Origin: an uncultured bacterium
GTDB lineage: Bacteria > Verrucomicrobiota > Kiritimatiellia > CAIKKV01 > CALHGX01
NCBI GenBank assembly: GCA_938031185.1
Contig: CALHGX010000009.1
Span: 1 to 64,000, forward strand
DNA length: 64,000 bases
Direction of reading: 5' to 3'
Within the stretch, counting starts at the first letter, position 1. The number at the start of each line of letters is the position of its first letter. The notes under the pieces were generated by a model, which was not told the DNA's origin, ran no database searches, and saw only the letters and a list, made by a program, of their open reading frames with translations. Made by a program: the position numbers and the translations under genes. Positions 1-64,000 of the stretch are shown here, one piece after another.

Positions 1-73
1 CAATGAGCATCTCTACGGCATGATCCTTGAACTCCTTGTCATACGGTTGATGACTCTTCCCCGTCTGATTCAT
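1..73 (-). CDS. IS3-type transposase OrfA, N-terminal fragment (partial at window edge)
   Basis: The visible 24 codons start with ATG at 73, behind a strong aggaggg ribosome-binding site, and continue off the left edge. They contain YDKEFKDHAVEML, the opening of the helix-turn-helix of IS3-family OrfA proteins, which bind the element ends. Only the N-terminus is present, so whether the gene is intact cannot be judged. It is too short to be listed as an open frame by length alone. The start, ribosome-binding site and motif together make it a real start of a transposase gene. Confidence 0.7.
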   Translation of the reverse strand, partial: MNQTGKSHQPYDKEFKDHAVEMLI

Positions 74-113
74 CTTACCCTCCTGTCTGTGTCAGTATAA
101 CCGCTTCGCTACA
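1..113 (-). mobile_element. Terminal part of an IS3-type insertion sequence running off the left edge
   Basis: The minus strand reads from a TGT terminus near position 113 into a ribosome-binding site (aggagggtaag) and a transposase start at 73, the usual layout of an IS3-family left end. The other end of the element lies outside the window. The terminus sits inside an older transposase relic (92-426), so this looks like an insertion into an insertion sequence. The exact boundary is inferred from the TG dinucleotide and from where the older reading frame stops looking like a transposase; no target duplication can be checked because only one end is visible. Confidence 0.55.
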
Positions 114-426
114 CTGGCCCAATAAAAGGGGTAAGATTCAATCTTGGCGTCCAGCAACTCGTTGGCCATGGTCAGTTCGCCGATCTTGGCCTTCAGACGC
201 AGATTCTCTTCGTCCCGCTCATCCGGTTCCCGGCTCTTCAACGCGGCCTCACCCGCCGCCTCGAACGTCTCTCGCCACGCACTCAGCGTGGCGGCCGTCA
301 CCCCCAGCTCCCGCGAGACCAGGTCCAACGCCTCACCGCGTATCAAACGCTCCACCGCCGCATGTTTGCGCCGCGCCGGTTTCCCCCTCGGGGGGAACCG
401 CTTCCCTTCTGCATTTCACTGCTCAT
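92..426 (-). pseudogene. Broken helix-turn-helix transposase (OrfA type)
   Basis: Read on the minus strand, an ATG at 426 follows ggagaaggaggg, but that frame stops after 27 codons. The conserved transposase text lies in another frame: RRKHAAVERLIRGEALDLVS, then a WRE helix and AKIGELTMANELLDAKIE. This matches the N-terminal region of OrfA-like proteins of the IS3 group, so a frameshift close to the start separates the start codon from the body. After KIE the frame leaves family-like sequence and ends at 92 inside the younger IS. The gene therefore has a frameshift at one end and a truncation at the other and is not expected to make a working transposase. Confidence 0.7.
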
Positions 427-473
427 CTGGACACCCTCCTTCTCCCCTGCTTTCTACCCCAATTCCGTGTCCA
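113..473 (-). mobile_element. Older truncated insertion sequence remnant
   Basis: This stretch carries a decayed transposase start region. It ends near 473, where the plus strand reads ...gtgtcca before the PEP-CTERM fragment begins, consistent with a CA-type IS3 terminus. Its far end was replaced or interrupted by the younger element at 1-113. The boundary at 473 is inferred from the terminus-like sequence, the ribosome-binding site at about 440 (minus strand) and the change to unrelated coding sequence to its right. Confidence 0.45.
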
Positions 474-895
474 GGAAAACTCTAGCGCGGGGGAGTGTCA
501 CGAACATCATGAGCTCTATTGACGTACACTCACAGTTGACAGTTGGATTTACTGTCAACCACCTTCACCCTTGGAACGGCAGTACGTTCACCACGACGGC
601 GATCGGATTGCCGCCGTTCCCGAACTCGGTCTTTCAAGCTACCGAAGACTACGGCTATGGCGTGGGGGCTTCCTTGGAATGGCGGTTGAACGCGACGCTG
701 TATCCATTTACCGGCTTGACGCGACTCTGGGCGGCTACAGTCAATACCACGTTGGGGCCCGACGGCTTGAAATATGACACCTTGGGGCCGTTGGACCTTC
801 CGGTTATTCCCGAACCAAGCACCTTAGCGCTGGCTGGTGTTGTTGGCTTGCTGGCAATCGGCGCGCGGCGCTTCTTGATTCGGCGCGCTGGATGA
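474..895 (+). pseudogene. 3' fragment of a PEP-CTERM exported protein
   Basis: The frame ends with VIPEPSTLALAGVVGLLAIG followed by ARRFLIRRAG: a PEP motif, a hydrophobic helix and an arginine-rich tail. This is the PEP-CTERM sorting signal, recognised by an exosortase in Gram-negative bacteria that make exopolysaccharide. The preceding ~110 residues are rich in Thr, Asn and Gly, as in secreted beta-structured proteins of this class. No signal peptide is present; the open frame runs leftward into the insertion-sequence remnant. The 5' part was probably lost when the element inserted. An internal ATG at 509 could restart translation, but the product would not be exported. Confidence 0.6.
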
Positions 896-999
896 GGAGA
901 CGTTAGCCCCGTCGCCCTCTTTCCAAGGCCACAACCGACGTATGCGGCGTGGTTTTCACCTTGGCGTGTTTCCTTGTGCAAGCGATGGTTCTTTCCCCT

Positions 1000-1458
1000 C
1001 TACCGGCGCTCGGATGCGTATGAGCTCCCCCAGCATTCCCTACCGGTGGCTTTCAGCCAAACAGGCAGAAGCTTTCTTAAAGGCGCCGGCTCAAGCTTGG
1101 CGGACGCCAGCTTGGCTAGCGGAACCCAGGCAAACTCGATCCAATGTTCCCTGGATGCCGGCGCCCGTTCCGGCGAAAGGCCCCGCCCTGACATGCGAAA
1201 CACGAGATTGATTTCGCAGTGCTTTTCGCCTCGCTGGACAAACGTGTGTTCCGCTGCCCCAAGAAATCCCTTTACCTTCAAACGCAGGCCCATCTCCTCC
1301 AACACTTCACGCTGCAAAGCCTCTACCGCCCTTTCGCCAAACTCCAAGTGCCCGCCGGGCAGGTAGGTGTTTGAGTCTCCCTTGGTTCGACACACCACCA
1401 CGTTCCCGCGCAAAACAATGACGCCGCGCACCAAGACCTCGATCTCACGTTTGGCCAT
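1000..1458 (-). CDS. NUDIX hydrolase
   Basis: The 152-residue protein contains a complete Nudix box, GGHLEFGERAVEALQREVLE followed by EMG, which fits GX5EX7REUXEEXGU. Nudix enzymes hydrolyse nucleoside diphosphates linked to another group; the substrate cannot be read from the sequence. I chose the ATG at 1458 (MAKREIEVLV) because the domain begins right after it. An open frame continues upstream, but only as overlap with folC. The start lies inside the last codons of folC (14-base overlap), so the two genes are probably cotranscribed and translationally coupled. The FolC partner suggests, weakly, a pterin or nucleotide clean-up role. Confidence 0.85.
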   Translation of the reverse strand: MAKREIEVLVRGVIVLRGNVVVCRTKGDSNTYLPGGHLEFGERAVEALQREVLEEMGLRLKVKGFLGAAEHTFVQRGEKHCEINLVFRMSGRGLSPERAPASREHWIEFAWVPLAKLASAKLEPAPLRKLLPVWLKATGRECWGSSYASERR

Positions 1459-2764
1459 TCTGGTTCTCTCCTTTCGCCCACCAATCCAAAACCTCGCCGG
1501 CGAGTAAGAGCGATCCGGCGATGCACACGCCCCCCTCATTGGCCCGGGCCCACTCGCGAACGGCCCCAAACGCCTCGGTCAGGCTCTCACTTGAAACCGC
1601 TTGCGCCCCTGCCGCTTTCGCGATCTCCTCAAGCCGCGACGGCTTGAGGGCTCGTTCCGTCTTCATCGGCACGCACCACACCCTTTGCACCCGTGCCCAG
1701 CTTATCGCCCGAAGGAAACCGGCGGCGTCCTTGTCGTCGCACATTCCCCAGATCAGCCCCACCGGTTTTCGCCCCAGCAATTCGCCCAGCGCCCTGGCCA
1801 GAACGCGGGCACCATCGGGATTGTGCGCGCCATCCACTATCACCGGCGGATCCTTCTCCAAGACCTGCAGGCGACCCGCCCATCGTGCGCTTGTCAAGCC
1901 GCTTCGGAGCGCATCAATAGGCCATGCCACACCGCATTCGGCCGCGACTTTCAGCGCGGCCACGGCCGTGGCGCAGTTTTCCAGCTGATGTCGTCCAAGC
2001 AACGACAAGTTGACCGTGCCAAGATCTTCATCCACCGTGGCGATCATAACCCGCTGGCCGTCGAGATTCTGGGCCACACGCCGCACTGTGACCGCCTCAT
2101 CAGCCCGAATGAGGCGCGACTGTTGCTCTTGCGCCACCCGCGAGATGACGTCGAGGGCCTCCGGTATCATTGGCCCGCAAACGACCGGCCGTCCCTTTTT
2201 GATAATACCCGCCTTCTCCCCTGCAATGGCCGTAATCGTGTTACCGAGATAAGCCTGATGCTCCAGTCCGATGTTCGTAATGACGCTCGCCAGCGGCAAC
2301 AACACATTCGTGGCATCCAAGCGCCCCCCCATACCCGTCTCGATCACCGCCAACCGCACGCCTTGGCGCCGAAAATGCTCAAAGGCCAGCGCCGTGGTGA
2401 ATTCAAAGAAGGTCGGCTCCCGCACCTTGGCCGCCACCGCCTGCCCTACCGGCTCGATGCACTCAAAAAGGTCCGCCAGCTCCGCATCCTCGATTTGCTG
2501 ACCATCCACCCGAATGCGCTCGTTGAACCGAATCAGGTGTGGGGAGATATACAGCCCGACGCGATACCCGGCAGCCCGCAGCACCGCTTCCACCATGGCG
2601 CAAACCGACCCCTTGCCGTTGGTGCCCGCCACATGAATTGCCGCAAAGGATTGTTCAGGATGGCCCAGCCGTTTCAACATGGCCTCCATCACGTCCAGGC
2701 CGGGCTTGATGCCGAACGTCCTCAAGCGGTACAGGCGTTCAAGCGCTGCTTCAAGGTTCCGCAC
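1445..2764 (-). CDS. folC: Bifunctional folylpolyglutamate synthase / dihydrofolate synthase
   Basis: The enzyme adds glutamate to dihydropteroate and to reduced folates in the cytoplasm. It shows the Mur-ligase-type P-loop HVAGTNGKGSVCAMVEAVL, the folate-site ISPHLIRFNERI segment, the FEFTTALAFEHF motif, the lysine region GEKAGIIKKGRPV and the C-terminal DGAHNPDGA. The length of about 439 residues is normal. I prefer the GTG at 2764 because ggaggtggct lies at ideal spacing; an ATG 16 codons upstream (2812) has no such site. The downstream NUDIX gene overlaps it. Confidence 0.93.
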   Translation of the reverse strand: MRNLEAALERLYRLRTFGIKPGLDVMEAMLKRLGHPEQSFAAIHVAGTNGKGSVCAMVEAVLRAAGYRVGLYISPHLIRFNERIRVDGQQIEDAELADLFECIEPVGQAVAAKVREPTFFEFTTALAFEHFRRQGVRLAVIETGMGGRLDATNVLLPLASVITNIGLEHQAYLGNTITAIAGEKAGIIKKGRPVVCGPMIPEALDVISRVAQEQQSRLIRADEAVTVRRVAQNLDGQRVMIATVDEDLGTVNLSLLGRHQLENCATAVAALKVAAECGVAWPIDALRSGLTSARWAGRLQVLEKDPPVIVDGAHNPDGARVLARALGELLGRKPVGLIWGMCDDKDAAGFLRAISWARVQRVWCVPMKTERALKPSRLEEIAKAAGAQAVSSESLTEAFGAVREWARANEGGVCIAGSLLLAGEVLDWWAKGENQNGQT

Positions 2765-2930
2765 AGCCACCTCCCTCCAGTTCCATGATAATCGCCTTTG
2801 GCATCCGAACAATCAGAAACGAGTGCGTGCCGTTGTCATCTGTTCTTGCGGCCGTGTTGACGCCAGTGAGCCTGCTTGAAATTAACCGGCGTGCTGCACA
2901 GCCTGACACCAAAAGAGGAGGGCGGCAAGA

Positions 2931-4000
2931 ATGGGCCAGATGAGTTCAAGAGAACGCGCGCCGGCAGCCATCAACCGGCAACCTATTGATCGAATTCCGA
3001 CGGACATATGGGCCACGCCAGAGGTTTGGGCCAAGCTTCGGGCGCGATTCGGAGAGGTCGCCGATGTGGAACGTGCGCTGCATATTGACGGCTTTGCCGG
3101 CGCGGGCCCGGAGTATGTCGGCCCCTCACTGCCGCCCGTCGGCGAAGAGGAGACCGTGGATTTCTGGGGGATCCGCACCAGGCGCGTGCCGCATGAAGGC
3201 AGCGCTTACTATGAACAGTCCTTCTTTCCCCTGGCCGCGGCGGAGACCATGGACGATCTGGCACGCTATGCTTGGCCTCAAGCCGACTGGTTCGACTATT
3301 CCAAGATCCGCGCCGCAACGGCAGAACTGCGAAAAAACTAGGCCATCAAGTGCGGCTACATGGCGCCCTTCTACTACCACAATCTATTGCGGGGCCTGGA
3401 ACAGTCCCTGGTGGATCCGTTCGTCGCACCCGAATTCACGCATGAACTCCTACGCCGTATCAGCGATTTCTTCTACCACTTTCATCGGCGAATTTTTGAG
3501 GCCTGCGAAGGGCGCATTGACGTGGCCGAAGTGACCGACGATCTGGGGAGTCAGACAGGACCGCTGATCAGTATGGACACGTACAAGGAATTCTACGCGC
3601 CCCATCACCAACGATTGATCAATCTGTGCCACGAGTTTGGTATCAAGGTCTCTTCCACCATGACGACGGCAGTTGCCGCCTGTTCCTGCCGCTGCTCGTG
3701 GAAATGGGCATTGACATCCTCAACCCCGTACAGTGGACGTGCCCAGGCATGGACATGGCGGAACTGAAAAGGGAGTTCGGCCACCGCATCTGTTTCCATG
3801 GCGCGATTGAGAATCAGCGCATTCTGCCCTTCGGGACGCCTGAAGAAGTGCGGGCGGAGGTCCGTCATTGCATTGACGCCCTCGCCGCCGACGGCACTGG
3901 CTACATCCTGGCCCCGTGCCACAATTTGCAGGTGAACACGCCCATTGAAAACATCATCGTCATGTACGACGAGGCGTGGCGCTACGGGAAGATGGCCTGA
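2931..4000 (+). pseudogene. Uroporphyrinogen decarboxylase-family (MtaA-like) protein, disrupted
   Basis: Three blocks of one protein line up. 2931-3341 carries RIPTDIWATPEVWAKLR near its start. 3360 to about 3650 shares that frame after a TAG at 3339-3341 and includes EVTDDLGSQTGPLISMDTYK. About 3650-4000 lies in another frame and includes HHDDGSCRLFLPLLVEMGID, NPVQW and APCHNLQVNTP. These are motifs of the URO-D fold used by corrinoid methyltransferases and heme enzymes; this subgroup is abundant in PVC bacteria. One nonsense codon plus a one-base frameshift near 3650 would prevent a full product. If both were sequencing errors, the intact protein would be about 356 residues. The substrate is unknown. 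Confidence 0.8.
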
Positions 4001-4068
4001 CAACCCCCTTACCCTACCCGCCGGATCGGATCGCCGTCTGCCATTCCCACTGTTTGTCGGCTTTCTCC

Positions 4069-4097
4069 TTGAACCGCCGGTACGGCACATATAGAGT
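4069..4097 (+). promoter_or_regulatory. Candidate sigma70-type promoter of the SRP RNA
   Basis: TTGAAC (4069-4074) and TAGAGT (4092-4097) are separated by 17 bases. They lie 7 bases before the 5' pairing strand of the SRP RNA at 4104. Each box matches 4 or 5 of 6 consensus positions. The call rests on spacing and position only. Confidence 0.45.
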
Positions 4098-4103
4098 GAC
4101 CGT

Positions 4104-4390
4104 GGTCGTGCTAGGCGGGGAGCTAGCGGTGCCCTGATCCCGTTTTGGCGGGAGACCTGCAAACCGCTCAGCAGGGCGGAATCCCCCGGCGCGTCTCCGC
4201 GTCGAAGATGCGGTCCCGGCCAGCGGCTATGAAGACCGGGCCCCGTGCGACGCGCGATGGCGGAACCCCGTCAGGACCGGAAGGTAGCAGCGGTACGCCG
4301 GTTCGCGCGGGCGCCGCGGGTCCACCTGGTCGGAGTCGCAAACCGGATGGCCGGATCAATGGCGTCGGCGGCAACCCGGGGTGCACGACC
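4104..4390 (+). ncRNA. ffs: Signal recognition particle RNA, large (Alu-domain) bacterial type
   Basis: This is the RNA scaffold of the signal recognition particle, which binds Ffh and targets nascent membrane proteins. Domain IV is unmistakable at 4270-4293: gtcaggaccggaaggtagca, with the GGAA tetraloop and the asymmetric loop that contacts Ffh. The 5' part (from 4109) contains gtgctaggcggggagctagc and then ggtgccctg, the conserved Alu-domain core of long bacterial SRP RNAs. The outer ends pair: ggtcgtgc at 4104-4111 with gcacgacc at 4383-4390. The resulting 287-nt size matches the Bacillus/Thermus-like form rather than the ~114-nt 4.5S RNA of Proteobacteria. It sits directly upstream of dnaX, a common location for SRP RNA genes. 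Confidence 0.92.
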
Positions 4391-4413
4391 TTGTAAGCCA
4401 TGGGGAACCAGCC

Positions 4414-6093
4414 ATGTCGTACGAAGTACTTGCGCGCAAATGGCGCCCGCAGCAATTTGCGGACGTAGTCGGCCAGGATCACGTCACGGGAACGCTGCGC
4501 AACGCCATCGCCACGGGCCGCATTGCGCATGCCTATCTTTTCGTGGGCCCGCGCGGCGTGGGAAAAACTACACTCGCCCGCATTTTCGCCAAAGCCCTGA
4601 ATTGCGAAAAAGGCCCGACCGACAAACCGTGCGACCAGTGCGACGTCTGCCGTGAGATCATGAGCGGCAACAGCATGGACGTGCTCGAGATTGACGGCGC
4701 ATCCAACAACAGCGTGGACCAGATTCGGGACCTTCGAGAAAACGTCAAATATGTCGCGACCAGGGGGCGCTACCGCATCTACATTATTGACGAAGTGCAT
4801 ATGCTTTCGACCTCGGCTTTCAATGCACTGCTGAAGACGCTGGAAGAGCCGCCAGCCCACGTGAAATTTCTGTTCGCCACCACCGAGCCGCAGAAAATAC
4901 CGGCCACCATCATCTCGCGTTGTCAGCGCTTTGACTTGCGCCGCATACCCACCACGCTGCTGGTGGATCGTCTGGCCCTGATCGCCAAAGCCGAGGGAGT
5001 TGAGGCGGACGCCGATGCGCTGCTGGCCATTGCCCGCGGCGCGGAGGGCGGCATGCGCGACGCGCAATCGGCCCTTGACCAGCTCATCGCCTTCCGCGGC
5101 AAACGCCTTACGGAGGAGGACGTGCTTTCGGTCTTCGGCCTTGTCTCGCGGCGGCAGTTGGAACGGTTGGCTGACGCCGTCCTTGCCGGCGACGTGCCGA
5201 CGCTGTTCCGTCTGGTCGCGGATTTGGACGCAGGCGGAAAGGACATGGCGCGGCTGCTGACGGAGATCCTCGACCATTTCCGGCATTTGCTGGTCATGGT
5301 CAGCGCGCCAAACGAGGGCGCGAATGCCGATATCGTGGAGTCGCAACACGAGGCGCTTCGCCGCCAGGCCGAGCAAACGGACACAGAACGCGTGCTTCGT
5401 ATTTGCGATCTGCTTCTTGCGGCCGAGGATCGGATCCGTTATGCCCTGTCGAAGCGAACTTTGGTAGAAACCACTCTCCTGCAGTGCAGTCGGGCCGCGC
5501 GCACCGTATCCCTCGACGCATTGGTGCAGCGCCTGGAGGCGTTGGCGGCATCTCGTCTTTCCGGTGAGCCGGCGCAACCGGTCGGCGGAGCAAGCGCGAG
5601 ACCGTCCCCCAGCCCATTGGCCGCCCCCGCCCGCGCGTCCGTCGTCCGGGAGTCCCTGTCGGCATCGTCGCCGCGGGCGCCGGAGGGGGACGAGTTGGCG
5701 TTGCTGACGCGATCCTGGAGAGATTTCGTGGAGCGCGTCGCCCATGCCGCTCCGCTGGCGCGCGGCGCGCTGGTGGATGCGCGCCCGCTGGAAGTCGGGT
5801 CTGATCGGGTGGTTATCGGCTTCGATCCGGAATTCGCTTCTGAAGCCGAACGAATGCGTGTGCCGCGTAATCACACAGCCGCGCAGCAGGTGCTCTCGCA
5901 AATACTGAAGCGCCCCGTGACACTCGAGTGCCGGCTCCTGGCAGCCGGGGAGGAGGCCCCGCGAGCGGACCAGCCCGCTGGAGACACGGGCCCCGCCGCC
6001 AGGCCGAACGCCAGGCGTAACTGGATGGAGGATCCGGCTGTACGCAAGGCGATGGAAACCTTCAACGGCACCATATTGGATATTCGCGAATGA
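4414..6093 (+). CDS. dnaX: DNA polymerase III subunit gamma/tau
   Basis: DnaX is the ATPase of the clamp loader that places the beta clamp on DNA. The 559-residue protein has Walker A GPRGVGKTT at about residues 43-51, a cysteine zinc module (CEKG...CDQCDVC), Walker B-like DEVHML at about 126, the sensor region LFATTEPQKIP and the ISRCQRFDLRRI segment. Domain III and a variable proline/alanine-rich region follow, then a tau-like C-terminal domain. The ATG at 4414 (MSYEVLARKWRP) is the family start; the open frame upstream lies in the SRP RNA. I saw no A-rich slippery heptamer that would suggest programmed production of a short gamma form. ybaB and recR follow. Confidence 0.96.
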   Translation: MSYEVLARKWRPQQFADVVGQDHVTGTLRNAIATGRIAHAYLFVGPRGVGKTTLARIFAKALNCEKGPTDKPCDQCDVCREIMSGNSMDVLEIDGASNNSVDQIRDLRENVKYVATRGRYRIYIIDEVHMLSTSAFNALLKTLEEPPAHVKFLFATTEPQKIPATIISRCQRFDLRRIPTTLLVDRLALIAKAEGVEADADALLAIARGAEGGMRDAQSALDQLIAFRGKRLTEEDVLSVFGLVSRRQLERLADAVLAGDVPTLFRLVADLDAGGKDMARLLTEILDHFRHLLVMVSAPNEGANADIVESQHEALRRQAEQTDTERVLRICDLLLAAEDRIRYALSKRTLVETTLLQCSRAARTVSLDALVQRLEALAASRLSGEPAQPVGGASARPSPSPLAAPARASVVRESLSASSPRAPEGDELALLTRSWRDFVERVAHAAPLARGALVDARPLEVGSDRVVIGFDPEFASEAERMRVPRNHTAAQQVLSQILKRPVTLECRLLAAGEEAPRADQPAGDTGPAARPNARRNWMEDPAVRKAMETFNGTILDIRE

Positions 6094-6142
6094 TCAATGC
6101 TTGCGCCGCCATGGGGCGGCATGAATGGAAAGGACAGCCGAC

Positions 6143-6457
6143 ATGACCAATCTGCGGCATCTCATGAAACAGGCTGCAAACATGCAGCAGAACATGGTGC
6201 GCGTGCAGGAGCAGCTTGCGCAACAGACCGTCGAGTTCTCCAGCGGCGGCGGCATGGTGACGGCCACGGCTTCCGGAGACGGATCCCTGCGCGCCATCCG
6301 CATTGACCCCCGTGTCATTGATCCCGCCGAGAAGGAAATGCTCGAGGATATGGTGCTGGCGGCCGTGGACGGCGCCCTGAAAAAGAGCCGTGAACTCATG
6401 GCGCGCGAAATGGCGGCAGTGACCGGTGGCCTGAACCTGCCGGGCATGCTGGGATAG
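6143..6457 (+). CDS. ybaB: YbaB/EbfC family nucleoid-associated protein
   Basis: This small (104-residue) protein of the YbaB/EbfC family binds DNA as a dimer and is usually encoded between dnaX and recR, as here. The start MTNLRHLMKQAANMQ, the central EFSSGGGMVTATASGDG strand region and the acidic ID(P)RVIDPAEKEMLEDMV segment are characteristic. I chose the ATG at 6143 with aaggac upstream; a longer frame begins at 6125 but lacks family sequence. The recR start lies 3 bases after its stop, indicating translational coupling. Its exact role (nucleoid organisation or recombination support) is not settled even in model species. Confidence 0.92.
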   Translation: MTNLRHLMKQAANMQQNMVRVQEQLAQQTVEFSSGGGMVTATASGDGSLRAIRIDPRVIDPAEKEMLEDMVLAAVDGALKKSRELMAREMAAVTGGLNLPGMLG

Positions 6458-6460
6458 CTC

Positions 6461-7063
6461 ATGAGCGTCTCCGACCACCTGGACCGTCTTTCTGCCTGCC
6501 TGTGCCGGCTATCCGGCATCGGACGCCGCTCGGCGGAGCGATTGGCATATCAACTGGCCACGGACACGGGCGGGCTGGCCAGGGATCTGGGCGAAGCGCT
6601 CGAGGATATCCAACGCAACCTGCGCTTCTGTGAGCGCTGCGGGAACCTTCGGGCCGTCGAGGAAGGAGGCTGCCGCTATTGCACGGCGCCCGGACGGGAT
6701 GCCTCCCTCCTTTGTATCGTCGAGCAGCCCGGAGACACCGCGCTCATCGAGAAATCGGGCGCATTCCGCGGCCGCTACCATGTGCTGTCCGGGAAACTTT
6801 CTCCGATGCATGGGGCCGGCCCCGAGTCCCTGCGGATGGACGTCCTGTTCCGCCGCCTCGACGAGGAGCCGATACAGGAGGTGATTCTCGCGCTGCCTAC
6901 GGACATGGAGGGCGATGCCACTGCGGCCTATATCAAGGAGCGGTTGAAGGGACGTTCGGTTCGCGTGACCCGTCTGGCGTTCGGCCTGCCGGCCGGCAGC
7001 GGCGTCATGTATTCCGATGCGCTCACCATCGCCCGCGCCATTCAGGGGCGCCAAAACGCTTGA
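6461..7063 (+). CDS. recR: Recombination mediator RecR
   Basis: RecR works with RecF and RecO to load RecA on gapped DNA. The 200-residue length is standard. An N-terminal helix-hairpin-helix (LSGIGRRSAERLAYQL), the zinc finger CERCGNLR...CRYC and a Toprim domain (CIVEQPGDTALIEKSGAFRG, then YHVLSGKLSPMHG) appear in the right order. The C-terminal ALPTDMEGDATAAYI and LAFGLPAGSG motifs are also present. It follows ybaB directly and belongs to the dnaX-ybaB-recR DNA-maintenance group. Confidence 0.96.
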   Translation: MSVSDHLDRLSACLCRLSGIGRRSAERLAYQLATDTGGLARDLGEALEDIQRNLRFCERCGNLRAVEEGGCRYCTAPGRDASLLCIVEQPGDTALIEKSGAFRGRYHVLSGKLSPMHGAGPESLRMDVLFRRLDEEPIQEVILALPTDMEGDATAAYIKERLKGRSVRVTRLAFGLPAGSGVMYSDALTIARAIQGRQNA

Positions 7064-7101
7064 CGGCACGAGACGGGCGCACCATAAACACATTCGATCT
7101 T

Positions 7102-7812
7102 ATGGCCGATACGGAAGAGACGTTTGCGACGCGCCTGGCCGCGGTCCAAGCACGGATGCAGCGTGCCTGTGCGCGCGCCGGACGCGATGTCGGCGAGGTT
7201 CTTCTGCTGGCGGTGTCGAAAAACATGTCCCCCGAGCGCGTACGCGAAGCGGCCGACGCGGGATTGACTTCTTTCGGCGAAAGCCGTGTGCAGGAGGCGC
7301 GGCAGAAGATTCCTCTCTGCCCCGCCCGCCTTTCGTGGCATTTTGTAGGCCACCTGCAAACGAACAAGGCCCGGGACGCCGTGGAGTTGTTCGAGATGAT
7401 TCACTCCGTGGACTCGGAACGGGTTCTCGACGCGCTGGAGCGGGCCTGCGAAGCCGCAGGACGTTCCATCCGCGCCTGCCTGGAGGTGAATGTGTCCGGC
7501 GAATCCTCCAAATACGGCGTGTCACCCGAACAGCTCCCTGCGTTGCTTTCGGCTGCCGACCGTTTCTTTCGGGTAACGGTGGTCGGATTGATGACCATCC
7601 CGCCTCTTCGTCCTGATCCGGAAGAGGCCCGCCCCTTTTTCCGGCGTCTGCGTGAACTTCGCGATCGAGCGGCGGCTGAAACCGGTCGCCCGCTGCCGGA
7701 ACTGTCTATGGGGATGTCCGGCGATTTCGAGGTGGCCATTGAAGAGGGCACCACCTGTATTCGAGTCGGCACGGCTTTATTTGGCGCAAGAAAGGTGGCT
7801 GCCCATGGGTAA
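7102..7812 (+). CDS. yggS: YggS family pyridoxal phosphate-binding protein
   Basis: The protein is a PLP-carrying homeostasis factor (alanine-racemase-like barrel, no racemase activity). It shows the PLP lysine in LLLAVSKNMSPERV, GESRVQEARQK, WHFVGHLQTNKAR, the CLEVNVSGESSKYGV strand, LMTIPP and the phosphate-binding LSMGMSGDFEVAI with GTALFG. The length of 236 residues is typical. The ATG at 7102 is the first start with family-like sequence; the open frame upstream is shadow of recR. Its stop overlaps the start of the next gene (7805), linking it to the envelope run that follows. Confidence 0.93.
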   Translation: MADTEETFATRLAAVQARMQRACARAGRDVGEVLLLAVSKNMSPERVREAADAGLTSFGESRVQEARQKIPLCPARLSWHFVGHLQTNKARDAVELFEMIHSVDSERVLDALERACEAAGRSIRACLEVNVSGESSKYGVSPEQLPALLSAADRFFRVTVVGLMTIPPLRPDPEEARPFFRRLRELRDRAAAETGRPLPELSMGMSGDFEVAIEEGTTCIRVGTALFGARKVAAHG

Positions 7813-8548
7813 GCCTCCACGCGTGGGCGCCCCGCCGCCGGGCGGCCCCCATAGAAGCGGCAAGGGCGGTTGTTTGGCCGTCCTTTTGATCTCGTTGATC
7901 CTCCTGCTGGCCGTGGGATGGTTGGCCGCCCGCACGGATGGGTTCCGGGGCTTGCTGGAAAGCCGTCTCGGGCAGCGGCTCGGGGTTGATATTCGCCTCG
8001 GCGCCGCACGGTTGGTGTGGCCCTATGATCTCCTGCTGGAAAACATTTCCACTGCCAATGGCGGCCCCGGGATGTGGCGGATCAAGCGCTTGCGGGCGGG
8101 CCTTCGATGGGACGGTTCGCCCCGTGTGCTCGTGGAGGGAGCGGAAGCGTCCTTTCGGCGCGTTGGTGACAGTTGGTCCCCTGCCCCGCTCGCTGGTCTT
8201 GGCGGCCTGCAGGACCTTTCTGAAGTCCATGCACTGTTCGCCGACGAACTGCGTCGCTGGCATCTCGATGTGAAAGACAGTGCCATCTGGTGGGCGCCCG
8301 AGGATGGTGCGCCTCTTTCGTTGGTGGAAGGGCTGACGTTCCGCACCACCCGAATACGTGCCCTCTCGCGTCCCATGCGGTACTATGAGCTGGCCGTCAG
8401 GGCGCTGCAGCGCGGCGATGGGCGCCGCTGCCGCCAATTCCACCGCGAATGGATCGCGGTGGAGGGACACCCCTATGTTGAGATCGAACATGGAGGTGAA
8501 TGGGATCGCCCCCGGCCGGGCGTCGGTCCCGGGGGGCCCCAGCTTTGA
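7805..8548 (+). CDS. Uncharacterised membrane-anchored protein, AsmA-like N-terminus
   Basis: I do not recognise a named family. After a glycine/proline-rich cytoplasmic tail there is one membrane helix (GGCLAVLLISLILLLAVGWL, about residues 20-40). A segment LGQRLGVDIRLGAARLVWPY follows that resembles the start of AsmA/TamB-type envelope proteins, then about 170 residues of probable periplasmic beta-rich sequence. Full AsmA proteins are much longer (over 500 residues). It overlaps yggS by 8 bases, and kdsB starts within its stop codon, so it belongs to the Kdo/Lpt envelope operon. A role in LPS or outer-membrane lipid transport is inference from context only. Confidence 0.7.
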   Translation: MGKPPRVGAPPPGGPHRSGKGGCLAVLLISLILLLAVGWLAARTDGFRGLLESRLGQRLGVDIRLGAARLVWPYDLLLENISTANGGPGMWRIKRLRAGLRWDGSPRVLVEGAEASFRRVGDSWSPAPLAGLGGLQDLSEVHALFADELRRWHLDVKDSAIWWAPEDGAPLSLVEGLTFRTTRIRALSRPMRYYELAVRALQRGDGRRCRQFHREWIAVEGHPYVEIEHGGEWDRPRPGVGPGGPQL

Positions 8549-9333
8549 CCAAGCACACGGAATCCAGCCCTTGGACAGGGTCTTCCAAGGCCGTGGTCGT
8601 CATCCCGGCCCGATGGGCTTCCACCCGCCTCCCCGGCAAAAGCCTGGTCCCACTCTGCGGCAAGCCGCTGATCGCCTGGGTGATCGAACGCGCACGCCAG
8701 GCGCGCGGCATAGCGGACACCATTGTGGCCACCGATGACGATCGAATCCGCCATGCGGCGAGCGCGGCCGGCGCGCGAGTCGTGATGACTCGTCCCGATC
8801 ATCCATCCGGAACCGACCGGGTAGCGGAAGCATCCTCCGATACAGATGCGGATGTCGTGATCAATGTGCAAGGAGATGAGCCGCTGATCAATCCAAGGCT
8901 GATCGAACGACTGGCCGCCGTCTGGGAGACGGAGCCTGATTGGGATATGGCCACCGCCGCCGCGCCAATTCAGACGGAGGAGGAACTCTTGAATCCGTCC
9001 GTCGTCAAGGTGGTTTTCGACGGGGTCGGTCGGGCGCTCTATTTTTCACGAGCGCCAATCCCTTATGTGCGGGACCGGAGGCCCGATGAGCTTCGCCACT
9101 GGCGGCACATCGGCATATACGCCTATCGTCGGCCATTCCTGCAGCGGCTGGTGGCCGCGCCACCAGTCCTTCTCGAAAAGGCGGAACAACTGGAACAGTT
9201 GCGCGCCCTGCATTGGGGCGGTCGAATCAAGGTGCTCCAGGAGCAGGCAGCCGCCGGTGTCGCCGTTGACACGCCCGAGGATGTGGCCCGGGCCGAAGAG
9301 GCGCTCCGGCGTGCCGGTTTGGCTCCATCGTGA
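8545..9333 (+). CDS. kdsB: 3-deoxy-manno-octulosonate cytidylyltransferase
   Basis: KdsB activates Kdo with CTP to give CMP-Kdo for LPS inner-core synthesis. Visible signatures are VVVIPARWASTRLPGKSL (nucleotide-binding loop), ATDDDRI, MTRPDHPSGTDRVAEA, VINVQGDEPLI, YFSRAPIPY and the C-terminal EQLEQLRAL with DTPEDVARAE. The start is uncertain: TTG at 8545 overlaps the previous stop (TTGA) and has a GGGGGG stretch upstream, giving 262 residues. The first in-frame ATG is far inside the preceding gene. kdsA follows after 10 bases. Confidence 0.93.
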   Translation: MTKHTESSPWTGSSKAVVVIPARWASTRLPGKSLVPLCGKPLIAWVIERARQARGIADTIVATDDDRIRHAASAAGARVVMTRPDHPSGTDRVAEASSDTDADVVINVQGDEPLINPRLIERLAAVWETEPDWDMATAAAPIQTEEELLNPSVVKVVFDGVGRALYFSRAPIPYVRDRRPDELRHWRHIGIYAYRRPFLQRLVAAPPVLLEKAEQLEQLRALHWGGRIKVLQEQAAAGVAVDTPEDVARAEEALRRAGLAPS

Positions 9334-9343
9334 GGAGGATCCC

Positions 9344-10159
9344 ATGCGCACCGTAACGGTCGGAGACGTTCGCATAGGCGCCAAGCAGCCGTTGGTTCTC
9401 ATTGCCGGCCCTTGCGTGATCGAGAGCCGGGACATCTGTATCGAGATTGCCGGCCGCCTCGCGCGCTGGGCCCGCCGCCATCAGGTCCCTTTGATCTTCA
9501 AGGCCTCATACGACAAAGCCAACCGCTCCTCGCTGAAATCGTTTCGCGGCCCCGGTCTGCAGGAGGGGTTGCGCATCCTCGCCGAGGTCAAGCGGCGTTG
9601 GGCCGTGCCGGTGCTCACGGATGTCCATGGCGTCGAGGAAGCGGCGGCGGCGGCCGAAGTGGCCGACATGCTCCAACTGCCCGCGTTCTTGTGCCGCCAA
9701 ACCGACCTCGTGCTGGCCCTGGGCCGCACCGGCCGGCCGATCAACATCAAGAAGGGGCAATTCCTCGCGCCCTGGGACATGCGGCATGTGATCGAGAAAG
9801 TCGAAAGCACCGGCAACCGCCAGATTGTGCTCACGGAACGGGGCGCCTCCTTCGGATACAACAATCTGGTGGCGGACATGCGCAGTCTCCTGGTCTTGCG
9901 CGAATTCGGCTACCCCGTCGTCTTCGACGCCACGCACAGCGTGCAACGGCCGGGCGGCGCCGGCGCCCATAGCGGCGGCGATGCCCGTTGGGCCCCTGCC
10001 CTCGCCCGAGCCGCTGTCGCCACTGGCTGCGACGGTGTATTTCTCGAAACGCACATCCGACCCGAGCAGGCTCTTTCGGACCGCGAAAACACTGTGCCCT
10101 TGTCATCCTTGCGAACCTTATGGCACACTTTGCGACGCATTGATGAAGTGGTTCGTTAA
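9344..10159 (+). CDS. kdsA: 3-deoxy-8-phosphooctulonate synthase
   Basis: KdsA condenses phosphoenolpyruvate with arabinose 5-phosphate to Kdo-8-phosphate. The 271-residue protein has LIAGPCVIESRD, FKASYDKANRSS, GLQEGLRILAEVK, VLTDVHGVEEA, LPAFLCRQTDLV, NIKKGQFLAPWDM, LTERGASFGYNNLV, VFDATHSVQRPGG and FLETHIRPEQALSD. These cover the PEP and sugar-phosphate sites of the DAHP/KdsA family. The ATG at 9344 follows a tgaggagga ribosome-binding site. The lptC start lies 17 bases inside its 3' end, tying Kdo synthesis to LPS transport. Confidence 0.96.
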   Translation: MRTVTVGDVRIGAKQPLVLIAGPCVIESRDICIEIAGRLARWARRHQVPLIFKASYDKANRSSLKSFRGPGLQEGLRILAEVKRRWAVPVLTDVHGVEEAAAAAEVADMLQLPAFLCRQTDLVLALGRTGRPINIKKGQFLAPWDMRHVIEKVESTGNRQIVLTERGASFGYNNLVADMRSLLVLREFGYPVVFDATHSVQRPGGAGAHSGGDARWAPALARAAVATGCDGVFLETHIRPEQALSDRENTVPLSSLRTLWHTLRRIDEVVR

Positions 10160-10598
10160 TCAATTCAAGGGCGTGCTCAAGACGGTGGGCGCACTGGCGG
10201 TTCTGGTCGCCTTGGAATCCGGTGCTCAGAAGCCTCCGCTTGCTCCTCACCGCATTGAAGGGTTCCGACTTCCCGAATACGACGAAAACGGGCGGCTAAA
10301 ATCACAAGTGCTTGGAGAAGTCGCCGAAATGCGCGCCGACGGACGTATTGACATCACCGACCTGCGAATCGAGATATTCCGGTCGGGACAGAAAGAGGGC
10401 ACGATTCGAGCGGATCGGTGCGTGTTCGATCCCGACAAGCGCAGCGCGCAATCGGATACGGCCGTTTCGATCGAAACCGAACGGCTGCTGATCACGGGCA
10501 TGGGGCTGCAATGGGAAGCAGAAGGACAAATCCTGCGCATTCTCAATCAGGCGCGGGTGGAACTGAAGCAAGGCCGGGTCTGGCCCCGGAAGGAGTAA
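10143..10598 (+). CDS. lptC: LPS export system protein LptC-like
   Basis: A 151-residue protein with an N-terminal hydrophobic anchor (about residues 12-26) and a periplasmic beta-jellyroll-like part. The text GFRLPEYDENGRLKSQVLGE matches the LptC/LptA-fold pattern in which a lipopolysaccharide precursor slides along stacked beta strands. LptC would connect the LptBFG transporter in the inner membrane to the periplasmic LptA bridge. Sequence conservation in this family is low, so the call leans on position between kdsA and lptA-lptB. It overlaps kdsA by 17 bases, and lptA starts 5 bases after its stop. Confidence 0.78.
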   Translation: MKWFVNQFKGVLKTVGALAVLVALESGAQKPPLAPHRIEGFRLPEYDENGRLKSQVLGEVAEMRADGRIDITDLRIEIFRSGQKEGTIRADRCVFDPDKRSAQSDTAVSIETERLLITGMGLQWEAEGQILRILNQARVELKQGRVWPRKE

Positions 10599-10603
10599 GG
10601 GAA

Positions 10604-11101
10604 ATGCACTTCGCGCGTAGGCGCCTGTGGGGCGTGATCGCCGGCGCATGTTTGATTTTCGCGGCGGCGCCGCGGTGCGGACAGGCAGCGGCAGCCGAGA
10701 CGAACAAGACGGTCATCACCGCCAAGACACTGGATTTCGACTACCAGAAGAGGACGGCCGTTTTTCAGGGCGACGTGGTGGTGGTGGACCCGGCTGTCCG
10801 AATAACCGCGGATACCATGACCGTGGTGTTTGACGAGAACAACGCGCCGGAAACCATCACGGCCATCGGGCGGGTGCGCATTGAGCAGCCCGACCGCATC
10901 GCCACATGCAGCCGCGCGGCCTACAGCGTCCGCTCCGGACTCATGGTGCTGACGGGCAAACCGATGGTGCGGCGAGGCTCGGATGTGTTGACCGGAACCC
11001 GAATCATCTTCAGCCGTGACGACAACCGCGTGTCCTGTGAAGGAGCCACCCTGCGCATCCTGCCGAGCGGGGGGGGATTGACTGACGTGTTCGGCCAGTG
11101 A
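10604..11101 (+). CDS. lptA: LPS transport periplasmic protein LptA (OstA-like)
   Basis: The protein (165 residues) has a clear signal peptide (RRRLWGVIAGACLIFAAAPR, then a likely cleavage after GQAAAA). One OstA/LptA domain follows: TVITAKTLDFDYQKRTAVFQ, GDVVVVDPAVRITADTMTVV, EQPDRIATCSRAAYSVRSG and KPMVRRGSDVLTGTRI. LptA forms the periplasmic filament that carries LPS to the outer membrane. aaggagtaaggga precedes the ATG at 10604. Its stop overlaps the GTG start of lptB (GTGA), the usual lptA-lptB coupling. Confidence 0.92.
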   Translation: MHFARRRLWGVIAGACLIFAAAPRCGQAAAAETNKTVITAKTLDFDYQKRTAVFQGDVVVVDPAVRITADTMTVVFDENNAPETITAIGRVRIEQPDRIATCSRAAYSVRSGLMVLTGKPMVRRGSDVLTGTRIIFSRDDNRVSCEGATLRILPSGGGLTDVFGQ

Positions 11102-11835
11102 GGCGCAACGTGGATCGACTTGTTCAAACGGAAGAACTGGTCAAGGTGTATCATGGCCGGCCGGTTGTCAACGGCGTCACCGTCTCTGTCGCGGCCGGCG
11201 AAATCGTCGGTCTGCTCGGGCCGAATGGCGCGGGAAAGACCACCACGTTCTACATGATTGTCGGGCTCATCCGTCCCACCAAGGGCCGGATCATGTTTCG
11301 CGGCGCGGACGTGTCCCGCATGCCGATGTACCGGCGGGCGCGCATGGGCATGGGCTATCTCTCCCAGGAACCGTCGGTTTTTCGCAAGCTGACGGTGGCG
11401 GAGAATATCATGGCCATCCTGGAAATTCGCCCGCTCACGGCCCGTCAGCGACGGGAACGCCTGCAGGAACTCCTGAGCGAGCTGGGGATCGCTCATTTGG
11501 CGAATCAGAAGGCCTTCACGTTGAGCGGCGGCGAACGCCGGCGCTTGGAAATCGCTCGCGCCTTGGTAACCGAGCCCGCCATGATCCTGCTTGATGAGCC
11601 GTTTAGCGGGGTGGATCCGCTGGCCGTTTGCGACGTGCAGGAAATCATTCGCGGGTTGAAAGCCCGAGGCCTCGGCATTCTCATCACCGATCATAGCGTG
11701 CGCGAGACGTTGTCCATTGTGGATCGCGCCTATCTTATCTGCGAGGGGCGCGTTTTGCGCGAAGGCACCAGCGAGTTTCTGATCAACGACCCAGTCAGTC
11801 GGGAATTGTATTTGGGGCCGCGATTCAGTATGTAA
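11098..11835 (+). CDS. lptB: LPS export ABC transporter ATP-binding protein
   Basis: LptB is the ATPase of the LptBFG extractor. Walker A GPNGAGKTTTFYMIVG (about residue 41), Q-loop-region YLSQEPSVFRKLTV, signature LSGGERRRLEIARAL (about 142), Walker B MILLDEPFSGVDPLAV (about 163) and H-loop ITDHSVRETL are all present. YLSQE and PFSGVDP are typical of LptB rather than of general ABC proteins. 245 residues is normal. The GTG start at 11098 overlaps the lptA stop. In many Proteobacteria rpoN follows; here hpf follows after 43 bases. Confidence 0.96.
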   Translation: MRRNVDRLVQTEELVKVYHGRPVVNGVTVSVAAGEIVGLLGPNGAGKTTTFYMIVGLIRPTKGRIMFRGADVSRMPMYRRARMGMGYLSQEPSVFRKLTVAENIMAILEIRPLTARQRRERLQELLSELGIAHLANQKAFTLSGGERRRLEIARALVTEPAMILLDEPFSGVDPLAVCDVQEIIRGLKARGLGILITDHSVRETLSIVDRAYLICEGRVLREGTSEFLINDPVSRELYLGPRFSM

Positions 11836-11878
11836 CCGGCATAGGGCAGCGTGAAACAAACGAGAGTGGAGGACGGTT

Positions 11879-12226
11879 ATGGCCATCGAGATTACGGGGC
11901 GGCATGTGTCGGTCACGGAAGCGATCCGGGAATACGCCGCACGACGTTTGGATAAACTGACGCGGGAATTCCCTCGATTGGACAATGTCCACATGATCCT
12001 GGACTTGCAGAAATACCTGCACATCGCTGAGCTTGTCGTCCATGCGCCCCGGCATATCCGTCTTGAAGCCCGCGAGGAATCGGACGATATGTACGTCTCG
12101 ATCGACCGCGTAGCGGACAAGATCGAGAAACAACTTCGGCGCATTGTGGACAGGATTCATGATCGAAAAAACCACGGGGCCGCTTCCCGCGAGGAAGCGC
12201 CCCCGGCGGAGACGATCGAAGCATGA
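11879..12226 (+). CDS. hpf: Ribosome hibernation promoting factor, short type
   Basis: The 115-residue protein starts IEITGRHVSVTEAIREYA, has RRLDKLTREF, and ends with DDMYVSIDRVADKIEKQLRR: the HPF/RaiA fold that binds the 30S decoding site in slow growth. It lacks the C-terminal dimerisation domain of long HPF. gagtggaggacggtt precedes the ATG. The hprK start overlaps its stop (ATGA). Proximity to hprK-ptsH recalls the proteobacterial rpoN region, where hpf lies near nitrogen-PTS genes. Confidence 0.93.
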   Translation: MAIEITGRHVSVTEAIREYAARRLDKLTREFPRLDNVHMILDLQKYLHIAELVVHAPRHIRLEAREESDDMYVSIDRVADKIEKQLRRIVDRIHDRKNHGAASREEAPPAETIEA

Positions 12227-13185
12227 CGCGAACGCAGCAAAACACCGTGACCGTGCAGGGCTTTCTCGATGCCGGTCGCGATCGGTTGGCATTGGAAGTC
12301 GTCGGCGGCCGGGCCGGCCTGAGGCATCGGGTCGCCGAAGCCGCGATGAACCGGCTCGGGCTGGCGTTGACCGGCTTTCTGGAATACTTCCCCCGCCATC
12401 GCATTCAAATTCTCGGACACGCGGAGATGGCCTATCTTCTCCATCTTCCGAAGGGAGAACGCGCCGCCCGTCTCCGAAAGGTTTTTGAGAGCCGCATCCC
12501 GTGTTTGATCGTGACGCGCCACTACAAGGCGCTTCCCGAGATGATTGCCTATGGGGAGCAGTATCGAACGCCCGTGTTGCGCACGCCATTGATCACCAAG
12601 AACTTCATCAACGCCGCCACCATTGTGATGGAAAACCTCATGGCGCCACGGATGACCGTGCAGGGCACCATGATCGAAATCATGGGCCTCGGCGTTCTCC
12701 TCGAGGGCAAGGCGGGCATCGGAAAGAGCGAGACGGCGTTGGCGCTGGTCAAGAAAGGCCACAGCTTGGTCGCGGACGATGTGACCCGATTGCGGCTGGA
12801 TAGTTCAGGGGCGGTCATCGGAGCGCCGATCGGCGTCACCCGGTTTCACATGGAAATCCGCGGGCTGGGCATCATTCATGTGCCGAGCCTGTTCGGCGTG
12901 GCCGCCATCCGCGGGGAACAGAAGTTGGACCTGATCGTCACGCTGTGTACGCCGGAGGCGACGGCCGAGGATGACCGCAGCGGCGGCGAGCCGGCACTCC
13001 GCGAGGTTCTCGGTGTGAAGGTGGCGCATTTGCGTATCCCGGTGGTTCCGGGCCGTGATTTGGCCAACTTGGTTGAAGTCGCCGCGCTGGATCTGATGCT
13101 CAAACGCTTGGGCCATGACGCCGCCAAGGAGTTGGACCAAAAACTGATCTCCGTCCTGACCGGAGGCGAGGCACCCCTTGACTAG
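12223..13185 (+). CDS. hprK: HPr kinase/phosphorylase
   Basis: HprK phosphorylates and dephosphorylates the regulatory serine of HPr according to metabolic state. The 320-residue protein shows the N-terminal regulatory domain, Walker A GKAGIGKSETALAL (about residues 163-176), VADDVTRLR with the paired aspartates, MEIRGLGIIHVPSLFG (family signature) and the C-terminal VPGRDLANLVEVAALD segment. It overlaps hpf by 4 bases, and ptsH begins about 30 bases after its stop. Its presence means that HPr here is likely controlled by Ser phosphorylation as well as by EI. Confidence 0.95.
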   Translation: MTRTQQNTVTVQGFLDAGRDRLALEVVGGRAGLRHRVAEAAMNRLGLALTGFLEYFPRHRIQILGHAEMAYLLHLPKGERAARLRKVFESRIPCLIVTRHYKALPEMIAYGEQYRTPVLRTPLITKNFINAATIVMENLMAPRMTVQGTMIEIMGLGVLLEGKAGIGKSETALALVKKGHSLVADDVTRLRLDSSGAVIGAPIGVTRFHMEIRGLGIIHVPSLFGVAAIRGEQKLDLIVTLCTPEATAEDDRSGGEPALREVLGVKVAHLRIPVVPGRDLANLVEVAALDLMLKRLGHDAAKELDQKLISVLTGGEAPLD

Positions 13186-13216
13186 CCGACTGAAGAAGGC
13201 AAAAGGCAACCAAACG

Positions 13217-13480
13217 ATGGTGCGGCAGTTTCGACTGCTGAACCAGCTCGGACTCCATGCGCGGCCCGCCGCGCTTTTTGTCAAGACGGCTTCGCGGTTC
13301 GAGTCCGATGTGACGGTGGAGAAGGACGGCAATTCCGTTTCCGGCAAGAGCATCATGGGGTTGATGACGCTGGAGGCCGGACATGGAAGCGCCCTGACGG
13401 TCACGGCGGAAGGCCCCGACGCGGAACAGGTTCTCAGCGAACTGGAAGAGCTCATCAACCAGAAATTCTTCGAGGAATGA
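13217..13480 (+). CDS. ptsH: Phosphocarrier protein HPr
   Basis: HPr relays phosphate from EI. With the ATG at 13217 the protein is 87 residues, the usual size. The phosphorylated histidine is His14 in LGLHARPAA and the HprK target serine is Ser45 in GKSIMGLMTLEAGHGS. An upstream ATG at 13178 gives an unlikely 13-residue extension that overlaps hprK. The stop overlaps the ptsI start (ATGA). No sugar EII components occur in the window, so the chain may be regulatory. Confidence 0.95.
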   Translation: MVRQFRLLNQLGLHARPAALFVKTASRFESDVTVEKDGNSVSGKSIMGLMTLEAGHGSALTVTAEGPDAEQVLSELEELINQKFFEE

Positions 13481-15267
13481 ACGCCCCTGGTCATCGGCGC
13501 GTCCGGTCGCGTGAGATCGTGGCGCAGGGTATTGGCGTGTCGCCCGGCGTGGCGGTTGGACCGGCCATGGTGATCGCCCCCGAAGAGGAAGCCGTAATCG
13601 AGCGCCGTTTGGCGGCCAAGGATGTTCCGGCGGAGATTGCACGATTCGAAGCGGCTCTGATTGAGACCCGTCGCCAGCTCAATCGGATCCAGGAGAATGT
13701 GGAGCAGGCCGTGGGCCGTCATGACGCTAACATCTTTGACGTGCACAAGATGGTGCTCGACGATACCGCGTTCCTGGAGCAGGCCCTTCGGCTCATTGAA
13801 GGACAACACGTGAATGCCGAGGCGGCGGTTCACGCGGCGTCCGAACGCTACGCCGCGGCGCTGGCGGCCGTTGAAGATGAGTACCTGCGCGAACGCGTGG
13901 CCGACGTCAAGGACGTATCCCGGCGGGTGGTGCGGAACCTGGCCGGCGGGCACGGGGGCCTCATGGGCGAATGGCGGCAGAAATGCATCATTGTGGCGCG
14001 CGATCTGGCGCCGTCGGAAACGGCGTCTCTTCGCAAGGACATGGTGCTGGGTTTTGCCACGGATCAAGGCAGCAAGACCTCGCATACCGCCATCATGGCG
14101 CGCGCATTGGGCATTCCCGCCGTCGTGGGCCTCGGTGATATCACGGCGCGCGTCCGTCCCGGAGAACGGCTCCTGATGGATGGCACCAAGGGTGTTGTGG
14201 TGATTCGACCCACGCAACGCCGCCTCCGCCAATCCGGAAAAGCCCAGCAGGCGCGGCGAGATATTCAGGCAGGTCTTCTGGATCCCTTGCGTGACCTGCC
14301 GGCCCAGACGACGGACGGGCACCGCATCGCGCTGTTCGCCAATGTGGAACTGGTCAAGGAGATTCCCGACATCAAACAGCACGGCGCCGAAGGCATCGGC
14401 CTCTTTCGCACGGAGTATCTGTATATTTCCCAACCCCACCTCCCGACGGAAGACGAGCAGTTTGAAGCTTACCGGCGAGCGGCTAGCGAAATGGCGCCGG
14501 CGCCGGTGGTGATTCGAACCCTTGATCTCGGCGGGGACAAATTTTCTTCTTCGGTGCCGGTCCCGCCGGAAATCAACCCCTTCCTGGGGTTTAGGGCAAT
14601 CCGCTTCTGCCTTGCTCAGCCGGAAATTTTCAAGTGCCAGTTGCGAGCCATCCTGCGCGCCAGCGCGTATGGCCGGGTGCATATCATGTATCCCATGATC
14701 AGCAACGTGGAGGAGGTCAAGCGAGCCAATGCGCTGCTCGAGGAGTGCCGCGCAGATCTTCGCGAGCGCCAAATCCCCTTTGACGAGGCTCTGCCGATTG
14801 GCGCCATGATCGAGATTCCTTCGGCGGCGCTGACCGCCGATTTGATGGCGCCTCATGTGGCCTTCTTCAGTCTCGGAACGAATGACCTCGTCCAGTACAC
14901 TCTCGCCGTGGATCGGGTCAATGATCGTGTGGCGCACCTCTATGAGCCGACGCATCCTGCCGTGCTGAAACTCATTCGCAATACCATCGTCGAGGGGCAT
15001 CGCCGCGGCATTCATGTGGCGGTATGCGGCCAAATGGCGGCCGATCCTCTCATGGCGCCTCTGCTGGTCGGTCTCGGCGTGGACGAATTGAGCATGGGCT
15101 CGTCGTGGATTCCGGCCGTCAAGGATGTGATTCGGCATATTTCGATGAAGGAGGCGCAAGACCTGGCGGAGTCGGCTCTGAAGGCGGTCTCCGCCCAGGA
15201 TGTCATGCGGATGTGCCGGGGGCTGACGGCCCGAAAGGCCCCTGAAATCATGGAGTTGGTTGGCTGA
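13477..15267 (+). CDS. ptsI: Phosphoenolpyruvate-protein phosphotransferase (enzyme I)
   Basis: EI takes phosphate from PEP to a histidine and passes it to HPr. The active-site His203 lies in [20 protein letters not shown]. The C-terminal PEP domain has [35 protein letters not shown], the [11 protein letters not shown] segment, [26 protein letters not shown] and the cysteine loop [10 protein letters not shown]. At 596 residues it is slightly longer than E. coli EI (575) and has no GAF domain, so it is the standard rather than the PtsP form. The ATG overlaps the ptsH stop, giving a strict hprK-ptsH-ptsI order. Confidence 0.96.
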
Positions 15268-15335
15268 TATCACGTAAGTTTGAAGACCAGACGCCGCGGA
15301 TGAGCCGACGGCGTGAGGAGCAGAGGGAGAACAAC

Positions 15336-16505
15336 ATGTCGGATCGGTATCTTTTCACGTCAGAATCGGTTTCGGAAGGACACCCGGACAAGGTCGCGGA
15401 CGGCATTTCGGACGTGGTGCTGGACGCCTGCCTGGCCGAAGATCCCGCCAGCCGCGTAGCGTGCGAAACCATGGTGAGCACGGGGCTCGTCGTCATTACG
15501 GGGGAGATCACCTCCAAAGCCGCTGTCAACTACTCGGACCTCGCCCGGCAGAAGATCCGCCGCATAGGATACACGGATCCGGCGCTCGGCTTTTCGGCCG
15601 ACAGCTGCGCTGTCTTGGTGGCCCTCAATCGCCAATCGCCCGACATTTCCCAGGGCGTGACGGCCGGTCAGGGCTTGTTCAAGGAGCAAGGGGCCGGCGA
15701 TCAGGGAATGATGTTCGGTTATGCGTGCGACGAAACGCGCGAATTGATGCCGATGCCCATCATGTTCGCTCACCGGCTGTCTCGAGCGCTGGCCAAAGCT
15801 CGTCGGACCGGCCGGCTGCCGTTTCTTCGTCCTGACGGCAAGTCCCAGGTCACGGTGCTATACGAAGACCACAAGCCCGTTCATGTGGACACTGTCGTGG
15901 TATCCGCCCAGCATGCGCCGGAAGCGCCCTACCGCCAGATTCGTGACGGTATCATCGAAGAGATTATCCTGAAGGAAATCCCCCGCCGACTCCTTTCAAA
16001 GAAGACCCGTTATCTGATCAATCCTACCGGACGATTTGTCATTGGCGGCCCTCACGGAGATTCCGGCCTGACCGGGCGCAAGATCATCGTGGACACCTAC
16101 GGAGGCATGGGGCGCCACGGCGGCGGCGCCTTCTCGGGCAAGGACCCCTCGAAAGTGGATCGTAGCGCCGCCTATATGGCGCGCTATATCGCCAAGAACG
16201 TGGTCGCGGCCAAGATCGCCACGCGATGCGAGGTTCAACTGGCCTATGCCATCGGATACCCCGATCCGGTGTCTGTGCATGTCAACACCTTCGGCACGGG
16301 GCGGGTTTCGGATCGCAAGATCGAACAGGCGGTGCAACGAATATTTGGGTTGAAACCCGCTGAAATCATCAAGACACTCAACCTGTTGCGCCCGGTCTAC
16401 GAACCCACCTCGGCCTACGGACATTTCGGGCGGAACGATCATCTCGACGCGTTCACGTGGGAGCGAGTGGATCGGGTGGAGATTCTTCGCGACGCCCTGA
16501 AATAG
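15336..16505 (+). CDS. metK: S-adenosylmethionine synthase
   Basis: MetK makes SAM from ATP and methionine. The 389-residue protein contains [14 protein letters not shown] (ATP-binding histidine), [27 protein letters not shown], the [20 protein letters not shown] segment, [40 protein letters not shown] and [21 protein letters not shown] chose the ATG at 15336 behind gagggaga; an in-frame ATG at 15300 adds a non-conserved basic tail. Only 68 bases separate it from ptsI and they hold no SAM riboswitch that I can see. Confidence 0.96.
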
Positions 16506-16530
16506 ACGCGCGGCGCAGGAGTATACGGTC

Positions 16531-17019
16531 ATGACGACACAGAAACACCAGGAGAGCAACCTCAAGGGAAACGTTCCCGTGCTGGACATCCAGGGCATCA
16601 TGAAGACCCTGCCCCATCGGTATCCCATGCTCATGGTGGATCGCATCGTGGAGTGCGACGACCGCGAACGCATCGTGGGGCTGAAAAACGTCGCGGCCAA
16701 CGAGCCGTTTTTCGAGGGGCATTTTCCGGGGTTCCCCGTCATGCCGGGCGTCCTTCAGCTCGAAGCCATGGCCCAGACCGCGGGGATACTGCTCAACCGC
16801 ATCGGCGGCTACGATTCGTCTATTCCGTATTTCATGGCCATTGACAAGGCCCGCTTCCGGAGGGTGGTTACGCCGGGGGACCAGATGCGCATCGAAATCC
16901 GGTTTTTGAACATTCGCGCGAAGGTCGCCCGTTTCGAAGGCCGCGTTTACGTCAACGGGGAACTGGCTTCCGAAGCGGAGATGATGGCCATGATCACCGA
17001 TCGAAAGGCCCAACCGTGA
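16531..17019 (+). CDS. fabZ: 3-hydroxyacyl-[acyl-carrier-protein] dehydratase FabZ
   Basis: FabZ removes water from 3-hydroxyacyl-ACP in fatty acid elongation and competes with lipid A synthesis for precursors. The family motifs LPHRYPMLMVDRI, FFEGHFPGFPVMPGVLQLEA (catalytic His) and the following MAQTAG (catalytic Glu in LEAMAQ) are present, with DKARFRRVVTPGDQ near the end. 162 residues includes a short N-terminal tail. The lpxA GTG start overlaps its stop (GTGA). The fabZ-lpxA pair is a classical lipid A arrangement; lpxD and lpxB are not adjacent. Confidence 0.95.
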   Translation: MTTQKHQESNLKGNVPVLDIQGIMKTLPHRYPMLMVDRIVECDDRERIVGLKNVAANEPFFEGHFPGFPVMPGVLQLEAMAQTAGILLNRIGGYDSSIPYFMAIDKARFRRVVTPGDQMRIEIRFLNIRAKVARFEGRVYVNGELASEAEMMAMITDRKAQP

Positions 17020-17789
17020 CGAACATTCATCCCACGGCAATTATCGAACCGGGGGCGCAGCTCGGCGTGGAGGTGGAGATTGGCGCCTACAGCGTCATCC
17101 GCCAGGGTGTTCGCATCGGGGACCGCACACGAATCATGCCGCATGTCCACCTTGACGGCGAAACCACCATTGGATGCGATTGTGTGATTTTCCCCTTCGC
17201 GAGCATCGGCACGCAAACACAGGACCTCAAGTACAAAGGCGGCCGGACGTTCGTCGAGATCGGCGATCGAACCACCCTTCGCGAGTATGTGACGGTCAAC
17301 GCCGGAACGGAAGAGGGCGAAGTGACTCGCGTGGGCGCCGGTTGCTTGTTGATGGCCTATGTTCATGTGGCCCATAAGTGTCAGGTCGGAAACGGGGTCA
17401 TCATCTCGAACGGCACTCAAATGGCGGGCCATGTGCAAGTTGAAGATCAGGCGGTTATTTCCGGCTTAGTGGCCATACATCAATTCACGCGCATTGGCCG
17501 GCTGGCGATGGTCGGTGGAATGTCCCGGGTTACCCAGGATGTGCCCCCGTTCATGTTGGCCGAGGGCACGCCCCTGACCATCCACGGAATCAACCGGGTC
17601 GGTTTGGAGCGCAGGGGTGTGCCGCCGGAAACCCAGGCCGACCTGAAGAAGGCCTTTCGTCTGTTGTATCGGGAAGGGTTGTCCACCCGGCAGGCGTTGG
17701 ACCGCATTCGAGCGGAGCTGCCGGCCAAAGCTGAAGTGGAACACCTGATCCGATTCATTGAAACATCCGAGCGCGGCATCGTCAAATAG
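17016..17789 (+). CDS. lpxA: Acyl-ACP--UDP-N-acetylglucosamine O-acyltransferase
   Basis: LpxA performs the first step of lipid A synthesis, moving a 3-hydroxyacyl chain to UDP-GlcNAc. The start IHPTAIIEPGAQLGVEVEIG and the many hexapeptide repeats build a left-handed beta helix. MAYVHVAHKCQVGNGVI contains the catalytic histidine, and QVEDQAVISGLVAIHQFTRI and GINRVGLERRG are typical. 257 residues is standard. The GTG start at 17016 overlaps the end of fabZ. gspD follows after 28 bases and may or may not share the transcript. Confidence 0.95.
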   Translation: MTNIHPTAIIEPGAQLGVEVEIGAYSVIRQGVRIGDRTRIMPHVHLDGETTIGCDCVIFPFASIGTQTQDLKYKGGRTFVEIGDRTTLREYVTVNAGTEEGEVTRVGAGCLLMAYVHVAHKCQVGNGVIISNGTQMAGHVQVEDQAVISGLVAIHQFTRIGRLAMVGGMSRVTQDVPPFMLAEGTPLTIHGINRVGLERRGVPPETQADLKKAFRLLYREGLSTRQALDRIRAELPAKAEVEHLIRFIETSERGIVK

Positions 17790-17817
17790 GCCGCTTGGTT
17801 CGAAGGAGTGCCGCCGA

Positions 17818-19773
17818 ATGAATGGAGCCCGCGCAACCCTTTATGGGCGTTGGTTGCTGACGGCGGTCTGCCTCGTCTTGGCATGCGTTGCGGCCGCGCA
17901 AGAGCCGGCGCGAGCGGCCCTGGTGGACCTGACGTTTGACCAGGTGGACGTGCGCACCTTTGTCAAGGTCGTGGCCGAGGTTAGCGGCCGCCGTTTCGCG
18001 GTGGACGACCAGGTCAAGGGCGCTGTGACCGTGGTCGCGCCGAAAATTCCGGCCACGAATGTGTACCCCCTCGCAATGGCTATTCTCGAAACGGTCGGCT
18101 GCGCCGTCGTCGAGGAAGCCGGATTTACGCGCGTGACCGTTTGGCCGGCGCGCGCCACGCCGGGCGCTCCCGTGTATCAGTCCGGCGCCGCCCTGCCCGC
18201 CGCCGGGCTGGTGACGCGCGTGATCTTGCTGCGCCATGTTCCGGCGGCGGACATTCGCAAAATGCTTGAGCCGCTCGTGGGACGCGAAAAGGGCGCGGCG
18301 CTGGCCGCCGTCGAAACCACCAATCACCTCATTGTGACGGATACGGCGGAGAATATTCGCCGACTGGAACAGGTGCTCGAAGCCGTGGATCGTCCCGGCC
18401 TTGGCGTCACCGCCGATGTCGTGTTCCTGAAATCAGCCGATGCCATTGAACTCGCGCAACAGTTCGGCGCCGTTGCTGGTCGGGCGGATCCGGCCCGCCC
18501 CGGGCGGGAACCTTACCTGCAACGGCCCGCCCGCGACAGAGAGCGGGAACTCTCGATCGTGGGACTGCCCCACGCCAACGCCGTTGTTCTCATCGGCGCG
18601 CCGTCCGAGGTGGAAGAAATGAAGCGCCTGCTGGATGTGGTGGACGTGGACCCCCTATCAGGCCGCGGCCACTTGCACGCGCTCTTCCTCCAGCATATCG
18701 CCGCCGAAGAGGCAGCCAAGAGCTTGAACGCGCTGCTTGAGAAGAGCGCGGCGCAGGATCCCCAAAAGGGCGACCGACGCCGCATCGCCATTGAGGCCAT
18801 TAGCGGCAACAACGCGCTACTGGTGGCCGCATCGCCGCCCGACTTTGAACGCGTGCGAACCTTGATTGCCGACTTGGACCGAATGCCGCAACAGGTCCTC
18901 ATCGAGGTGGTCATTGCCGAAATCAGCCTGACCGATGAATCCGACATCGGAGTCGAAATGGCCGCCGTCCAGTCTCCGTCCAAGGTGGGCGACACCGTGG
19001 TGCAGGGCGGCAGCCGCCTCGGCGACAGCGCCGAGGGGTTGCTCAACGCGGTTCAAAGCGGCATCTTCCCACGCGGGATCAGCATCGGCGTGGCGCGGGC
19101 CACCGGCGTGGACGCCGAAGGTCGTCTCACGGTGGGCTATCCGGCGGTGCTCAACATCAACGCCATGCGAAAGAAGGGCCACGTAAAAATCCTTTCCAGC
19201 ATACCATTGCTGGCCCAGAACAACCACGAGGCATCCGTCAGCGTGGTCAACAACATCCCCATTCTCAAGTCCACGATTCAAGGGGGGACCGGTGCGGAAC
19301 GGGACATTATCCAGAACATCGAGCGCTTGGATGTCGGCATCAAACTCAAGCTCACGCCCCATGTCAGCCCCAGCAACGAAGTGCGCATGCTCCTCAATCC
19401 CAGCATCGAGGCGCTGATCGATCCCGGCCCAAGCGGCACTCAATTCGCGCCCACCATTGCACGGCGCGAAGTCAGCACGACGGTCACCGTGCCCAACGGC
19501 CGAACCATTGTCATCAGCGGCCTCATCCGCGAGGATCAAACCTCGGTGATTCGGCGCATACCAATTCTCGGTTCGATCCCTCTGGCGGGCTGGCTCTTCC
19601 GACACAGCATCCGGCAGCGTGAGCGCACCAATTTGATTGTGCTCGTCACGCCGCATGTCCTGACCGGAGAGGAATCGGTGGAGAATCTGGCGGGCGAATG
19701 GGGCGCCCGAATGGGCCTTTCTTCGTCCAATCTGTTGCAGGCCGTATCTGCGGGAACAACGAATGCCCCGTGA
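17818..19773 (+). CDS. gspD: Type II secretion system secretin GspD
   Basis: The secretin forms the outer-membrane channel of the type II secretion system. The 651-residue protein has a signal peptide (WLLTAVCLVLACVAAAQ), an N0 domain (LTFDQVDVRTFVKVVAEVSG), N1-N3 ring domains with VILLRHVPAADIRKML and VFLKSADAIELAQQF, and the secretin core IEVVIAEISLTDESDIGVEM. The core continues with VVNNIPILKST and the C-terminal VPNGRTIVISGLIREDQ and IPILGSIPLAGWLFR. I chose the ATG at 17818 (gaaggagtgccgccga upstream), which places the signal peptide at the N-terminus. gspE and gspF follow. Confidence 0.94.
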   Translation: MNGARATLYGRWLLTAVCLVLACVAAAQEPARAALVDLTFDQVDVRTFVKVVAEVSGRRFAVDDQVKGAVTVVAPKIPATNVYPLAMAILETVGCAVVEEAGFTRVTVWPARATPGAPVYQSGAALPAAGLVTRVILLRHVPAADIRKMLEPLVGREKGAALAAVETTNHLIVTDTAENIRRLEQVLEAVDRPGLGVTADVVFLKSADAIELAQQFGAVAGRADPARPGREPYLQRPARDRERELSIVGLPHANAVVLIGAPSEVEEMKRLLDVVDVDPLSGRGHLHALFLQHIAAEEAAKSLNALLEKSAAQDPQKGDRRRIAIEAISGNNALLVAASPPDFERVRTLIADLDRMPQQVLIEVVIAEISLTDESDIGVEMAAVQSPSKVGDTVVQGGSRLGDSAEGLLNAVQSGIFPRGISIGVARATGVDAEGRLTVGYPAVLNINAMRKKGHVKILSSIPLLAQNNHEASVSVVNNIPILKSTIQGGTGAERDIIQNIERLDVGIKLKLTPHVSPSNEVRMLLNPSIEALIDPGPSGTQFAPTIARREVSTTVTVPNGRTIVISGLIREDQTSVIRRIPILGSIPLAGWLFRHSIRQRERTNLIVLVTPHVLTGEESVENLAGEWGARMGLSSSNLLQAVSAGTTNAP

Positions 19774-19802
19774 GACGGGCCGCGCCGAAGGTGAAGACGC
19801 AC

Positions 19803-21434
19803 ATGCCGCAGCCGCCCACGACCAGCGAGTCGGCTCCCGATGCCGCCGACGGTGATGTGATCGCCTGGCGTGAACGCGCTGCCGCCTTGGGGCTGGCTTT
19901 CGTGGAAACCGTCCCCGATGCCATGCTGGATGCGGAATTGACGCGCGGTGTGCCGGTGGAATGGGCGCGCGCCCATTTGGTGCTGCCCGTACGCTGGAAG
20001 GATGGCACGGCCCTGCTGACTGCCCGCCCTGAAGCCGTGGATCGGCAGGAGGAAGCGGCGTTGGTGCTTGGGACGGATCTGGAGCCGATAGTCGCTCCGC
20101 CGGCCGTGGTGCGCGAGGCCATTGAGCGCTGTTATTTCAGCCGCGAGGATTCACCAGAGCGGTTTCTGCGGGGATTGCAGGGAGCAACGAGCGGGCAATC
20201 GGTCGCTCCGGTGCGCCGAGCGGCCGACGATTTGTTGGAAGCTGCGGAAGAGGCGCCCGTGGCTCAACTGGTGAATCTCATCCTCCTCGAGGCCGTACGG
20301 CAACGGGCGTCGGACATACACTTCGAGCCCATGGAGTCGCGCTTGCGGGTCCGCTACCGAGTGGACGGCGTCCTTTACGATCAAGCGGCGCCGCCCAAGA
20401 ACATGGAACAGGCCGTGGTTTCCAGAATCAAAGTGATGGCACATCTTGACATCGCCGAGAAACGACTGCCGCAGGACGGCATGGCCCGTGTGCGCGTCGG
20501 CGAGCGAGAAATTGACGTGCGGGTCTCGACGGTGCCGGTCGCCGACGGCGAGCGTGTCGTGCTCCGCCTCTTGCACCAGGATGCCTCCTTGTTGCCGCTG
20601 ACGGACCTGGGCATGCCCCCGCCGATCTTCGAGCGATTCGACGCCCTGCTGCGCGAAGCTTGGGGCTTGATTGTGGTCTGCGGTCCCACCGGCAGCGGAA
20701 AGACCACCACTTTGTACGCCGCGCTCCGCCGGCTCGATACGGCCCGGCGCAACATTTTGACCATCGAAGAACCCATCGAGTACCGTCTCCCGCATATTGG
20801 CCAAATGCAGGTGAAGCCAAAGATTGGGCTCACGTTCGCGCGAGCCTTGCGGCATGTCCTGCGCCAGGATCCCGACGTGATCCTCGTCGGTGAAACAAGA
20901 GACCAGGAGACGGCGGAAATCGCCGTGCGCGCGTCACTCACTGGGCATCTGGTATTCACAACGCTGCATACGGGGGATGCCGCCGGAGCGGTGGTTCGCC
21001 TGGCTGACATGGGCGTCGAGTCTTTCTTGCTTGCAGACGCGCTGCGGGGCGCGCTGGCGCAGCGGCTGGCACGCCGGCTTTGCCCGCGATGTCGCATCCG
21101 GCGCCCGGCAGATGAACGCGATCTGTCGGCCTTGGGCGAGGTTGGACGATCGTTGCGCGGTCAGCCGCTTTGGGCAGCCGGCGCCGGCTGCCCTTCCTGC
21201 CTGGCGGGATATCGGGGCCGGTTGGGTCTGTTTGAATTGCTGGTGACGGACGATGCCGTCAGAGCCCTGGTTCGTGCGGGCGCGCGAGACCCTGAACCCC
21301 TGCGCCGCCATCTGGCCGCAGGCGCTCTGAACACGCTGGCAAAGGACGGCTTGGCCAAACTCGAGGCTGGAGAGACAAGTCTCGACGAACTGCTTTATGC
21401 GATCGGCCGGGCCGAGAACACCTCCGGCACCTGA
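19803..21434 (+). CDS. gspE: Type II secretion system ATPase GspE
   Basis: GspE is the cytoplasmic hexameric ATPase that drives pseudopilus assembly. Present are an N-terminal N1E-like domain, LLEAVRQRASDIHFEPMESR, RVRYRVDGVLY, Walker A GPTGSGKTTTLYAALRRLDT, the Asp box LTIEEPIEYRLPHIGQMQV, Walker B QDPDVILVGETRDQETAEIA, the His box GHLVFTTLHTGDAAGAVVRL and a four-cysteine zinc motif (CPRC...CPSC). The ATG at 19803 follows gaaggtgaagacg; a GTG at 19770 overlapping the gspD stop is a possible alternative. 544 residues. Confidence 0.94.
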   Translation: MPQPPTTSESAPDAADGDVIAWRERAAALGLAFVETVPDAMLDAELTRGVPVEWARAHLVLPVRWKDGTALLTARPEAVDRQEEAALVLGTDLEPIVAPPAVVREAIERCYFSREDSPERFLRGLQGATSGQSVAPVRRAADDLLEAAEEAPVAQLVNLILLEAVRQRASDIHFEPMESRLRVRYRVDGVLYDQAAPPKNMEQAVVSRIKVMAHLDIAEKRLPQDGMARVRVGEREIDVRVSTVPVADGERVVLRLLHQDASLLPLTDLGMPPPIFERFDALLREAWGLIVVCGPTGSGKTTTLYAALRRLDTARRNILTIEEPIEYRLPHIGQMQVKPKIGLTFARALRHVLRQDPDVILVGETRDQETAEIAVRASLTGHLVFTTLHTGDAAGAVVRLADMGVESFLLADALRGALAQRLARRLCPRCRIRRPADERDLSALGEVGRSLRGQPLWAAGAGCPSCLAGYRGRLGLFELLVTDDAVRALVRAGARDPEPLRRHLAAGALNTLAKDGLAKLEAGETSLDELLYAIGRAENTSGT

Positions 21435-21451
21435 CCGACCCCCTTCGCGCC

Positions 21452-22672
21452 ATGCGCACCTACAGCTATAAGGCCTTTGACGCGGAGGGACGCCCGCGCC
21501 GGGGCTTGATTGAAGCGGCCGACACCAAAGCGGCGCGGGAGCGACTGGCCTCCCAGGGGCTATACCCGGAATGGTTGGGTCTCGCGTCCAGTTCCTTGCC
21601 GCGACGGCCGGATGCATTCACGCGACGGGGCGTGCCCATCGCGCATCGGGCCGTTCTTTACAAGGATCTTTCGGTTCTGATCGGCTCCGGTCTCCCTTTG
21701 ATCCAGGCGTTGGACATTTTGCTCCAGTCTCCGGAACTCGCTGCTGCCAGATCCCTGTTGGCCGGCGCCAAAGACGGCATCCGCGAGGGGCGATCGTTGG
21801 CGGACTCGCTGGCCGCAGCAGGCGGTAGCCTCACGGACTTTGAACACGCCATGATCGAAGTCGGAGAGAAGACCGGCAGTTTGGATGCGGCGCTGGACGG
21901 TCTGTCATTGTTTTTGGAGGCCGAGTCGCGGCTGCGGCAACGAGCCGCTGCCGCGTTGGTCTACCCAAGCATCGTGCTGGTGGCGGCGGCCATTCTGGCG
22001 GTCATCATGCTTGGGTTTGCGCTCCCGGCCGCAGGAAGACTGCTCGAGGAGCAAACGGGGGCGCCCCCGCCCGCTCTGCTGCGGGCCATGATTGGATTGG
22101 GCCGCCTGTTGATGTGGGGCGGCCCGTTCTTGCTCGTTGGCGCCATGGGCGCCGGGGCATGGGCACGGCGCCGATGGCGCCGTGCCCTCCCTTTTCGCGA
22201 ACGCCTGGAGCGCTTGCTCTTTCGCATCCCGATGGTCGGACGAGGGAGAACTCTGCTGGTTAACCTGCGTTTTTCGCGCACACTGGCGTTGTTACTTCGG
22301 TCCGGCATGACACTGGTCGAAGCCATTCCGCTGGCCGGCCGGGCCACGGGAAGCGCATGGCTGGCCAGGCTGTTGCTCGATGAAACCGAGAATATCCGGC
22401 AAGGCGGCAACCTCGCCGAAGCGTTGCGGCGAATTCCTCCTCTGTCCGAATCCTTGCCGGCATGGGCGCTCGCCGGGGAAGCATCGGGCGCCCTGGAGCA
22501 TTTGATGAACACCGCCGCGGCCCACTACCAATATCAGTGGGAGCGCCATACGACCCGGGCGTTGTCCCTTCTGGAGCCCCTGCTGATTGCGGTCATCGGG
22601 CTCTTTGTGTTGCTGGTCACACTGTCGGTCCTGCTGCCGATCCTCGCCCTGAATCAGGCGGTGGATGGATAG
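21452..22672 (+). CDS. gspF: Type II secretion system inner-membrane protein GspF
   Basis: GspF is the polytopic platform protein of the system. It begins YSYKAFDAEGRPRRGLIEA, has the first cytoplasmic helical bundle (LYKDLSVLIGSGLPLIQALD) and three membrane helices (about residues 170-192, 214-232 and 373-398). The second repeat of the bundle reads NLRFSRTLALLLRSGMTLVE, then FVLLVTLSVLLPILALNQAV at the end. 406 residues is standard. The pseudopilin genes (gspG-K) do not follow; a convergent gene ends 6 bases after its stop. Confidence 0.94.
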   Translation: MRTYSYKAFDAEGRPRRGLIEAADTKAARERLASQGLYPEWLGLASSSLPRRPDAFTRRGVPIAHRAVLYKDLSVLIGSGLPLIQALDILLQSPELAAARSLLAGAKDGIREGRSLADSLAAAGGSLTDFEHAMIEVGEKTGSLDAALDGLSLFLEAESRLRQRAAAALVYPSIVLVAAAILAVIMLGFALPAAGRLLEEQTGAPPPALLRAMIGLGRLLMWGGPFLLVGAMGAGAWARRRWRRALPFRERLERLLFRIPMVGRGRTLLVNLRFSRTLALLLRSGMTLVEAIPLAGRATGSAWLARLLLDETENIRQGGNLAEALRRIPPLSESLPAWALAGEASGALEHLMNTAAAHYQYQWERHTTRALSLLEPLLIAVIGLFVLLVTLSVLLPILALNQAVDG

Positions 22673-22678
22673 CCCCGG

Positions 22679-23536
22679 TTATCGGTGAACCAGTGGCCTT
22701 GCCGTCCGCTTCCGGTTGCGGAAAAGAACGTGCTCCCGGTATCCCGCATCGAGGGCCGTTTGCACAGCCGCATCGAAAGCCCACCCCACTTCCTCGGGCC
22801 GATGGGAGTCGGAACCGAAACAAATGGGCACGCCGCGCTCGCAAGCCAATTGAAGTATCAACGCTGAAGGGTAGGCCTCGCCCACCGCGCGGCGCAATCC
22901 CGACGTGTTGATTTCTATTGCCATGTCCGCCGCAGCAATCCGGTCGAGCACAGGCTGCACCCATTCGCGCATGTGGTCGTCGTCCAACCGATGCCCGAAT
23001 TTCTTGGGGAGATCGAGGTGCGCCACCACGTCGTAAAGCCGCGTGTCGGCCATGCGGCCGAGCAGGCTGAAATACTCCTTCCATACCCCCCGCACATCGG
23101 CCCGCTCCCACGCCGCCATTTGAGAAGGGTTGTCGAAGCCCCAACCCCCAATGTAGTGAACAGCGCCAAGAACCAAATCGAACGGTTGGTTGCGCAGCCA
23201 TGATCGCACATAACCTTCGCAGCCGTCATAAAAGTCCGCTTCGATTCCCAGCAACACAGACGGCGAACCGTCCCGCTGCAGCGGCCGCACCAGTTGCAGA
23301 TACTCCGCATATTGGCCTGGCTCCATGCGATGCTGGGGATCGTACCCAGACGGATCCGGCATGTGGTCGGTAAAGCATATTTCGCGCATGCCGCGCCGAC
23401 CGGCCATCGCGCGATAGTCCGCCACATGGCCCTCCGCATGCTTGCAGAGCGGCGTGTGAACATGATAGTCGGGCGGCACGGACGCGCATGTCCCGTTGTC
23501 CAGAACAAATCCTTCTTCTCCGTTGGCCGGCAGCAT
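22679..23536 (-). CDS. PHP-domain phosphatase, histidinol-phosphatase (HisK) type
   Basis: The protein has the PHP metal-binding order: DYHVHTPLCKHAEG, EICFTDHMP, LGIEADFYDG, LGAVHYIGGWGFD, DVVAHLDLPKKFG, AIEINTSGLRR and CFGSDSHRPEEVG. This pattern is that of HisK-like histidinol-phosphate phosphatases, which act in histidine synthesis, although several PHP subfamilies share it. I chose the ATG at 23536 (gaggtg just upstream, 285 residues); an ATG at 23560 adds eight residues without a good ribosome-binding site. Transcription runs towards gspF and away from the efflux operon. Histidine specificity is moderately sure. Confidence 0.82.
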   Translation of the reverse strand: MLPANGEEGFVLDNGTCASVPPDYHVHTPLCKHAEGHVADYRAMAGRRGMREICFTDHMPDPSGYDPQHRMEPGQYAEYLQLVRPLQRDGSPSVLLGIEADFYDGCEGYVRSWLRNQPFDLVLGAVHYIGGWGFDNPSQMAAWERADVRGVWKEYFSLLGRMADTRLYDVVAHLDLPKKFGHRLDDDHMREWVQPVLDRIAAADMAIEINTSGLRRAVGEAYPSALILQLACERGVPICFGSDSHRPEEVGWAFDAAVQTALDAGYREHVLFRNRKRTARPLVHR

Positions 23537-23674
23537 GGACACCTCTTTTCTTGCATCCATGGTAGGCGTTCGCATGAAAGTCGTCAACGACGCCCAGCTC
23601 CCGCCCGACGTAAATGGCGAGGAGCGTTTGATCTTGCATGGGATCGGCGCCAACAGTACCGTCGCCCTGGATTT

Positions 23675-25063
23675 ATGCCAGAGTCATCCATTTGTTGTGG
23701 GCGTGGTCACGTCGAGCCCCTCCATTTGCGTCCGGGGGGCGCTGCCCTTGTCTGCGTCATGCTGCTGTGCCTGACGACGCCGTTCCCGTCGAGTGGCGAT
23801 GAGGCCCACCTGTATACGACGGACCAGTGCGTGCGGCGTGCTCTTGAATACGCCGTGCCTCTCGCCAATGCGCATCGCGATCTTGAGGCGGCCAATGCGC
23901 GGATTGTTGGCGCCCGTTCCGAGGCGTTCCCCCAACTTGCCCTCAAGGCCGATTATACCCGCTTCGATGAAGTGGCTTCGTTTGACTTCGGCGACGGCCG
24001 TCAGGTTTCATTCGGTCAACTGAACAATTACTCGGCGGGCCTGGAGGTGACCCAGTTGCTTTACTCCGGAGGGCGTATCGGAGCGGGCATCCGCGCCGCG
24101 GGCCTGTATCGGCGTTATGCGGCCTTGTCCGTTGAGCGCGCCGCGAGGGAAACGCGGCGGGATGTTGTCGTGGCGTGTGCGGATCTTCTGCTGGCCCGCA
24201 AAGCCGTCGAGGTGTTTGCTCGATCCGTCGAGCATCTTGAGCAGTTTGCGACCCGAGAGCAGGCTCGTTTCGAAGCGCAAACGGCTTCGGAGTTCGACCT
24301 GTTGAGCGCGCGCGTCCGAGCGGCCAACGAGAAGCCGAAATGGATCGAAGCGCGAAATCGGCTTGAATTAGCCCGTGAACGCCTGCGCACGCTGGCGCAT
24401 CTGCCGCCCGGCCCTTTCGACCTCGCAGAGGACCTCTCCTACGCGCCGGCCGATTGGAGTCTGGACGAATTGCTGACGCATGCAGTGACGCGACGCCCTG
24501 AACTGATTCAGATGGACCTGCTGGCCGGATTGCGGGAGCAGGAGCTCCAATCTGTGCGCAGTGAGCAGCAGCCGACGGCGAACGCATTTTTTTCCTACAC
24601 GGGCGCCAACAGCAGCCAGAACAACCCCGCCCAATCCGAATGGGACTGGCGATGGACCGCAGGAGCCACTGTCCGATGGACTTTCTTCGATGGCGGACAG
24701 CGCGCCAGCCGCATCACCGAAAAGAGGTTGGAAGCGGCGAAAGCTCGGGCCTTGGCTGAGGATTTTCGGCGCGCCGTGACGATGGAAATTCGGCAGGCGT
24801 ACCTCGACATGGTGCACGCCCGTGAATCCGTCGCGGGTGGAGAAGAAATAGTAGTCTTGGCTCAGCGTTCCTTGTCCATTGCGGAAACCCGGCACCAGCA
24901 GGGATTGGCGACGGCCTTGGAGTACGCGGAAGCCAATCTGGCCCTTCGCACAGCCCAACTGGCCTTGCAAACCGCCGTAAGAGACCATCTGGCGGCTGTC
25001 GAGCGCTTGCGGTGTGCGGCGGCCCTCGGCGATCCCCCTTTGGAGCATATGGAGGCAGACTGA
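23675..25063 (+). CDS. TolC-family outer-membrane efflux protein
   Basis: A 462-residue protein with a signal peptide (AALVCVMLLCLTTPFPSSGD) and the duplicated helical/beta-barrel TolC pattern: YTTDQCVRRALEYAVPLANA, ANARIVGARSEAFPQLALKA, LEVTQLLYSGGRIG, VRWTFFDGGQRASRITEKRL and HQQGLATALEYAEANLALRT. It would form the outer-membrane exit duct for the adaptor and RND pump encoded next. I chose the ATG at 23675; the frame is open far upstream over the divergent PHP gene. The adaptor starts directly after its stop. Confidence 0.92.
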   Translation: MPESSICCGRGHVEPLHLRPGGAALVCVMLLCLTTPFPSSGDEAHLYTTDQCVRRALEYAVPLANAHRDLEAANARIVGARSEAFPQLALKADYTRFDEVASFDFGDGRQVSFGQLNNYSAGLEVTQLLYSGGRIGAGIRAAGLYRRYAALSVERAARETRRDVVVACADLLLARKAVEVFARSVEHLEQFATREQARFEAQTASEFDLLSARVRAANEKPKWIEARNRLELARERLRTLAHLPPGPFDLAEDLSYAPADWSLDELLTHAVTRRPELIQMDLLAGLREQELQSVRSEQQPTANAFFSYTGANSSQNNPAQSEWDWRWTAGATVRWTFFDGGQRASRITEKRLEAAKARALAEDFRRAVTMEIRQAYLDMVHARESVAGGEEIVVLAQRSLSIAETRHQQGLATALEYAEANLALRTAQLALQTAVRDHLAAVERLRCAAALGDPPLEHMEAD

Positions 25064-25064
25064 C

Positions 25065-26207
25065 ATGGCCACGAAAATATGGCGCGTGCTGCGGCGATTG
25101 TTATGCCGATCGAAGTCCGAAGTTGAGCCCTGCGGTCCCAGCCCCGCGCTGATCGGCCTGCTGGTTTTGCTGGTGGCCGCCACCACGTATCTGGCCCTTC
25201 GACCGCGCCACGACCGAAAGGCCCCCAGCCTGCCACCCACTCCGCTGCCCGTTGCGATCATCACCGTGGCGCCAACGAGTCTGCCCGAGATCGTGATTCT
25301 TTCCGGCCGGATCGAGGCGGATCAAACGGTGACAGTTGCGGCCGAACACGCCGGCCGCATCACGCATCTGGGCGCCGCCAAGGGGGACGATGTTGGCGAG
25401 GGCCAGATACTGCTGCGGGTGGACAGTGCCACTCAAGAGGCGGCGCTGGAAAAAGCCGCCGCCACTTTGCGCCAGGCGCAGAACGATCTCGAACGGACGG
25501 TCGAGATGCTTAAAAACGGCGCGGTGTCCGTTCGCGATCACGAAAACGCGCAAACACTGGCGGCGCTCGCCAAAGCCGACTTCCTGGAGAAAAAAGCCGA
25601 CCTGGATCGTTGCCAGGTTGCGAGCCCAATCAGGGCGGTCGTCGAACAGCGTTTTGTGGAAACGGGCGAGTACGTGCTGCCCGGCGCGCCCGTCTACCGG
25701 CTTGTGGCGCTGGAGCGCATCAAGGCCGCGGTGGAACTCGCCGAAGCAGACGCGCTGTCCGTACGGCGAGGCGACGTTGCTGGTTTCACGGTGGACACGC
25801 TGCCTGACATGGTGTTCAGTGGGACCGTCAGATACGTGGCGACCGCGGCCGATCCTGGCAGCAATACGTTTCGCGCGGAGATCGAAGCGGACAATCCCGG
25901 GCGAATCCTTCGGCCGGGCCTTCTTGTGCGGGTCCCCATTTGTCGGCGCATGATGACGGACGTGTTGGCTGTGCCGCTGGAGGCCTTGGTGCCGTCTAAG
26001 GGAGAGTACATCGCCTACGTGGCCGAAGAGGGACGCGCCGTCCGCCGGCTCGTGAAGATCCGCGCGCTTGTGGGGCGCCTGGCTGTGATTCAGAGCGGCT
26101 TGGCGCCCGGGGAACGCCTGGTCGTCGAGGGGCAGCGCCTGTTGGCCGACGGCAGTCCCTTGCTCGAAGTAGCGGCGACGGCCACATCTCGCACGGCCGT
26201 TCCATAG
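25065..26207 (+). CDS. RND efflux periplasmic adaptor (membrane fusion protein)
   Basis: The protein has an N-terminal membrane helix (ALIGLLVLLVAATTYLALR). A split biotinyl-lipoyl domain follows (VILSGRIEADQTVTVAAEHA; later VASPIRAVVEQRFVETGEYV), with an intervening coiled coil of about 70 residues rich in Ala, Glu and Lys. A beta-barrel segment (FSGTVRYVATAADPGSNTFR) and a C-terminal membrane-proximal domain (VPLEALVPSKGEYIAYV, LAPGERLVVEGQRLL) complete it. These are the HlyD/AcrA-type adaptor modules that clamp TolC to the pump. The short coiled coil is typical of RND adaptors. 380 residues; it lies 14 bases before the pump gene. Confidence 0.93.
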   Translation: MATKIWRVLRRLLCRSKSEVEPCGPSPALIGLLVLLVAATTYLALRPRHDRKAPSLPPTPLPVAIITVAPTSLPEIVILSGRIEADQTVTVAAEHAGRITHLGAAKGDDVGEGQILLRVDSATQEAALEKAAATLRQAQNDLERTVEMLKNGAVSVRDHENAQTLAALAKADFLEKKADLDRCQVASPIRAVVEQRFVETGEYVLPGAPVYRLVALERIKAAVELAEADALSVRRGDVAGFTVDTLPDMVFSGTVRYVATAADPGSNTFRAEIEADNPGRILRPGLLVRVPICRRMMTDVLAVPLEALVPSKGEYIAYVAEEGRAVRRLVKIRALVGRLAVIQSGLAPGERLVVEGQRLLADGSPLLEVAATATSRTAVP

Positions 26208-26221
26208 CTTGGAAAAACGGC

Positions 26222-29200
26222 ATGATTCTGACCACCTACTCCGTCAAGTTGCGCGTCACTGTGTTCGTGCTGATCACGGTTTTGGCCGTTGTCGGCCCGC
26301 TAATCTACCTTACGATTCCGCGCGAAGGCGCGCCGGATATCACGATCCCCTATGTGTTCATCACGGCAGTCTACGAGGGCGTTGCCCCTGAAGAAATCGA
26401 GAACCTCATCACCGTGCCCCTTGAGCGGGAGCTAGCCAACCTGGAAAACGTCAAAGAGCTTTCTTCTACTTCCGCCGAAGGGGTGTCGCTTGTTGCCATC
26501 GAATTCAACCCGAAGGAAAACATTGACAACGCCGTCCAGAAGGTCAAGGACAAGATAGACTTGGCCCGCCCCAATCTGCCGCGGGACTTAGACCAACCAA
26601 CGGTTCGCGGTCTTAATTTCAGCACGGACATCCCGGTTTTGACTTTCGCCGTCTCTGGCGATCCGGATATCCAAAGGCTCAAGAGACTGGCGGAGGACTT
26701 GAAAGACGCGGCGGAAACCGTGCCCGGCGTGTTGCAGGTCAAGATCTATGGCGCCCCAGAACGGGAAATACGCGTGGAAGTAGACCTCCAACGGCTGGCC
26801 GCATACTCCATTGCCCTCCCCGAGCTGATGGCCGCGATTCAGGCCGAGAATGCGACCATATCCGCGGGGAACATTGAAATCGCGGGTGACAAGTTTCAAG
26901 TGCGCGTGCCGGGCGAGTTCACCCGCACGCCCGACCTCGATCACATCGTGGTCAAGATGCATGACGGGAAACCTGTCCGTCTTTCCGATCTGGCCCGCAT
27001 CACCGATACATACAAGGAGCTTGCGTCCATCTCTCGCATCAACGGCGAGCCTTGCGTGACATTGGCCTTGCACAAACGAGCCGGCGAGAATGCGGATCGC
27101 CTGATCCGGCGTGTCAAACAAGTGTTGAGCAACTATCCTCTGCCGTCCGGCCTCCGTCTAACGTTTGTCGAGGACCAATCCGACATGATCCGCATGATGA
27201 TTCGAGACTTGGAAAACAACATCGCCAGCGGCTTCATCCTGGTGGTCGCCGTCATCCTGGTTTTCATGGGCTTGCGCAACAGCACCATTGTGGCTCTGGC
27301 CATTCCGCTGTCGCTGATGGTCGGGTTCGTCATTCTCGCCCTGCGCGGCTCCACCCTTAACATGATTGTCCTTTTCAGCCTGGTGCTTTCCGTCGGTATG
27401 CTCGTGGATAACGCCATCGTTATTGTCGAAAACATCTATCGGCATCATCTGGACGGGGCCTCCCGCACGGACGCCGCCATCCGCGGCGCCGGGGAGGTGG
27501 CCTGGCCGGTGCTCACCTCCACGCTGACCACCGTGGCGGCGTTCATTCCCCTGATGTATTGGCCGGGCATCATGGGGCAGTTCATGAGCTTCCTTCCCCA
27601 AACCGTCATCGTGGTGCTCTTGGCCTCTCTGTTCGTGGCTTTGGTCATCAATCCGGCCATTTGCTCCGTATTCATCAGCCGGAACGCAGCCAAACGCGGC
27701 ACCGGCCGCTACTGGGAACAAACATTGGGTGGGTACGAGAAACTCCTTCGCGGAGCCTTGCGTAATCGTGGCCTGTGGCTTGTCATTGGTATCATGATGA
27801 TGATTCTTACGGTGGTCACTTTTCAGCGGTACAATCGCGGAATAGAGCTCTTTCCCAACACGCAGCCAAGGCAGTGCATCGTGCAGGTGCGCTATCCGGA
27901 AGGAACTGATATCCAAACAACCGACGCCACCCTGGCAGCCATTGAGAAGGGTTTGGGGCGCCACGGAGACGTGCGGTTCTACCTCACCAACGTCGGCTCC
28001 TCAGGCGATTGGGCCCTCAGCGCGGCCGGAGGCACACATTTGGGTTCCATATGGGTGGAATTCGTGCCGTTTGCCGAGCGCCAAAGCAATACCTTGGAAT
28101 TGGTCGAGACCATTCGAAAAGACATTGGCGCCTTCCCGGGCGCCCAGATCAAGGTGGAACGGGAACGAATGGGGCCTCCGACCGGCGCCCCGGTCAGCAT
28201 CGAAGTGGCCGGCGATGACTTTTCCGTTCTCTCCGAGTTGGCCGACGAAATTATTTGGGCGCTCCGCGATGTGCCCGGTCTGGTTGATCTGCAAAAGGAT
28301 CTCGAAGAAGCGCGTCCGGAAATCCAATTCCGAGTCGATCGCGAGAGGGCCGCACGCCTGGGATTGAACACATCCACCATCGGCCGCTTCCTTCGAGCCG
28401 CGATCAACGGCGAAACCGTCAGCAAGTTCCGCGGGGGAGAAACGGAGTACGACATAACCGTCCGGCTCTTGCCGGAGCAGCGCCAAAGCGTTGATCTCCT
28501 AAAGGAGGCGTCGCTTCGTAATTCCGCGGGCCATCTGGTGCCGTTGCCGGCTTTGGGATCGTTCGTGTATGAGGGTGGCCGCGGTCAGATCATCCGCAAA
28601 GACCAGAAAAGGGTTGTCACTATCACCGGTTTTGATCAAGGTCGCGGCGTAGACGAGATTCTGGCCGACGTGCGAAAACGCCTGGCCCGGCTCCATCTTC
28701 CGGCCGGGTGTTCGGTGAGCTTCACTGGGGACACCGAAGCCATGAACGAGGCTCGCGAGTTTCTTTCCAATGCGTTCCTTGTGGCATTGGCGCTCATCGC
28801 CCTGATCCTGGTGATGGAGTTCAATTCCGTCATCCAGCCATTTCTAATCCTTCTTTCCGTCATTCTTTCGATGATCGGAGTGATGTGGGGACTTCTCCTC
28901 TGCGGCATGCGCTTCGGTGTGATTATGACCGGGATTGGCATTGTCAGTCTGGCCGGCGTCGTCGTCAATAACGGCATTGTCCTGATCGCCTGCATCAACC
29001 AGTTGCGCGCGGAAGGATTGCCGCTGAATGAGGCCATCATTGCGGGTGGGCGGCGACGTCTGCGTCCCGTGCTGCTGACGGCCGTGAGCACGATCCTGGG
29101 GCTTGTGCCCATGGCGGTCGGCTGGAGTCTGGAGGTCCACGCCTGGCCCCCGCGTATCGTGGCGGCCACCGAAACCAGCGCTTGGTGGGCTCCGATGGCG

Positions 29201-29356
29201 GTCGCTGTAATTTTCGGCCTTGCGGTCGCCACCATGCTGACGTTGGTTCAGGTCCCCATCATGTACAGCCTGGCGCAAGCCCTTTCCATACGCTTCCGTC
29301 GTTGGTTCTCCGCCACCATGTCCGAACGTCCGCAAGATGAGCCGGTTTCCGATTGA
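26222..29356 (+). CDS. RND-family efflux permease
   Basis: A 1044-residue inner-membrane proton antiporter with the AcrB-like plan: two halves each of six membrane helices and two large periplasmic loops. Motifs include REGAPDITIPYVFITAVYEG, VPLERELANLENVKEL, ALRGSTLNMIVLFSLVLSVG followed by MLVDNAIVIVENIYRHH, and LRPVLLTAVSTILGLVPMAV. The relay site reads VDN rather than the VDD of AcrB, a common variant outside the HAE1 drug pumps, so the substrate is open. The last helices end with RFRRWFSATMSE. It is the last gene of the efflux operon; tRNA-Leu follows after 34 bases. Confidence 0.93.
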   Translation: MILTTYSVKLRVTVFVLITVLAVVGPLIYLTIPREGAPDITIPYVFITAVYEGVAPEEIENLITVPLERELANLENVKELSSTSAEGVSLVAIEFNPKENIDNAVQKVKDKIDLARPNLPRDLDQPTVRGLNFSTDIPVLTFAVSGDPDIQRLKRLAEDLKDAAETVPGVLQVKIYGAPEREIRVEVDLQRLAAYSIALPELMAAIQAENATISAGNIEIAGDKFQVRVPGEFTRTPDLDHIVVKMHDGKPVRLSDLARITDTYKELASISRINGEPCVTLALHKRAGENADRLIRRVKQVLSNYPLPSGLRLTFVEDQSDMIRMMIRDLENNIASGFILVVAVILVFMGLRNSTIVALAIPLSLMVGFVILALRGSTLNMIVLFSLVLSVGMLVDNAIVIVENIYRHHLDGASRTDAAIRGAGEVAWPVLTSTLTTVAAFIPLMYWPGIMGQFMSFLPQTVIVVLLASLFVALVINPAICSVFISRNAAKRGTGRYWEQTLGGYEKLLRGALRNRGLWLVIGIMMMILTVVTFQRYNRGIELFPNTQPRQCIVQVRYPEGTDIQTTDATLAAIEKGLGRHGDVRFYLTNVGSSGDWALSAAGGTHLGSIWVEFVPFAERQSNTLELVETIRKDIGAFPGAQIKVERERMGPPTGAPVSIEVAGDDFSVLSELADEIIWALRDVPGLVDLQKDLEEARPEIQFRVDRERAARLGLNTSTIGRFLRAAINGETVSKFRGGETEYDITVRLLPEQRQSVDLLKEASLRNSAGHLVPLPALGSFVYEGGRGQIIRKDQKRVVTITGFDQGRGVDEILADVRKRLARLHLPAGCSVSFTGDTEAMNEAREFLSNAFLVALALIALILVMEFNSVIQPFLILLSVILSMIGVMWGLLLCGMRFGVIMTGIGIVSLAGVVVNNGIVLIACINQLRAEGLPLNEAIIAGGRRRLRPVLLTAVSTILGLVPMAVGWSLEVHAWPPRIVAATETSAWWAPMAVAVIFGLAVATMLTLVQVPIMYSLAQALSIRFRRWFSATMSERPQDEPVSD

Positions 29357-29390
29357 TCCGCTTCGGGCAGTTTGCTATCAGCGCAACAAC

Positions 29391-29472
29391 GGGCGAGTGG
29401 CGAAATTGGCAGACGCGCAAGACTTAGGATCTTGTGCCGCAAGGCTTGGGGGTTCGAGTCCCCCCTCGCCCA
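29391..29472 (+). tRNA. tRNA-Leu, anticodon UAG
   Basis: The cloverleaf is complete. The acceptor gggcgag (29391-29397) pairs with ctcgccc (29465-29471), with discriminator A at 29472. The D arm is tggcgaaattggcagacgc. The anticodon stem caaga/tcttg encloses loop cttagga with TAG at positions 34-36. A class II variable arm follows, and the T arm has stem ggggg/ccccc around ttcgagt. UAG reads CUA and related leucine codons. The CCA end is not encoded (the next bases are ctc). Confidence 0.95.
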
Positions 29473-29504
29473 CTCGGCGCTTCACGGAACACGCGTGACC
29501 GACC

Positions 29505-29759
29505 ATGCCGATCTATGAGTATAGGGCGCGCGAACCCGAATCGTCGGGATGCGAGCACTGCCGCGCCGGTTTCGAGATATTTCAAAGTCTTTCGGCGCCA
29601 CGCGTGGAGAGATGTCCTCAATGCGGTGCGCCGGTGGTCCGTGTTCCGTCCGTACTCTCGATCGGCGCTTCCAAAAGCGGTTTGGACGATCGCGCTAAAG
29701 CGGCGGGCTTTCACAAACTCAAGCGGCTGGGACGCGGCGAATACGAGCGGCAGTACTGA
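29505..29759 (+). CDS. FmdB-family zinc ribbon protein
   Basis: An 84-residue protein starting PIYEYRAREPESSGCEHCRA with a second pair CPQCGAPVVRV, forming the CxxC...CxxC zinc ribbon of the FmdB/putative regulatory family. These small proteins are widespread; FmdB itself was linked to formamidase regulation, but for most members the function is unknown. The first pair reads CEHC with an extended SSG loop before it, a mild variant. It starts 32 bases after tRNA-Leu and runs towards the convergent NDK-like gene. Confidence 0.85.
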   Translation: MPIYEYRAREPESSGCEHCRAGFEIFQSLSAPRVERCPQCGAPVVRVPSVLSIGASKSGLDDRAKAAGFHKLKRLGRGEYERQY

Positions 29760-29864
29760 AGCTTGCGCGACCGCTCGCGTCGACTCGTGCCGAAACCGGT
29801 TGCGGAGTGTCTTCCATGCGAGCGTGGCGCGCCAGAATGCCTCTGGGGCGGCCCCATATCCGGG

Positions 29865-31034
29865 TCAATCCGTCCCGTAATACTTCTCCACCCACTCCCG
29901 AATTGTGTCCTGTTCGACTCTTACGATTCGCATTTCTCGGGCGGCGCTTTCAGGAGAATCCGAAGCGTGGGCGGCATTGACCATGATGTCGCGGCCGAAC
30001 TCGCGCCGCACGGAACCCGGTTCGGCGCGGGAGGGATCCGTTGGGCCTAATAGATAGCGGATCTTCTCCACGGCGCTCATACCTCGATAGACTAGCGCCA
30101 AACAGCTCTCAGAACTTAAACGGGCCTTGTCCGCCTCCGCGCACTCCGAAGGCAAATACCCCGTCATGAATTTCACGATCTGCTCAAACTGACGCTCCCC
30201 GCAGAGCGGCCCCAACTTCTCGCCAATCGAGGCTTTTAGCTCCTCCGACACCTCGAACCCAAACGCTCGTTCCAACGCCTCGCCGGCCGTCCTGGCTGCC
30301 ACGTCTTTCATCCGTTCCCGCAGCGCGACACGTACGGGGGCGTAGAACTCCTCGGCTTCGGCCACTGTCATCATGACTTTTCGGATGCCGACGATACGCA
30401 AACCGGACCGCGAAAGCAGGTCAATGATGTGTCCAGGCCGGACACTGGGGAAACGAAAACTGTCCGGCTTGATCAGCACCAAGGTGGTCTGTACCCCTTC
30501 GGCGGATCCCACGTCGGCTGCATGATCTATCAGTCCTCCGTCGCTGTCGGTATACTTGGTCCACAGGCGCAGCACGGTGGCCGCCCGTTCCACGGACGAA
30601 GGCACAAGAATGGCCGGCTCGAAATATGCCACGCGACCGTTATCATCCAACACGAAATCCCCATACGTGTCGCGGATGGTTTCGCCGCCAACCCAACCTG
30701 CTCGGATGTGCCCCGTCGCTTCGCGCACTTTCTGGATGGCGTTCTCCCCTTCGAACAACAGGAGCATGACCCGGCGAGGCTTGTCCGTCTGCGGATCCGG
30801 CGCATACGCGCGCCGCACATAGTCGGACAGCAGTTTCGCGATTTCCGGGTCCTGGCGGTCGCAAGAAAGGATGGAATCGGCATACTCCATCGCCAGTTGG
30901 CGGCTCGGACCGAACATCCTGGCGGCTACCAGATCCAGCCCCGTACGACTGATGAGGCGCCCAATCACACCCCCGGTGCGCGACTTGGCTATCGTGTACG
31001 GATTGATCAACGCAAATGCTAGCTCTGCTGACAC
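29865..31034 (-). CDS. Tandem nucleoside-diphosphate-kinase-like protein
   Basis: The 389-residue protein appears to carry two NDK folds. The second half has VLIKPDSFRFPS, LLSRSGLRIVGIRKVMM, LVYRGMSAVEKIRYLLGPTD and the active-site region MVNAAHASDSPESA with the phosphate-accepting histidine, so it could transfer phosphate between nucleotides. The first half has ALINPYTIAKSRTGGVIGRL and LLFEGENAIQKVREATG. Where NAVHGSDS is expected it reads FEPAILVPSS, so the histidine is missing and the half is probably inactive. Typical NDK is about 140 residues. No conventional ndk occurs in the window. The start at 31034 is the first ATG. Confidence 0.82.
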   Translation of the reverse strand: MSAELAFALINPYTIAKSRTGGVIGRLISRTGLDLVAARMFGPSRQLAMEYADSILSCDRQDPEIAKLLSDYVRRAYAPDPQTDKPRRVMLLLFEGENAIQKVREATGHIRAGWVGGETIRDTYGDFVLDDNGRVAYFEPAILVPSSVERAATVLRLWTKYTDSDGGLIDHAADVGSAEGVQTTLVLIKPDSFRFPSVRPGHIIDLLSRSGLRIVGIRKVMMTVAEAEEFYAPVRVALRERMKDVAARTAGEALERAFGFEVSEELKASIGEKLGPLCGERQFEQIVKFMTGYLPSECAEADKARLSSESCLALVYRGMSAVEKIRYLLGPTDPSRAEPGSVRREFGRDIMVNAAHASDSPESAAREMRIVRVEQDTIREWVEKYYGTD

Positions 31035-31156
31035 ATGACCTCCGGTGATGGCGCGAAAGCTATCGAAGGTTATAAGCTCATGGCAAGCGCAAACAAGGCG
31101 CCCCGCCGTCAGTTTTCCATTGCGTTCTTCGGACTAAAAATGGCATTTCTCCAGGC

Positions 31157-31855
31157 ATGCCGAACGACCATGAAATCAGCAAAACCGCCTTGCCTCTTGC
31201 CGCGGTCATATTCGACCTGGATGGAGTCCTGGTGGACACCGCAACCCAGCACGGCCAGGCCTGGGCCGAGCTTGCTCGCAGCATTGGCGTGGAGCCGCCT
31301 CCGGATTTGACCGACCGTGTGCGCGGGCTTTCCCGGCTGGCCTCCTTGCGAATTGCTCTTGGAGCGGAGGCCGACAAGTACTCCGAACAAGAATTGTCTG
31401 CATTGGCCGAGAAAAAAAACGCGCGTTACCGCCAAGCGTTGACCCGCTTGACACCGGCTGATCTCCTGCCCGGCGTACTCGCGCTGTTGACCGATCTTCA
31501 ATGCGCCGGTCTTCGCCTGGCGCTGGGGTCGGCCAGCCGCAATGCTCGCGATGTGCTGAACCGCTTGGGTATTTCCGGGTTCTTCGAGGCTATTTGCGAC
31601 GGCTACTCGCACACACACGCCAAACCCCATCCGGACGTGTTCCTCACGGCCGCCGGAATGCTCCGACTTGCGCCATCACAATGTGTAGTGATCGAAGATG
31701 CTGAAGCAGGTGTCGAAGCGGCCCTTGTAGGCGGATTCACCGTGGTTGGGATTAGCGGAACGGGTGGACTGCGCCGCGCACACCTGGTCGCACCCGATCT
31801 AATAGACCTGAATGCGGAGCGGCTCCGCGCCCTTCATGCGAGGCGACAGACTTGA
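31157..31855 (+). CDS. HAD hydrolase, beta-phosphoglucomutase type
   Basis: A 232-residue HAD-superfamily protein: motif I AVIFDLDGVLVDTATQH, cap-domain text GRGLSR-like (DRVRGLSRLASLRIAL), motif II LALGSASRNARDVLNRL, motif III lysine AKPHPDVFLTAA and motif IV CVVIEDAEAGVEAAL. The DVDG-type loop, the second aspartate and the beta-PGM-like GLSRxxSL segment support beta-phosphoglucomutase, which interconverts beta-glucose 1- and 6-phosphate, but sugar-phosphatase activity cannot be excluded. The downstream convergent gene is mutarotase-like, which fits sugar metabolism. Confidence 0.85.
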   Translation: MPNDHEISKTALPLAAVIFDLDGVLVDTATQHGQAWAELARSIGVEPPPDLTDRVRGLSRLASLRIALGAEADKYSEQELSALAEKKNARYRQALTRLTPADLLPGVLALLTDLQCAGLRLALGSASRNARDVLNRLGISGFFEAICDGYSHTHAKPHPDVFLTAAGMLRLAPSQCVVIEDAEAGVEAALVGGFTVVGISGTGGLRRAHLVAPDLIDLNAERLRALHARRQT

Positions 31856-31884
31856 TTCCTCGCAGACGAGGGCACAAGTGGGTT

Positions 31885-33015
31885 TCAGCCGTCCACCGGC
31901 CACACTCGACCGGTGTCTCGTCCGACGACTTCGAACGCGCTGCCACGCCGGCGTATGTCGGCCACGCCCTTGAATCCCGTCTCGATCGGCAGCGCCAGAA
32001 TGGCGTACTCTTTGATCTGTGCAGATCTTGCAGGCAGCCACGCAATGGTCTCGAGCCCCTGGAATTTCGAGAGGGCGGCCGCCGCGCGCAGGCCCAGCGG
32101 GAATGGAGAATTGGCGAACTCCATTCCCCGCGTCAGGGTGCGCCCGTTCCAAGGGGCGCTCCGCCGACCGTAGTTCTCTTCCCAGTTGCCCAGCCACGGG
32201 AAGTCGGCGCGTTTCCAACTGTACGCCACCAGCAACCCCCGTCGCGGATTGGCCGCAGCGAACCAGGCGTCGTCCCGTTTGGTGTTCATCAGATGCGTCG
32301 AAAAATCACTCGAGCGGCGGTACTCGCGTCCGATCATTCGCATATCAACGGGGCCCTTCGTTCCGTTACCGATTGGCCATTGGTACGGTGCATTCTCCTT
32401 CAGACGCTGCGGCCTCCCAAAGGCGGCCGGGAAGCTGTGGCCCTTGGTGGCGCAGGCGTCGAAAAGCGTTACGCCTTTTTCAAGGAAGGGGGGGCCAAAG
32501 GTCACATGCTCGCACATGGTATAAGGCACATCCCGCCGCGCATGATTGCGAATGGTTTCCCGGATTCGGATCACGCTTCCGTTGCGCCTCATGGCCATCT
32601 CGCGCTGCAAGGTCATTTCCGCAATCGGCAGCAAGCACTCGCAGACGAACTGCAGACAGTCGCGCCCCACAACCCGCTTCAGAACGCGCCACCGTGCCAC
32701 CGGCGCTTCTCCGTGGATGCTCATACCGGCCCGTGCTTCTTCCGGAGAGGGAGGGCCAAAGGCCCCGAAACAGATGTTGTGCCCCGCAATGCTGGCGAGG
32801 AGACGGCAGTCGTAGCGCTTGGCGTGCCTGGACGGCACGTATTCCCATGGCTCCATCGTGGGCCAAGGCGGAATCCAGTAGGGACTCACGTTGGGGGCCT
32901 CGCGATGAACCAACGCGGCGAGATGGCCGCCACCCTGCATCCATGTCAGCCGTAGGGCCTCATTGTCGAGAATCCATACCCGCCGCCCTTTCCGCTCCTC
33001 CGGTGCAATTCTCAT
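31885..33015 (-). CDS. Galactose-mutarotase-like (aldose 1-epimerase superfamily) protein
   Basis: The 376-residue protein has a pattern of the galactose-mutarotase fold: WILDNEALRLTWMQGGGHLA near the start, RIRETIRNHARRDVPYTMCE with HVTFG (the second core His region of epimerase-like proteins), and a C-terminal GLETIAWLPARSAQIKEYAI. Related proteins bind sugars or sugar phosphates, but not all are epimerases, and I cannot confirm both catalytic His and Glu. The ATG at 33015 follows ggggagacaggat; an upstream ATG (33048) lacks such a site. It ends 30 bases after the convergent HAD gene. Confidence 0.65.
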   Translation of the reverse strand: MRIAPEERKGRRVWILDNEALRLTWMQGGGHLAALVHREAPNVSPYWIPPWPTMEPWEYVPSRHAKRYDCRLLASIAGHNICFGAFGPPSPEEARAGMSIHGEAPVARWRVLKRVVGRDCLQFVCECLLPIAEMTLQREMAMRRNGSVIRIRETIRNHARRDVPYTMCEHVTFGPPFLEKGVTLFDACATKGHSFPAAFGRPQRLKENAPYQWPIGNGTKGPVDMRMIGREYRRSSDFSTHLMNTKRDDAWFAAANPRRGLLVAYSWKRADFPWLGNWEENYGRRSAPWNGRTLTRGMEFANSPFPLGLRAAAALSKFQGLETIAWLPARSAQIKEYAILALPIETGFKGVADIRRRGSAFEVVGRDTGRVWPVDG

Positions 33016-33063
33016 ATCCTGTCTCCCCTGCTTTGCTGATGGCCCCACTTCGCTTGATCCGGC

Positions 33064-33795
33064 CTACAGGGAGAGACTGAAGCCGGCAATCAGCGTGACG
33101 TCGTTTCGCTCCAGACCTGGCGCCGGCGTGCTGTCGTGCTTTTCCTGCAGCACTACGCGAAGGTTCATGCGGGAATTCATCGCCGCCTCGGCCCCCACTT
33201 CCGCCGTGACAAGGTAATCGGCCCCGTCATCCGCCTTCACCAGATACTCGGCGGACTGCCACAGCTTGGCCGTCGGCCCCACCGACTGTTCGAATCGGTT
33301 GGCCACGCGCCAGGTGATGTATTCATCGGTTTCGCTGGCGACTTTCTCCCACACCTGCGCCGGGCCGGTTTCCAGCGAGAGCGCCGTCTCCTTGGTTTTG
33401 ACGAGATAAAGCCCGAGGCCGGGGCCCAGCGTCAGGCGATAGTCCACCAGCGCCACATCATCATGCAGCGCTGTTCCATCCAAAACGGCGAACGCGCGCG
33501 ACGTCAGCTTTTTTCTGGCATTGGCCAGCGCGCGGGCGTTCTGAACCGTCCGTTCGCGCTCGTCATTCACCACGCTCTCGCCGTAATTGCCCTCGAGTCC
33601 GGCCCGATACGACCCCAGATCGGCTCGCTCGCCCTTGGCCAGCAAGGAGGCATTGGCCTGCAAGGTCTCGCTGTTGCCGTCCGTCATGGTCACGCCCATG
33701 GCCAGCGAAGACTCGAACTGTCGTTCCTGCTCCTGGGCGCATACTGCCGCCGCCACAACAAGACATAGCGTCATCGCACACCGTCGCACGGTCAT
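33064..33795 (-). CDS. DUF481-type outer-membrane protein
   Basis: The 243-residue protein has a signal peptide (RRCAMTLCLVVAAAVCAQ). It continues with alternating strands: FESSLAMGVTMTDGNSETLQ, YRAGLEGNYGES, DYRLTLGPGLGLYLVKTKET and a final NDVTLIAGFSLSL ending in Leu. This pattern (SLGATLTDGNSET, LALSAGPGL, terminal strand) is that of YdiY/DUF481 proteins, predicted outer-membrane beta barrels of unknown function. I chose the ATG at 33795 with gggaggaga upstream. The gene stands apart from its neighbours (57 bases from the regulator upstream). Confidence 0.82.
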   Translation of the reverse strand: MTVRRCAMTLCLVVAAAVCAQEQERQFESSLAMGVTMTDGNSETLQANASLLAKGERADLGSYRAGLEGNYGESVVNDERERTVQNARALANARKKLTSRAFAVLDGTALHDDVALVDYRLTLGPGLGLYLVKTKETALSLETGPAQVWEKVASETDEYITWRVANRFEQSVGPTAKLWQSAEYLVKADDGADYLVTAEVGAEAAMNSRMNLRVVLQEKHDSTPAPGLERNDVTLIAGFSLSL

Positions 33796-33851
33796 GGTAT
33801 TCTCCTCCCGCTGCTTCCCTTGGTGTATTTCCCCGCCTTTTGCGCCACAGA

Positions 33852-36515
33852 TCACTCCACCCGGACCAACCTGTTTCCCGCCTCGACACCCGCGCCGTAC
33901 TCGGCAATTTGCTCCAACTCCGGCACACATCGGAAGAACGTTTCCGCGACCCGCGGATCAAACTGCCGGCCGACAAGGGACTGGATTTCGCGCACCGCCT
34001 CCTCGCGAGATCGCGCGGCGGCATAAGGCCGGTCGCTGCGAATGGCCTCATATACGTCAATGATCGCAAACACACGGGCCCCCTCGCAAATATCATGGCC
34101 GGACAGTCCGCGGGGATAGCCGCTGCCGTCGTACCATTCGTGATGGGCCAGCACAATCTCCGCCACGCCTTCAAGATGCGGGCTGCTCCGCAGAATGCGG
34201 TGGCCGATTTCGGGATGCGTGCGCATGATGGCCCATTCCTGCTCGTCGAGCGGTCCGGGTTTCAGCAGAATCGCATCCGGAATGCCGATCTTGCCGATGT
34301 CGTGAAGCAATGCCCCCCGCCCGATCTCGTCAATGACTCGCTCCGAAAGACCAAGATTCGCCGCCAGCAGCCGCGAGAGACGAGACGCTTTCTCACAATG
34401 GCGCCCTGTTCCGTGTTCGCGCGCGTCAATCAACGCCGCCATCGCGCCCAGTGTGAAGTCATACGCCTGTTTGGTCTGTTCGAGCGCGTTCGACAACGCC
34501 AGGCTCTTGGTGCGGACCATCTCTTCGAGATGGCGTTGATAACGTCGATTCTCTAGCAGGAGCCGCCGGTATTGCAACGCCCGGTCGACTACCGCCGTCA
34601 ATTGGGCCGGCACGAACGGCTTGGCCAGAAAATCATATGCGCCATGCCGGACGCTGGCCACCGCCGTGTCCGTGCTGGCCCGTCCGGTAATTACTATGCG
34701 CACGATGCTCTCGTCCACGCCGCGCAGATAATCCAGCAATTCATACCCCGAATACCCAGGCATGGCCAGGTCCGTCAGAACGATGTCAAACTGGCCGGGC
34801 GCCTGTCGGAGCCGGTCGAGCGCTGCGGACACCGAATGCTCGACCGCCACTTCGTATTGCTCCTTCTGAAGGATGGCTTTGACCAGGTTAGCCACCACGG
34901 CTTCGTCGTCCACCACCAGCACATGCCCCCGCACACGAGGAAACTCACCGTCCGCTTGGAGCGGTTTTGCGGCGGGCGCCGATTCCCTTTCGCCGGCGCC
35001 CTCCGTTTCCGTCCACATGCACAGCCGGTCGCGGCCGTCTCGTTTGGCCGCATAGACCGCCTGATCGGCCTGCCGGAGCACGTCCCCGGAAGTTTGATTC
35101 GCCTGCAGCCGGTCGCTATTGGCTGCGCCAATGGAAATGGTAAGCCGAATGGCATGCGTTTCCCGGCAGAATACTTGTTGACGGACTTCTTTCAAAAGAC
35201 GTTCTGCAAAAGCGCGCGTTTGTTCCCGGCTCGAAATCGGCAGCACCACCACGATTTCGTCGCCTCCGTACCGGCCCATGATGTCCGAGGCCCGTGCCAC
35301 CCGATGCAGCAGCCGTCCGAATTCCTGCAGAATCTGATCGCCTGCCTGGTGTCCATACGCGTCGTTCAGGGTCTTGAAATGGTCAATATCAATCACCACG
35401 ACGCCCAATTCGTGGTCGTGACGCCGAGTTAGTTGCCACGCACGACGAAATTCCTCTTCAAGCCCGCGTCGGTTGTAGAGGCCGGTCAGGGGGTCGCGAA
35501 CGGCCATCTGCCGCAGCCGGCTTAGCGCCAGAAACACGGTCGAGAGATGGCTCCCGGCATGATAAAGAAACGGAAGGTCCTTCTGCGTGAAGGCGTTGGC
35601 TGACGCGGCGGCCAGCACCAACACCCCGCGCACCTTGTGAGCAATGATGATCGGCAACACAAACGCCCTGCCTAGGGCCTGTTGTGCCGCTTCGGAGGGT
35701 GGCGGCCCCACTATCTGCACTCGCAAGTCTTCCGGGGCCATGGTCTCGCCGGTCAGCGCCTCATAGTGCCCTATGACGGCCACCCGCATCTGCTGCAGGA
35801 ACGACGCCGCCACCGGGTCATTGACGGCCAGCACCAGCTCCCGCCCATCTTCTTCCACAATCAGTATGCCGATGCCGAGACAAGGCAATACCCTGGACAA
35901 GCCCGCCGCCAGCGCGCGCATGGCCTCCGTCACATTCTGGGTCACCACCGCGGTTTCGCTGAACTCCCGCAGCAGGCCCATCTGGTATGTGATCAGGTCC
36001 AGCGTTTGGCCGGCAGGCACCTCCACCAGCCGGCGCTTGTTCTGCGCCGCCTCGGCAACGTAACGCCTCAACGCAGCCATCTCGAAAGGCTTTTGGATCA
36101 CTCGCAGGAACCCGGTGTCCTGGATGTACTCAATCGCCTCTTCGTCCGCGTAGCCGGTCATGATCACCACGCCCAGCCAGGGCCAGATGGCTCGCACTTC
36201 CTTGATGAAAGCCGCTCCTCCCATTTCGGGCATTCGCAAATCCACGATCACGACGTCATAGTCGTGCTCTAGCATCAGGCGGAGCCCCTCGCGGCCGTTG
36301 GTGGCGGCCTCGGTCTCGCAGCCACATCGGCTCAAGAGAGTAGTTACGGTGCGCCGGATCCCCTCATCATCGTCGAGCACCAACACCCGCACACCGGCCA
36401 GATTTTCAAAATCGGCCGCGGCCCGCTCCGCCGGCGCCTTGTTCCTACCGGCGCCTGCGTTGGCCCCACTGCTTCCGGCGTCCCCTTCAGGGGACTCGCT
36501 GATATGCCCATCCAT
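33852..36515 (-). CDS. Hybrid regulator: REC, GAF-like, GGDEF, REC, HD-GYP
   Basis: This 887-residue cytoplasmic protein could both make and degrade cyclic di-GMP. REC 1 (RVLVLDDDEGIRRT, phospho-acceptor VIVDLRMPEMGG) leads to a GAF-like region (about 170-330). The GGDEF domain has DPLTGLYNRRGLEEEF, RYGGDEIVVV as the active site and an I-site RASD five residues upstream. REC 2 has VLVVDDEAVVANL and IVLTDLAMPGYSG. HD-GYP follows with LHDIGKIGIPDAILLKPGPL, AEIVLAHHEWYDGSGYPRG and IIDVYEAIRSDRPY. GGDEI replaces GGDEF, a tolerated change. phhB sits immediately upstream, so transcription may be shared. Confidence 0.95.
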   Translation of the reverse strand: MDGHISESPEGDAGSSGANAGAGRNKAPAERAAADFENLAGVRVLVLDDDEGIRRTVTTLLSRCGCETEAATNGREGLRLMLEHDYDVVIVDLRMPEMGGAAFIKEVRAIWPWLGVVIMTGYADEEAIEYIQDTGFLRVIQKPFEMAALRRYVAEAAQNKRRLVEVPAGQTLDLITYQMGLLREFSETAVVTQNVTEAMRALAAGLSRVLPCLGIGILIVEEDGRELVLAVNDPVAASFLQQMRVAVIGHYEALTGETMAPEDLRVQIVGPPPSEAAQQALGRAFVLPIIIAHKVRGVLVLAAASANAFTQKDLPFLYHAGSHLSTVFLALSRLRQMAVRDPLTGLYNRRGLEEEFRRAWQLTRRHDHELGVVVIDIDHFKTLNDAYGHQAGDQILQEFGRLLHRVARASDIMGRYGGDEIVVVLPISSREQTRAFAERLLKEVRQQVFCRETHAIRLTISIGAANSDRLQANQTSGDVLRQADQAVYAAKRDGRDRLCMWTETEGAGERESAPAAKPLQADGEFPRVRGHVLVVDDEAVVANLVKAILQKEQYEVAVEHSVSAALDRLRQAPGQFDIVLTDLAMPGYSGYELLDYLRGVDESIVRIVITGRASTDTAVASVRHGAYDFLAKPFVPAQLTAVVDRALQYRRLLLENRRYQRHLEEMVRTKSLALSNALEQTKQAYDFTLGAMAALIDAREHGTGRHCEKASRLSRLLAANLGLSERVIDEIGRGALLHDIGKIGIPDAILLKPGPLDEQEWAIMRTHPEIGHRILRSSPHLEGVAEIVLAHHEWYDGSGYPRGLSGHDICEGARVFAIIDVYEAIRSDRPYAAARSREEAVREIQSLVGRQFDPRVAETFFRCVPELEQIAEYGAGVEAGNRLVRVE

Positions 36516-36516
36516 T

Positions 36517-36858
36517 TTACATTCCCGCTAGGCGATCCGCTTTAGCGGCCAGCACAAAATCGCTCTCCGTCAGGCCGTTGATCTTATGCGTCCATATCCG
36601 CACGCTCACCCGGCCCCATGAGAGGGTGATCTCTGGGTGATGCTGTTCCGCTTCGGCGATCTCGCCCAGCGCGTTGGTGTAGGCAAGCGCTTCACGAAAA
36701 TTCCTGAAGCGATAGGTTTTGCGAAGGCGACGCTCCTCTTCGATCTCCCAGCCGCCCCCGAGTCGGCCCAGCCACTCCTGAAGCGCGACGCCCGTGATCG
36801 GCGGAACACCGCCTTGGCAAGGCACGCACTTTTTGTCAGCGAGGGAACAAGCCTCCAT
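36517..36858 (-). CDS. phhB: Pterin-4a-carbinolamine dehydratase
   Basis: The 113-residue protein matches the small DCoH/PhhB family, which dehydrates the pterin intermediate of aromatic amino acid hydroxylation. EHHPEI-like text (EQHHPEITLSWGRVSVRIWT) contains the catalytic histidines, followed by HKINGLTESDFVLAAKAD. The N-terminus has CVPCQGGVPPITG, also seen in the family. I chose the ATG at 36858 (ggagagatca upstream); an ATG four codons earlier is possible. No phenylalanine hydroxylase is nearby; the partner here is unclear. Confidence 0.9.
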   Translation of the reverse strand: MEACSLADKKCVPCQGGVPPITGVALQEWLGRLGGGWEIEEERRLRKTYRFRNFREALAYTNALGEIAEAEQHHPEITLSWGRVSVRIWTHKINGLTESDFVLAAKADRLAGM

Positions 36859-37021
36859 TGATCTCTCCATACCACGATCTCTTCATTTCGCTCTTTCCCC
36901 TCCCCAGGCAGTTGCGGCATAATAGCGCAAGAGACGCTACGTTCCAAGCGTTTCCACTCGGCGAGGCGAAACGCGCGTGGGCGGGAACGTGCCCGACACC
37001 AAAGCGAGAAAGGATGCACGC

Positions 37022-37546
37022 ATGAACAGCACGGCCAACTCGGTTATGTTGCACGGGAAAAGACTCAACCTGTTGGGGGCTCCCGTCCAGGTCGGAGCGC
37101 CCGCTCCTGATTTCACGGTCCTTGACGGGAGTTTTCAGCCAGTGCGGCTCTCTGACCTTCGCGCGCAGGTCGTCCTCCTTAACGTCGTGCCGAGTCTGGA
37201 TACCCCTGTGTGCGCAATGCAGACCAGTCGCTTCGATCACCTGGCCGAAACCATGCCGACCGATGCCGTTTGGTGGACCATCAGCATGGACCTGCCATTT
37301 GCGCAACAACGTTTCTGCCAAGCCCAAAAAACCCAGCGAGTGCGGCTGCTGTCCGACGCGGCGCACAGAGATTTCGGCCCACGATACGGCCTGCTTATAG
37401 ACGGCATGGGGCTGCTTGCCCGCTGCGTCATGGTGATTGGCCGCGACGGCACATTGACCTACAAGGAACTGGTGCCCGAGCTTTCGATGGAGCCGAACTA
37501 CGATGCCGCCGCGGCTGCGCTGCGCAAGGCCCTTGCCGGCGCCTGA
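37022..37546 (+). CDS. tpx: Thiol peroxidase, atypical 2-Cys peroxiredoxin
   Basis: The 174-residue protein reduces lipid and hydrogen peroxides. It has VGAPAPDFTVLDGSFQPVRL, the peroxidatic cysteine in VPSLDTPVCAMQTSRF and the resolving cysteine in FAQQRFCQAQ, the Tpx arrangement. LLNVVPSLDTPVC and the C-terminal VPELSMEPNYDAAAAAL also fit. The ATG at 37022 is preceded by gagaaaggatgcacgc. It lies divergent from phhB and convergent with the exported thioredoxin-fold pair, so oxidative-stress genes cluster here. Confidence 0.92.
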   Translation: MNSTANSVMLHGKRLNLLGAPVQVGAPAPDFTVLDGSFQPVRLSDLRAQVVLLNVVPSLDTPVCAMQTSRFDHLAETMPTDAVWWTISMDLPFAQQRFCQAQKTQRVRLLSDAAHRDFGPRYGLLIDGMGLLARCVMVIGRDGTLTYKELVPELSMEPNYDAAAAALRKALAGA

Positions 37547-37605
37547 AACCGGAGGCCATGCAACGGGGTGCGGGGCCAATCGACGCGCACCCTGCCCCAA
37601 CGTGG

Positions 37606-38214
37606 TCAGGGCTGCTTGCGAAACTTGATGGAACAGCCCACCGAGCTGGTTTTATTCACAGCTATCTCGCCCCCTTCTAGCAAGGCGGTCACCGCATCCC
37701 GAAGATAGGACTTTGTGACTTCCTCCGGCCGTTGAGCATTGTCGTCAATCGCGCCATGGTAAACAAGCTTCATCTCCGCATTGAAGAGAAACGCTTCGGG
37801 GGTTCGCCCTGCGCCGAAGGCGCGGGCCACGTCGGACGTTTCATCCACTACATACGGAAAGCGATAGCCTGATTGCTTGGCCTGGTTCTGCATGTTCTCC
37901 CAACTGTCTTCGGGATAGGCTGCCGCGTCGTTCGCGTTGATCAGGATCACGCCCACCCCTTTTTCCATCGTCTCATTGCCTAGGGCGGTCATGCGGGTTT
38001 CGTAGGCCTTCACGAAGGGACAGTGCTTGCACCAGAAGACCACCAACAGGCCCTTCGGCCCCGCCGCTTCCTTGATGGAAAGCATCTTGCCGTCCACGTT
38101 CTTCATTTTCACGTCGCTCATCGGCGGAGCGTCCCCGATGCCGATGCCCGCCGTAACCTTCAATGCACCCGCCAACAATGCCGTCGCCGCCATCGCACTC
38201 AACCGTCTGTTCAT
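37606..38214 (-). CDS. Exported AhpC/TSA-type thioredoxin-fold protein
   Basis: The 202-residue protein starts with a signal peptide (MNRRLSAMAATALLAGALKV) and then a redoxin fold: DGKMLSIKEAAGPKGLLVVF, the active site WCKHCPFVKAYE, NANDAAAYPEDSWENM, FPYVVDETSDVARAFGAG and RTPEAFLFNAEMKLVYHG. The CKHC motif is of the kind seen in periplasmic peroxiredoxin/TlpA relatives. Its ATG overlaps the stop of the upstream TlpA-like gene (ATGA), so the two are coexpressed. Confidence 0.85.
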   Translation of the reverse strand: MNRRLSAMAATALLAGALKVTAGIGIGDAPPMSDVKMKNVDGKMLSIKEAAGPKGLLVVFWCKHCPFVKAYETRMTALGNETMEKGVGVILINANDAAAYPEDSWENMQNQAKQSGYRFPYVVDETSDVARAFGAGRTPEAFLFNAEMKLVYHGAIDDNAQRPEEVTKSYLRDAVTALLEGGEIAVNKTSSVGCSIKFRKQP

Positions 38215-38738
38215 CGCAACATCCCTCCTTGTTCTCTGATCAACGCCTCCACCGTCTCCGCATACGTCTCGTACGCATGCGCGCCTTCCCACCACTTCGC
38301 CAAGCCGCGCCCCGGAACGAAAAAGAACGACGCGGGCAAGGCGCCGCTCCACTCGCTGGAAACCGACTTGATGAAAACATCATTCAGCCGCAGCGCCAGA
38401 TAGGATGGCTCCTGCAACCCCTGCCGCGCCAGGTACTCGGCGGCCTCCGCGAGGTCCTCTTCCGCATCGGCGGACACCAAGATCAGCCGAAAAAATGGCG
38501 TCGGATAGGTCTTGACCAGGCGCACAAGCGCCGGAAACTCCTCCCGGCAAGGTCGGCACCATGTGGCCCAGAAGTGCAGGAGCACCACGTGATTCGTCGC
38601 TTCGCGGACGGCGCTTCGGAGCTGTTGAGCCGTGATCGTGCGCACCATCGGCAGATCGGACGCATGTCCCACCCCGATACGCCCGATTAACAGCGCCCCA
38701 GCGCAGAAAATCGTTCCCGTGGCGTGAGAAAGGCGCAT
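38211..38738 (-). CDS. TlpA-like thiol:disulfide protein with N-terminal anchor
   Basis: A 175-residue protein with an N-terminal hydrophobic stretch (TGTIFCAGALLIGRIGVGHA) and a thioredoxin domain: LLHFWATWCRPCREEFPALV carries the WCRPC active site of TlpA/ResA-type periplasmic reductants. SWSGALPASFFF-like text (SSEWSGALPASFFFVPG) includes the cis-proline. The family keeps exported cysteines reduced, for example for cytochrome c assembly or copper sites. The gene overlaps the redoxin gene below by 4 bases; together they look like a two-step redox relay. I chose the ATG at 38738. Confidence 0.86.
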   Translation of the reverse strand: MRLSHATGTIFCAGALLIGRIGVGHASDLPMVRTITAQQLRSAVREATNHVVLLHFWATWCRPCREEFPALVRLVKTYPTPFFRLILVSADAEEDLAEAAEYLARQGLQEPSYLALRLNDVFIKSVSSEWSGALPASFFFVPGRGLAKWWEGAHAYETYAETVEALIREQGGMLR

Positions 38739-38803
38739 GTTTTCAATATAGCCTGCCACGGAGACCTAAACAATCATTTTCACGCGTCGCGGGAACCGCG
38801 CGA

Positions 38804-39739
38804 TCAAGCGCGACCCCAAAGCGGCACCGGGTATACACCCCGGGCCGCAAGCGCAGAAACATACTCCGCCATGCCCGCCCGATCGGCCTGGTATGTCACG
38901 CCGCACCATTTTTCCGTCGATGGCAGCACCTCGACGGTGACGAGCTGCCGGGCCACGAGCTTTGCCACGACCGAAGGCAAATACCACTCGGCGCCCGCAT
39001 CGGCCCCCCGTTCTGCAAGAAACAACCGGAACTCGTCTTCAAGAAACGCGAACAAGGCTGGCGTGAAGGCCCACATGTTCATGGATACTGGCGTATCATC
39101 CGGCAATACTCGCCAATGTCCGTCCGCGGCCCTGGCGCGAATGTCCTTTCCCGAACGAGCGATCTCCGTCATTTCCTCCACGGACTTGAGGCGGCCATTG
39201 GCGTCTTGCTCGCATATGCCGCGGGCCACAGCGCCATGTTCCGAAAGCGTCTCGCCCAAGCGGAACGCGACCATGGCAAACCCATGGTCCAAAGCCGACT
39301 GTTTCGCGTCAAAAAACGCCCCCATTACCTCGAAGGAGCCACGACCGTAGAAGTCATCAGCGTTCACCACTCCAAAAGGCTCTCGCACCATCTTGCGGCA
39401 AGCAAAGAGGGCGTGTGCCGTGCCCCACGGTTTGACGCGACGGACCGAAACGGCGCAATCCGCCGGAAGATCGTCCATGCGCTGCGCCACAAAGGCCACG
39501 GGAACATGTCTCTCTATGCGACGGCCGATCACCGCCCGGAACGCCTCCTCCGTTTCCGGGCGGATGACGAACACCACGCGGCTGAATCCGCTGCGAAGAG
39601 CGTCAAAGATCGAATACTCCAGCACCAGCGAGCCGTCGGGGCCGACCGGGTCAAGCTGCTTGAAACCACCGTAGCGGCTTCCCACGCCCGCAGCCAGCAC
39701 CACCAGCGCGCGCTCCGCTTTCAACGAAAAGCCTCCCAT
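38804..39739 (-). CDS. Sugar-phosphate nucleotidyltransferase-like protein
   Basis: A 311-residue NTP-transferase-fold protein with the nucleotide loop VVLAAGVGSRYGGFKQLDPV, VFVIRPETEEAF, KPWGTAHALFACRKMV and metal site VNADDFYG, as in sugar-1-phosphate nucleotidyltransferases. The GVGSRYGGFKQ form (GxGSRYGG) is typical of an uncharacterised branch that often accompanies sugar kinases. Its start lies inside the last codons of nagB (19-base overlap), so it ends the amino-sugar operon. It may make an activated amino sugar from the same pool; the sugar is not known. Confidence 0.8.
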   Translation of the reverse strand: MGGFSLKAERALVVLAAGVGSRYGGFKQLDPVGPDGSLVLEYSIFDALRSGFSRVVFVIRPETEEAFRAVIGRRIERHVPVAFVAQRMDDLPADCAVSVRRVKPWGTAHALFACRKMVREPFGVVNADDFYGRGSFEVMGAFFDAKQSALDHGFAMVAFRLGETLSEHGAVARGICEQDANGRLKSVEEMTEIARSGKDIRARAADGHWRVLPDDTPVSMNMWAFTPALFAFLEDEFRLFLAERGADAGAEWYLPSVVAKLVARQLVTVEVLPSTEKWCGVTYQADRAGMAEYVSALAARGVYPVPLWGRA

Positions 39740-40509
39740 TCGGGTTCATGCTCGAACAGCCAGCGATAGTAGTCGGCGCCGTCCAAGCCGGCTGCGGCCG
39801 CTTCGTCCACAATCACCACGCACCGGGGATGCAGTTGCAGGGCCGACGCGGATACCATGGCCGTGATGGGCCCTTCCACGGCCTGCGCCACGATGGCCGC
39901 TTTGCGCTCGCCCGTCGCCAGGAGGATGCAGCGCTTCGCTTCCAGAATCGTCCCCACGCCCATTGTGATGGCTCGGCAGGGCACCTGCTGAAAGTCGCCC
40001 CCGAAGGCGTCGGCATTGGCTTGGCGGGTGGATGAGGTCAGGGCTTTTTCTCTTGTTCTTGATCGCAACGCGGACAACGGCTCGTTGAACCCGATGTGCC
40101 CGTCGGGCCCGATGCCTAGCAGTTGCAGGTCCACTCCTCCGCTCTGTCGGATCAGGGCTTCATACCGAGCACATTCCGCCGGCAAATCGGCCGCCAATCC
40201 GTTGGGCAAATGCGCGTTTTCGGGTCGCAAATCCACGCGGGAAAAAAAATGCCGGCGCATGTAATAGGCGAAGGAGCCTGAATGTTCCGGGGGTAACCCG
40301 ATGTACTCATCCAGATTAAAGGTGCGGCACTCACGGAAGGAAAGCCCTTCGGTCTGATGCAGGCGCACCAAGTGATTGTACACCCGCTCCATGGTTCGCC
40401 CCGTCGCCAAACCGAGCACCGCGTTCGGACGCAGTCGGACCTCCTGTGCGATCAGGCGGGCCGTCAAGGCCGCGGCCTGATCGGCGTCGGGGCGAATGAT
40501 AACTTCCAT
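39721..40509 (-). CDS. nagB: Glucosamine-6-phosphate deaminase
   Basis: NagB converts glucosamine 6-phosphate to fructose 6-phosphate and ammonia. The 262-residue protein has VLGLATGRTMERVYNHLVRL, FNLDEYIGLPPEHSGSFAYY, LGIGPDGHIGFNEPLSALRS and ITMGVGTILEAKRCILLATG, which cover the phosphate site, the catalytic Asp and the His of the GPDGHIGFNEP loop. It lies between a PIG-L deacetylase and a nucleotidyltransferase gene in a four-gene minus-strand operon headed by a ROK protein, which places it in amino-sugar breakdown. Confidence 0.94.
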   Translation of the reverse strand: MEVIIRPDADQAAALTARLIAQEVRLRPNAVLGLATGRTMERVYNHLVRLHQTEGLSFRECRTFNLDEYIGLPPEHSGSFAYYMRRHFFSRVDLRPENAHLPNGLAADLPAECARYEALIRQSGGVDLQLLGIGPDGHIGFNEPLSALRSRTREKALTSSTRQANADAFGGDFQQVPCRAITMGVGTILEAKRCILLATGERKAAIVAQAVEGPITAMVSASALQLHPRCVVIVDEAAAAGLDGADYYRWLFEHEPEWEAFR

Positions 40510-40530
40510 AATCCGACTCCTCTGCGTATG

Positions 40531-41397
40531 TCACATCGTCAACACTCGCTCGGCATGTTCCCGAGCGGAAAGCGCCAAGCCTTGGCCTTTAATCGCCTTG
40601 TATTGGCCTCTCCGCCACAGCCCCCGGCGATAGAGCGTCCCGAAAACGAACCCCACGGCTGCGTGCCCCTGCCCCTGCACCAGCTCGCTGCCGCGTCGGA
40701 CATTATCGGCCATCCACGCCGGCAGGCTTAAGTGATAGGGATTCCGCTCCACCTCGCCCCGGTGGCATGACAGCGCCGCCAGCAACAACGCCACCTCCGC
40801 GGCGCTAGACTCCACCAGCAGATTGGGCCGTTCCATCGGCGCCCAATACTCGGTTTCAACCGTCACGCATGCGAATGACCGAGGCATGGTCTTGAGGGCG
40901 TCGCGCACCAGGGCGTGAGTGCCTTCGTGGGTGCTGTTCCAGTCGCGCGGGTGAGGCAGAATAATCACCCGCGGCTCATGGGCGGCCATGACGCCGCGAA
41001 TCGTTTCCACCGAGGCGCGCCATTGCTTCGGTTGCTCGCGGCGGGCATGCAGGTTTATGCCGGACAGCCCGGCCGGCGCGGTTCGCACCGTTTCGAAACC
41101 GAGATGCCGACAGGCCGCCCGCAGCTCCCGCCAACGCGCCACCCGCCGCCCTACCCGACTGCCCAACGTCACGGCCACATTGATCACGCGCGCCGCGCCT
41201 TCCCATCTCAAGCGCAAAGCCAGGGCGCCGGTGATGCATTCATCATCGGGATGCGGAGAGAAGATCAGCGCCACCGGCGCATCGCGCCGCAAGGGCGGCG
41301 GTGTTCCATCTGGCCCAAAACCGCCCAAGGGCAGTTGCCTTCCTTTGCGGAAGAGCGCGACCCATTGCTTCACCCATCGGCCGTAGGGGTTGCTCAT
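40531..41397 (-). CDS. PIG-L family N-acetylglucosamine deacetylase-like protein
   Basis: The 288-residue protein has the PIG-L metal site IFSPHPDDECITGALALRLR, the VAVTLGSRVGRRVARWRELR strand-helix and the later IILPHPRDWNSTHEGTHALV with the metal histidines. PIG-L enzymes remove acetyl groups from GlcNAc in lipids, thiol cofactors or oligosaccharides. Here it sits between a ROK-type kinase and nagB, where nagA is normally found, so deacetylation of GlcNAc or its 6-phosphate is the simplest reading (inference). It overlaps the ROK gene by 4 bases. Confidence 0.87.
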   Translation of the reverse strand: MSNPYGRWVKQWVALFRKGRQLPLGGFGPDGTPPPLRRDAPVALIFSPHPDDECITGALALRLRWEGAARVINVAVTLGSRVGRRVARWRELRAACRHLGFETVRTAPAGLSGINLHARREQPKQWRASVETIRGVMAAHEPRVIILPHPRDWNSTHEGTHALVRDALKTMPRSFACVTVETEYWAPMERPNLLVESSAAEVALLLAALSCHRGEVERNPYHLSLPAWMADNVRRGSELVQGQGHAAVGFVFGTLYRRGLWRRGQYKAIKGQGLALSAREHAERVLTM

Positions 41398-42833
41398 GCT
41401 CCCCCCGGCTTTCTGATCACCGGCAAGCTAGCGGCCGCAACCGCCTGCCCCACTCTCCGGCTCTTTTCGTCCGGCATGTGCAAGGCAATTCGTTCGGCCA
41501 CTTCCGGGAATTCCGCGCGCAGCACCTTCTGCGCCTCGGCGAGCAGGATTTCCCCCCCACAGCCCGTGGTGACGCGCCCCAGCAGCAGTACATGATCCAT
41601 CTCGTAGAAGGCCGCATACCACGGGATGGTGTAGCCGAGATGGACCCCGATGGTTCGGAAGATGTCTTCGGCGCCCTGGTGTCCCGCCGCACACATCTCT
41701 TGCACTTTCTTCAAGCGCTCCGGAAGGGGCACTTCGTCCCTAAACGAAAACCCCGCGCGCGCCGCCAACCGGGCGACTGCTTGCTGGGAGAAATACTGCG
41801 CGCCAACACCCCGGTCTGCGGACCACTCATCGGCCGGCGCATCTGGCTGCAAATCCACCGGCGCAAAGGCCAGTTCGTTCAGCCAATCGGTCAGAAGCCC
41901 ATCGCGTCTCACAAAACCGGCGGCTTCGCTCGACCCCATCGCCACGCCCAGAACGCCCGTCATGCCCAGGCTCATCGCGCCCGCCAGCGCAGTCACTTCG
42001 CCGTCATTGATTACTACCAAGGGCACATGCCATTCGCGCGCTAAGCGGTGAAACATGCCGCGAACATGGCTATCGAAGGCGGCCGGCGGCACACCGCGGA
42101 ATAGCGAGGCCACCCGAGGCTCATTATCCACGTAAATTCCTGCCGAACTGCCGCCAATCGCGTCCACGCAGGGTAGATGAGCCGCCGCGCGCCGCAATCC
42201 CGCGTTCAAATGATCGTAGTGATAAGCCGGATCGGACTGCTCCTTCGGCGTCCACGGAAACTCCGCAGAAAACACGACCTCCCCTTCTCGAACCGCGGCC
42301 ACCTTGAAATCACTGGCGCCAAGGTCGAACCCAAGCCGGCAGCCGTCCAAATGACCGCCCATCGGAAAGCTTCCGTCGCCGAGTCCTTCATCAAGAGTCT
42401 GTTCCTCAACCGTTTCGAAGACCCGCCCATAGGCCTGGCTCATCAACCGAACGTCAAATGCGCGGGCGTCCCCTTCTCGCCATGCGCTTGCGGCCACAGC
42501 CCTCAACGTGGTGTCGCCCGCCAGCCGCAGGCGGAAGCCTCCACGAGACCACAGCAGGAACTTGACAATACGCTCCGCCAAACCTTCAGCCGTGCCCACC
42601 CCCTTCCCGGAAGAGCTCTCGTAAAACACGAGATCAAACCGACTGGTTCGCGCGTTTGGGCGTTCCAGCAGCACTTGCAGCGATCTGGAGGGAGTATCTT
42701 TGTTTGCGCAGGGGTTCGGAAGCAACCCAAGAGCCGGCGGTAGAAAATATGGATCCAGCGGCGGTGAACACCTCCGGCGATCCAGGACTATATGGCCCAG
42801 ATCCAGTGAAAGACTCGTTGTCATGCAACCCAT
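41394..42833 (-). CDS. ROK-family protein with long N-terminal region
   Basis: The 479-residue protein contains a ROK/hexokinase-type fold from about residue 165: CRLGFDLGASDFKVAAVREG (ATP loop), SSAGIYVDNEPR, VVINDGEVTALAGAMSLG (sugar/catalytic Asp region) and VAMGSSEAAGFVR. The CxCGxxGCxE zinc motif of classical ROK kinases is absent; the later region reads TTGCGGEILLAEAQ. About 160 N-terminal residues have no recognised motif. It heads the PIG-L/nagB operon, so phosphorylation of an amino sugar is likely. The start at 42833 is tentative (42824 is an alternative). Confidence 0.75.
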   Translation of the reverse strand: MGCMTTSLSLDLGHIVLDRRRCSPPLDPYFLPPALGLLPNPCANKDTPSRSLQVLLERPNARTSRFDLVFYESSSGKGVGTAEGLAERIVKFLLWSRGGFRLRLAGDTTLRAVAASAWREGDARAFDVRLMSQAYGRVFETVEEQTLDEGLGDGSFPMGGHLDGCRLGFDLGASDFKVAAVREGEVVFSAEFPWTPKEQSDPAYHYDHLNAGLRRAAAHLPCVDAIGGSSAGIYVDNEPRVASLFRGVPPAAFDSHVRGMFHRLAREWHVPLVVINDGEVTALAGAMSLGMTGVLGVAMGSSEAAGFVRRDGLLTDWLNELAFAPVDLQPDAPADEWSADRGVGAQYFSQQAVARLAARAGFSFRDEVPLPERLKKVQEMCAAGHQGAEDIFRTIGVHLGYTIPWYAAFYEMDHVLLLGRVTTGCGGEILLAEAQKVLRAEFPEVAERIALHMPDEKSRRVGQAVAAASLPVIRKPGGA

Positions 42834-42841
42834 TTCTCGCG

Positions 42842-42917
42842 TGGAGCCAGCTCGGGGATTCGAACCCCGGACCTAGTGATTACAAATCACTTGCTCTGCC
42901 AACTGAGCTAAGCTGGC
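42842..42917 (-). tRNA. tRNA-Thr, anticodon UGU
   Basis: Read on the minus strand: acceptor gccagct (42917-42911) pairs with agctggc (42852-42846), discriminator T at 42845 and encoded CCA at 42844-42842. The D arm contains agctcagttggcagagc. The anticodon stem agtga/tcact encloses ttTGTaa (anticodon UGU). The T arm is ccggggttcgaatccccg. It reads ACA-type threonine codons. Unlike the tRNA-Leu at 29391, this gene encodes its CCA end. The ROK gene starts 9 bases downstream. Confidence 0.95.
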
Positions 42918-43084
42918 CTCTGATCGGTCAAAACCGTAAAACCTTATGCCAAATGGCCCATACCGTCAACGAGCTGAGCGTCTTTTTAACCCGCACCTCC
43001 GATAGTAGGCGCCGATTCGTCCTGCCAATGCCCTGCGAACTCCAGGGCTTTACATCCCCCCCTCATTCACCCTACTGTGCCGCT

Positions 43085-43618
43085 GTGATCAGAAGGTCGG
43101 GTTGCGTCGTTTTCGCCGTCCTGATTTGGTGCATTTGCGCTGCGCCGGATTATTCGCGTTCTTCTGAAGTCCCAGCGCAGGCCCGCGTCGAAGCCGCTTT
43201 CGATGCCGACGTGGAGCGACTTGTGCTGCAAAGCATCCGTGAGGCGCAGACCAGCCTTCGTGTCGCCATGTATGCCCTGAGCCGCCCCGCCCTGGTTCAG
43301 GCGCTGGCGGACGCCGCCGCGCGCGGCGTCCGCGTGCAAGTCAAGTATGACGCGGCGCAGGCGGATTTTCCGGCGATGAAAGACGCGTTGCGAATGTTAA
43401 AGAGGCGGCGCGTAACCCTCACGCCTATCCGCATGACAGCCGCCTATGCCGCCATGCACCACAAGTTCCTAGTGGTGGATCAACGAGTCGTTCTCACCGG
43501 CTCCGCCAACTGGACCACCGCCGCCGTCACCGTCAACCATGAGAACATGCTTCGCATCGAGTCCCCGCTGCTGGCCGGCGTGTACGCGCGCCAGTTCGAT
43601 GCCATTCGCGGGCGCTAG
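43085..43618 (+). CDS. Secreted single-HKD phospholipase D-like nuclease
   Basis: A 177-residue protein with a signal peptide (SGCVVFAVLIWCICAAPDYS) and one HKD motif: MHHKFLVVDQRVVLTGSANW gives HxKx4D plus the GSxN residues. Text earlier, SIREAQTSLRVAMYALSRPA and AAARGVRVQVKYD, matches the Nuc-like PLD endonucleases that act as dimers with one HKD each. These degrade DNA outside or in the periplasm. I chose the GTG at 43085 because it places the signal peptide at the N-terminus; an ATG at 43028 is an alternative. The gene has no obvious operon partner. Confidence 0.85.
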   Translation: MIRRSGCVVFAVLIWCICAAPDYSRSSEVPAQARVEAAFDADVERLVLQSIREAQTSLRVAMYALSRPALVQALADAAARGVRVQVKYDAAQADFPAMKDALRMLKRRRVTLTPIRMTAAYAAMHHKFLVVDQRVVLTGSANWTTAAVTVNHENMLRIESPLLAGVYARQFDAIRGR

Positions 43619-43731
43619 CCCTCTGGCGTCACGCCGGCTCGTCCGCGCAGACCGGCTGAAAAAATGCTTCTCTTTCATCAGGCCTGGAAGATAGGATGCC
43701 GCTCCACTGTCAAGCCGGGGATCAACAAAAA

Positions 43732-46368
43732 ATGAGCGAGCATCAACGATTCCATCTCCATTCGCTGGAGGAATTGCGCGCCGAATTGCGCCGCCTCCAT
43801 CTGACGCTGCCCATCTCGGAACGGATTTCGATCCTGGGCGATCCCGTGCCGCTGGGCACCCTCTCGGCCCCTAACCGATTTGCGGTGCAACCGATGGAGG
43901 GATTCGACGCGACAGCCGATGGCGGTCCAGGCGAACTGACGTTTCGTCGTTATCGGCGCTATGCCGAGGGTGGATCGGGCCTGCTCTGGTTTGAAGCCAC
44001 CGCCGTGGCCCCTGACGCCCGCTCGAATCCCCAGCAATTGTATCTGCATGAGGGCAACGTTTCCGCGTTTCGGCGTTTGACGGATCAAACGAGAATGGCC
44101 GCAAGAGCCGCCTTCGGCCGCGAGCCGGTTTTGGTGATTCAACTCACCCATTCCGGGCGATACAGTAAGCCTGACGGCGTCCCCCGGCCCATTATCGCTC
44201 ATCACAGCCCCATCCTCGACCCGCGGCACGGTTTGCCGCCGGACTATCCCTTGATCTCCGACGACGAACTCGACCGGCTGCAGGACGTCTACGTCAGAGC
44301 GGCCCGTTTGGCCGCCCAGGCCGGATTCGACGGGGTGGACGTGAAAAGTTGTCATCGCTACCTCGTTTCCGAATTGCTGGCATCATTCACCCGTGCGGGA
44401 CGATATGGGGGGGCCTTCGAGAACCGGTCCCGTTTCTTGATCGAAACGCTGGGCCGCATTCGCAACGAAGTGCCGTCTGTTTTCGTCACCACTCGGATGA
44501 ACGCCTTCGATGCCATTCCGCACCCGTTCGGCTTTGGGGTCACGCCGGGCGATCCACAGCGGCCGGATCTTGACGAACCCACAAGGTTGGCTCGTTTGGT
44601 TTGCGAGATCGGCGCTCCCCTTTTGAATGTCTCGATCGGAAACCCCTATTTTAATCCTCATTATGGGCGGCCTTTCGACTTTCCCATCAAGGGCATGACC
44701 GTGCCGGCCGAGCACCCATTGGAAGCCATCGCTCGTTTTGCATCTATTACGCGCACCTTGCAGCAGGCGGTATCTCCAATCCCCGTCGTGGCCGGGGGAT
44801 ACGCCTGGCTACGCCATTTGATGCCCTATGTTGCCGCGGGGCTCGTCGAAGAGGGATGGGCGGCCCTCATTGGACAGGGACGAGGCGCCTTTGCCTATCC
44901 CGACTCCGTGCGGGATATCCTGACAAAGGGGCGCATGGATCCGGACCGCTGTTGCGTGACCTGTTCCGCCTGCACCCAAATCATGCGCGATGGAGGCATG
45001 ACCGGCTGCGTCGTGCGAGACAGCGCAATTTACGGGCCACAGTACCGTGAAGCGCGCCGTCACGCCATGGATCGCCTGACCGAAGAGGCGCGCCGTTGCC
45101 GGGACTGCGAGAATCCAACCTGTGCCAAAGCCTGCCCCGCCCATGTGGATGTGCCGGGATTCGTGCGAGCCTTCGGCGACGGCCGTTACCGGGACGCCTA
45201 CGACCTACTGCGCCGCACCAATGCCCTGCCGGAAATGTGCGCCTTCGTCTGCCCGTCGGAAGTCCAGTGCGAGGGGGGGTGTGTGGAGCACATCTTTTGC
45301 GAACACCCCATCCCCATCCGCGACATCCAGTTGGAGGTGTGCCGCATTGCGCGGCGGGAGGGATGGACGGGCATCCGGCTCCCCGCCGAAAGCCGGCCGG
45401 GCCGCATCGCCGTGGTGGGCGCCGGCCCTGCAGGCCTGGCTTGCGCCATCCGCCTCCTTGAACTCGGCCACAAGGTCGAGATTTTCGAACACTGCTCGCG
45501 CCTGGGCGGCACACCGGATGCCATGATCCCAACGGAACGCATGGGGGACGCGGAAACGGAGATCCACGCCATCCTGGCGCCAGCCCTCAAAAACGGACGG
45601 CTGGCCATTCACACGCCGGCGGGACTCGGTTCGGATCTGCCCCTGAAGGACTTGCGGTCCCGGTTCGATGCGATCTTTCTCGCGATGGGGCTTCAGGGCA
45701 GCGCTTCGCTCGGCAAGGCGGATGGCGTCGTGGACGCTCTGATTTTCCTGCGCGAGGCAAAAGCCGGCCGGCAAAAGACAGTGCCTGATCGTGTCGCCGT
45801 CATCGGCGGGGGAAACACCGCCATGGACGCGGCCGTCGTGGCCCGCCGACTGGGAGCGGCGGATGTCTTTCTCATCTACCGCCGCTCCTTCACCGAAATG
45901 CCCGCCTGGCCCTCCGAACGCGATCGTGCGCTTCATGCTGGCGTCCACATGCTCATTCTTACGCAACCCCTCGGCTACGACGTGGACGCGGCGGGACGCC
46001 TTCTCGGCGTGCGCATCGTGCGCACCGATCTCGGCCCGCCGGATGAACAAGGGCGCCGCCGTCCCGTCCCACGGCCGGATTCGGAGACGGTGCTGCCCGT
46101 CGGATTGGCCATTGAGGCCATTGGTCAAACCCTTTCACCCGAAACCCGCGCGGCGCTGGAAGGCCTCGCGCTTACGGAGGACGGTCTGGTGAAAGTCAAA
46201 GCGGGTTCGCAGGAAACGAGTCTCGACGGCGTCTATGCCGGCGGCGACATGGTCAACGGCGGCTCCACCGCCGTTCAGGGCATTCATGAAGGCATGCGGG
46301 CGGCGGAGGAAATAGCCGCCCGCCTTGCACAGGCCGCTGCGATTTCGAGAAAGGGGGGATCCACATGA
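43732..46368 (+). CDS. Fusion of an old-yellow-enzyme barrel with a GltD-like flavoprotein
   Basis: The 878-residue protein joins two redox modules. Residues ~45-400 form an FMN barrel of the old yellow enzyme/dienoyl-CoA reductase type: LSAPNRFAVQPMEG, VIQLTHSGRYSKPDGVPRP, GFDGVDVKSCHRYLVSELLA, NRSRFLIETLGRIRNE and ALIGQGRGAFAYP. A cysteine cluster CCVTCSACTQIMRDGG follows. Residues ~430-870 resemble GltD: two cysteine clusters (CRDCENPTCAKACPAHVDVP; CAFVCPSEVQCEGGCVEHIF), FAD loop VVGAGPAGLACAI, NADPH loop VIGGGNTAMDAAVVARRLGA and GDMVNGGSTAVQGIHEGM. NADPH electrons would run through FAD and Fe-S to FMN; the substrate is unknown. ATG 43732 or 43696. The cupin gene overlaps by 4 bases. Confidence 0.87.
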   Translation: MSEHQRFHLHSLEELRAELRRLHLTLPISERISILGDPVPLGTLSAPNRFAVQPMEGFDATADGGPGELTFRRYRRYAEGGSGLLWFEATAVAPDARSNPQQLYLHEGNVSAFRRLTDQTRMAARAAFGREPVLVIQLTHSGRYSKPDGVPRPIIAHHSPILDPRHGLPPDYPLISDDELDRLQDVYVRAARLAAQAGFDGVDVKSCHRYLVSELLASFTRAGRYGGAFENRSRFLIETLGRIRNEVPSVFVTTRMNAFDAIPHPFGFGVTPGDPQRPDLDEPTRLARLVCEIGAPLLNVSIGNPYFNPHYGRPFDFPIKGMTVPAEHPLEAIARFASITRTLQQAVSPIPVVAGGYAWLRHLMPYVAAGLVEEGWAALIGQGRGAFAYPDSVRDILTKGRMDPDRCCVTCSACTQIMRDGGMTGCVVRDSAIYGPQYREARRHAMDRLTEEARRCRDCENPTCAKACPAHVDVPGFVRAFGDGRYRDAYDLLRRTNALPEMCAFVCPSEVQCEGGCVEHIFCEHPIPIRDIQLEVCRIARREGWTGIRLPAESRPGRIAVVGAGPAGLACAIRLLELGHKVEIFEHCSRLGGTPDAMIPTERMGDAETEIHAILAPALKNGRLAIHTPAGLGSDLPLKDLRSRFDAIFLAMGLQGSASLGKADGVVDALIFLREAKAGRQKTVPDRVAVIGGGNTAMDAAVVARRLGAADVFLIYRRSFTEMPAWPSERDRALHAGVHMLILTQPLGYDVDAAGRLLGVRIVRTDLGPPDEQGRRRPVPRPDSETVLPVGLAIEAIGQTLSPETRAALEGLALTEDGLVKVKAGSQETSLDGVYAGGDMVNGGSTAVQGIHEGMRAAEEIAARLAQAAAISRKGGST

Positions 46369-46727
46369 TTCGCAGCCCGGAACAAATGGCGACTGAACAG
46401 CGCGTAGGCATGCGTGGTGGCGCGGGCACGGTCACCGTGCGGCATCTGTTCCAGAGTCATGAGTTTCAGGCACCCGTCCGACTATGTGCCGTTCTGACCC
46501 TTCCCCCGGGCGCAACCATCGGGTTGCACCAACACGCCTCGGAGGACGAGGTGTATTTGGTGACGCGAGGAACCGGCATTCTCGAGGACGGTGCGTCCGC
46601 CAAACCAGTAAAGGCCGGCGACGCGATTCTGACGGGACGAGGCGACTCCCATGCGGTGCGCAACAGCGGTCCCTCCGACTTGGAACTACTGGCGGTGATC
46701 GTCCAGTATCCGCCCGCCACCACGTAG
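46365..46727 (+). CDS. Small cupin-domain protein
   Basis: A 120-residue single-domain cupin. Motif 1 is PGATIGLHQHASEDEVYLVT followed by RGTG, with the two histidines and glutamate that bind a metal; motif 2 is GDAILTGRGDSHAVRNSG. Cupins of this size include isomerases, dioxygenases and sugar-sensing domains, so no activity is assigned. It overlaps the fusion oxidoreductase by 4 bases, and the iron-type alcohol dehydrogenase follows after 11 bases, which suggests a shared pathway. Confidence 0.87.
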   Translation: MIRSPEQMATEQRVGMRGGAGTVTVRHLFQSHEFQAPVRLCAVLTLPPGATIGLHQHASEDEVYLVTRGTGILEDGASAKPVKAGDAILTGRGDSHAVRNSGPSDLELLAVIVQYPPATT

Positions 46728-46738
46728 CATGCTTTAAC

Positions 46739-47884
46739 ATGGCCGTCTTGCCGCAGCTGATCGAGTGGCCCAGCCGCGTGCTTTTCCGCCGTGGCTGCCT
46801 TTTCGATTTACCGGCGGAGAGCGCACCATTTGGCCGTCGCGGCATGATCATCCACGGGGCGGCGCTTGAACACGAAAACCGGCTGGTGCGCATCCGAGAG
46901 CTTTTCGTCTCGCCTGCGGAAGTCCTGGCAGCGCGCCATCGGGGTGGAGAACCAACCCTTGGCGATCTGCGCGCCATGTTGGCGGCCGCGCGTTCCCACC
47001 GCCCACAGTGGATTGCCGGCGTTGGCGGCGGCAGTGTCATTGATCTGGCCAAGGCTGTGGCCGGTCTGTATGGATCGCCCTCGGATCCGGCTGCACACCA
47101 CAACGGCCAGGCCGTTCCTTCGGAGCCACTGCCCTTCCTGGCCGTCCCCACGACGGCTGGAAGCGGCGCAGAGGCCACATTTAACGCTGTTCTCACAAAC
47201 GAAGCGACGGGGGAGAAGAAATCCATTCGGGATGAACGGTTCCGGGCCCGAACTGTTCTGCTTGACCCAGCCTTGCTCGCGTTCTGCCCCAAGCTCGTAA
47301 TCGCGCATTCGGGCCTTGATGCCTTCACCCAGGCAGTCGAATCCTACTTGAGTCGCCATGCCACCAAGCTGAGTGAACAACTGGCGCTCCTGGCCTGTCA
47401 GAACGTGTCGGATTCCCTGGAACCATGCGTTCGCGACCCGCAAGGCCCAGCGGCGGAAACCTTGCTCGCGGGCAGCTATTTGGCCGGCCTAGCCCTTTCC
47501 CTTTCGCGCTTGGGTGTGGTGCATGGCCTCGCGCATCCGCTGGGCACCCGCTTCAATCTGCCGCATGGACTGGTCTGTGCCATTTGTCTGCCAGCCGCGC
47601 TGGAATTGAACCTCCCCGCCTGCGAGGAGAAGTATCGCATGCTGAGCGTGGCTCTTGGAGCGGACGTGGTGGCGCGAGCACGAGAACTGCTCCAGTCCCT
47701 CGGCGTGGCCAACCCACTGGTGGGCCACCTGCCGCCCGACATGGACGCCATTGTTGCCGAGACGCTCGCCTCCGGTTCAACAGTCGCCAATCCGCGCCCC
47801 ATATCCCGGGCCGATGTCGAGTGGCTTGTTCGGCAAGTGACAGCGCCAAGCGATCCGCCCACCCCACCGCCAATCGCCGCTTGA
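46739..47884 (+). CDS. Iron-containing (group III) alcohol dehydrogenase
   Basis: The 381-residue protein is of the Fe-ADH family: WIAGVGGGSVIDLAKAVAGL (NAD loop), PFLAVPTTAGSGAEATFNAV, IAHSGLDAFTQAVESYLS with a metal histidine region and GVVHGLAHPLGTRFNLPHGL with two further metal histidines. It would reduce a ketone or aldehyde or oxidise an alcohol. The ATG at 46739 is the first with family sequence; the open frame upstream lies over the cupin gene. The trio fusion oxidoreductase, cupin and ADH looks like a small catabolic or biosynthetic operon. Confidence 0.9.
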   Translation: MAVLPQLIEWPSRVLFRRGCLFDLPAESAPFGRRGMIIHGAALEHENRLVRIRELFVSPAEVLAARHRGGEPTLGDLRAMLAAARSHRPQWIAGVGGGSVIDLAKAVAGLYGSPSDPAAHHNGQAVPSEPLPFLAVPTTAGSGAEATFNAVLTNEATGEKKSIRDERFRARTVLLDPALLAFCPKLVIAHSGLDAFTQAVESYLSRHATKLSEQLALLACQNVSDSLEPCVRDPQGPAAETLLAGSYLAGLALSLSRLGVVHGLAHPLGTRFNLPHGLVCAICLPAALELNLPACEEKYRMLSVALGADVVARARELLQSLGVANPLVGHLPPDMDAIVAETLASGSTVANPRPISRADVEWLVRQVTAPSDPPTPPPIAA

Positions 47885-47932
47885 CCGAGACCGGCCGCCC
47901 GCCTATAAGGCCCCTATGGCGGAGAACGTATC

Positions 47933-49189
47933 GTGATCCACTCTCGCGCATTCATTTGCATCGGCGTTCTGGCTGCGGCGCCTTGGCTCATGGGCGACAT
48001 TGACCCGTCTGGCGGCCGGGCCGCGGAGTCGGTTTCGAACGATCTGACGGCCAAAGTCTCACCGGACATGGCGGTCATGTCCGCCGCACATAATGGTTTC
48101 GCGTTGGACCTCTACGAGCGAATACGTTCGGGCAAAGGTAATCTGGTGTGCTCCCCCATTAGCATCGCGGCCGCCCTGCATATGACCATGGCGGGAGCCC
48201 GGGGAGAGACTGAGCGGCAAATGGCTCGTGTGCTGCACGTCACCTGGGACAAACCGGAGGCAGCACCGATGTTCCCCCGGTGGTTGAGTCTGCACCGCAT
48301 TCGCCCCGGTTTCGGTGTTGAAATGCATGTCGCGAACTCCATTTGGACCCCGGTTGGATTTCCGTTGGTCCCTGATTTTTCCGCCACGCTTCGGGACGCC
48401 TACCTTGCCGAGGCATTTGAGGTGAATTTCGCGGAAGATCCCGAAGGAACGCGCCGCCGGATCAACGAGTGGACTGCGGCGCAAACTCACAACCGCGTTC
48501 CGGAGATTCTGGCCCCCGGGTTGCTCTCGGTCCGCGAGCGCCTGGTGCTGGTCAATGCCGTGTATTTCAAGGGATTGTGGAAGACCCCTTTCAACCCTGC
48601 TCAAACCACCAACCAGCCATTCCGCGTGGCTCCGGGCGAGACGGTGGAAGCGCCCGCCATGCGGCAAACCGGCACGTTTGGCTACTACGAAGATGATCGG
48701 GTGCAGATTCTTGAGGCCATGTTTTCGGATGAAAATCACGTAATGACCTTTCTCCTGCCCAAAGAGGGAGGCGATCTGTCTGGCATTGAAAGCAGCCTCC
48801 AACCGGACACCCTGTCGCTCTGGATCAACCGTCTCGAATCCCGAGAGGTTGTCGTCCAACTCCCCCGTTTTCGCGTGACTTCGCGCCTCGACTTGGTCCC
48901 CCCCCTGCAGGCGTTGGGCATGACAGTGCCTTTTTCCGAAGCGGCGGATTTTTCCGGCATGACAAAAGCCGCTTCGCTTTTCATCGGAGCGATCGTCCAT
49001 CAGGCATTCGTGGAGATGGATGAGCAAGGCGCTGAAGCGGCGGCCGCGACGGCCGTCATGATGCGGATGACCGCCATGGCGCCGCCTCCGCCGATTTTCC
49101 GCGCAGATCGTCCGTTTGTCTTTCTCATCAGGAATCGGCGCACAAACGCCATTCTGTTTGCGGGCCGCGTTTGGAACCCGCTCGGGTGA
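47933..49189 (+). CDS. Secreted serpin (serine protease inhibitor)
   Basis: A 418-residue protein with an N-terminal signal segment (AFICIGVLAAAPWLMGD) and the complete serpin fold: FALDLYERIRSGKGNLVCSP, SIAAALHMTMAGARGETERQ, VNAVYFKGLWKTPFN, VQLPRFRVTSRLDLVPPLQA and the late FRADRPFVFLIRNRRTNAIL. The reactive-centre hinge EQGAEAAAATAV has small residues at P12-P9, as in inhibitory serpins. Counting from the hinge gives Thr at P1 and Ala at P1', in a Met/Thr/Ala-rich loop; this would suit elastase-like or related proteases (estimate). Translation uses GTG at 47933 after ggcggagaa. It lies 33 bases before an NfeD-type protease gene. Confidence 0.93.
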   Translation: MIHSRAFICIGVLAAAPWLMGDIDPSGGRAAESVSNDLTAKVSPDMAVMSAAHNGFALDLYERIRSGKGNLVCSPISIAAALHMTMAGARGETERQMARVLHVTWDKPEAAPMFPRWLSLHRIRPGFGVEMHVANSIWTPVGFPLVPDFSATLRDAYLAEAFEVNFAEDPEGTRRRINEWTAAQTHNRVPEILAPGLLSVRERLVLVNAVYFKGLWKTPFNPAQTTNQPFRVAPGETVEAPAMRQTGTFGYYEDDRVQILEAMFSDENHVMTFLLPKEGGDLSGIESSLQPDTLSLWINRLESREVVVQLPRFRVTSRLDLVPPLQALGMTVPFSEAADFSGMTKAASLFIGAIVHQAFVEMDEQGAEAAAATAVMMRMTAMAPPPPIFRADRPFVFLIRNRRTNAILFAGRVWNPLG

Positions 49190-49222
49190 CGGCAGCCATC
49201 GGATGGGCTAAGAGAATCAAAC

Positions 49223-50617
49223 ATGAACAGGACCGTTAAGATAGCGGTGTGGGCGGCGGCCGGATGGTTGACCCTGCTCGCGAATGTCGGCGCCGCGCAA
49301 ACCCCGGTCGTGTATGTCATACCCATTCAGGACGTAATCGGGCGAACGCTGGTGTATGTGATGCGCCGAGGCCTGCGAGAAGCCGAACAACAGAACGCGC
49401 GCGCCATTGTGTTCGACATGAACACCCCGGGCGGTCAAGTGGATGCCACATCGGAAATTCTTGACCTGCTGCGGCATGTTCGCGTGCCCACCTACACCTA
49501 TTGCAACCCGGAAGCCATATCCGCCGGCGCCATCCTGGCCTTGTCCACGGATCACATCTACATGGCGCCCGGCGGACGCATTGGCGACGCGATGCCGATC
49601 CTGCTTTCTCCCTTCGGCACACTCGAGAAAATGCCCGACAGCGTCGAGGAAAAGACGCTTTCCTACGTGGCCTCCCTCATCCGGTCCGCTGCTCAGCTCA
49701 AGGGCCATGACCCACGGCTGGCCGAAGCGATGGTGCGGCGCGAAATCGAATACAAACTTGGCGACGAAGTCATTTCACCCGCCGGACAGCTCCTTACATT
49801 GACCAGTCATGACGCCGAACGGCCACGGCCGGACGGACGTCCGCTGCTTTCCGAAGGCACGGTGGAGAACCTGGAGGCACTTCTGGAACGCATTGGCCTG
49901 AAGAATGCCGATGTGGTGGAAATAGAAGTGACGTGGGCGGAACGTCTCGCTTACTGGATCGAATCCCTGTCGGTTCTCTTGCTCGCAGGGGGGGTGCTGG
50001 GGCTATACATCGAATTCAAAACCCCGGGATTCGGGTTCCCGGGCATCGCCGGAATTTTGCTTCTGGCAATATGGTTCTGGGGCCACCATGTGGCCGGTCT
50101 CGCGGGACAGGAAGAGCTTTTCCTGTTCGCCGCGGGCCTAATTTTGCTGGCGGTGGAGGTTTTCGTTCTGCCCGGTTTCGGCTTCGTCGGGGCCGCCGGC
50201 ATCGCGCTAATGCTGGCCTCCTTGCTGATGGGCATGTCGGGCCGGTTGCCGGGTGGTCCTTGGTACCCCACCCTGGCCGAGCTTGGGATTTCGGCGCGGA
50301 ACTTGGCCGCCGCATTGGTGCTGGCCTTCCTGGGCGCCCTGGCCGCCGGTCGTTGGCTGCCGCGCACCGCTTGGTTCAGTCATCTCGTTCTTGGCACGTC
50401 CGCCGATCGCGGACGGGGATTTGTCGCATCGAGCGCAAGCGAGGATTTGGTGGGCCTGACGGGAACCGCGATCAGCGCGCTGCATCCCTCCGGAACCGCG
50501 ATTTTCGATGGCCGCCGGATGGATGTGGTGACCCGGGGCGAATTCGTGCCGGCGGGTACGCCCATCCGCATCGTCTCGACCGAAGGGAACCGGCTGATGG
50601 TGGAACCGATCGCTTGA
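49223..50617 (+). CDS. NfeD1b-type membrane-bound ClpP-class serine protease
   Basis: A 464-residue protein with a signal peptide (KIAVWAAAGWLTLLANVGAA) and a protease domain: ARAIVFDMNTPGGQVDATSE (oxyanion region) and PEAISAGAILALSTDHIYMA with the predicted catalytic serine in ISAG. Four to five membrane helices follow (for example SLSVLLLAGGVLGLYIEFKT and GIAGILLLAIWFWG). The C-terminal NfeD OB-fold ends with GLTGTAISALHPSG and RIVSTEGNRLMVEPI. This is the full-length NfeD1b plan found next to flotillins. Family members cleave membrane-near substrates. Confidence 0.92.
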   Translation: MNRTVKIAVWAAAGWLTLLANVGAAQTPVVYVIPIQDVIGRTLVYVMRRGLREAEQQNARAIVFDMNTPGGQVDATSEILDLLRHVRVPTYTYCNPEAISAGAILALSTDHIYMAPGGRIGDAMPILLSPFGTLEKMPDSVEEKTLSYVASLIRSAAQLKGHDPRLAEAMVRREIEYKLGDEVISPAGQLLTLTSHDAERPRPDGRPLLSEGTVENLEALLERIGLKNADVVEIEVTWAERLAYWIESLSVLLLAGGVLGLYIEFKTPGFGFPGIAGILLLAIWFWGHHVAGLAGQEELFLFAAGLILLAVEVFVLPGFGFVGAAGIALMLASLLMGMSGRLPGGPWYPTLAELGISARNLAAALVLAFLGALAAGRWLPRTAWFSHLVLGTSADRGRGFVASSASEDLVGLTGTAISALHPSGTAIFDGRRMDVVTRGEFVPAGTPIRIVSTEGNRLMVEPIA

Positions 50618-50640
50618 ACCAGTTTGGAGGATAGCTTCTT

Positions 50641-51111
50641 GTGACGCCGGTTAACGCAGTTCTTGTCCTCTTCGCGGCCGCCATCGTACTAATGGCGGCC
50701 GAGGTCTTCCTGCCCGGCGGGGTGTTGGGCGTGCTCGGCGTCGTAAGCATGACGGGCGCCGTGGCGCTCGGATTTTCCATCGGTCCCCTGGCCGGACTCT
50801 ACGTGCTCCTGGCCTCTGTGATCTGTTCTTCTGTCATCCTGTTCGTTTGGGTTCGCTACTTTCCACGCTCCCGGCTGGGCCGGGACATGACGCTCGATCG
50901 CAGCGGGCAAGACTTCAAAACGGTGGAATCCGACGCCTCCTTGGTGGGCCAGGAAGGCGTCGCCTTGTCCGAGCTTCGTCCCAGCGGTTTTGCATCCATC
51001 GGCGGCACACGGCGAGACGTCGTCAGCGACGGCATGTTGATTGAAAAAGGCGCCCGGGTGCGTGTGTCACAGGTGGAGGGACACCGCATTGTGGTGCGGC
51101 GCGTCGAATGA
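50641..51111 (+). CDS. Short NfeD family protein
   Basis: A 156-residue protein with two membrane helices (AVLVLFAAAIVLMAAEVFLP and GPLAGLYVLLASVICSSVIL) and a C-terminal NfeD OB-fold (SLVGQEGVALSELRPSGFAS and IEKGARVRVSQVEGHRIVVR). It resembles the C-terminal half of the upstream protease and probably arose from the same family. Short NfeD proteins interact with flotillins or stomatins in membrane microdomains. GTG at 50641 follows ttggaggatag, 23 bases after the protease stop. Confidence 0.9.
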   Translation: MTPVNAVLVLFAAAIVLMAAEVFLPGGVLGVLGVVSMTGAVALGFSIGPLAGLYVLLASVICSSVILFVWVRYFPRSRLGRDMTLDRSGQDFKTVESDASLVGQEGVALSELRPSGFASIGGTRRDVVSDGMLIEKGARVRVSQVEGHRIVVRRVE

Positions 51112-51162
51112 GGAGACGCCCGCTTGCTCCGAACGCCTCATAAGAATTGTTAAGGGCTGCTC

Positions 51163-52407
51163 ATGCGCTCCCCGGTTATGAAGGTGCTGAAATTCTTGAT
51201 GATGTCGCTCATCGCTTGCGCGGGCTCCCACGCCGTATCAGCCGAAGTCTTGTTTTCCAAAGTCCCCTACCGGTTGGCGCCGGACGAAACCATCCAGAAC
51301 CTTCTCCTGGTTCATGCGCCCGAGATCATTCTGGATGGGCTAGCGGCGGACGATGTCTTTCTTCTGGCCCTGCCGGCGAATTCCGCCGCTGGCGCCATGA
51401 CCAACGACAATCTTCGCCTCAACGGGACATTTTCAAATGATGTATGGGCTGTGGGCGTCAATGTCCGCGTAACAGGCACGATTAACGATCACGCCCGAAT
51501 CGCCGCTTTGCGTCTGTTGGACATCAATGGTGCGGTCCACAATGGCCTTCTCGCCGCGGGGGAAACTGTTCGCATTGGAACAGAAGCACGCATCGGCCGG
51601 CAGGCCTTCGTTGTCGGCACCGATGTCATATTGGAGGGGCTGGTCCAAGGCCCCGCGAGCATCCGGGCCCATCGCGTTACCGTGGCGGGTACAATCGAGG
51701 GCGACACCATCATCCGCGCTCAAGATGTGGTCCTGCTGCCTGGCGCCCGCATCGAGGGCAACCTCGTTTATACCATGGCGCGCGAATTGGTGCCGCCACC
51801 GGGAGCGCACGTCGCGGGCGCGCTGCGCCGCCATACTGAACCGACGTCTCCCGCGACGCCCCGCATGGACTGGGCCATGACCACACAAAGCTTCCTGCTG
51901 GCCGGCGCTCTGGCTACAGGCATGCTGCTGTTCTGGCTTTCGCCGACGCTGGCCTCTCAGTCCGTTCAGGTTATCCGACTTGGCCCATGGCGGGCCGCGC
52001 TTGTCGGTTTTGCGGCCTTCTGCCTCATTCCCGTGACCGCCCTGCTGCTATTCATCACCTTGGTGGGCATTCCTCTGGCCCTTGTCGGGGGTCTCCTTTT
52101 CGTCGTACTGATGTATTTCGGACGAATTCTGACCGCCGCCGCCATGGGCGCGCTGATTTTTCGCGCTGGTGGCACTTCTTGTGCAAGTCGTTTCTTTGCG
52201 GGCCTGACTGTCGGACTTCTGTGCCTTTTCCTGTTGGCCAACCTGCCGTCGCCATTTGGGCTTGTGATATGGTTCGCTTCTACTTGGGTCGGCATGGGGG
52301 GGATTCTCCTGGCCGCGCTTGACCGGCGCTGTTCGGGTGTGATAAACGCAAGACAGGCACCGCGTTCGCCACCGCCCTTGCCGCCGGATCAGCGGCCTGC
52401 GGCGTAG
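51163..52407 (+). CDS. Polymer-forming (bactofilin-like) membrane protein
   Basis: The 414-residue protein starts with a signal peptide (VLKFLMMSLIACAGSHAVSA). About 150 residues of short repeated strands follow: LRLNGTFSNDVWAVGVNVRV, GTINDHARIAAL, IGRQAFVVGTDVILEGLVQG and VAGTIEGDTIIRAQDVVLLP. This repeating pattern is that of bactofilin-type right-handed beta helices that form filaments, but here the fold is exported. The C-terminal half holds about four membrane helices (SFLLAGALATGMLLFWLS, VTALLLFITLVGIPLALVGG and others). The family is found beside NfeD/flotillin genes; the function is unknown. Confidence 0.75.
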   Translation: MRSPVMKVLKFLMMSLIACAGSHAVSAEVLFSKVPYRLAPDETIQNLLLVHAPEIILDGLAADDVFLLALPANSAAGAMTNDNLRLNGTFSNDVWAVGVNVRVTGTINDHARIAALRLLDINGAVHNGLLAAGETVRIGTEARIGRQAFVVGTDVILEGLVQGPASIRAHRVTVAGTIEGDTIIRAQDVVLLPGARIEGNLVYTMARELVPPPGAHVAGALRRHTEPTSPATPRMDWAMTTQSFLLAGALATGMLLFWLSPTLASQSVQVIRLGPWRAALVGFAAFCLIPVTALLLFITLVGIPLALVGGLLFVVLMYFGRILTAAAMGALIFRAGGTSCASRFFAGLTVGLLCLFLLANLPSPFGLVIWFASTWVGMGGILLAALDRRCSGVINARQAPRSPPPLPPDQRPAA

Positions 52408-52434
52408 GAGCCGATCGAGAAAGGGAGGTTCGTC

Positions 52435-53463
52435 ATGGCTGGGTTCTTCGGCGTATTGGTCATTCTGCTGGCGCTCGTAGTCGCCATTTTTGTTGGCGTG
52501 TTTTTCTATTTTCTCAACGTATGGGTGCGCGCACTCATGTCGGGCGCGCGGGTTTCCATCGCTTCGCTGATCGGGATGAAGCTGCGGCGCGTCCCTCCGG
52601 CGATGATCGTGGATGCCCGTATACAGGTGATAAAAGCCGGGTTGGACCTTTCGACCGACCTGCTCGAAGCGCACTATCTCGCGGGCGGCGATGTGGAGAA
52701 TGTGGTCAAGGCGCTCATCGCTGCCGACAAGGCGAATATCCGATTGAACTTCCAGAAGGCGGCCGCAATGAATCTCGCAGGCCGTGACGTGGAGGATGCG
52801 GTTCGGACCAGCGTAATTCCAAAGGTCATTGATTGTCCGGATTCCGGGAAGTCGGGTACGGCCATGCTCGACGCCGTTGCCAAGGACGGTATCCGGTTGT
52901 TGGTCAAGGCGCGCGTCACGGTGCGAACCAACCTCGAACGACTCGTGGGCGGCGCCGGCGAAGACACCATCATCGCCCGCGTTGGCCAGGGCATCGTCAG
53001 TGCCATCGGGTCCTCCGCTTCCTACAAGGACGTGCTGGAGAATCCTGACCACATCAGCCGACGTGTGCTAGAAAGCGGTTTGGACTCGCAGACGGCCTAT
53101 GAAATCGTGTCGATTGATATTGCGGATATCAGCGTTGCCGGGACAGCGGGTAATGACGTGGCCAACGTGGGTGCCATGCTCGAGACTGAGCGCGCCGAAG
53201 CGGACAAGAAGCTGCGCCAGGCGGAAGCTGAAGGCCGCCGGGCCACCGCCGTGGCCCGCGAGCAGGAAATGCGGGCCCTTGTGCAGGAAATGCACGCGCG
53301 CGTCGTCGAGGCGCAGGCCGAGGTGCCCAAGGCCATAGCCCAGGCGCTGCGCGAAGGCAAGCTCGGCGTCATGGATTACTATCGCCTCCAGAACATTCAG
53401 GCTGACACGGAGATGCGAAAATCCGTCGCCGGTGAGCCCGACGCAAAACAGTCGCAGTCATGA
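52435..53463 (+). CDS. floA: Flotillin-like protein FloA
   Basis: FloA organises membrane microdomains. The 342-residue protein has an N-terminal membrane hairpin ([20 protein letters not shown]), [40 protein letters not shown] with [16 protein letters not shown], and [40 protein letters not shown] comes next, then a long Ala/Glu/Arg-rich coiled coil before [20 protein letters not shown]. This matches the FloA (YqfA) family closely. agaaagggaggttcgtc precedes the ATG. It completes a protease/NfeD/polymer-forming/FloA run. Confidence 0.95.
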
Positions 53464-53482
53464 AGCGCTGATCGGGTTTGCA

Positions 53483-53977
53483 ATGCACACTTTGTGGCCA
53501 ATAGCCCCGGTGCTTGCGCAGGCTGATTTCAATGTTTGGATCGGCCTCATTGCGGCGGTCGTCTGGGTGCTTGTACAGCTTGCCAATCGTGGAGCCGGCC
53601 GGCGGCCAGCTCCACCTCCCCAACCGACCGAAGCTCCGCAGTCGCCTGAGGATGAATTGCGGCGTTTTTTTGAGAAACTCGCCGGCGAAACCGCGTCGCC
53701 CCCTGTTCCACCTGCCGTGCCTCAAGCGGCGCCCGCCCCGCCACCAGCGCCTCGCCAATCGCCTCCGGTTTCAAGGGAGACAAGACCAGCCGAAAACCAG
53801 CCCCGTTCGGCTGCCATCCGTTTAAGTCAGGACCAAAGGATTGCAGCCACCGTTCAAACCGACGCATTGCTTAAACGTCCCACAAAGCGACGGAACGATC
53901 TGCTGGCAACGCCCCAGTCCGTCAAACGGGCCGTTATTACTGCGGAACTGCTGGCGCCGCCTCTCGCGCTTCGGTAA
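53483..53977 (+). CDS. Uncharacterised proline-rich single-span membrane protein
   Basis: I do not recognise a family. The 164-residue protein has one membrane helix near the start (about residues 17-32, NVWIGLIAAVVWVLVQ). A long Pro/Ala/Gln-rich, mostly disordered part follows, with a small helical section SPEDELRRFFEKLAGE, ending TPQSVKRAVITAELLAPPLA. Proteins of this composition often follow floA in PVC-type genomes (recollection, not searched). The start at 53483 is chosen because it puts the helix at the N-terminus; an ATG at 53432 overlaps floA. A scaffold or partner role for the FloA domain is inference. Confidence 0.7.
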   Translation: MHTLWPIAPVLAQADFNVWIGLIAAVVWVLVQLANRGAGRRPAPPPQPTEAPQSPEDELRRFFEKLAGETASPPVPPAVPQAAPAPPPAPRQSPPVSRETRPAENQPRSAAIRLSQDQRIAATVQTDALLKRPTKRRNDLLATPQSVKRAVITAELLAPPLALR

Positions 53978-54128
53978 TGCGGGCCACATTGGCAGCATTC
54001 GGTTTCCGACGCGATGAATGCAGCCGCCTTGGCCTGCCCATCGCTTGGCGCTTCACCGCTCGGGACTTCAGAAACCGCCCCGCTGGCGTGAAACCTGTTG
54101 CAAGATTACAATGCGACGTGGCAGTATT

Positions 54129-54157
54129 TTGCAGGCAGTCATAAAGCGCACTATCGC
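54129..54157 (+). promoter_or_regulatory. Candidate promoter of the activated-moiety cassette
   Basis: TTGCAG (54129-54134) and TATCGC (54152-54157) are 17 bases apart and lie 41 bases before the TTG start at 54198, in a 220-base gap that has no other feature I can see. The -10 box is weak. Position makes it plausible; the sequence alone does not prove it. Confidence 0.25.
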
Positions 54158-54197
54158 GGCACGACAGAGGCGCATCAATCGTTAGTGGAGGGCAGTC

Positions 54198-54836
54198 TTG
54201 CCTATTGCGATTCTTGCACACAGGGGGCTCTGGCAAAGGAAGAAGGCTAAAAATTCGCCGGCGGCTCTCCGCGAAGCCTTGAGGCTCGGGTTCGGAATCG
54301 AAACCGATATCCGGGACCAAGGGGGGCAATTGGTCATTTCCCATGATCCTCCCGCTGCCGCAGCGCCCCTTTTCAGGCCATTTTTGGAGGAATGGCTTCG
54401 CCACCCCGCCCTACGTCCGATCCTTGCCCTCAACATAAAAGCTGATGGACTGGGAATGCTTCTGCGCAGAGAAATGCAACAAGCTCGGGGAGAAGACTAT
54501 TTCGTTTTCGATATGTCGCCGCCGGAAATGCTCGTTTTTCTTCAGCAGGGATTCCCCGTGTACACCCGCCAGAGCGAATACGAACCAAAGCCGCTTCATT
54601 ACGACCGATGCCAAGGGGTATGGATGGACTCGTTCGACCAGGAATGGATCACCCCCAAACACATAGCGGCCCATGTGAAGCGGGGCAAGAAAGTGGCGCT
54701 TGTCTCGCCCGAGATCCATGGCCGCGATCCCCTTCCCCTCTGGAAACGGCTGAAGACCCTGAGCGAACCGATCATTAGCAGCGTCGCTTTGTGCACCGAC
54801 CGTCCCAAAGCCGCCAGAACATTTTTCCATGCCTAG
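54198..54836 (+). CDS. Glycerophosphodiester phosphodiesterase-like protein
   Basis: The 212-residue protein opens with ILAHRGLWQRKKAKNSPAAL, has GFGIETDIRDQGGQLVISHD (the HRG, ExD and HD metal/catalytic residues of the GDPD barrel) and WMDSFDQEWITP late. It is shorter than typical GDPD (about 250 residues). Hydrolysis of a glycerophospho-diester is the family reaction. It starts with TTG at 54198 behind gtggagggcagtc, and the HAD gene overlaps its end by 8 bases. It is the first gene of a compact five-gene cassette, in which a glycerol-type building block would make sense (inference). Confidence 0.8.
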   Translation: MPIAILAHRGLWQRKKAKNSPAALREALRLGFGIETDIRDQGGQLVISHDPPAAAAPLFRPFLEEWLRHPALRPILALNIKADGLGMLLRREMQQARGEDYFVFDMSPPEMLVFLQQGFPVYTRQSEYEPKPLHYDRCQGVWMDSFDQEWITPKHIAAHVKRGKKVALVSPEIHGRDPLPLWKRLKTLSEPIISSVALCTDRPKAARTFFHA

Positions 54837-55461
54837 GATACGCGCCATCATCTTCGATATGGACGGCGTTCTGATCGACGCCCGAGAGTGGCATTACAAG
54901 GCGCTTAATCGCGCCTTGGGGCTTTTTGGTTTCTCGATTGACCGATTCGATCACCTCGTCACCTATGACGGCCTGCCGACACGTAAAAAGCTCGAAATGC
55001 TCTCTTTGGATTCCGGCCTCCCACGCAAGCTCCACGGCCTCATCAATGATCTCAAACAGAAGTACACGCTGGAAATCGTCTATGGCGAATGCCGTCCGGT
55101 CTTTCGTCACCAGTACGCCTTAGCACGCTTGCGCGAAGAAGGCCGCCGGCTGGTGGTAGCCTCCAATTCGGTTCGCGCCACCGTGGATATGATGATGGAA
55201 CGAGCGGCGCTCGCGCCCTACCTTGAGTTTACGTTGAGCAATCAGGATGTGCAGAGGGCCAAACCAGACCCGGATATTTACCTGACGGCGCTGAAACGGT
55301 TGGCCCTCCCAGCTCCAGAATGCCTCGTCGTGGAAGATAATCCCCACGGTATCGCCGCAGCACAGGCGGCGGGGATACCGCTTTTGGCCATCCCGTCCCC
55401 CGACTACCTGAGCTATGAACGGATCGCCGCTCGAATTGTCGAGCTGGAGCAGGTTGTATGA
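54829..55461 (+). CDS. HAD-superfamily hydrolase
   Basis: A 210-residue HAD protein: motif I AIIFDMDGVLIDAREWHYKA with the DxD pair, a helical cap (YDGLPTRKKLEML), motif II LVVASNSVRATVDMMM, motif III lysine AKPDPDIYLTALKRL and motif IV CLVVEDNPHGIAAAQAAG. It is a small-molecule phosphatase or phosphomutase of the beta-PGM-like subgroup. The ATG lies inside the GDPD gene and its stop overlaps the next start (ATGA). In the cassette it could remove or move a phosphate before nucleotidyl transfer. Confidence 0.86.
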   Translation: MPRIRAIIFDMDGVLIDAREWHYKALNRALGLFGFSIDRFDHLVTYDGLPTRKKLEMLSLDSGLPRKLHGLINDLKQKYTLEIVYGECRPVFRHQYALARLREEGRRLVVASNSVRATVDMMMERAALAPYLEFTLSNQDVQRAKPDPDIYLTALKRLALPAPECLVVEDNPHGIAAAQAAGIPLLAIPSPDYLSYERIAARIVELEQVV

Positions 55462-56198
55462 AAATCGTTGTCCCAATGGCCGGGCCGGAAAAAGCCTTTC
55501 AGGAGGCTGGTTACCTTTTCTGCAAGAGCCTGATCGAAATACGAGGCGTGCCGATGATCGAGTGGGTTGTCGGAAGCCTGAAGGAATTGGCAACCGAGGC
55601 TCAGTTTGTGTTCGTCATCCTAAAGGAGCATGTCGTTCGACACCACCTGGACCACGTCCTGCACCTGCTGTGCCCCGGCTGCGCCGTGGTGATCGCCCAG
55701 GCGCCCACCGCCGGTGCGGCCTGCACCGCGCTGCTTGCCATGGAACACATGGCGGCCGACGAAGAACTGGTGATCACCAACGGCGATCAAATTATCCGAG
55801 CCCCGTTGCCCGCTATCGTCGGGCAATTCCGCCAACGCCAGCTCGACGCCGGCACCATCGTGTTCGACTCCGTCCATCCGCGCTGGTCGTTTGTTCGCGT
55901 GGACGAGAATGATCTTGTTCTGGAAGCCGCCGAGAAGCAGCCCATCAGCCGCCTCGCTACAACGGGATTCTACTATTTCCGCCGCGCAGAAGAATATGTG
56001 GCGGGCGCACAAGCCATGCTGCTCAAGGATGCCCACGTCAACGGCGCCTTCTATGTTTGCCCTGTTTTCAATGAACTGCTCCTTCGCCAAAAGCGTATCG
56101 GCATTCATCGGATACCGACTGATGCCTACATCTCCCTTGCCACGCCGCAAGGCCTGGCGCTGTTTGAACAACGCCTTGCCACGGAACAAGCCTCATGA
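55458..56198 (+). CDS. Nucleotidyltransferase-fold protein with degenerate nucleotide loop
   Basis: The 246-residue protein is a paralogue of the gene at 56527 (similar length and order). It begins KIVVPMAGPEKAFQEAGYLF, where a working nucleotidyltransferase has GxGxR; here the glycine-arginine signature is lost, while the following lysine (FCKSLIEIRG) is kept. GAACTALLAMEHMAADEELV and TNGDQI follow, so the metal-binding Asp and surrounding fold remain. It may bind rather than transfer nucleotides, or form a complex with its paralogue. Overlaps on both sides are 4 bases. Confidence 0.75.
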   Translation: MKIVVPMAGPEKAFQEAGYLFCKSLIEIRGVPMIEWVVGSLKELATEAQFVFVILKEHVVRHHLDHVLHLLCPGCAVVIAQAPTAGAACTALLAMEHMAADEELVITNGDQIIRAPLPAIVGQFRQRQLDAGTIVFDSVHPRWSFVRVDENDLVLEAAEKQPISRLATTGFYYFRRAEEYVAGAQAMLLKDAHVNGAFYVCPVFNELLLRQKRIGIHRIPTDAYISLATPQGLALFEQRLATEQAS

Positions 56199-56533
56199 AA
56201 ACGGCCAAGCTGTCCGACATGATCCGTGGCTGGTTTGTAGGCAATTTCGAGCCAACGGCCTATCGGACGACGAATGCGGAAGTAGCCGTCAAACGATACG
56301 CGGCCGGCACACGCGAGGAGGCGCATGTTCACCGCATCGCCACCGAGTTGACGGTCGTCGTCGAAGGCGCTATCGAAATGAACGGCGTTCGTTACACGGC
56401 GGGGGATATTGTCACGCTCGAGCCTGGAGAGCCTTCTGATTTTTACGCCGTCACCGACACGGTGAACGTGGTCGTTAAAATTCCTGCGGTGCCAGGCGAC
56501 AAGTACCCAATACAGGAGTGGCCCAAATGCTGA
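56195..56533 (+). CDS. Small cupin-domain protein in the activated-moiety cassette
   Basis: A 112-residue cupin: KRYAAGTREEAHVHRIATEL and TVVVEGAIEMNGVRYTAGDI, with the loop VTLEPGEPSDFYAVTDTVNV. The classical HxH pair is reduced to HVH, and the motif-2 histidine is replaced by SDF, so metal binding is uncertain. It overlaps the nucleotidyltransferase above by 4 bases and the next gene by 7 bases. Cupins in such operons often act on a sugar or acid precursor; here the substrate is unknown. Confidence 0.8.
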   Translation: MKTAKLSDMIRGWFVGNFEPTAYRTTNAEVAVKRYAAGTREEAHVHRIATELTVVVEGAIEMNGVRYTAGDIVTLEPGEPSDFYAVTDTVNVVVKIPAVPGDKYPIQEWPKC

Positions 56534-57282
56534 ACATTGTCGTCCCACTGGCCGGGCGCGGCAGCCGCTTCGTTCAAGCGGGCTATCGCGAACCCAAGCC
56601 GCTCATCCCGATTCACGGCAAACCGATGATCGAGTTGGTCGTGAACAACGTTCGTCCTCGTCGTCCCCACCGTTTCATTTTTCTTGCACTGGAAGACCAT
56701 CTGTCACAGTGGGAGCTTGCCGCCACACTCCACCGCATCGCCCCAAACTCGATCATAATTCCAGTCGCGGGCGTCACCGAGGGGGCCGCCTGCACGGTCC
56801 TGCTGGCTCGCGATTACATTGACAGCGATGCGCCGCTCATGACTGTCAACAGCGATCAATGGGTGGATGCCGATATCAATGCCTATCTGGCGGTCGCTGA
56901 CGAACCCGGGGTGGACGGGTTAATCATGACTATGTGGTCAAATCACCCGAAGTGGTCTTACGTTGGTTTTGACGCCGCCGGCCGTGTCACTTGTACGGCC
57001 GAAAAGGAGGTCATTTCCAATCAAGCGACGGTGGGCATCTATAACTTCAGGAGTGGACGGGATTTCGTCTGGGCGGCAGAGAAAATGATTCGCAAGAATA
57101 TCCGCGTCAACAACGAATTCTATGTTTGCCCGGTGTACAACCAACTGCTCCAACGAGGCGGCTGCATTAAGGTGTATGATGTAGGGCGAGAGGGAGACGG
57201 GATGTACGGCATGGGCATCCCGCAAGACCTCGAGGCGTTTCGAGCACACCCCGTCTCGCGAAAAGCGGCCGGATTGGCTTGA
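56527..57282 (+). CDS. Sugar-type nucleotidyltransferase
   Basis: A 251-residue nucleotidyltransferase with the full signature IVVPLAGRGSRFVQAGYREP and KPLIPIHGKPMIELVV (G-R-G-S-R...K), GVTEGAACTVLLARDYIDSD, metal-site VNSDQWVDADINAYL and VGIYNFRSGRDFVWAAEKMI. It would activate a phosphorylated compound with NTP. I chose the ATG at 56527 with acaggagtggccc upstream; a GTG at 56518 is the alternative. It is the last gene of the cassette and ends 30 bases before the convergent glycan operon. Substrate and nucleotide are unknown. Confidence 0.85.
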   Translation: MLNIVVPLAGRGSRFVQAGYREPKPLIPIHGKPMIELVVNNVRPRRPHRFIFLALEDHLSQWELAATLHRIAPNSIIIPVAGVTEGAACTVLLARDYIDSDAPLMTVNSDQWVDADINAYLAVADEPGVDGLIMTMWSNHPKWSYVGFDAAGRVTCTAEKEVISNQATVGIYNFRSGRDFVWAAEKMIRKNIRVNNEFYVCPVYNQLLQRGGCIKVYDVGREGDGMYGMGIPQDLEAFRAHPVSRKAAGLA

Positions 57283-57311
57283 GTTTTTCCGGCGGGCATC
57301 ACCGGCTGGCA

Positions 57312-58427
57312 TTAAGTCGCCAGATATTCAGGCGGCACCGGTTGTCCGGCCACCTGAGCTTGGAGAAGATCCAGCAATCGCTCGGGAGCGTATAGCGCCC
57401 GGACGGGTCCGCGCACGGCATCCGCCGCCATTTGGTAGGCGGAGTAAGCCTCCAAAGCCTTTTCATAAGCGGATTTGATGGCCTCTTCTCCGGCGTATGG
57501 CGCCACTTCAAACACGCAATCTCGAAGCAGCGGGAACTCACGCCCGGGCCGCCGACCGATCATCGGCACGCCCACCGCGGCGAATTCGAGAAACTTCGCG
57601 ATGGAGGCTCGATGCAACCCGCCCGTCGCAACGGCATACCGAGCGGTTGTGGCGGCGCGCAGCGTCTCCATCCCATACACCGGCGTTCGCCTGTGATCGA
57701 AGACGCGAAAGGGGTTCCCCTCATGGCGCAGCAAGGTGGTCACCAGACGCCGGCGATCTTCGTACAAATTGATAAAAGAAGCGTGTGTCGGGAAAAAGGG
57801 ATTTCTAATCCAAGCATACAAATAGGTTGTCCCCAAGTTGGCGAAATCGTGAAGCTTTATGGGGGGCGGTTCAATCGTTTCGGGAAGGTCCACACAAAAA
57901 GGAAGGTAGAGCAACGACCTTTTTGAGGGACGCCATCTTCTCCGCTGTCGCCACATGAGGGCCCCGCGAAAAGGAAGCAGCGGCAGGCACGCCAAACGCA
58001 GCGTCGTGTTCAGTAAAGCCCACTTCGTGGCCGTCTCGACGGGGCTCACGATCGGCACAGGCCCCTCCAGCACAACGCACCCTCCCCTCTGAATGGCTTC
58101 TATGGCGTGGTAGTGTCGGAATATCAGGTAATCGGCATTCGGCACCAACGGGGCAGACCACCAGTCGCAGAAACCCATGGAGAAATTACCTCGCGCCGCC
58201 AGTCGTCGGTAGAACCACCCTGGCAGAACGCCCGGAAAATCCAGCATGACATGCTTTCCGGTGGCGGCAACCTTCCGCCACAGCTCTTCCGCATAAGCAC
58301 TTCCTGCGCAAATGAGGGTTTCAACTCCGCGCCGTGTTAGCGCCGCGTGTAGTGCCCGCATCGGGGGAATGCTTTGCTTGGGATCGGGTGTAACCCACAG
58401 CCAATCGTGGATGTCAGAGCGATTCAT
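57312..58427 (-). CDS. Probable glycosyltransferase (GT-B-like)
   Basis: The 371-residue protein has LWVTPDPKQSIPPMRALHAA at the start, a YLIFRHYHAIEAIQRGGCVV segment and a C-terminal IAKFLEFAAVGVPMIGRRPG like the donor-sugar site of GT-B enzymes (K/E followed by GVP). No named family is clear. Its start overlaps the stop of the upstream glycosyltransferase (ATGA), so it belongs to the same minus-strand operon. It could add a sugar to the same polymer. Confidence 0.6.
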   Translation of the reverse strand: MNRSDIHDWLWVTPDPKQSIPPMRALHAALTRRGVETLICAGSAYAEELWRKVAATGKHVMLDFPGVLPGWFYRRLAARGNFSMGFCDWWSAPLVPNADYLIFRHYHAIEAIQRGGCVVLEGPVPIVSPVETATKWALLNTTLRLACLPLLPFRGALMWRQRRRWRPSKRSLLYLPFCVDLPETIEPPPIKLHDFANLGTTYLYAWIRNPFFPTHASFINLYEDRRRLVTTLLRHEGNPFRVFDHRRTPVYGMETLRAATTARYAVATGGLHRASIAKFLEFAAVGVPMIGRRPGREFPLLRDCVFEVAPYAGEEAIKSAYEKALEAYSAYQMAADAVRGPVRALYAPERLLDLLQAQVAGQPVPPEYLAT

Positions 58428-59737
58428 CTCAGGCTATCGCCCCCCCAAAGCACCTCTTCCACCATCGTCCAAGCCGGTTGAAGCGCCGTTTCCGTTGTGA
58501 ACTGTTGCCCCAAGCCATAAGCCTTCTCGCGATAGATTTTCCATCGCCTTTCATCCTCCAGAATGCTGGCCAAGGCTTCTTCCAGGGCCTGCGGTGTATA
58601 CGTAATTGCATGCCCCGCCCCCGTCTGCTCGATCAGTGTGGCTACGTCTGGCCCGCGAGTAACTACGCAGGGCACGCCCAAACACAAATAAAGTTTCGGT
58701 TTCCCCGGATCAGCATAAATGATGTTGTTGTCTTCGTCCGGAGTCCAAGGCGCCACGCCCACCGCAAACCGGGACACAATGTTTAGCATCTCTTCCTCGT
58801 CGCGGATGAACCCGTGGAACACGCATCGGTCAGCATGCCCTGACGCCTGTGCCATCCGCTTGATCTCATCCGCGTAAGGCCCCTGCCCCACGATGCGAAT
58901 CTTGATGGCCGGAAACCGTTCCACCAGCCGAGGAAGTATTTCCATGAGCAATTGGACGCCTTGGTTCTCGCTCAACGTGCCCACAAAGCCAACGGTCCAG
59001 CGTTCCACCTCATTTACGGGCGGAAAGCGCAGCAGGCTCGCTCGATAAGATAGCGGTGCCTCGACAAAGCGATAACGATCGGGCGGCACCCCCCCGTATT
59101 TCCGCCGCCCCTCCGCAATCCGGTTCGTAATGTGCCAGACCAGGTCCGCATGGCGAACGCAATACCGATCCGCCCAATGAAAGGCCCTGACCATGAACCA
59201 ATTCCAGCCCAACCGGCGCGGCGGAATGTAGTAGTCAATACTATAGTACACCAGTCGTCGGACGCGACCGAGTTTTTTAAGCCACACCCCCACCACACTC
59301 GAGAAACAGGATACCCCTATGAACAGATCAAAGCGCTCCCCCAGCCGGTACGTGCAGCGAATGATTTGCCGCGCATAGTTCGCGAAGACCAAAGACAACT
59401 TCAACGGCGCCAGCAGTGAACGCCGGTTGCGAACCCAGAGCCCCCGGCATTTCCATTCCCTAACCTTCTGGCCTCGCACATATTCCGTACACCGAGCCGG
59501 TGCCCCCTGCTGGAACGCCCCGCCCAATCCAATCACCCCAAGTCGCGCCACCCGCGGCCGCAAATAATCCTCTATGGTCTCCGTGCGGCTGGTCAATACC
59601 TGCCCCGACAAAAGAACTGACCGCCCCACTCGTTGGACCGAGGGGATACGGTAGGCATCACTGAATGAATTTGAAGCACCTCCCGACTCAGCGGTCAACT
59701 GCTGCAGAGTCCCAGTAGGCGACTTCATGGGTAACAA
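58424..59737 (-). CDS. Glycosyltransferase family 4-type protein
   Basis: The 437-residue protein has LVYYSIDYYIPPRRLGWNWF, the donor-domain start TVGFVGTLSENQGVQLLMEI, IKIRIVGQGPYADEIKRMAQ, CVFHGFIRDEEEMLNI and GKPKLYLCLGVPCVVTRGPD, the usual order of GT-B family 4 enzymes that use NDP-sugars. An alternative ATG lies at 59728. About 84 bases separate it from the methyltransferase frame upstream, but if the methyltransferase truly extends to 59751 the gap is only 13 bases. Confidence 0.88.
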   Translation of the reverse strand: MLPMKSPTGTLQQLTAESGGASNSFSDAYRIPSVQRVGRSVLLSGQVLTSRTETIEDYLRPRVARLGVIGLGGAFQQGAPARCTEYVRGQKVREWKCRGLWVRNRRSLLAPLKLSLVFANYARQIIRCTYRLGERFDLFIGVSCFSSVVGVWLKKLGRVRRLVYYSIDYYIPPRRLGWNWFMVRAFHWADRYCVRHADLVWHITNRIAEGRRKYGGVPPDRYRFVEAPLSYRASLLRFPPVNEVERWTVGFVGTLSENQGVQLLMEILPRLVERFPAIKIRIVGQGPYADEIKRMAQASGHADRCVFHGFIRDEEEMLNIVSRFAVGVAPWTPDEDNNIIYADPGKPKLYLCLGVPCVVTRGPDVATLIEQTGAGHAITYTPQALEEALASILEDERRWKIYREKAYGLGQQFTTETALQPAWTMVEEVLWGGDSLR

Positions 59738-59821
59738 GATGAATTCACTTCTATGACGCAGTTGCTGCTCTTTTGGCGAGCACCAGCATCAAATCAGATG
59801 AAAGCGATGGAAAAGGGCGCG

Positions 59822-60535
59822 TCAAAGCGTTGATGCCCCTGAATAGCCACCGATATCGTTGGCCATATCCCACTTCCGTGTTGATCCAAAGCCCACAGTT
59901 CGGACTGTTTCCAAACCATGACGAGCCACAAACTGTCTCAAGGCTCGACAGGTAAAAATGCGAATATGTCCGGCCCCCAGCCAAAAAGGGAACGGATGGC
60001 CATAACCGTCCCGCGTACTGACTTCGGTGAATAGCGGCTGAAAGCCTAACAATAAAAGGATCCGATTGTACCAAGATGCCAGATTCGGGGTCGTTAGCAC
60101 GAGAGGCTTGAGCGAATCGCCAGCGCTGGGTTTTACCACTCGTCTAACTTCTTCTATAAATGCGTCCGTATCGAAGACATGTTCCAGGACTTCCCCACAA
60201 AAAACCCCATCGAACGTGTTATCCTCAAAAGGCAACGGCGCATTCCCAACATCAAGGGCCAAAGCGCGAATGCCTCGCCTTGTTGCAATATCAACCGCTT
60301 CTTTGCCTATGTCCACAACGGTTGCCTCGAGCCCTGGTATGATGCTTTGGCAATGGGCCGCAAAATCGCCAGTCCCTCCCCCCACATCCAAAAGGCACCG
60401 GATCCCTGCCGCGCGAAAACATTCAGCAGCCACAGTGTATTTACCGCGAATTGGCGTCTCGTGCGCGAAGGCCCGCTCATAGAATGCGGCCCTGGCATCT
60501 TGCCTTCCTTCGGCAGCGCATACTGGATTTTTCAT
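59822..60535 (-). CDS. Class I SAM-dependent methyltransferase, 3' end frameshifted
   Basis: The 237-residue frame has motif I LLDVGGGTGDFAAHCQ, TVVDIGKEAVDIA, LPFEDNTFDGVFCGEVLEHV and GHPFPFWLGAGHIRIFTCRA, a UbiE/UbiG-like fold. After VRTVGFG the frame continues STRKWDMANDIGGYSGASTL and stops. Another frame of the same DNA, to 59751, reads INTEVGYGQRYRWLFRGIN and then ALTRPFPSLSSDLMLVLAKR, the normal C-terminus of these enzymes. A one-base indel near 59880 would join them. Its GC content appears lower than that of its neighbours. Its start overlaps the dehydrogenase stop (ATGA). The target (probably a glycan sugar) is inferred from context. Confidence 0.8.
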   Translation of the reverse strand: MKNPVCAAEGRQDARAAFYERAFAHETPIRGKYTVAAECFRAAGIRCLLDVGGGTGDFAAHCQSIIPGLEATVVDIGKEAVDIATRRGIRALALDVGNAPLPFEDNTFDGVFCGEVLEHVFDTDAFIEEVRRVVKPSAGDSLKPLVLTTPNLASWYNRILLLLGFQPLFTEVSTRDGYGHPFPFWLGAGHIRIFTCRALRQFVARHGLETVRTVGFGSTRKWDMANDIGGYSGASTL

Positions 60536-61860
60536 AATACGTTGCCCAGCCCAACCGCGTGATAGTCAACGCGAGTCGCCTCCCGCGGATTCAAACAACG
60601 CCAGCAGTCGAGCACGCATGGGCGCTTCATCTGCTCCTGCAACTGCCGGGCCGTTAAACGTGCGAACTCAGGCCATGGGGTCGCAATAATGCATAGTTCC
60701 GCGCCCTGCAAACATTCAAGGGCTGAGTCGGCATAAGCCACCCGCCTACCCAGCAGCTTCCGCGCGTTATCCAGCGCCATTGGATCATACACGGCCACAC
60801 TGAATGTCTTGCAACGGCTCAAGCCATGAGCGATTTCCAATGCCTGGGATTCCGTCAAAACAGAAGTATGCGGCTTATATGGCAGCCCCAGAATGGCAAC
60901 CCGTCCCCCTTTTGGGAGGAGATGCTTCACCGTCTCCAGCACCCGCCGCACCTGCCGCCGATTGGTCTCGTGCACGGCCTCCGGGATCGGAACGCTCACG
61001 CCCTTGCGCTTTGCGAACGCCCGGAACGCCACATTGTCCCTCGGGAAACAAGGGCCCCCGAACCCCAACCCGGGCGCGAGATAGCGCCTTCCGATGCGAC
61101 GATCCAGCCCGATCGCGTCTGTAATCACCCGTGCATCTGCTCCCGGCACCTTCTCTGCCACCTCAGCCAGCATGTTGGCGTAGCTGATCTTCATGGTGCA
61201 GAAACAGTTCAAGGCGATCTTGGCGATTTCGGCCTCCACACACTTCATGCGCGCCACCTGCGGGCTATTCTCACACAACCGCCCATAAAGTCGCTCCATC
61301 ACACGCCCCGCCTTGGGATCAGATTCGCCCACCAAGACGAAATCAGGATTGAGGAAATCGCGCACCACACTTCCCAAGGCGATAAACTCCGGATTATAGA
61401 CCAAACCGAAATCCCGCCCGCACTTCTTGCCAGACGCCCGCTCCAACAGAGGGCGAACAACTTCGTCAGTTGTACCGGGCATCACCGTGCATGTGATGGC
61501 CACGACGTGGTACCCGCGCTTTTCGCGCAGTGCCAATCCGACCTGCTCGGCGGCAGGAAGCAACTGGGCGTTAGAAAACGAGCCGTCAGGCCCGCTGGGT
61601 GTCGCCACCACGATGCAGGTCAGATTCGTGCCCCTTACGGCATCAGCAACCGTTTCCGTCGCACGGATACGGTCGCCGTGCTTAGCAAGCAGCGCTTGAA
61701 CATCCGTTTCATCCACTGGCGAAATCCCTTGCTGTACCTTTCGCACCGTGTCCGGATTGACATCCATGCCGTTCACGGAGAAACCGCGTTTCGCAAACGC
61801 AACGGCCATCGAAAGCCCCAGCTTGCCCAGTCCAATAATCGAAACCCGCCCCCTATTCAC
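60532..61860 (-). CDS. Nucleotide-sugar dehydrogenase (UDP-glucose/UDP-ManNAc type)
   Basis: The 442-residue protein has the NAD loop VSIIGLGKLGLSMAVAFAKR, GISPVDETDVQALLAKHG, VVATPSGPDG, CTVMPGTTDEVVRPLLE, YNPEFIALGSVVRDFLNPDF, EIAKIALNCFCTMKISYANM, the catalytic cysteine in PGLGFGGPCFPRDNVAFRAF and AILGLPYKPHTSVLTESQAL. It oxidises a UDP-hexose C6 to the uronic acid. UDP-glucose versus UDP-N-acetyl-mannosamine cannot be decided by eye. GTG at 61860 follows aaaggagcagc; the frame upstream is shadow of the GT2 gene. Confidence 0.91.
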   Translation of the reverse strand: MNRGRVSIIGLGKLGLSMAVAFAKRGFSVNGMDVNPDTVRKVQQGISPVDETDVQALLAKHGDRIRATETVADAVRGTNLTCIVVATPSGPDGSFSNAQLLPAAEQVGLALREKRGYHVVAITCTVMPGTTDEVVRPLLERASGKKCGRDFGLVYNPEFIALGSVVRDFLNPDFVLVGESDPKAGRVMERLYGRLCENSPQVARMKCVEAEIAKIALNCFCTMKISYANMLAEVAEKVPGADARVITDAIGLDRRIGRRYLAPGLGFGGPCFPRDNVAFRAFAKRKGVSVPIPEAVHETNRRQVRRVLETVKHLLPKGGRVAILGLPYKPHTSVLTESQALEIAHGLSRCKTFSVAVYDPMALDNARKLLGRRVAYADSALECLQGAELCIIATPWPEFARLTARQLQEQMKRPCVLDCWRCLNPREATRVDYHAVGLGNVL

Positions 61861-62990
61861 GCTGCTCCTTTCTCCGCCTTTGGCGCCGCCTCGCGGCCCA
61901 AAAAACTTTGCCACAGCGGACCACCGCCGGCTTTGATCACCGCCGCCAACACCTGAACTTTCCCGCTTCCCCGCTTCATGTGGCGCCAGACGGCCCGATC
62001 GGCGACCGTTCGCGACTGCTGCACCTTGCGCCGCAGCGCCATGGTCTCTCGCCACCGGCAAAGGTTCCACCAGACCGCGCGCGGACCGGACCGAACCAGG
62101 GCCCACTTCCCTAGGGCAAGATAAAAGAACGTCTCCGCCGCGAGCAAGGCCATATCCAACGGCATGATCCAACAGAGATTCCACCAGCTATAGTTCTTGA
62201 GCAACGTCCGCAACGTATTCCGCTCGGAAAGGAACCGCCGCCGGGCCCGCTTGAACGCCGGCGTGTCCAGCGTCGCGGAGACGCGGTGATAAAGCACCGC
62301 CGCCGGCTCCACAACCACGCGATATCCGAGCAAACGGGCGCGCCAGCAAAGGTCAATGTCATCCGTCAAGGTGAAGTAGGCCGTATCATACCCCCCCAAC
62401 TGCTCGAACAACTGCCGCCGAATCAACAAGGCGCCGCCAAATACGAAAAACACTTCGCCATGTTCGTCCAGTTGCCCGCGATCCGGCTGATGGATCCCCC
62501 GCGCGTCAGGAAAACCAAACGGGTCCGTTGTGGCCCCCACGCTGTCCAGCACCATCAGCCGTTCGCCGGCGGCGGTGATGCGGCGCATCTTCAGGGAGCA
62601 GATCCCGATGCTCGCGTCGGCAAGCATGCGGCGCATCATTAGCGCCAGGGCATTCGGCTCAATCCACATGTCGTTGCTGAGGAAGAAGAGGTACTCGCCT
62701 CGCGCCGCCCAGGCCCCAATGTTGCTTCCTTCCGCCGTCCCGTCATTGCGCGAATTCCGGATGACCCGCACCGCCGGATACTGCTGCTCAAGAAATTCGG
62801 CGCTTCCGTCCGTTGACGCGTTGTCCACGACAATCCACTCGAGACTCGGATAATCCAGGCCGACAACGGAGGGCATAAACTCCTGCAGCAGGGGACGTCC
62901 GTTCCAGTTGGGAATGACGATGCTGACCAAAGGCAGGCGCACGCTCTCGCCTCCTCCCGGGCAAACGTCCTGACGTGGCTGCGATATCAT
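61857..62990 (-). CDS. Glycosyltransferase family 2
   Basis: The 377-residue protein starts its GT-A domain with VSIVIPNWNGRPLLQEFM, then WIVVDNASTDGSAEFLEQ, IRNSRNDGTAEGSNIGAWAA with FLSNDMWIEP (DxD-like metal site), FVFGGALLIRRQLFEQLGGY and DDIDLCWRARLLGYRVVVEP. This is the rhamnosyl/mannosyl-type GT2 pattern. The C-terminal 130 residues have a hydrophobic stretch (LLAAETFFYLALGKWALV) for membrane contact. The ATG at 62990 overlaps the stop of the gene upstream (ATGA). Confidence 0.92.
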   Translation of the reverse strand: MISQPRQDVCPGGGESVRLPLVSIVIPNWNGRPLLQEFMPSVVGLDYPSLEWIVVDNASTDGSAEFLEQQYPAVRVIRNSRNDGTAEGSNIGAWAARGEYLFFLSNDMWIEPNALALMMRRMLADASIGICSLKMRRITAAGERLMVLDSVGATTDPFGFPDARGIHQPDRGQLDEHGEVFFVFGGALLIRRQLFEQLGGYDTAYFTLTDDIDLCWRARLLGYRVVVEPAAVLYHRVSATLDTPAFKRARRRFLSERNTLRTLLKNYSWWNLCWIMPLDMALLAAETFFYLALGKWALVRSGPRAVWWNLCRWRETMALRRKVQQSRTVADRAVWRHMKRGSGKVQVLAAVIKAGGGPLWQSFLGREAAPKAEKGAA

Positions 62991-64000
62991 ACGTAACGCT
63001 CCGCGATCGCCTTCAGATCGAGGGCGTACCGCTTCCAGGTGCGGTCTCGCGCCACCCGCCAACAGGACTCGCTCATACGGCGGGCAAGCGCCGCATCGCG
63101 AAAAAATCGGTTCGCACAATCCACCAGCGCCCCGCGGTCCCCCGGCGGCGGATGAAAACCGCTGACCCCGTCTTCAAACAGTTCGGCCACGCCGGACCCG
63201 GCCGGTATGACGCCGGGGCACCCGCATCCGGCCGCCTCGAGCGTTTGCATGCCAAAGGCCTCATGAATGGGATGCACATGCAGCATCGCGCGCGAACACA
63301 AGGCGGTGATGGCCTTTTCATCCAATGGCCCCAGCACTTCCACGCGGTTCCTCAGCCCCCGCCTGTCCAATTCGGTCAGGAACGACATCTGCATAGATGC
63401 CGGATGCCAGAACCCCCCGATTGTCAGTTGGATGCGCCGGTCTTCTAATTCTGTCAGCAAGTTCACGAATACCCGGGGGTCATTGCCGATATCCCATCGA
63501 TCCCACGCCACAATGCGTCTCTCACGTTGAGAGAAGTCCGGAAGACGATCCACCGAGAAACAAGCCGGATAGAGCACTTCCAGCGGCTTGGTCGTTAGCC
63601 GCCGCAGATGGGCATGATGGAAATGTCCGCTGGTGATCACCGCCTCGCAACGGGCCAGCGCATATCGGTCCAGCCAGGCGGCGGCCGCATATAGAAAGGG
63701 ATACTTCCATCCAAACCTCTCTTTGTAAATCTTCCTCGCCATGAAAGTTGAGGGATCCCACACGAGCGTCAAAAAGGGAATCCCTCGACGTCTTTTGAGG
63801 TTCCGGGCCGCAAAGGTGCTGTATTGGCAGCACGCGATGAGCACATCGAACTCACGCTCGCCTATCGCCCGATGCGCAAAGAGGCCGCTCATGACGTGAT
63901 GCATCGAAAAGAAGGACATGCCCGGGAAACGACAATTCAAACGCCTCGCCCAAACAGGAAAGCAGGGAAAGAGATATCGAATGGGCGCTTTGTCGAGATG
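62987..64000 (-). CDS. Glycosyltransferase family 4-type protein, partial at right edge
   Basis: The visible 337 codons run to the right edge without a stop. The edge region (RYLFPCFPVWARRLN...) is coding in the same frame, so the true start lies beyond 64000 and the TTG at 63940 is not the start. Motifs: LTLVWDPSTFMARKIYKERF, CEAVITSGHFHHAHLRRL, RIVAWDRWDIGNDPRVFVNL, VEVLGPLDEKAITALCSRAM, HPIHEAFGMQTLEAAGCGCP and GSGVAELFEDGVSGF, the GT-B family 4 donor domain. It overlaps the GT2 gene by 4 bases. Confidence 0.88.
   Translation of the reverse strand, partial: HLDKAPIRYLFPCFPVWARRLNCRFPGMSFFSMHHVMSGLFAHRAIGEREFDVLIACCQYSTFAARNLKRRRGIPFLTLVWDPSTFMARKIYKERFGWKYPFLYAAAAWLDRYALARCEAVITSGHFHHAHLRRLTTKPLEVLYPACFSVDRLPDFSQRERRIVAWDRWDIGNDPRVFVNLLTELEDRRIQLTIGGFWHPASMQMSFLTELDRRGLRNRVEVLGPLDEKAITALCSRAMLHVHPIHEAFGMQTLEAAGCGCPGVIPAGSGVAELFEDGVSGFHPPPGDRGALVDCANRFFRDAALARRMSESCWRVARDRTWKRYALDLKAIAERYV

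Follow-up and report, generated by a model that had tools for sequence, protein, structure and literature searches.

A five-gene cassette with a GDPD-like protein, found in bacteria and in shortened form in phages, is a candidate route to a nucleotide-activated surface sugar

Introduction

In a stretch of 64,000 nucleotides from an uncultured bacterium of the Kiritimatiellia (contig CALHGX010000009.1, positions 1 to 64,000; called the window here), five overlapping genes encode a GDPD-like protein, a HAD enzyme, a cupin and two nucleotidyltransferases (NT1 and NT2). What do these proteins make together? A sequence-only reading of the window had proposed that the five genes belong together and that the GDPD would release, the HAD enzyme dephosphorylate or rearrange, and the nucleotidyltransferase activate a small compound, such as a glycerol derivative, next to a glycan operon. 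We followed up this proposal computationally and found that the cassette is probably a nucleotide-sugar route with unusual parts.

Gene organization of the cassette

The features of the locus are listed in Table 1. The junction overlaps were measured as 8, 4, 4 and 7 bases in gene order, in agreement with the 4 to 8 bases given by the sequence-only reading. The open reading frame of NT2 as listed opens at a GTG at position 56518, and the ATG lies at position 56527. Only 29 bases separate the end of the cassette from the stop of the convergent glycan operon. The five genes have a G+C content of 0.56-0.59, lower than that of the window (0.61), which is a mild hint that the cassette may be of foreign origin.

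Table 1. Genes of the cassette and the adjoining gene of the convergent operon.
Feature	Coordinates	Strand	Remarks
GDPD-like phosphodiesterase	54198..54836	+	212 aa, TTG start; uncharacterised GDPD-fold family (predicted fold)
HAD enzyme, beta-phosphoglucomutase-like subfamily	54829..55461	+	210 aa; probable sugar phosphomutase
NT1, degenerate nucleotidyltransferase paralogue	55458..56198	+	246 aa; probable NT2 partner
Cupin, small, single-domain	56195..56533	+	112 aa; metal ligands kept; putative auxiliary
NT2, nucleotidyltransferase, catalytic residues intact	56527..57282	+	251 aa, ATG start
First gene of convergent glycan operon	57312..58427	-	no Pfam or NCBIfam match; context only

Recurrence of the gene set in bacteria

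With the HAD gene as bait, a scan of genomes revealed 38 loci with 47-63% identity, after which the identity dropped to 37% or less; one further match of 47% (locus L080) was cut by a contig end. These 38 loci, together with one genome of the window's class and seven plasmids, form a tally of 46 loci that were selected by the HAD gene alone. Within this tally, NT2 was present in 46/46 loci, the GDPD-like gene in 45/46, the cupin in 42/46 and NT1 in 39/46, and the sole locus without the GDPD-like gene sits at a contig end. In sharp contrast, the GDPD-like gene, NT1, cupin and NT2 were each found in 0/41 control loci that carry a merely similar HAD gene. The comparison rules out a chance grouping of the five genes, and agrees with the earlier claim that they belong together. 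A search of 388 genomes from the phylum of the window, now with the GDPD-like gene as bait, found its close family in three, including the window's own, and the five-gene set was complete in all three. As judged by record titles, the carriers belong to the Bacteroidota, Alpha-, Beta- and Gammaproteobacteria, Campylobacter, Bacillota, Gastranaerophilales and Planctomycetes. The divergence of the genes was correlated for all gene pairs (Mantel r of 0.32-0.56, p of 0.0005); some correlation would be expected from common descent of the hosts as well. A scan of genome contigs with the GDPD-like protein alone confirmed no relatives, and the loci were found with the HAD bait instead. E. coli genomes were also searched with the GDPD-HAD DNA of Citrobacter for a strain of known O-antigen structure, with no match.

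The gene order of the window was found in 15 loci, NT2 stands in front in 10 and NT2 precedes the cupin in 7, which indicates that the set is kept as a unit without a strict order. The GDPD-like and HAD genes are adjacent in nearly all loci, where they usually overlap or abut, while NT2 and the cupin shift position and NT1 is absent from 7/46 loci. The neighbourhood search thus revealed a set that recurs across phyla and does not vary freely, as the sequence-only reading had supposed, but its order is not fixed beyond the GDPD-HAD pair. We tentatively regard the cassette as horizontally mobile, a judgement made jointly with the pathway proposed below.

Structure of the GDPD-like protein

The GDPD-like protein has no match in Pfam or NCBIfam and so lies below the gathering score of PF03009; a relative with 44% identity reached 18.4 bits against the cut-off of 23.6 bits for this family. 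Its AlphaFold2 model, with a mean pLDDT of 96, matched solved GDPDs in Foldseek with a probability of 1.00 and query-normalised TM scores of 0.62-0.74, and the best matches were mostly GDPDs or GDPD-type phospholipase D. Eight residues (H8, R9, G10, E35, D37, H49, N79 and K81) are invariant in 31 sequences, so that the catalytic HRG, ExD and second histidine (H49) of GDPDs are all kept. In classical GDPDs, the third metal ligand is the glutamate of an ExK motif. The family of the window protein instead has an invariant N79-x-K81, in which Asn79 would take the position of the glutamate. Based on the predicted fold and the invariant HRG, ExD and second histidine, the protein is a member of an uncharacterised GDPD-fold family. 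No evident signal peptide was seen when the window protein was read by eye. A second GDPD-like subfamily sits with nucleotidyltransferase, GT2 and GtrA genes.

The HAD enzyme, the nucleotidyltransferases and the cupin

The HAD enzyme matched Pfam HAD_2 above the cut-off (2.7e-30), and stayed below the NCBIfam equivalog for beta-phosphoglucomutase (bPGM), TIGR01990, with 81 versus 189.4 bits. The equivalents of bPGM D8, D10, H20, S114, K145, E169 and D170 are invariant in 47 HAD sequences; bPGM Thr16 is replaced by alanine, and the alignment of the cap domain is ambiguous at Arg49 and Lys76. HAD phosphatases share most of these motifs.

NT2 exceeded the cut-off of PF00483 (45 versus 21.2 bits), and its residues G10, G12, R14, K24, D110, E159 and K160 are invariant in 47 sequences, with the GxGxR, PK, D and EK motifs of sugar-1-phosphate nucleotidyltransferases all present. 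The set therefore ends in a nucleotidyltransferase, as had been claimed. The AlphaFold2 model of NT2 matched 4EVW, RmlA, GalU and GlmU, and the inositol-1-phosphate cytidylyltransferase 4JD0 was also among the fold matches. NT1 passed its Pfam cut-offs by a small margin (26.6 versus 21.2 bits and 28.4 versus 27 bits). The two proteins are paralogues with 35% identity, which form two clean clades with a support of 1.0. Only NT2 keeps the GxGxR loop. Of 40 NT1 sequences, nearly all lack the second glycine and the arginine of the loop; the lysine is kept in 30/40 and the aspartate in 33/40. Since this loop binds the triphosphate, nucleotidyl transfer in the cassette is probably left to NT2 alone. 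Both genes are thus assigned to nucleotidyltransferases by Pfam, as the sequence-only reading had it, but activity of both is unlikely. NT1 and NT2 form one open reading frame in Rhizobium and Azospirillum, and the simplest reading of the sequences is one catalytic domain with one degenerate partner domain.

The closest solved relative of NT1 and NT2 is PDB 4EVW, a structural-genomics entry for a nucleoside-diphosphate-sugar pyrophosphorylase of V. cholerae RC9, to which they show about 23% identity in a structural alignment; a literature search found no paper characterising it. The cupin scored 24.1 bits for Cupin_2 (PF07883), below the cut-off of 27.2 bits, and the metal ligands of its first motif, H44 and H46 (HxH) and E51, are at least 95% conserved.

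Phage versions of the cassette

IMG/VR contains many relatives of NT2 at about 50% identity, and the HAD family was present in 80/80 of the best phage loci found by NT2. The conserved phage gene is a single HAD-NT2 open reading frame of about 460 aa, which also occurs in the isolated Synechococcus phage S-8S56. A short GDPD-like protein of 140-180 aa, mostly 140-170 aa, was found near NT2 in 63/81 phage loci chosen by NT2. It keeps the H, R, N, ExD, HD and K residues, and a profile comparison related it to the bacterial family with 96.7% probability; this distinct short family accounts for the low scores (20-28 bits) that phage proteins gave with the full-length GDPD profile. Two viral contigs carry full-length GDPD-like, HAD and NT2 genes in the bacterial order. 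Conversely, the short GDPD-like protein used as bait recovered NT2 in 75/80 loci, and the 28 of these loci with at least 12 kb contained NT2 in 28/28, HAD in 22/28 and the cupin in 8/28.

Some phage loci lack the HAD gene and carry other enzymes. In one variant, an RpiB-type isomerase (PF02502, 9.5e-30) fused to the nucleotidyltransferase is accompanied by a PfkB-like kinase and a KdsC-like HAD protein; the kinase of phage Bellamy matched PF00294 at 5.9e-5, below the cut-off, and no confident match was obtained in other phages. A phosphomannomutase-type enzyme (PF03332) was found at one locus, and a further variant has a HAD-IIIB-type domain fused to the nucleotidyltransferase. Most phage families of the cassette are listed in PHROGs as function unknown.

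These replacements are other plausible routes to a sugar-1-phosphate and form our main argument for favouring sugar phosphomutase over dephosphorylating activity in the HAD enzyme of the cassette; the bPGM catalytic residues that it keeps, including the His20 equivalent, point in the same direction. Of the two activities offered by the sequence-only reading, moving phosphate is therefore favoured, and dephosphorylation is less well supported. The GDPD-like protein stays with NT2 whichever front end is used, which indicates that its reaction probably coincides with or follows nucleotide-sugar formation and does not open the pathway. A releasing first step, as had been proposed, is accordingly less well supported, since the phage GDPD-like protein and NT2 persist when the HAD gene is replaced.

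Genomic surroundings

The commonest neighbours of the cassette are WavE-type proteins, glycosyltransferases, nucleotide-sugar epimerases and ABC exporters, and the glycan context noted earlier was thus borne out: the cassette sits in surface-glycan loci. In Scandinavium, Buttiauxella, Citrobacter and two Pseudomonas plasmids, it is grouped with WavE, an ABC exporter and glycosyltransferase-like proteins; further precursor enzymes are scarce or not evident there. This suggests that the cassette product is a main building block at these loci and not a minor decoration. WavE as an obligatory partner was ruled out, as only about one in three loci has it and none was found beside the window cassette; a WavE search in 289 genomes of the window's phylum gave no match, but its control matched nowhere either, which makes this a weak negative. 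A CDP-glycerol glycerophosphotransferase was absent from the 25 commonest families in sets of 103 and 116 neighbour proteins. At one locus (L040), a 2H-phosphoesterase-like gene (PF13563) lies beside a second nucleotidyltransferase and GDPD-like cluster. The plasmid records annotate NT1 or NT2 as glycosyltransferase family 2.

Proposed pathway and alternatives

Our leading proposal, tentative and held with a little less than even confidence, is that the cassette supplies surface glycans with a nucleotide-activated sugar, made through the HAD enzyme and then NT2 with its partners, with the GDPD-like protein at or after this step. Gene association, fusions, conserved catalytic residues and the replacement of the HAD gene are observed, and the folds are predicted. 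The HAD enzyme would act as a phosphomutase that moves the phosphate to give a sugar-1-phosphate, which NT2 would join to a nucleotide. NT1, as the degenerate paralogue, would pair with NT2 or regulate it, and the cupin would be a small metal protein in an auxiliary role, possibly that of an isomerase. The GDPD-like protein would be a phosphodiesterase working at or after nucleotide-sugar formation; in the form that we prefer, it would hydrolyse phosphodiester or 1,2-cyclic-phosphate by-products to the sugar-1-phosphate. Cyclic phosphates are possible substrates for enzymes of the PI-PLC/GDPD superfamily, and they also form when some nucleotide sugars break down; the suggested role builds on this background. 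The PF13563 gene at L040 fits the role but proves nothing.

A different reading is that the GDPD-like protein releases glycerol-3-phosphate or another phosphomonoester from a glycerophosphodiester, that the HAD enzyme moves or trims the phosphate, and that NT2 activates a glycerol-like or non-sugar compound, for example to a CDP-glycerol isomer. The GDPD fold with its HRG, ExD and histidine, the position of its gene directly before HAD in nearly all loci and the match of NT2 to 4JD0 are consistent with such a scheme. We nevertheless consider it unlikely, because in phages the GDPD-like protein and NT2 persist with RpiB, kinase and phosphatase or phosphomannomutase-type routes that need no releasing step, because the HAD enzyme resembles sugar mutases and because the glycerophosphotransferase is not among the commonest neighbour families. 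The glycerol derivative of the sequence-only reading is retained solely in this alternative.

The persistence of the GDPD-like protein with NT2, whatever the front end, would also agree with a nucleotide sugar made as we propose and a GDPD-like protein that cuts a phosphodiester in a glycan or lipid-linked intermediate, thereby tailoring or editing polymer assembly, and the subfamily found with nucleotidyltransferase, GT2 and GtrA genes fits such late action. However, the short phage version seems small for polymer processing, and the window protein, with no evident signal peptide, would have to act in the cytoplasm; we regard this alternative as improbable to a similar degree. The reading of the HAD enzyme as a phosphatase in a loose glycan-decoration toolbox with no common pathway, to which the variable order, the dispensable NT1 and cupin and the motifs shared with phosphatases would lend themselves, is very unlikely in view of the near-perfect co-occurrence, the 0/41 controls, the fusions and the reciprocal bait results.

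Our leading proposal, a nucleotide-sugar route, can be extended to a bolder form. 1,2-Cyclic sugar phosphates form when donors that have a cis 2-hydroxyl decay. Conceivably, although we doubt it on the present analysis, the cassette represents a pathway of bacteria at large and their phages in which the GDPD fold opens such cyclic phosphates and lets an unstable nucleotide sugar be made and recycled.

Comparison with known systems

Nucleotide-sugar pathways pair a phosphomutase with a nucleotidyltransferase, as in phosphoglucomutase and GalU or ManB and ManC. The proposed route is similar in that a mutase would give the sugar-1-phosphate for activation by a protein of the RmlA/GalU fold, here NT2, and the HAD-NT2 fusion of phages would couple the mutase and activation steps of a phosphoglucomutase/GalU-type route. 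It differs in the bPGM-like HAD enzyme as the mutase and in the co-conserved GDPD-like protein, cupin and degenerate second nucleotidyltransferase. Heptose-type routes use an isomerase, a PfkB kinase, a HAD phosphatase and a nucleotidyltransferase. The phage variant with RpiB, PfkB-like kinase, KdsC-like HAD and nucleotidyltransferase follows the same logic, although its isomerase is of another family and a GDPD-like protein and a cupin are attached, whereas the window cassette has neither isomerase nor kinase. In the capsule pathways of CDP-glycerol and CDP-2-glycerol, a nucleotidyltransferase activates a small phosphorylated compound, a step that the cassette may share. We know of no GDPD in these routes; the cassette differs by its GDPD-like protein and by the glycerophosphotransferase missing from its commonest neighbours. 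No description of the five-gene set was found in the open-licence literature, where absence is not proof; this is in line with the earlier statement that no named pathway has this set.

Significance

The cassette is a probable sugar-activation route common to many bacterial groups and to many phages from environmental samples, and its presence in phages suggests a viral use in glycan alteration. Its genes are annotated as hypothetical, as glycosyltransferase family 2 or as of unknown function. If the opening of cyclic sugar phosphates were true, the GDPD fold would have a repair role in sugar activation. Finding the product of the cassette would probably reveal an overlooked surface sugar or modification, together with a new role for GDPD-fold enzymes.

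Gene neighbourhoods related to the cassette

Judged by eye only, the translation of an open reading frame upstream of the cassette resembles a protease inhibitor of the serpin type and has an apparent signal sequence. The fused nucleotidyltransferases NT1 and NT2 of Rhizobium tumorigenes and Azospirillum ramasamyi are followed by a third, even more degenerate nucleotidyltransferase (NT); the cupin was not found in either cassette locus. Genes for glycerol-3-phosphate dehydrogenase, triose-phosphate isomerase and RpiB adjoin the Rhizobium cassette and look like a sugar-alcohol catabolic operon, the proximity of which is possibly a coincidence. A further case of the association between NT and WavE was observed on a Legionella plasmid, where a kinase-like protein, a short HAD protein, a relative of NT2 and two WavE genes are consecutive.

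In a different, second cluster, an NT occurs together with a GT2 protein, a GtrA protein and a GDPD-like protein of another subfamily. What else this cluster contains varies between loci: a GtrA-fused ribulose-phosphate 3-epimerase, a class II aldolase, a 2H-phosphoesterase-like protein or two NTs fused in tandem.

Phage gene sets

Some phage gene sets were found to contain a KdsC-like HAD protein, a PfkB-like kinase, an NT-RpiB fusion and a cupin, and in the viral contigs a short GDPD-like protein is also encoded. These sets look like a complete isomerase-kinase-phosphatase-activation route, the product of which is perhaps an activated pentose.

Features in the window and in the compared loci (L-numbers; coordinates within each)
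Feature	Locus	Coordinates	Source
Serpin-like frame	window	47933-49189	
NT1-NT2 fusion, third NT	L127	10742-12993	Rhizobium tumorigenes
NT1-NT2 fusion, third NT	L128	10627-12872	Azospirillum ramasamyi
Genes adjoining cassette	L127	4644-8493	Rhizobium tumorigenes
NT2 relative, WavE genes	L129	6684-10839	Legionella sainthelensi plasmid
Second cluster	L038, L039, L040		genomes of the window's phylum
Second cluster	L130	6022-13224	E. coli plasmid NZ_CP145712.1
Phage set	L133	3788-6466	phage Bellamy
Phage set	L253	5345-8444	
Phage set	L270		
Phage set	L250
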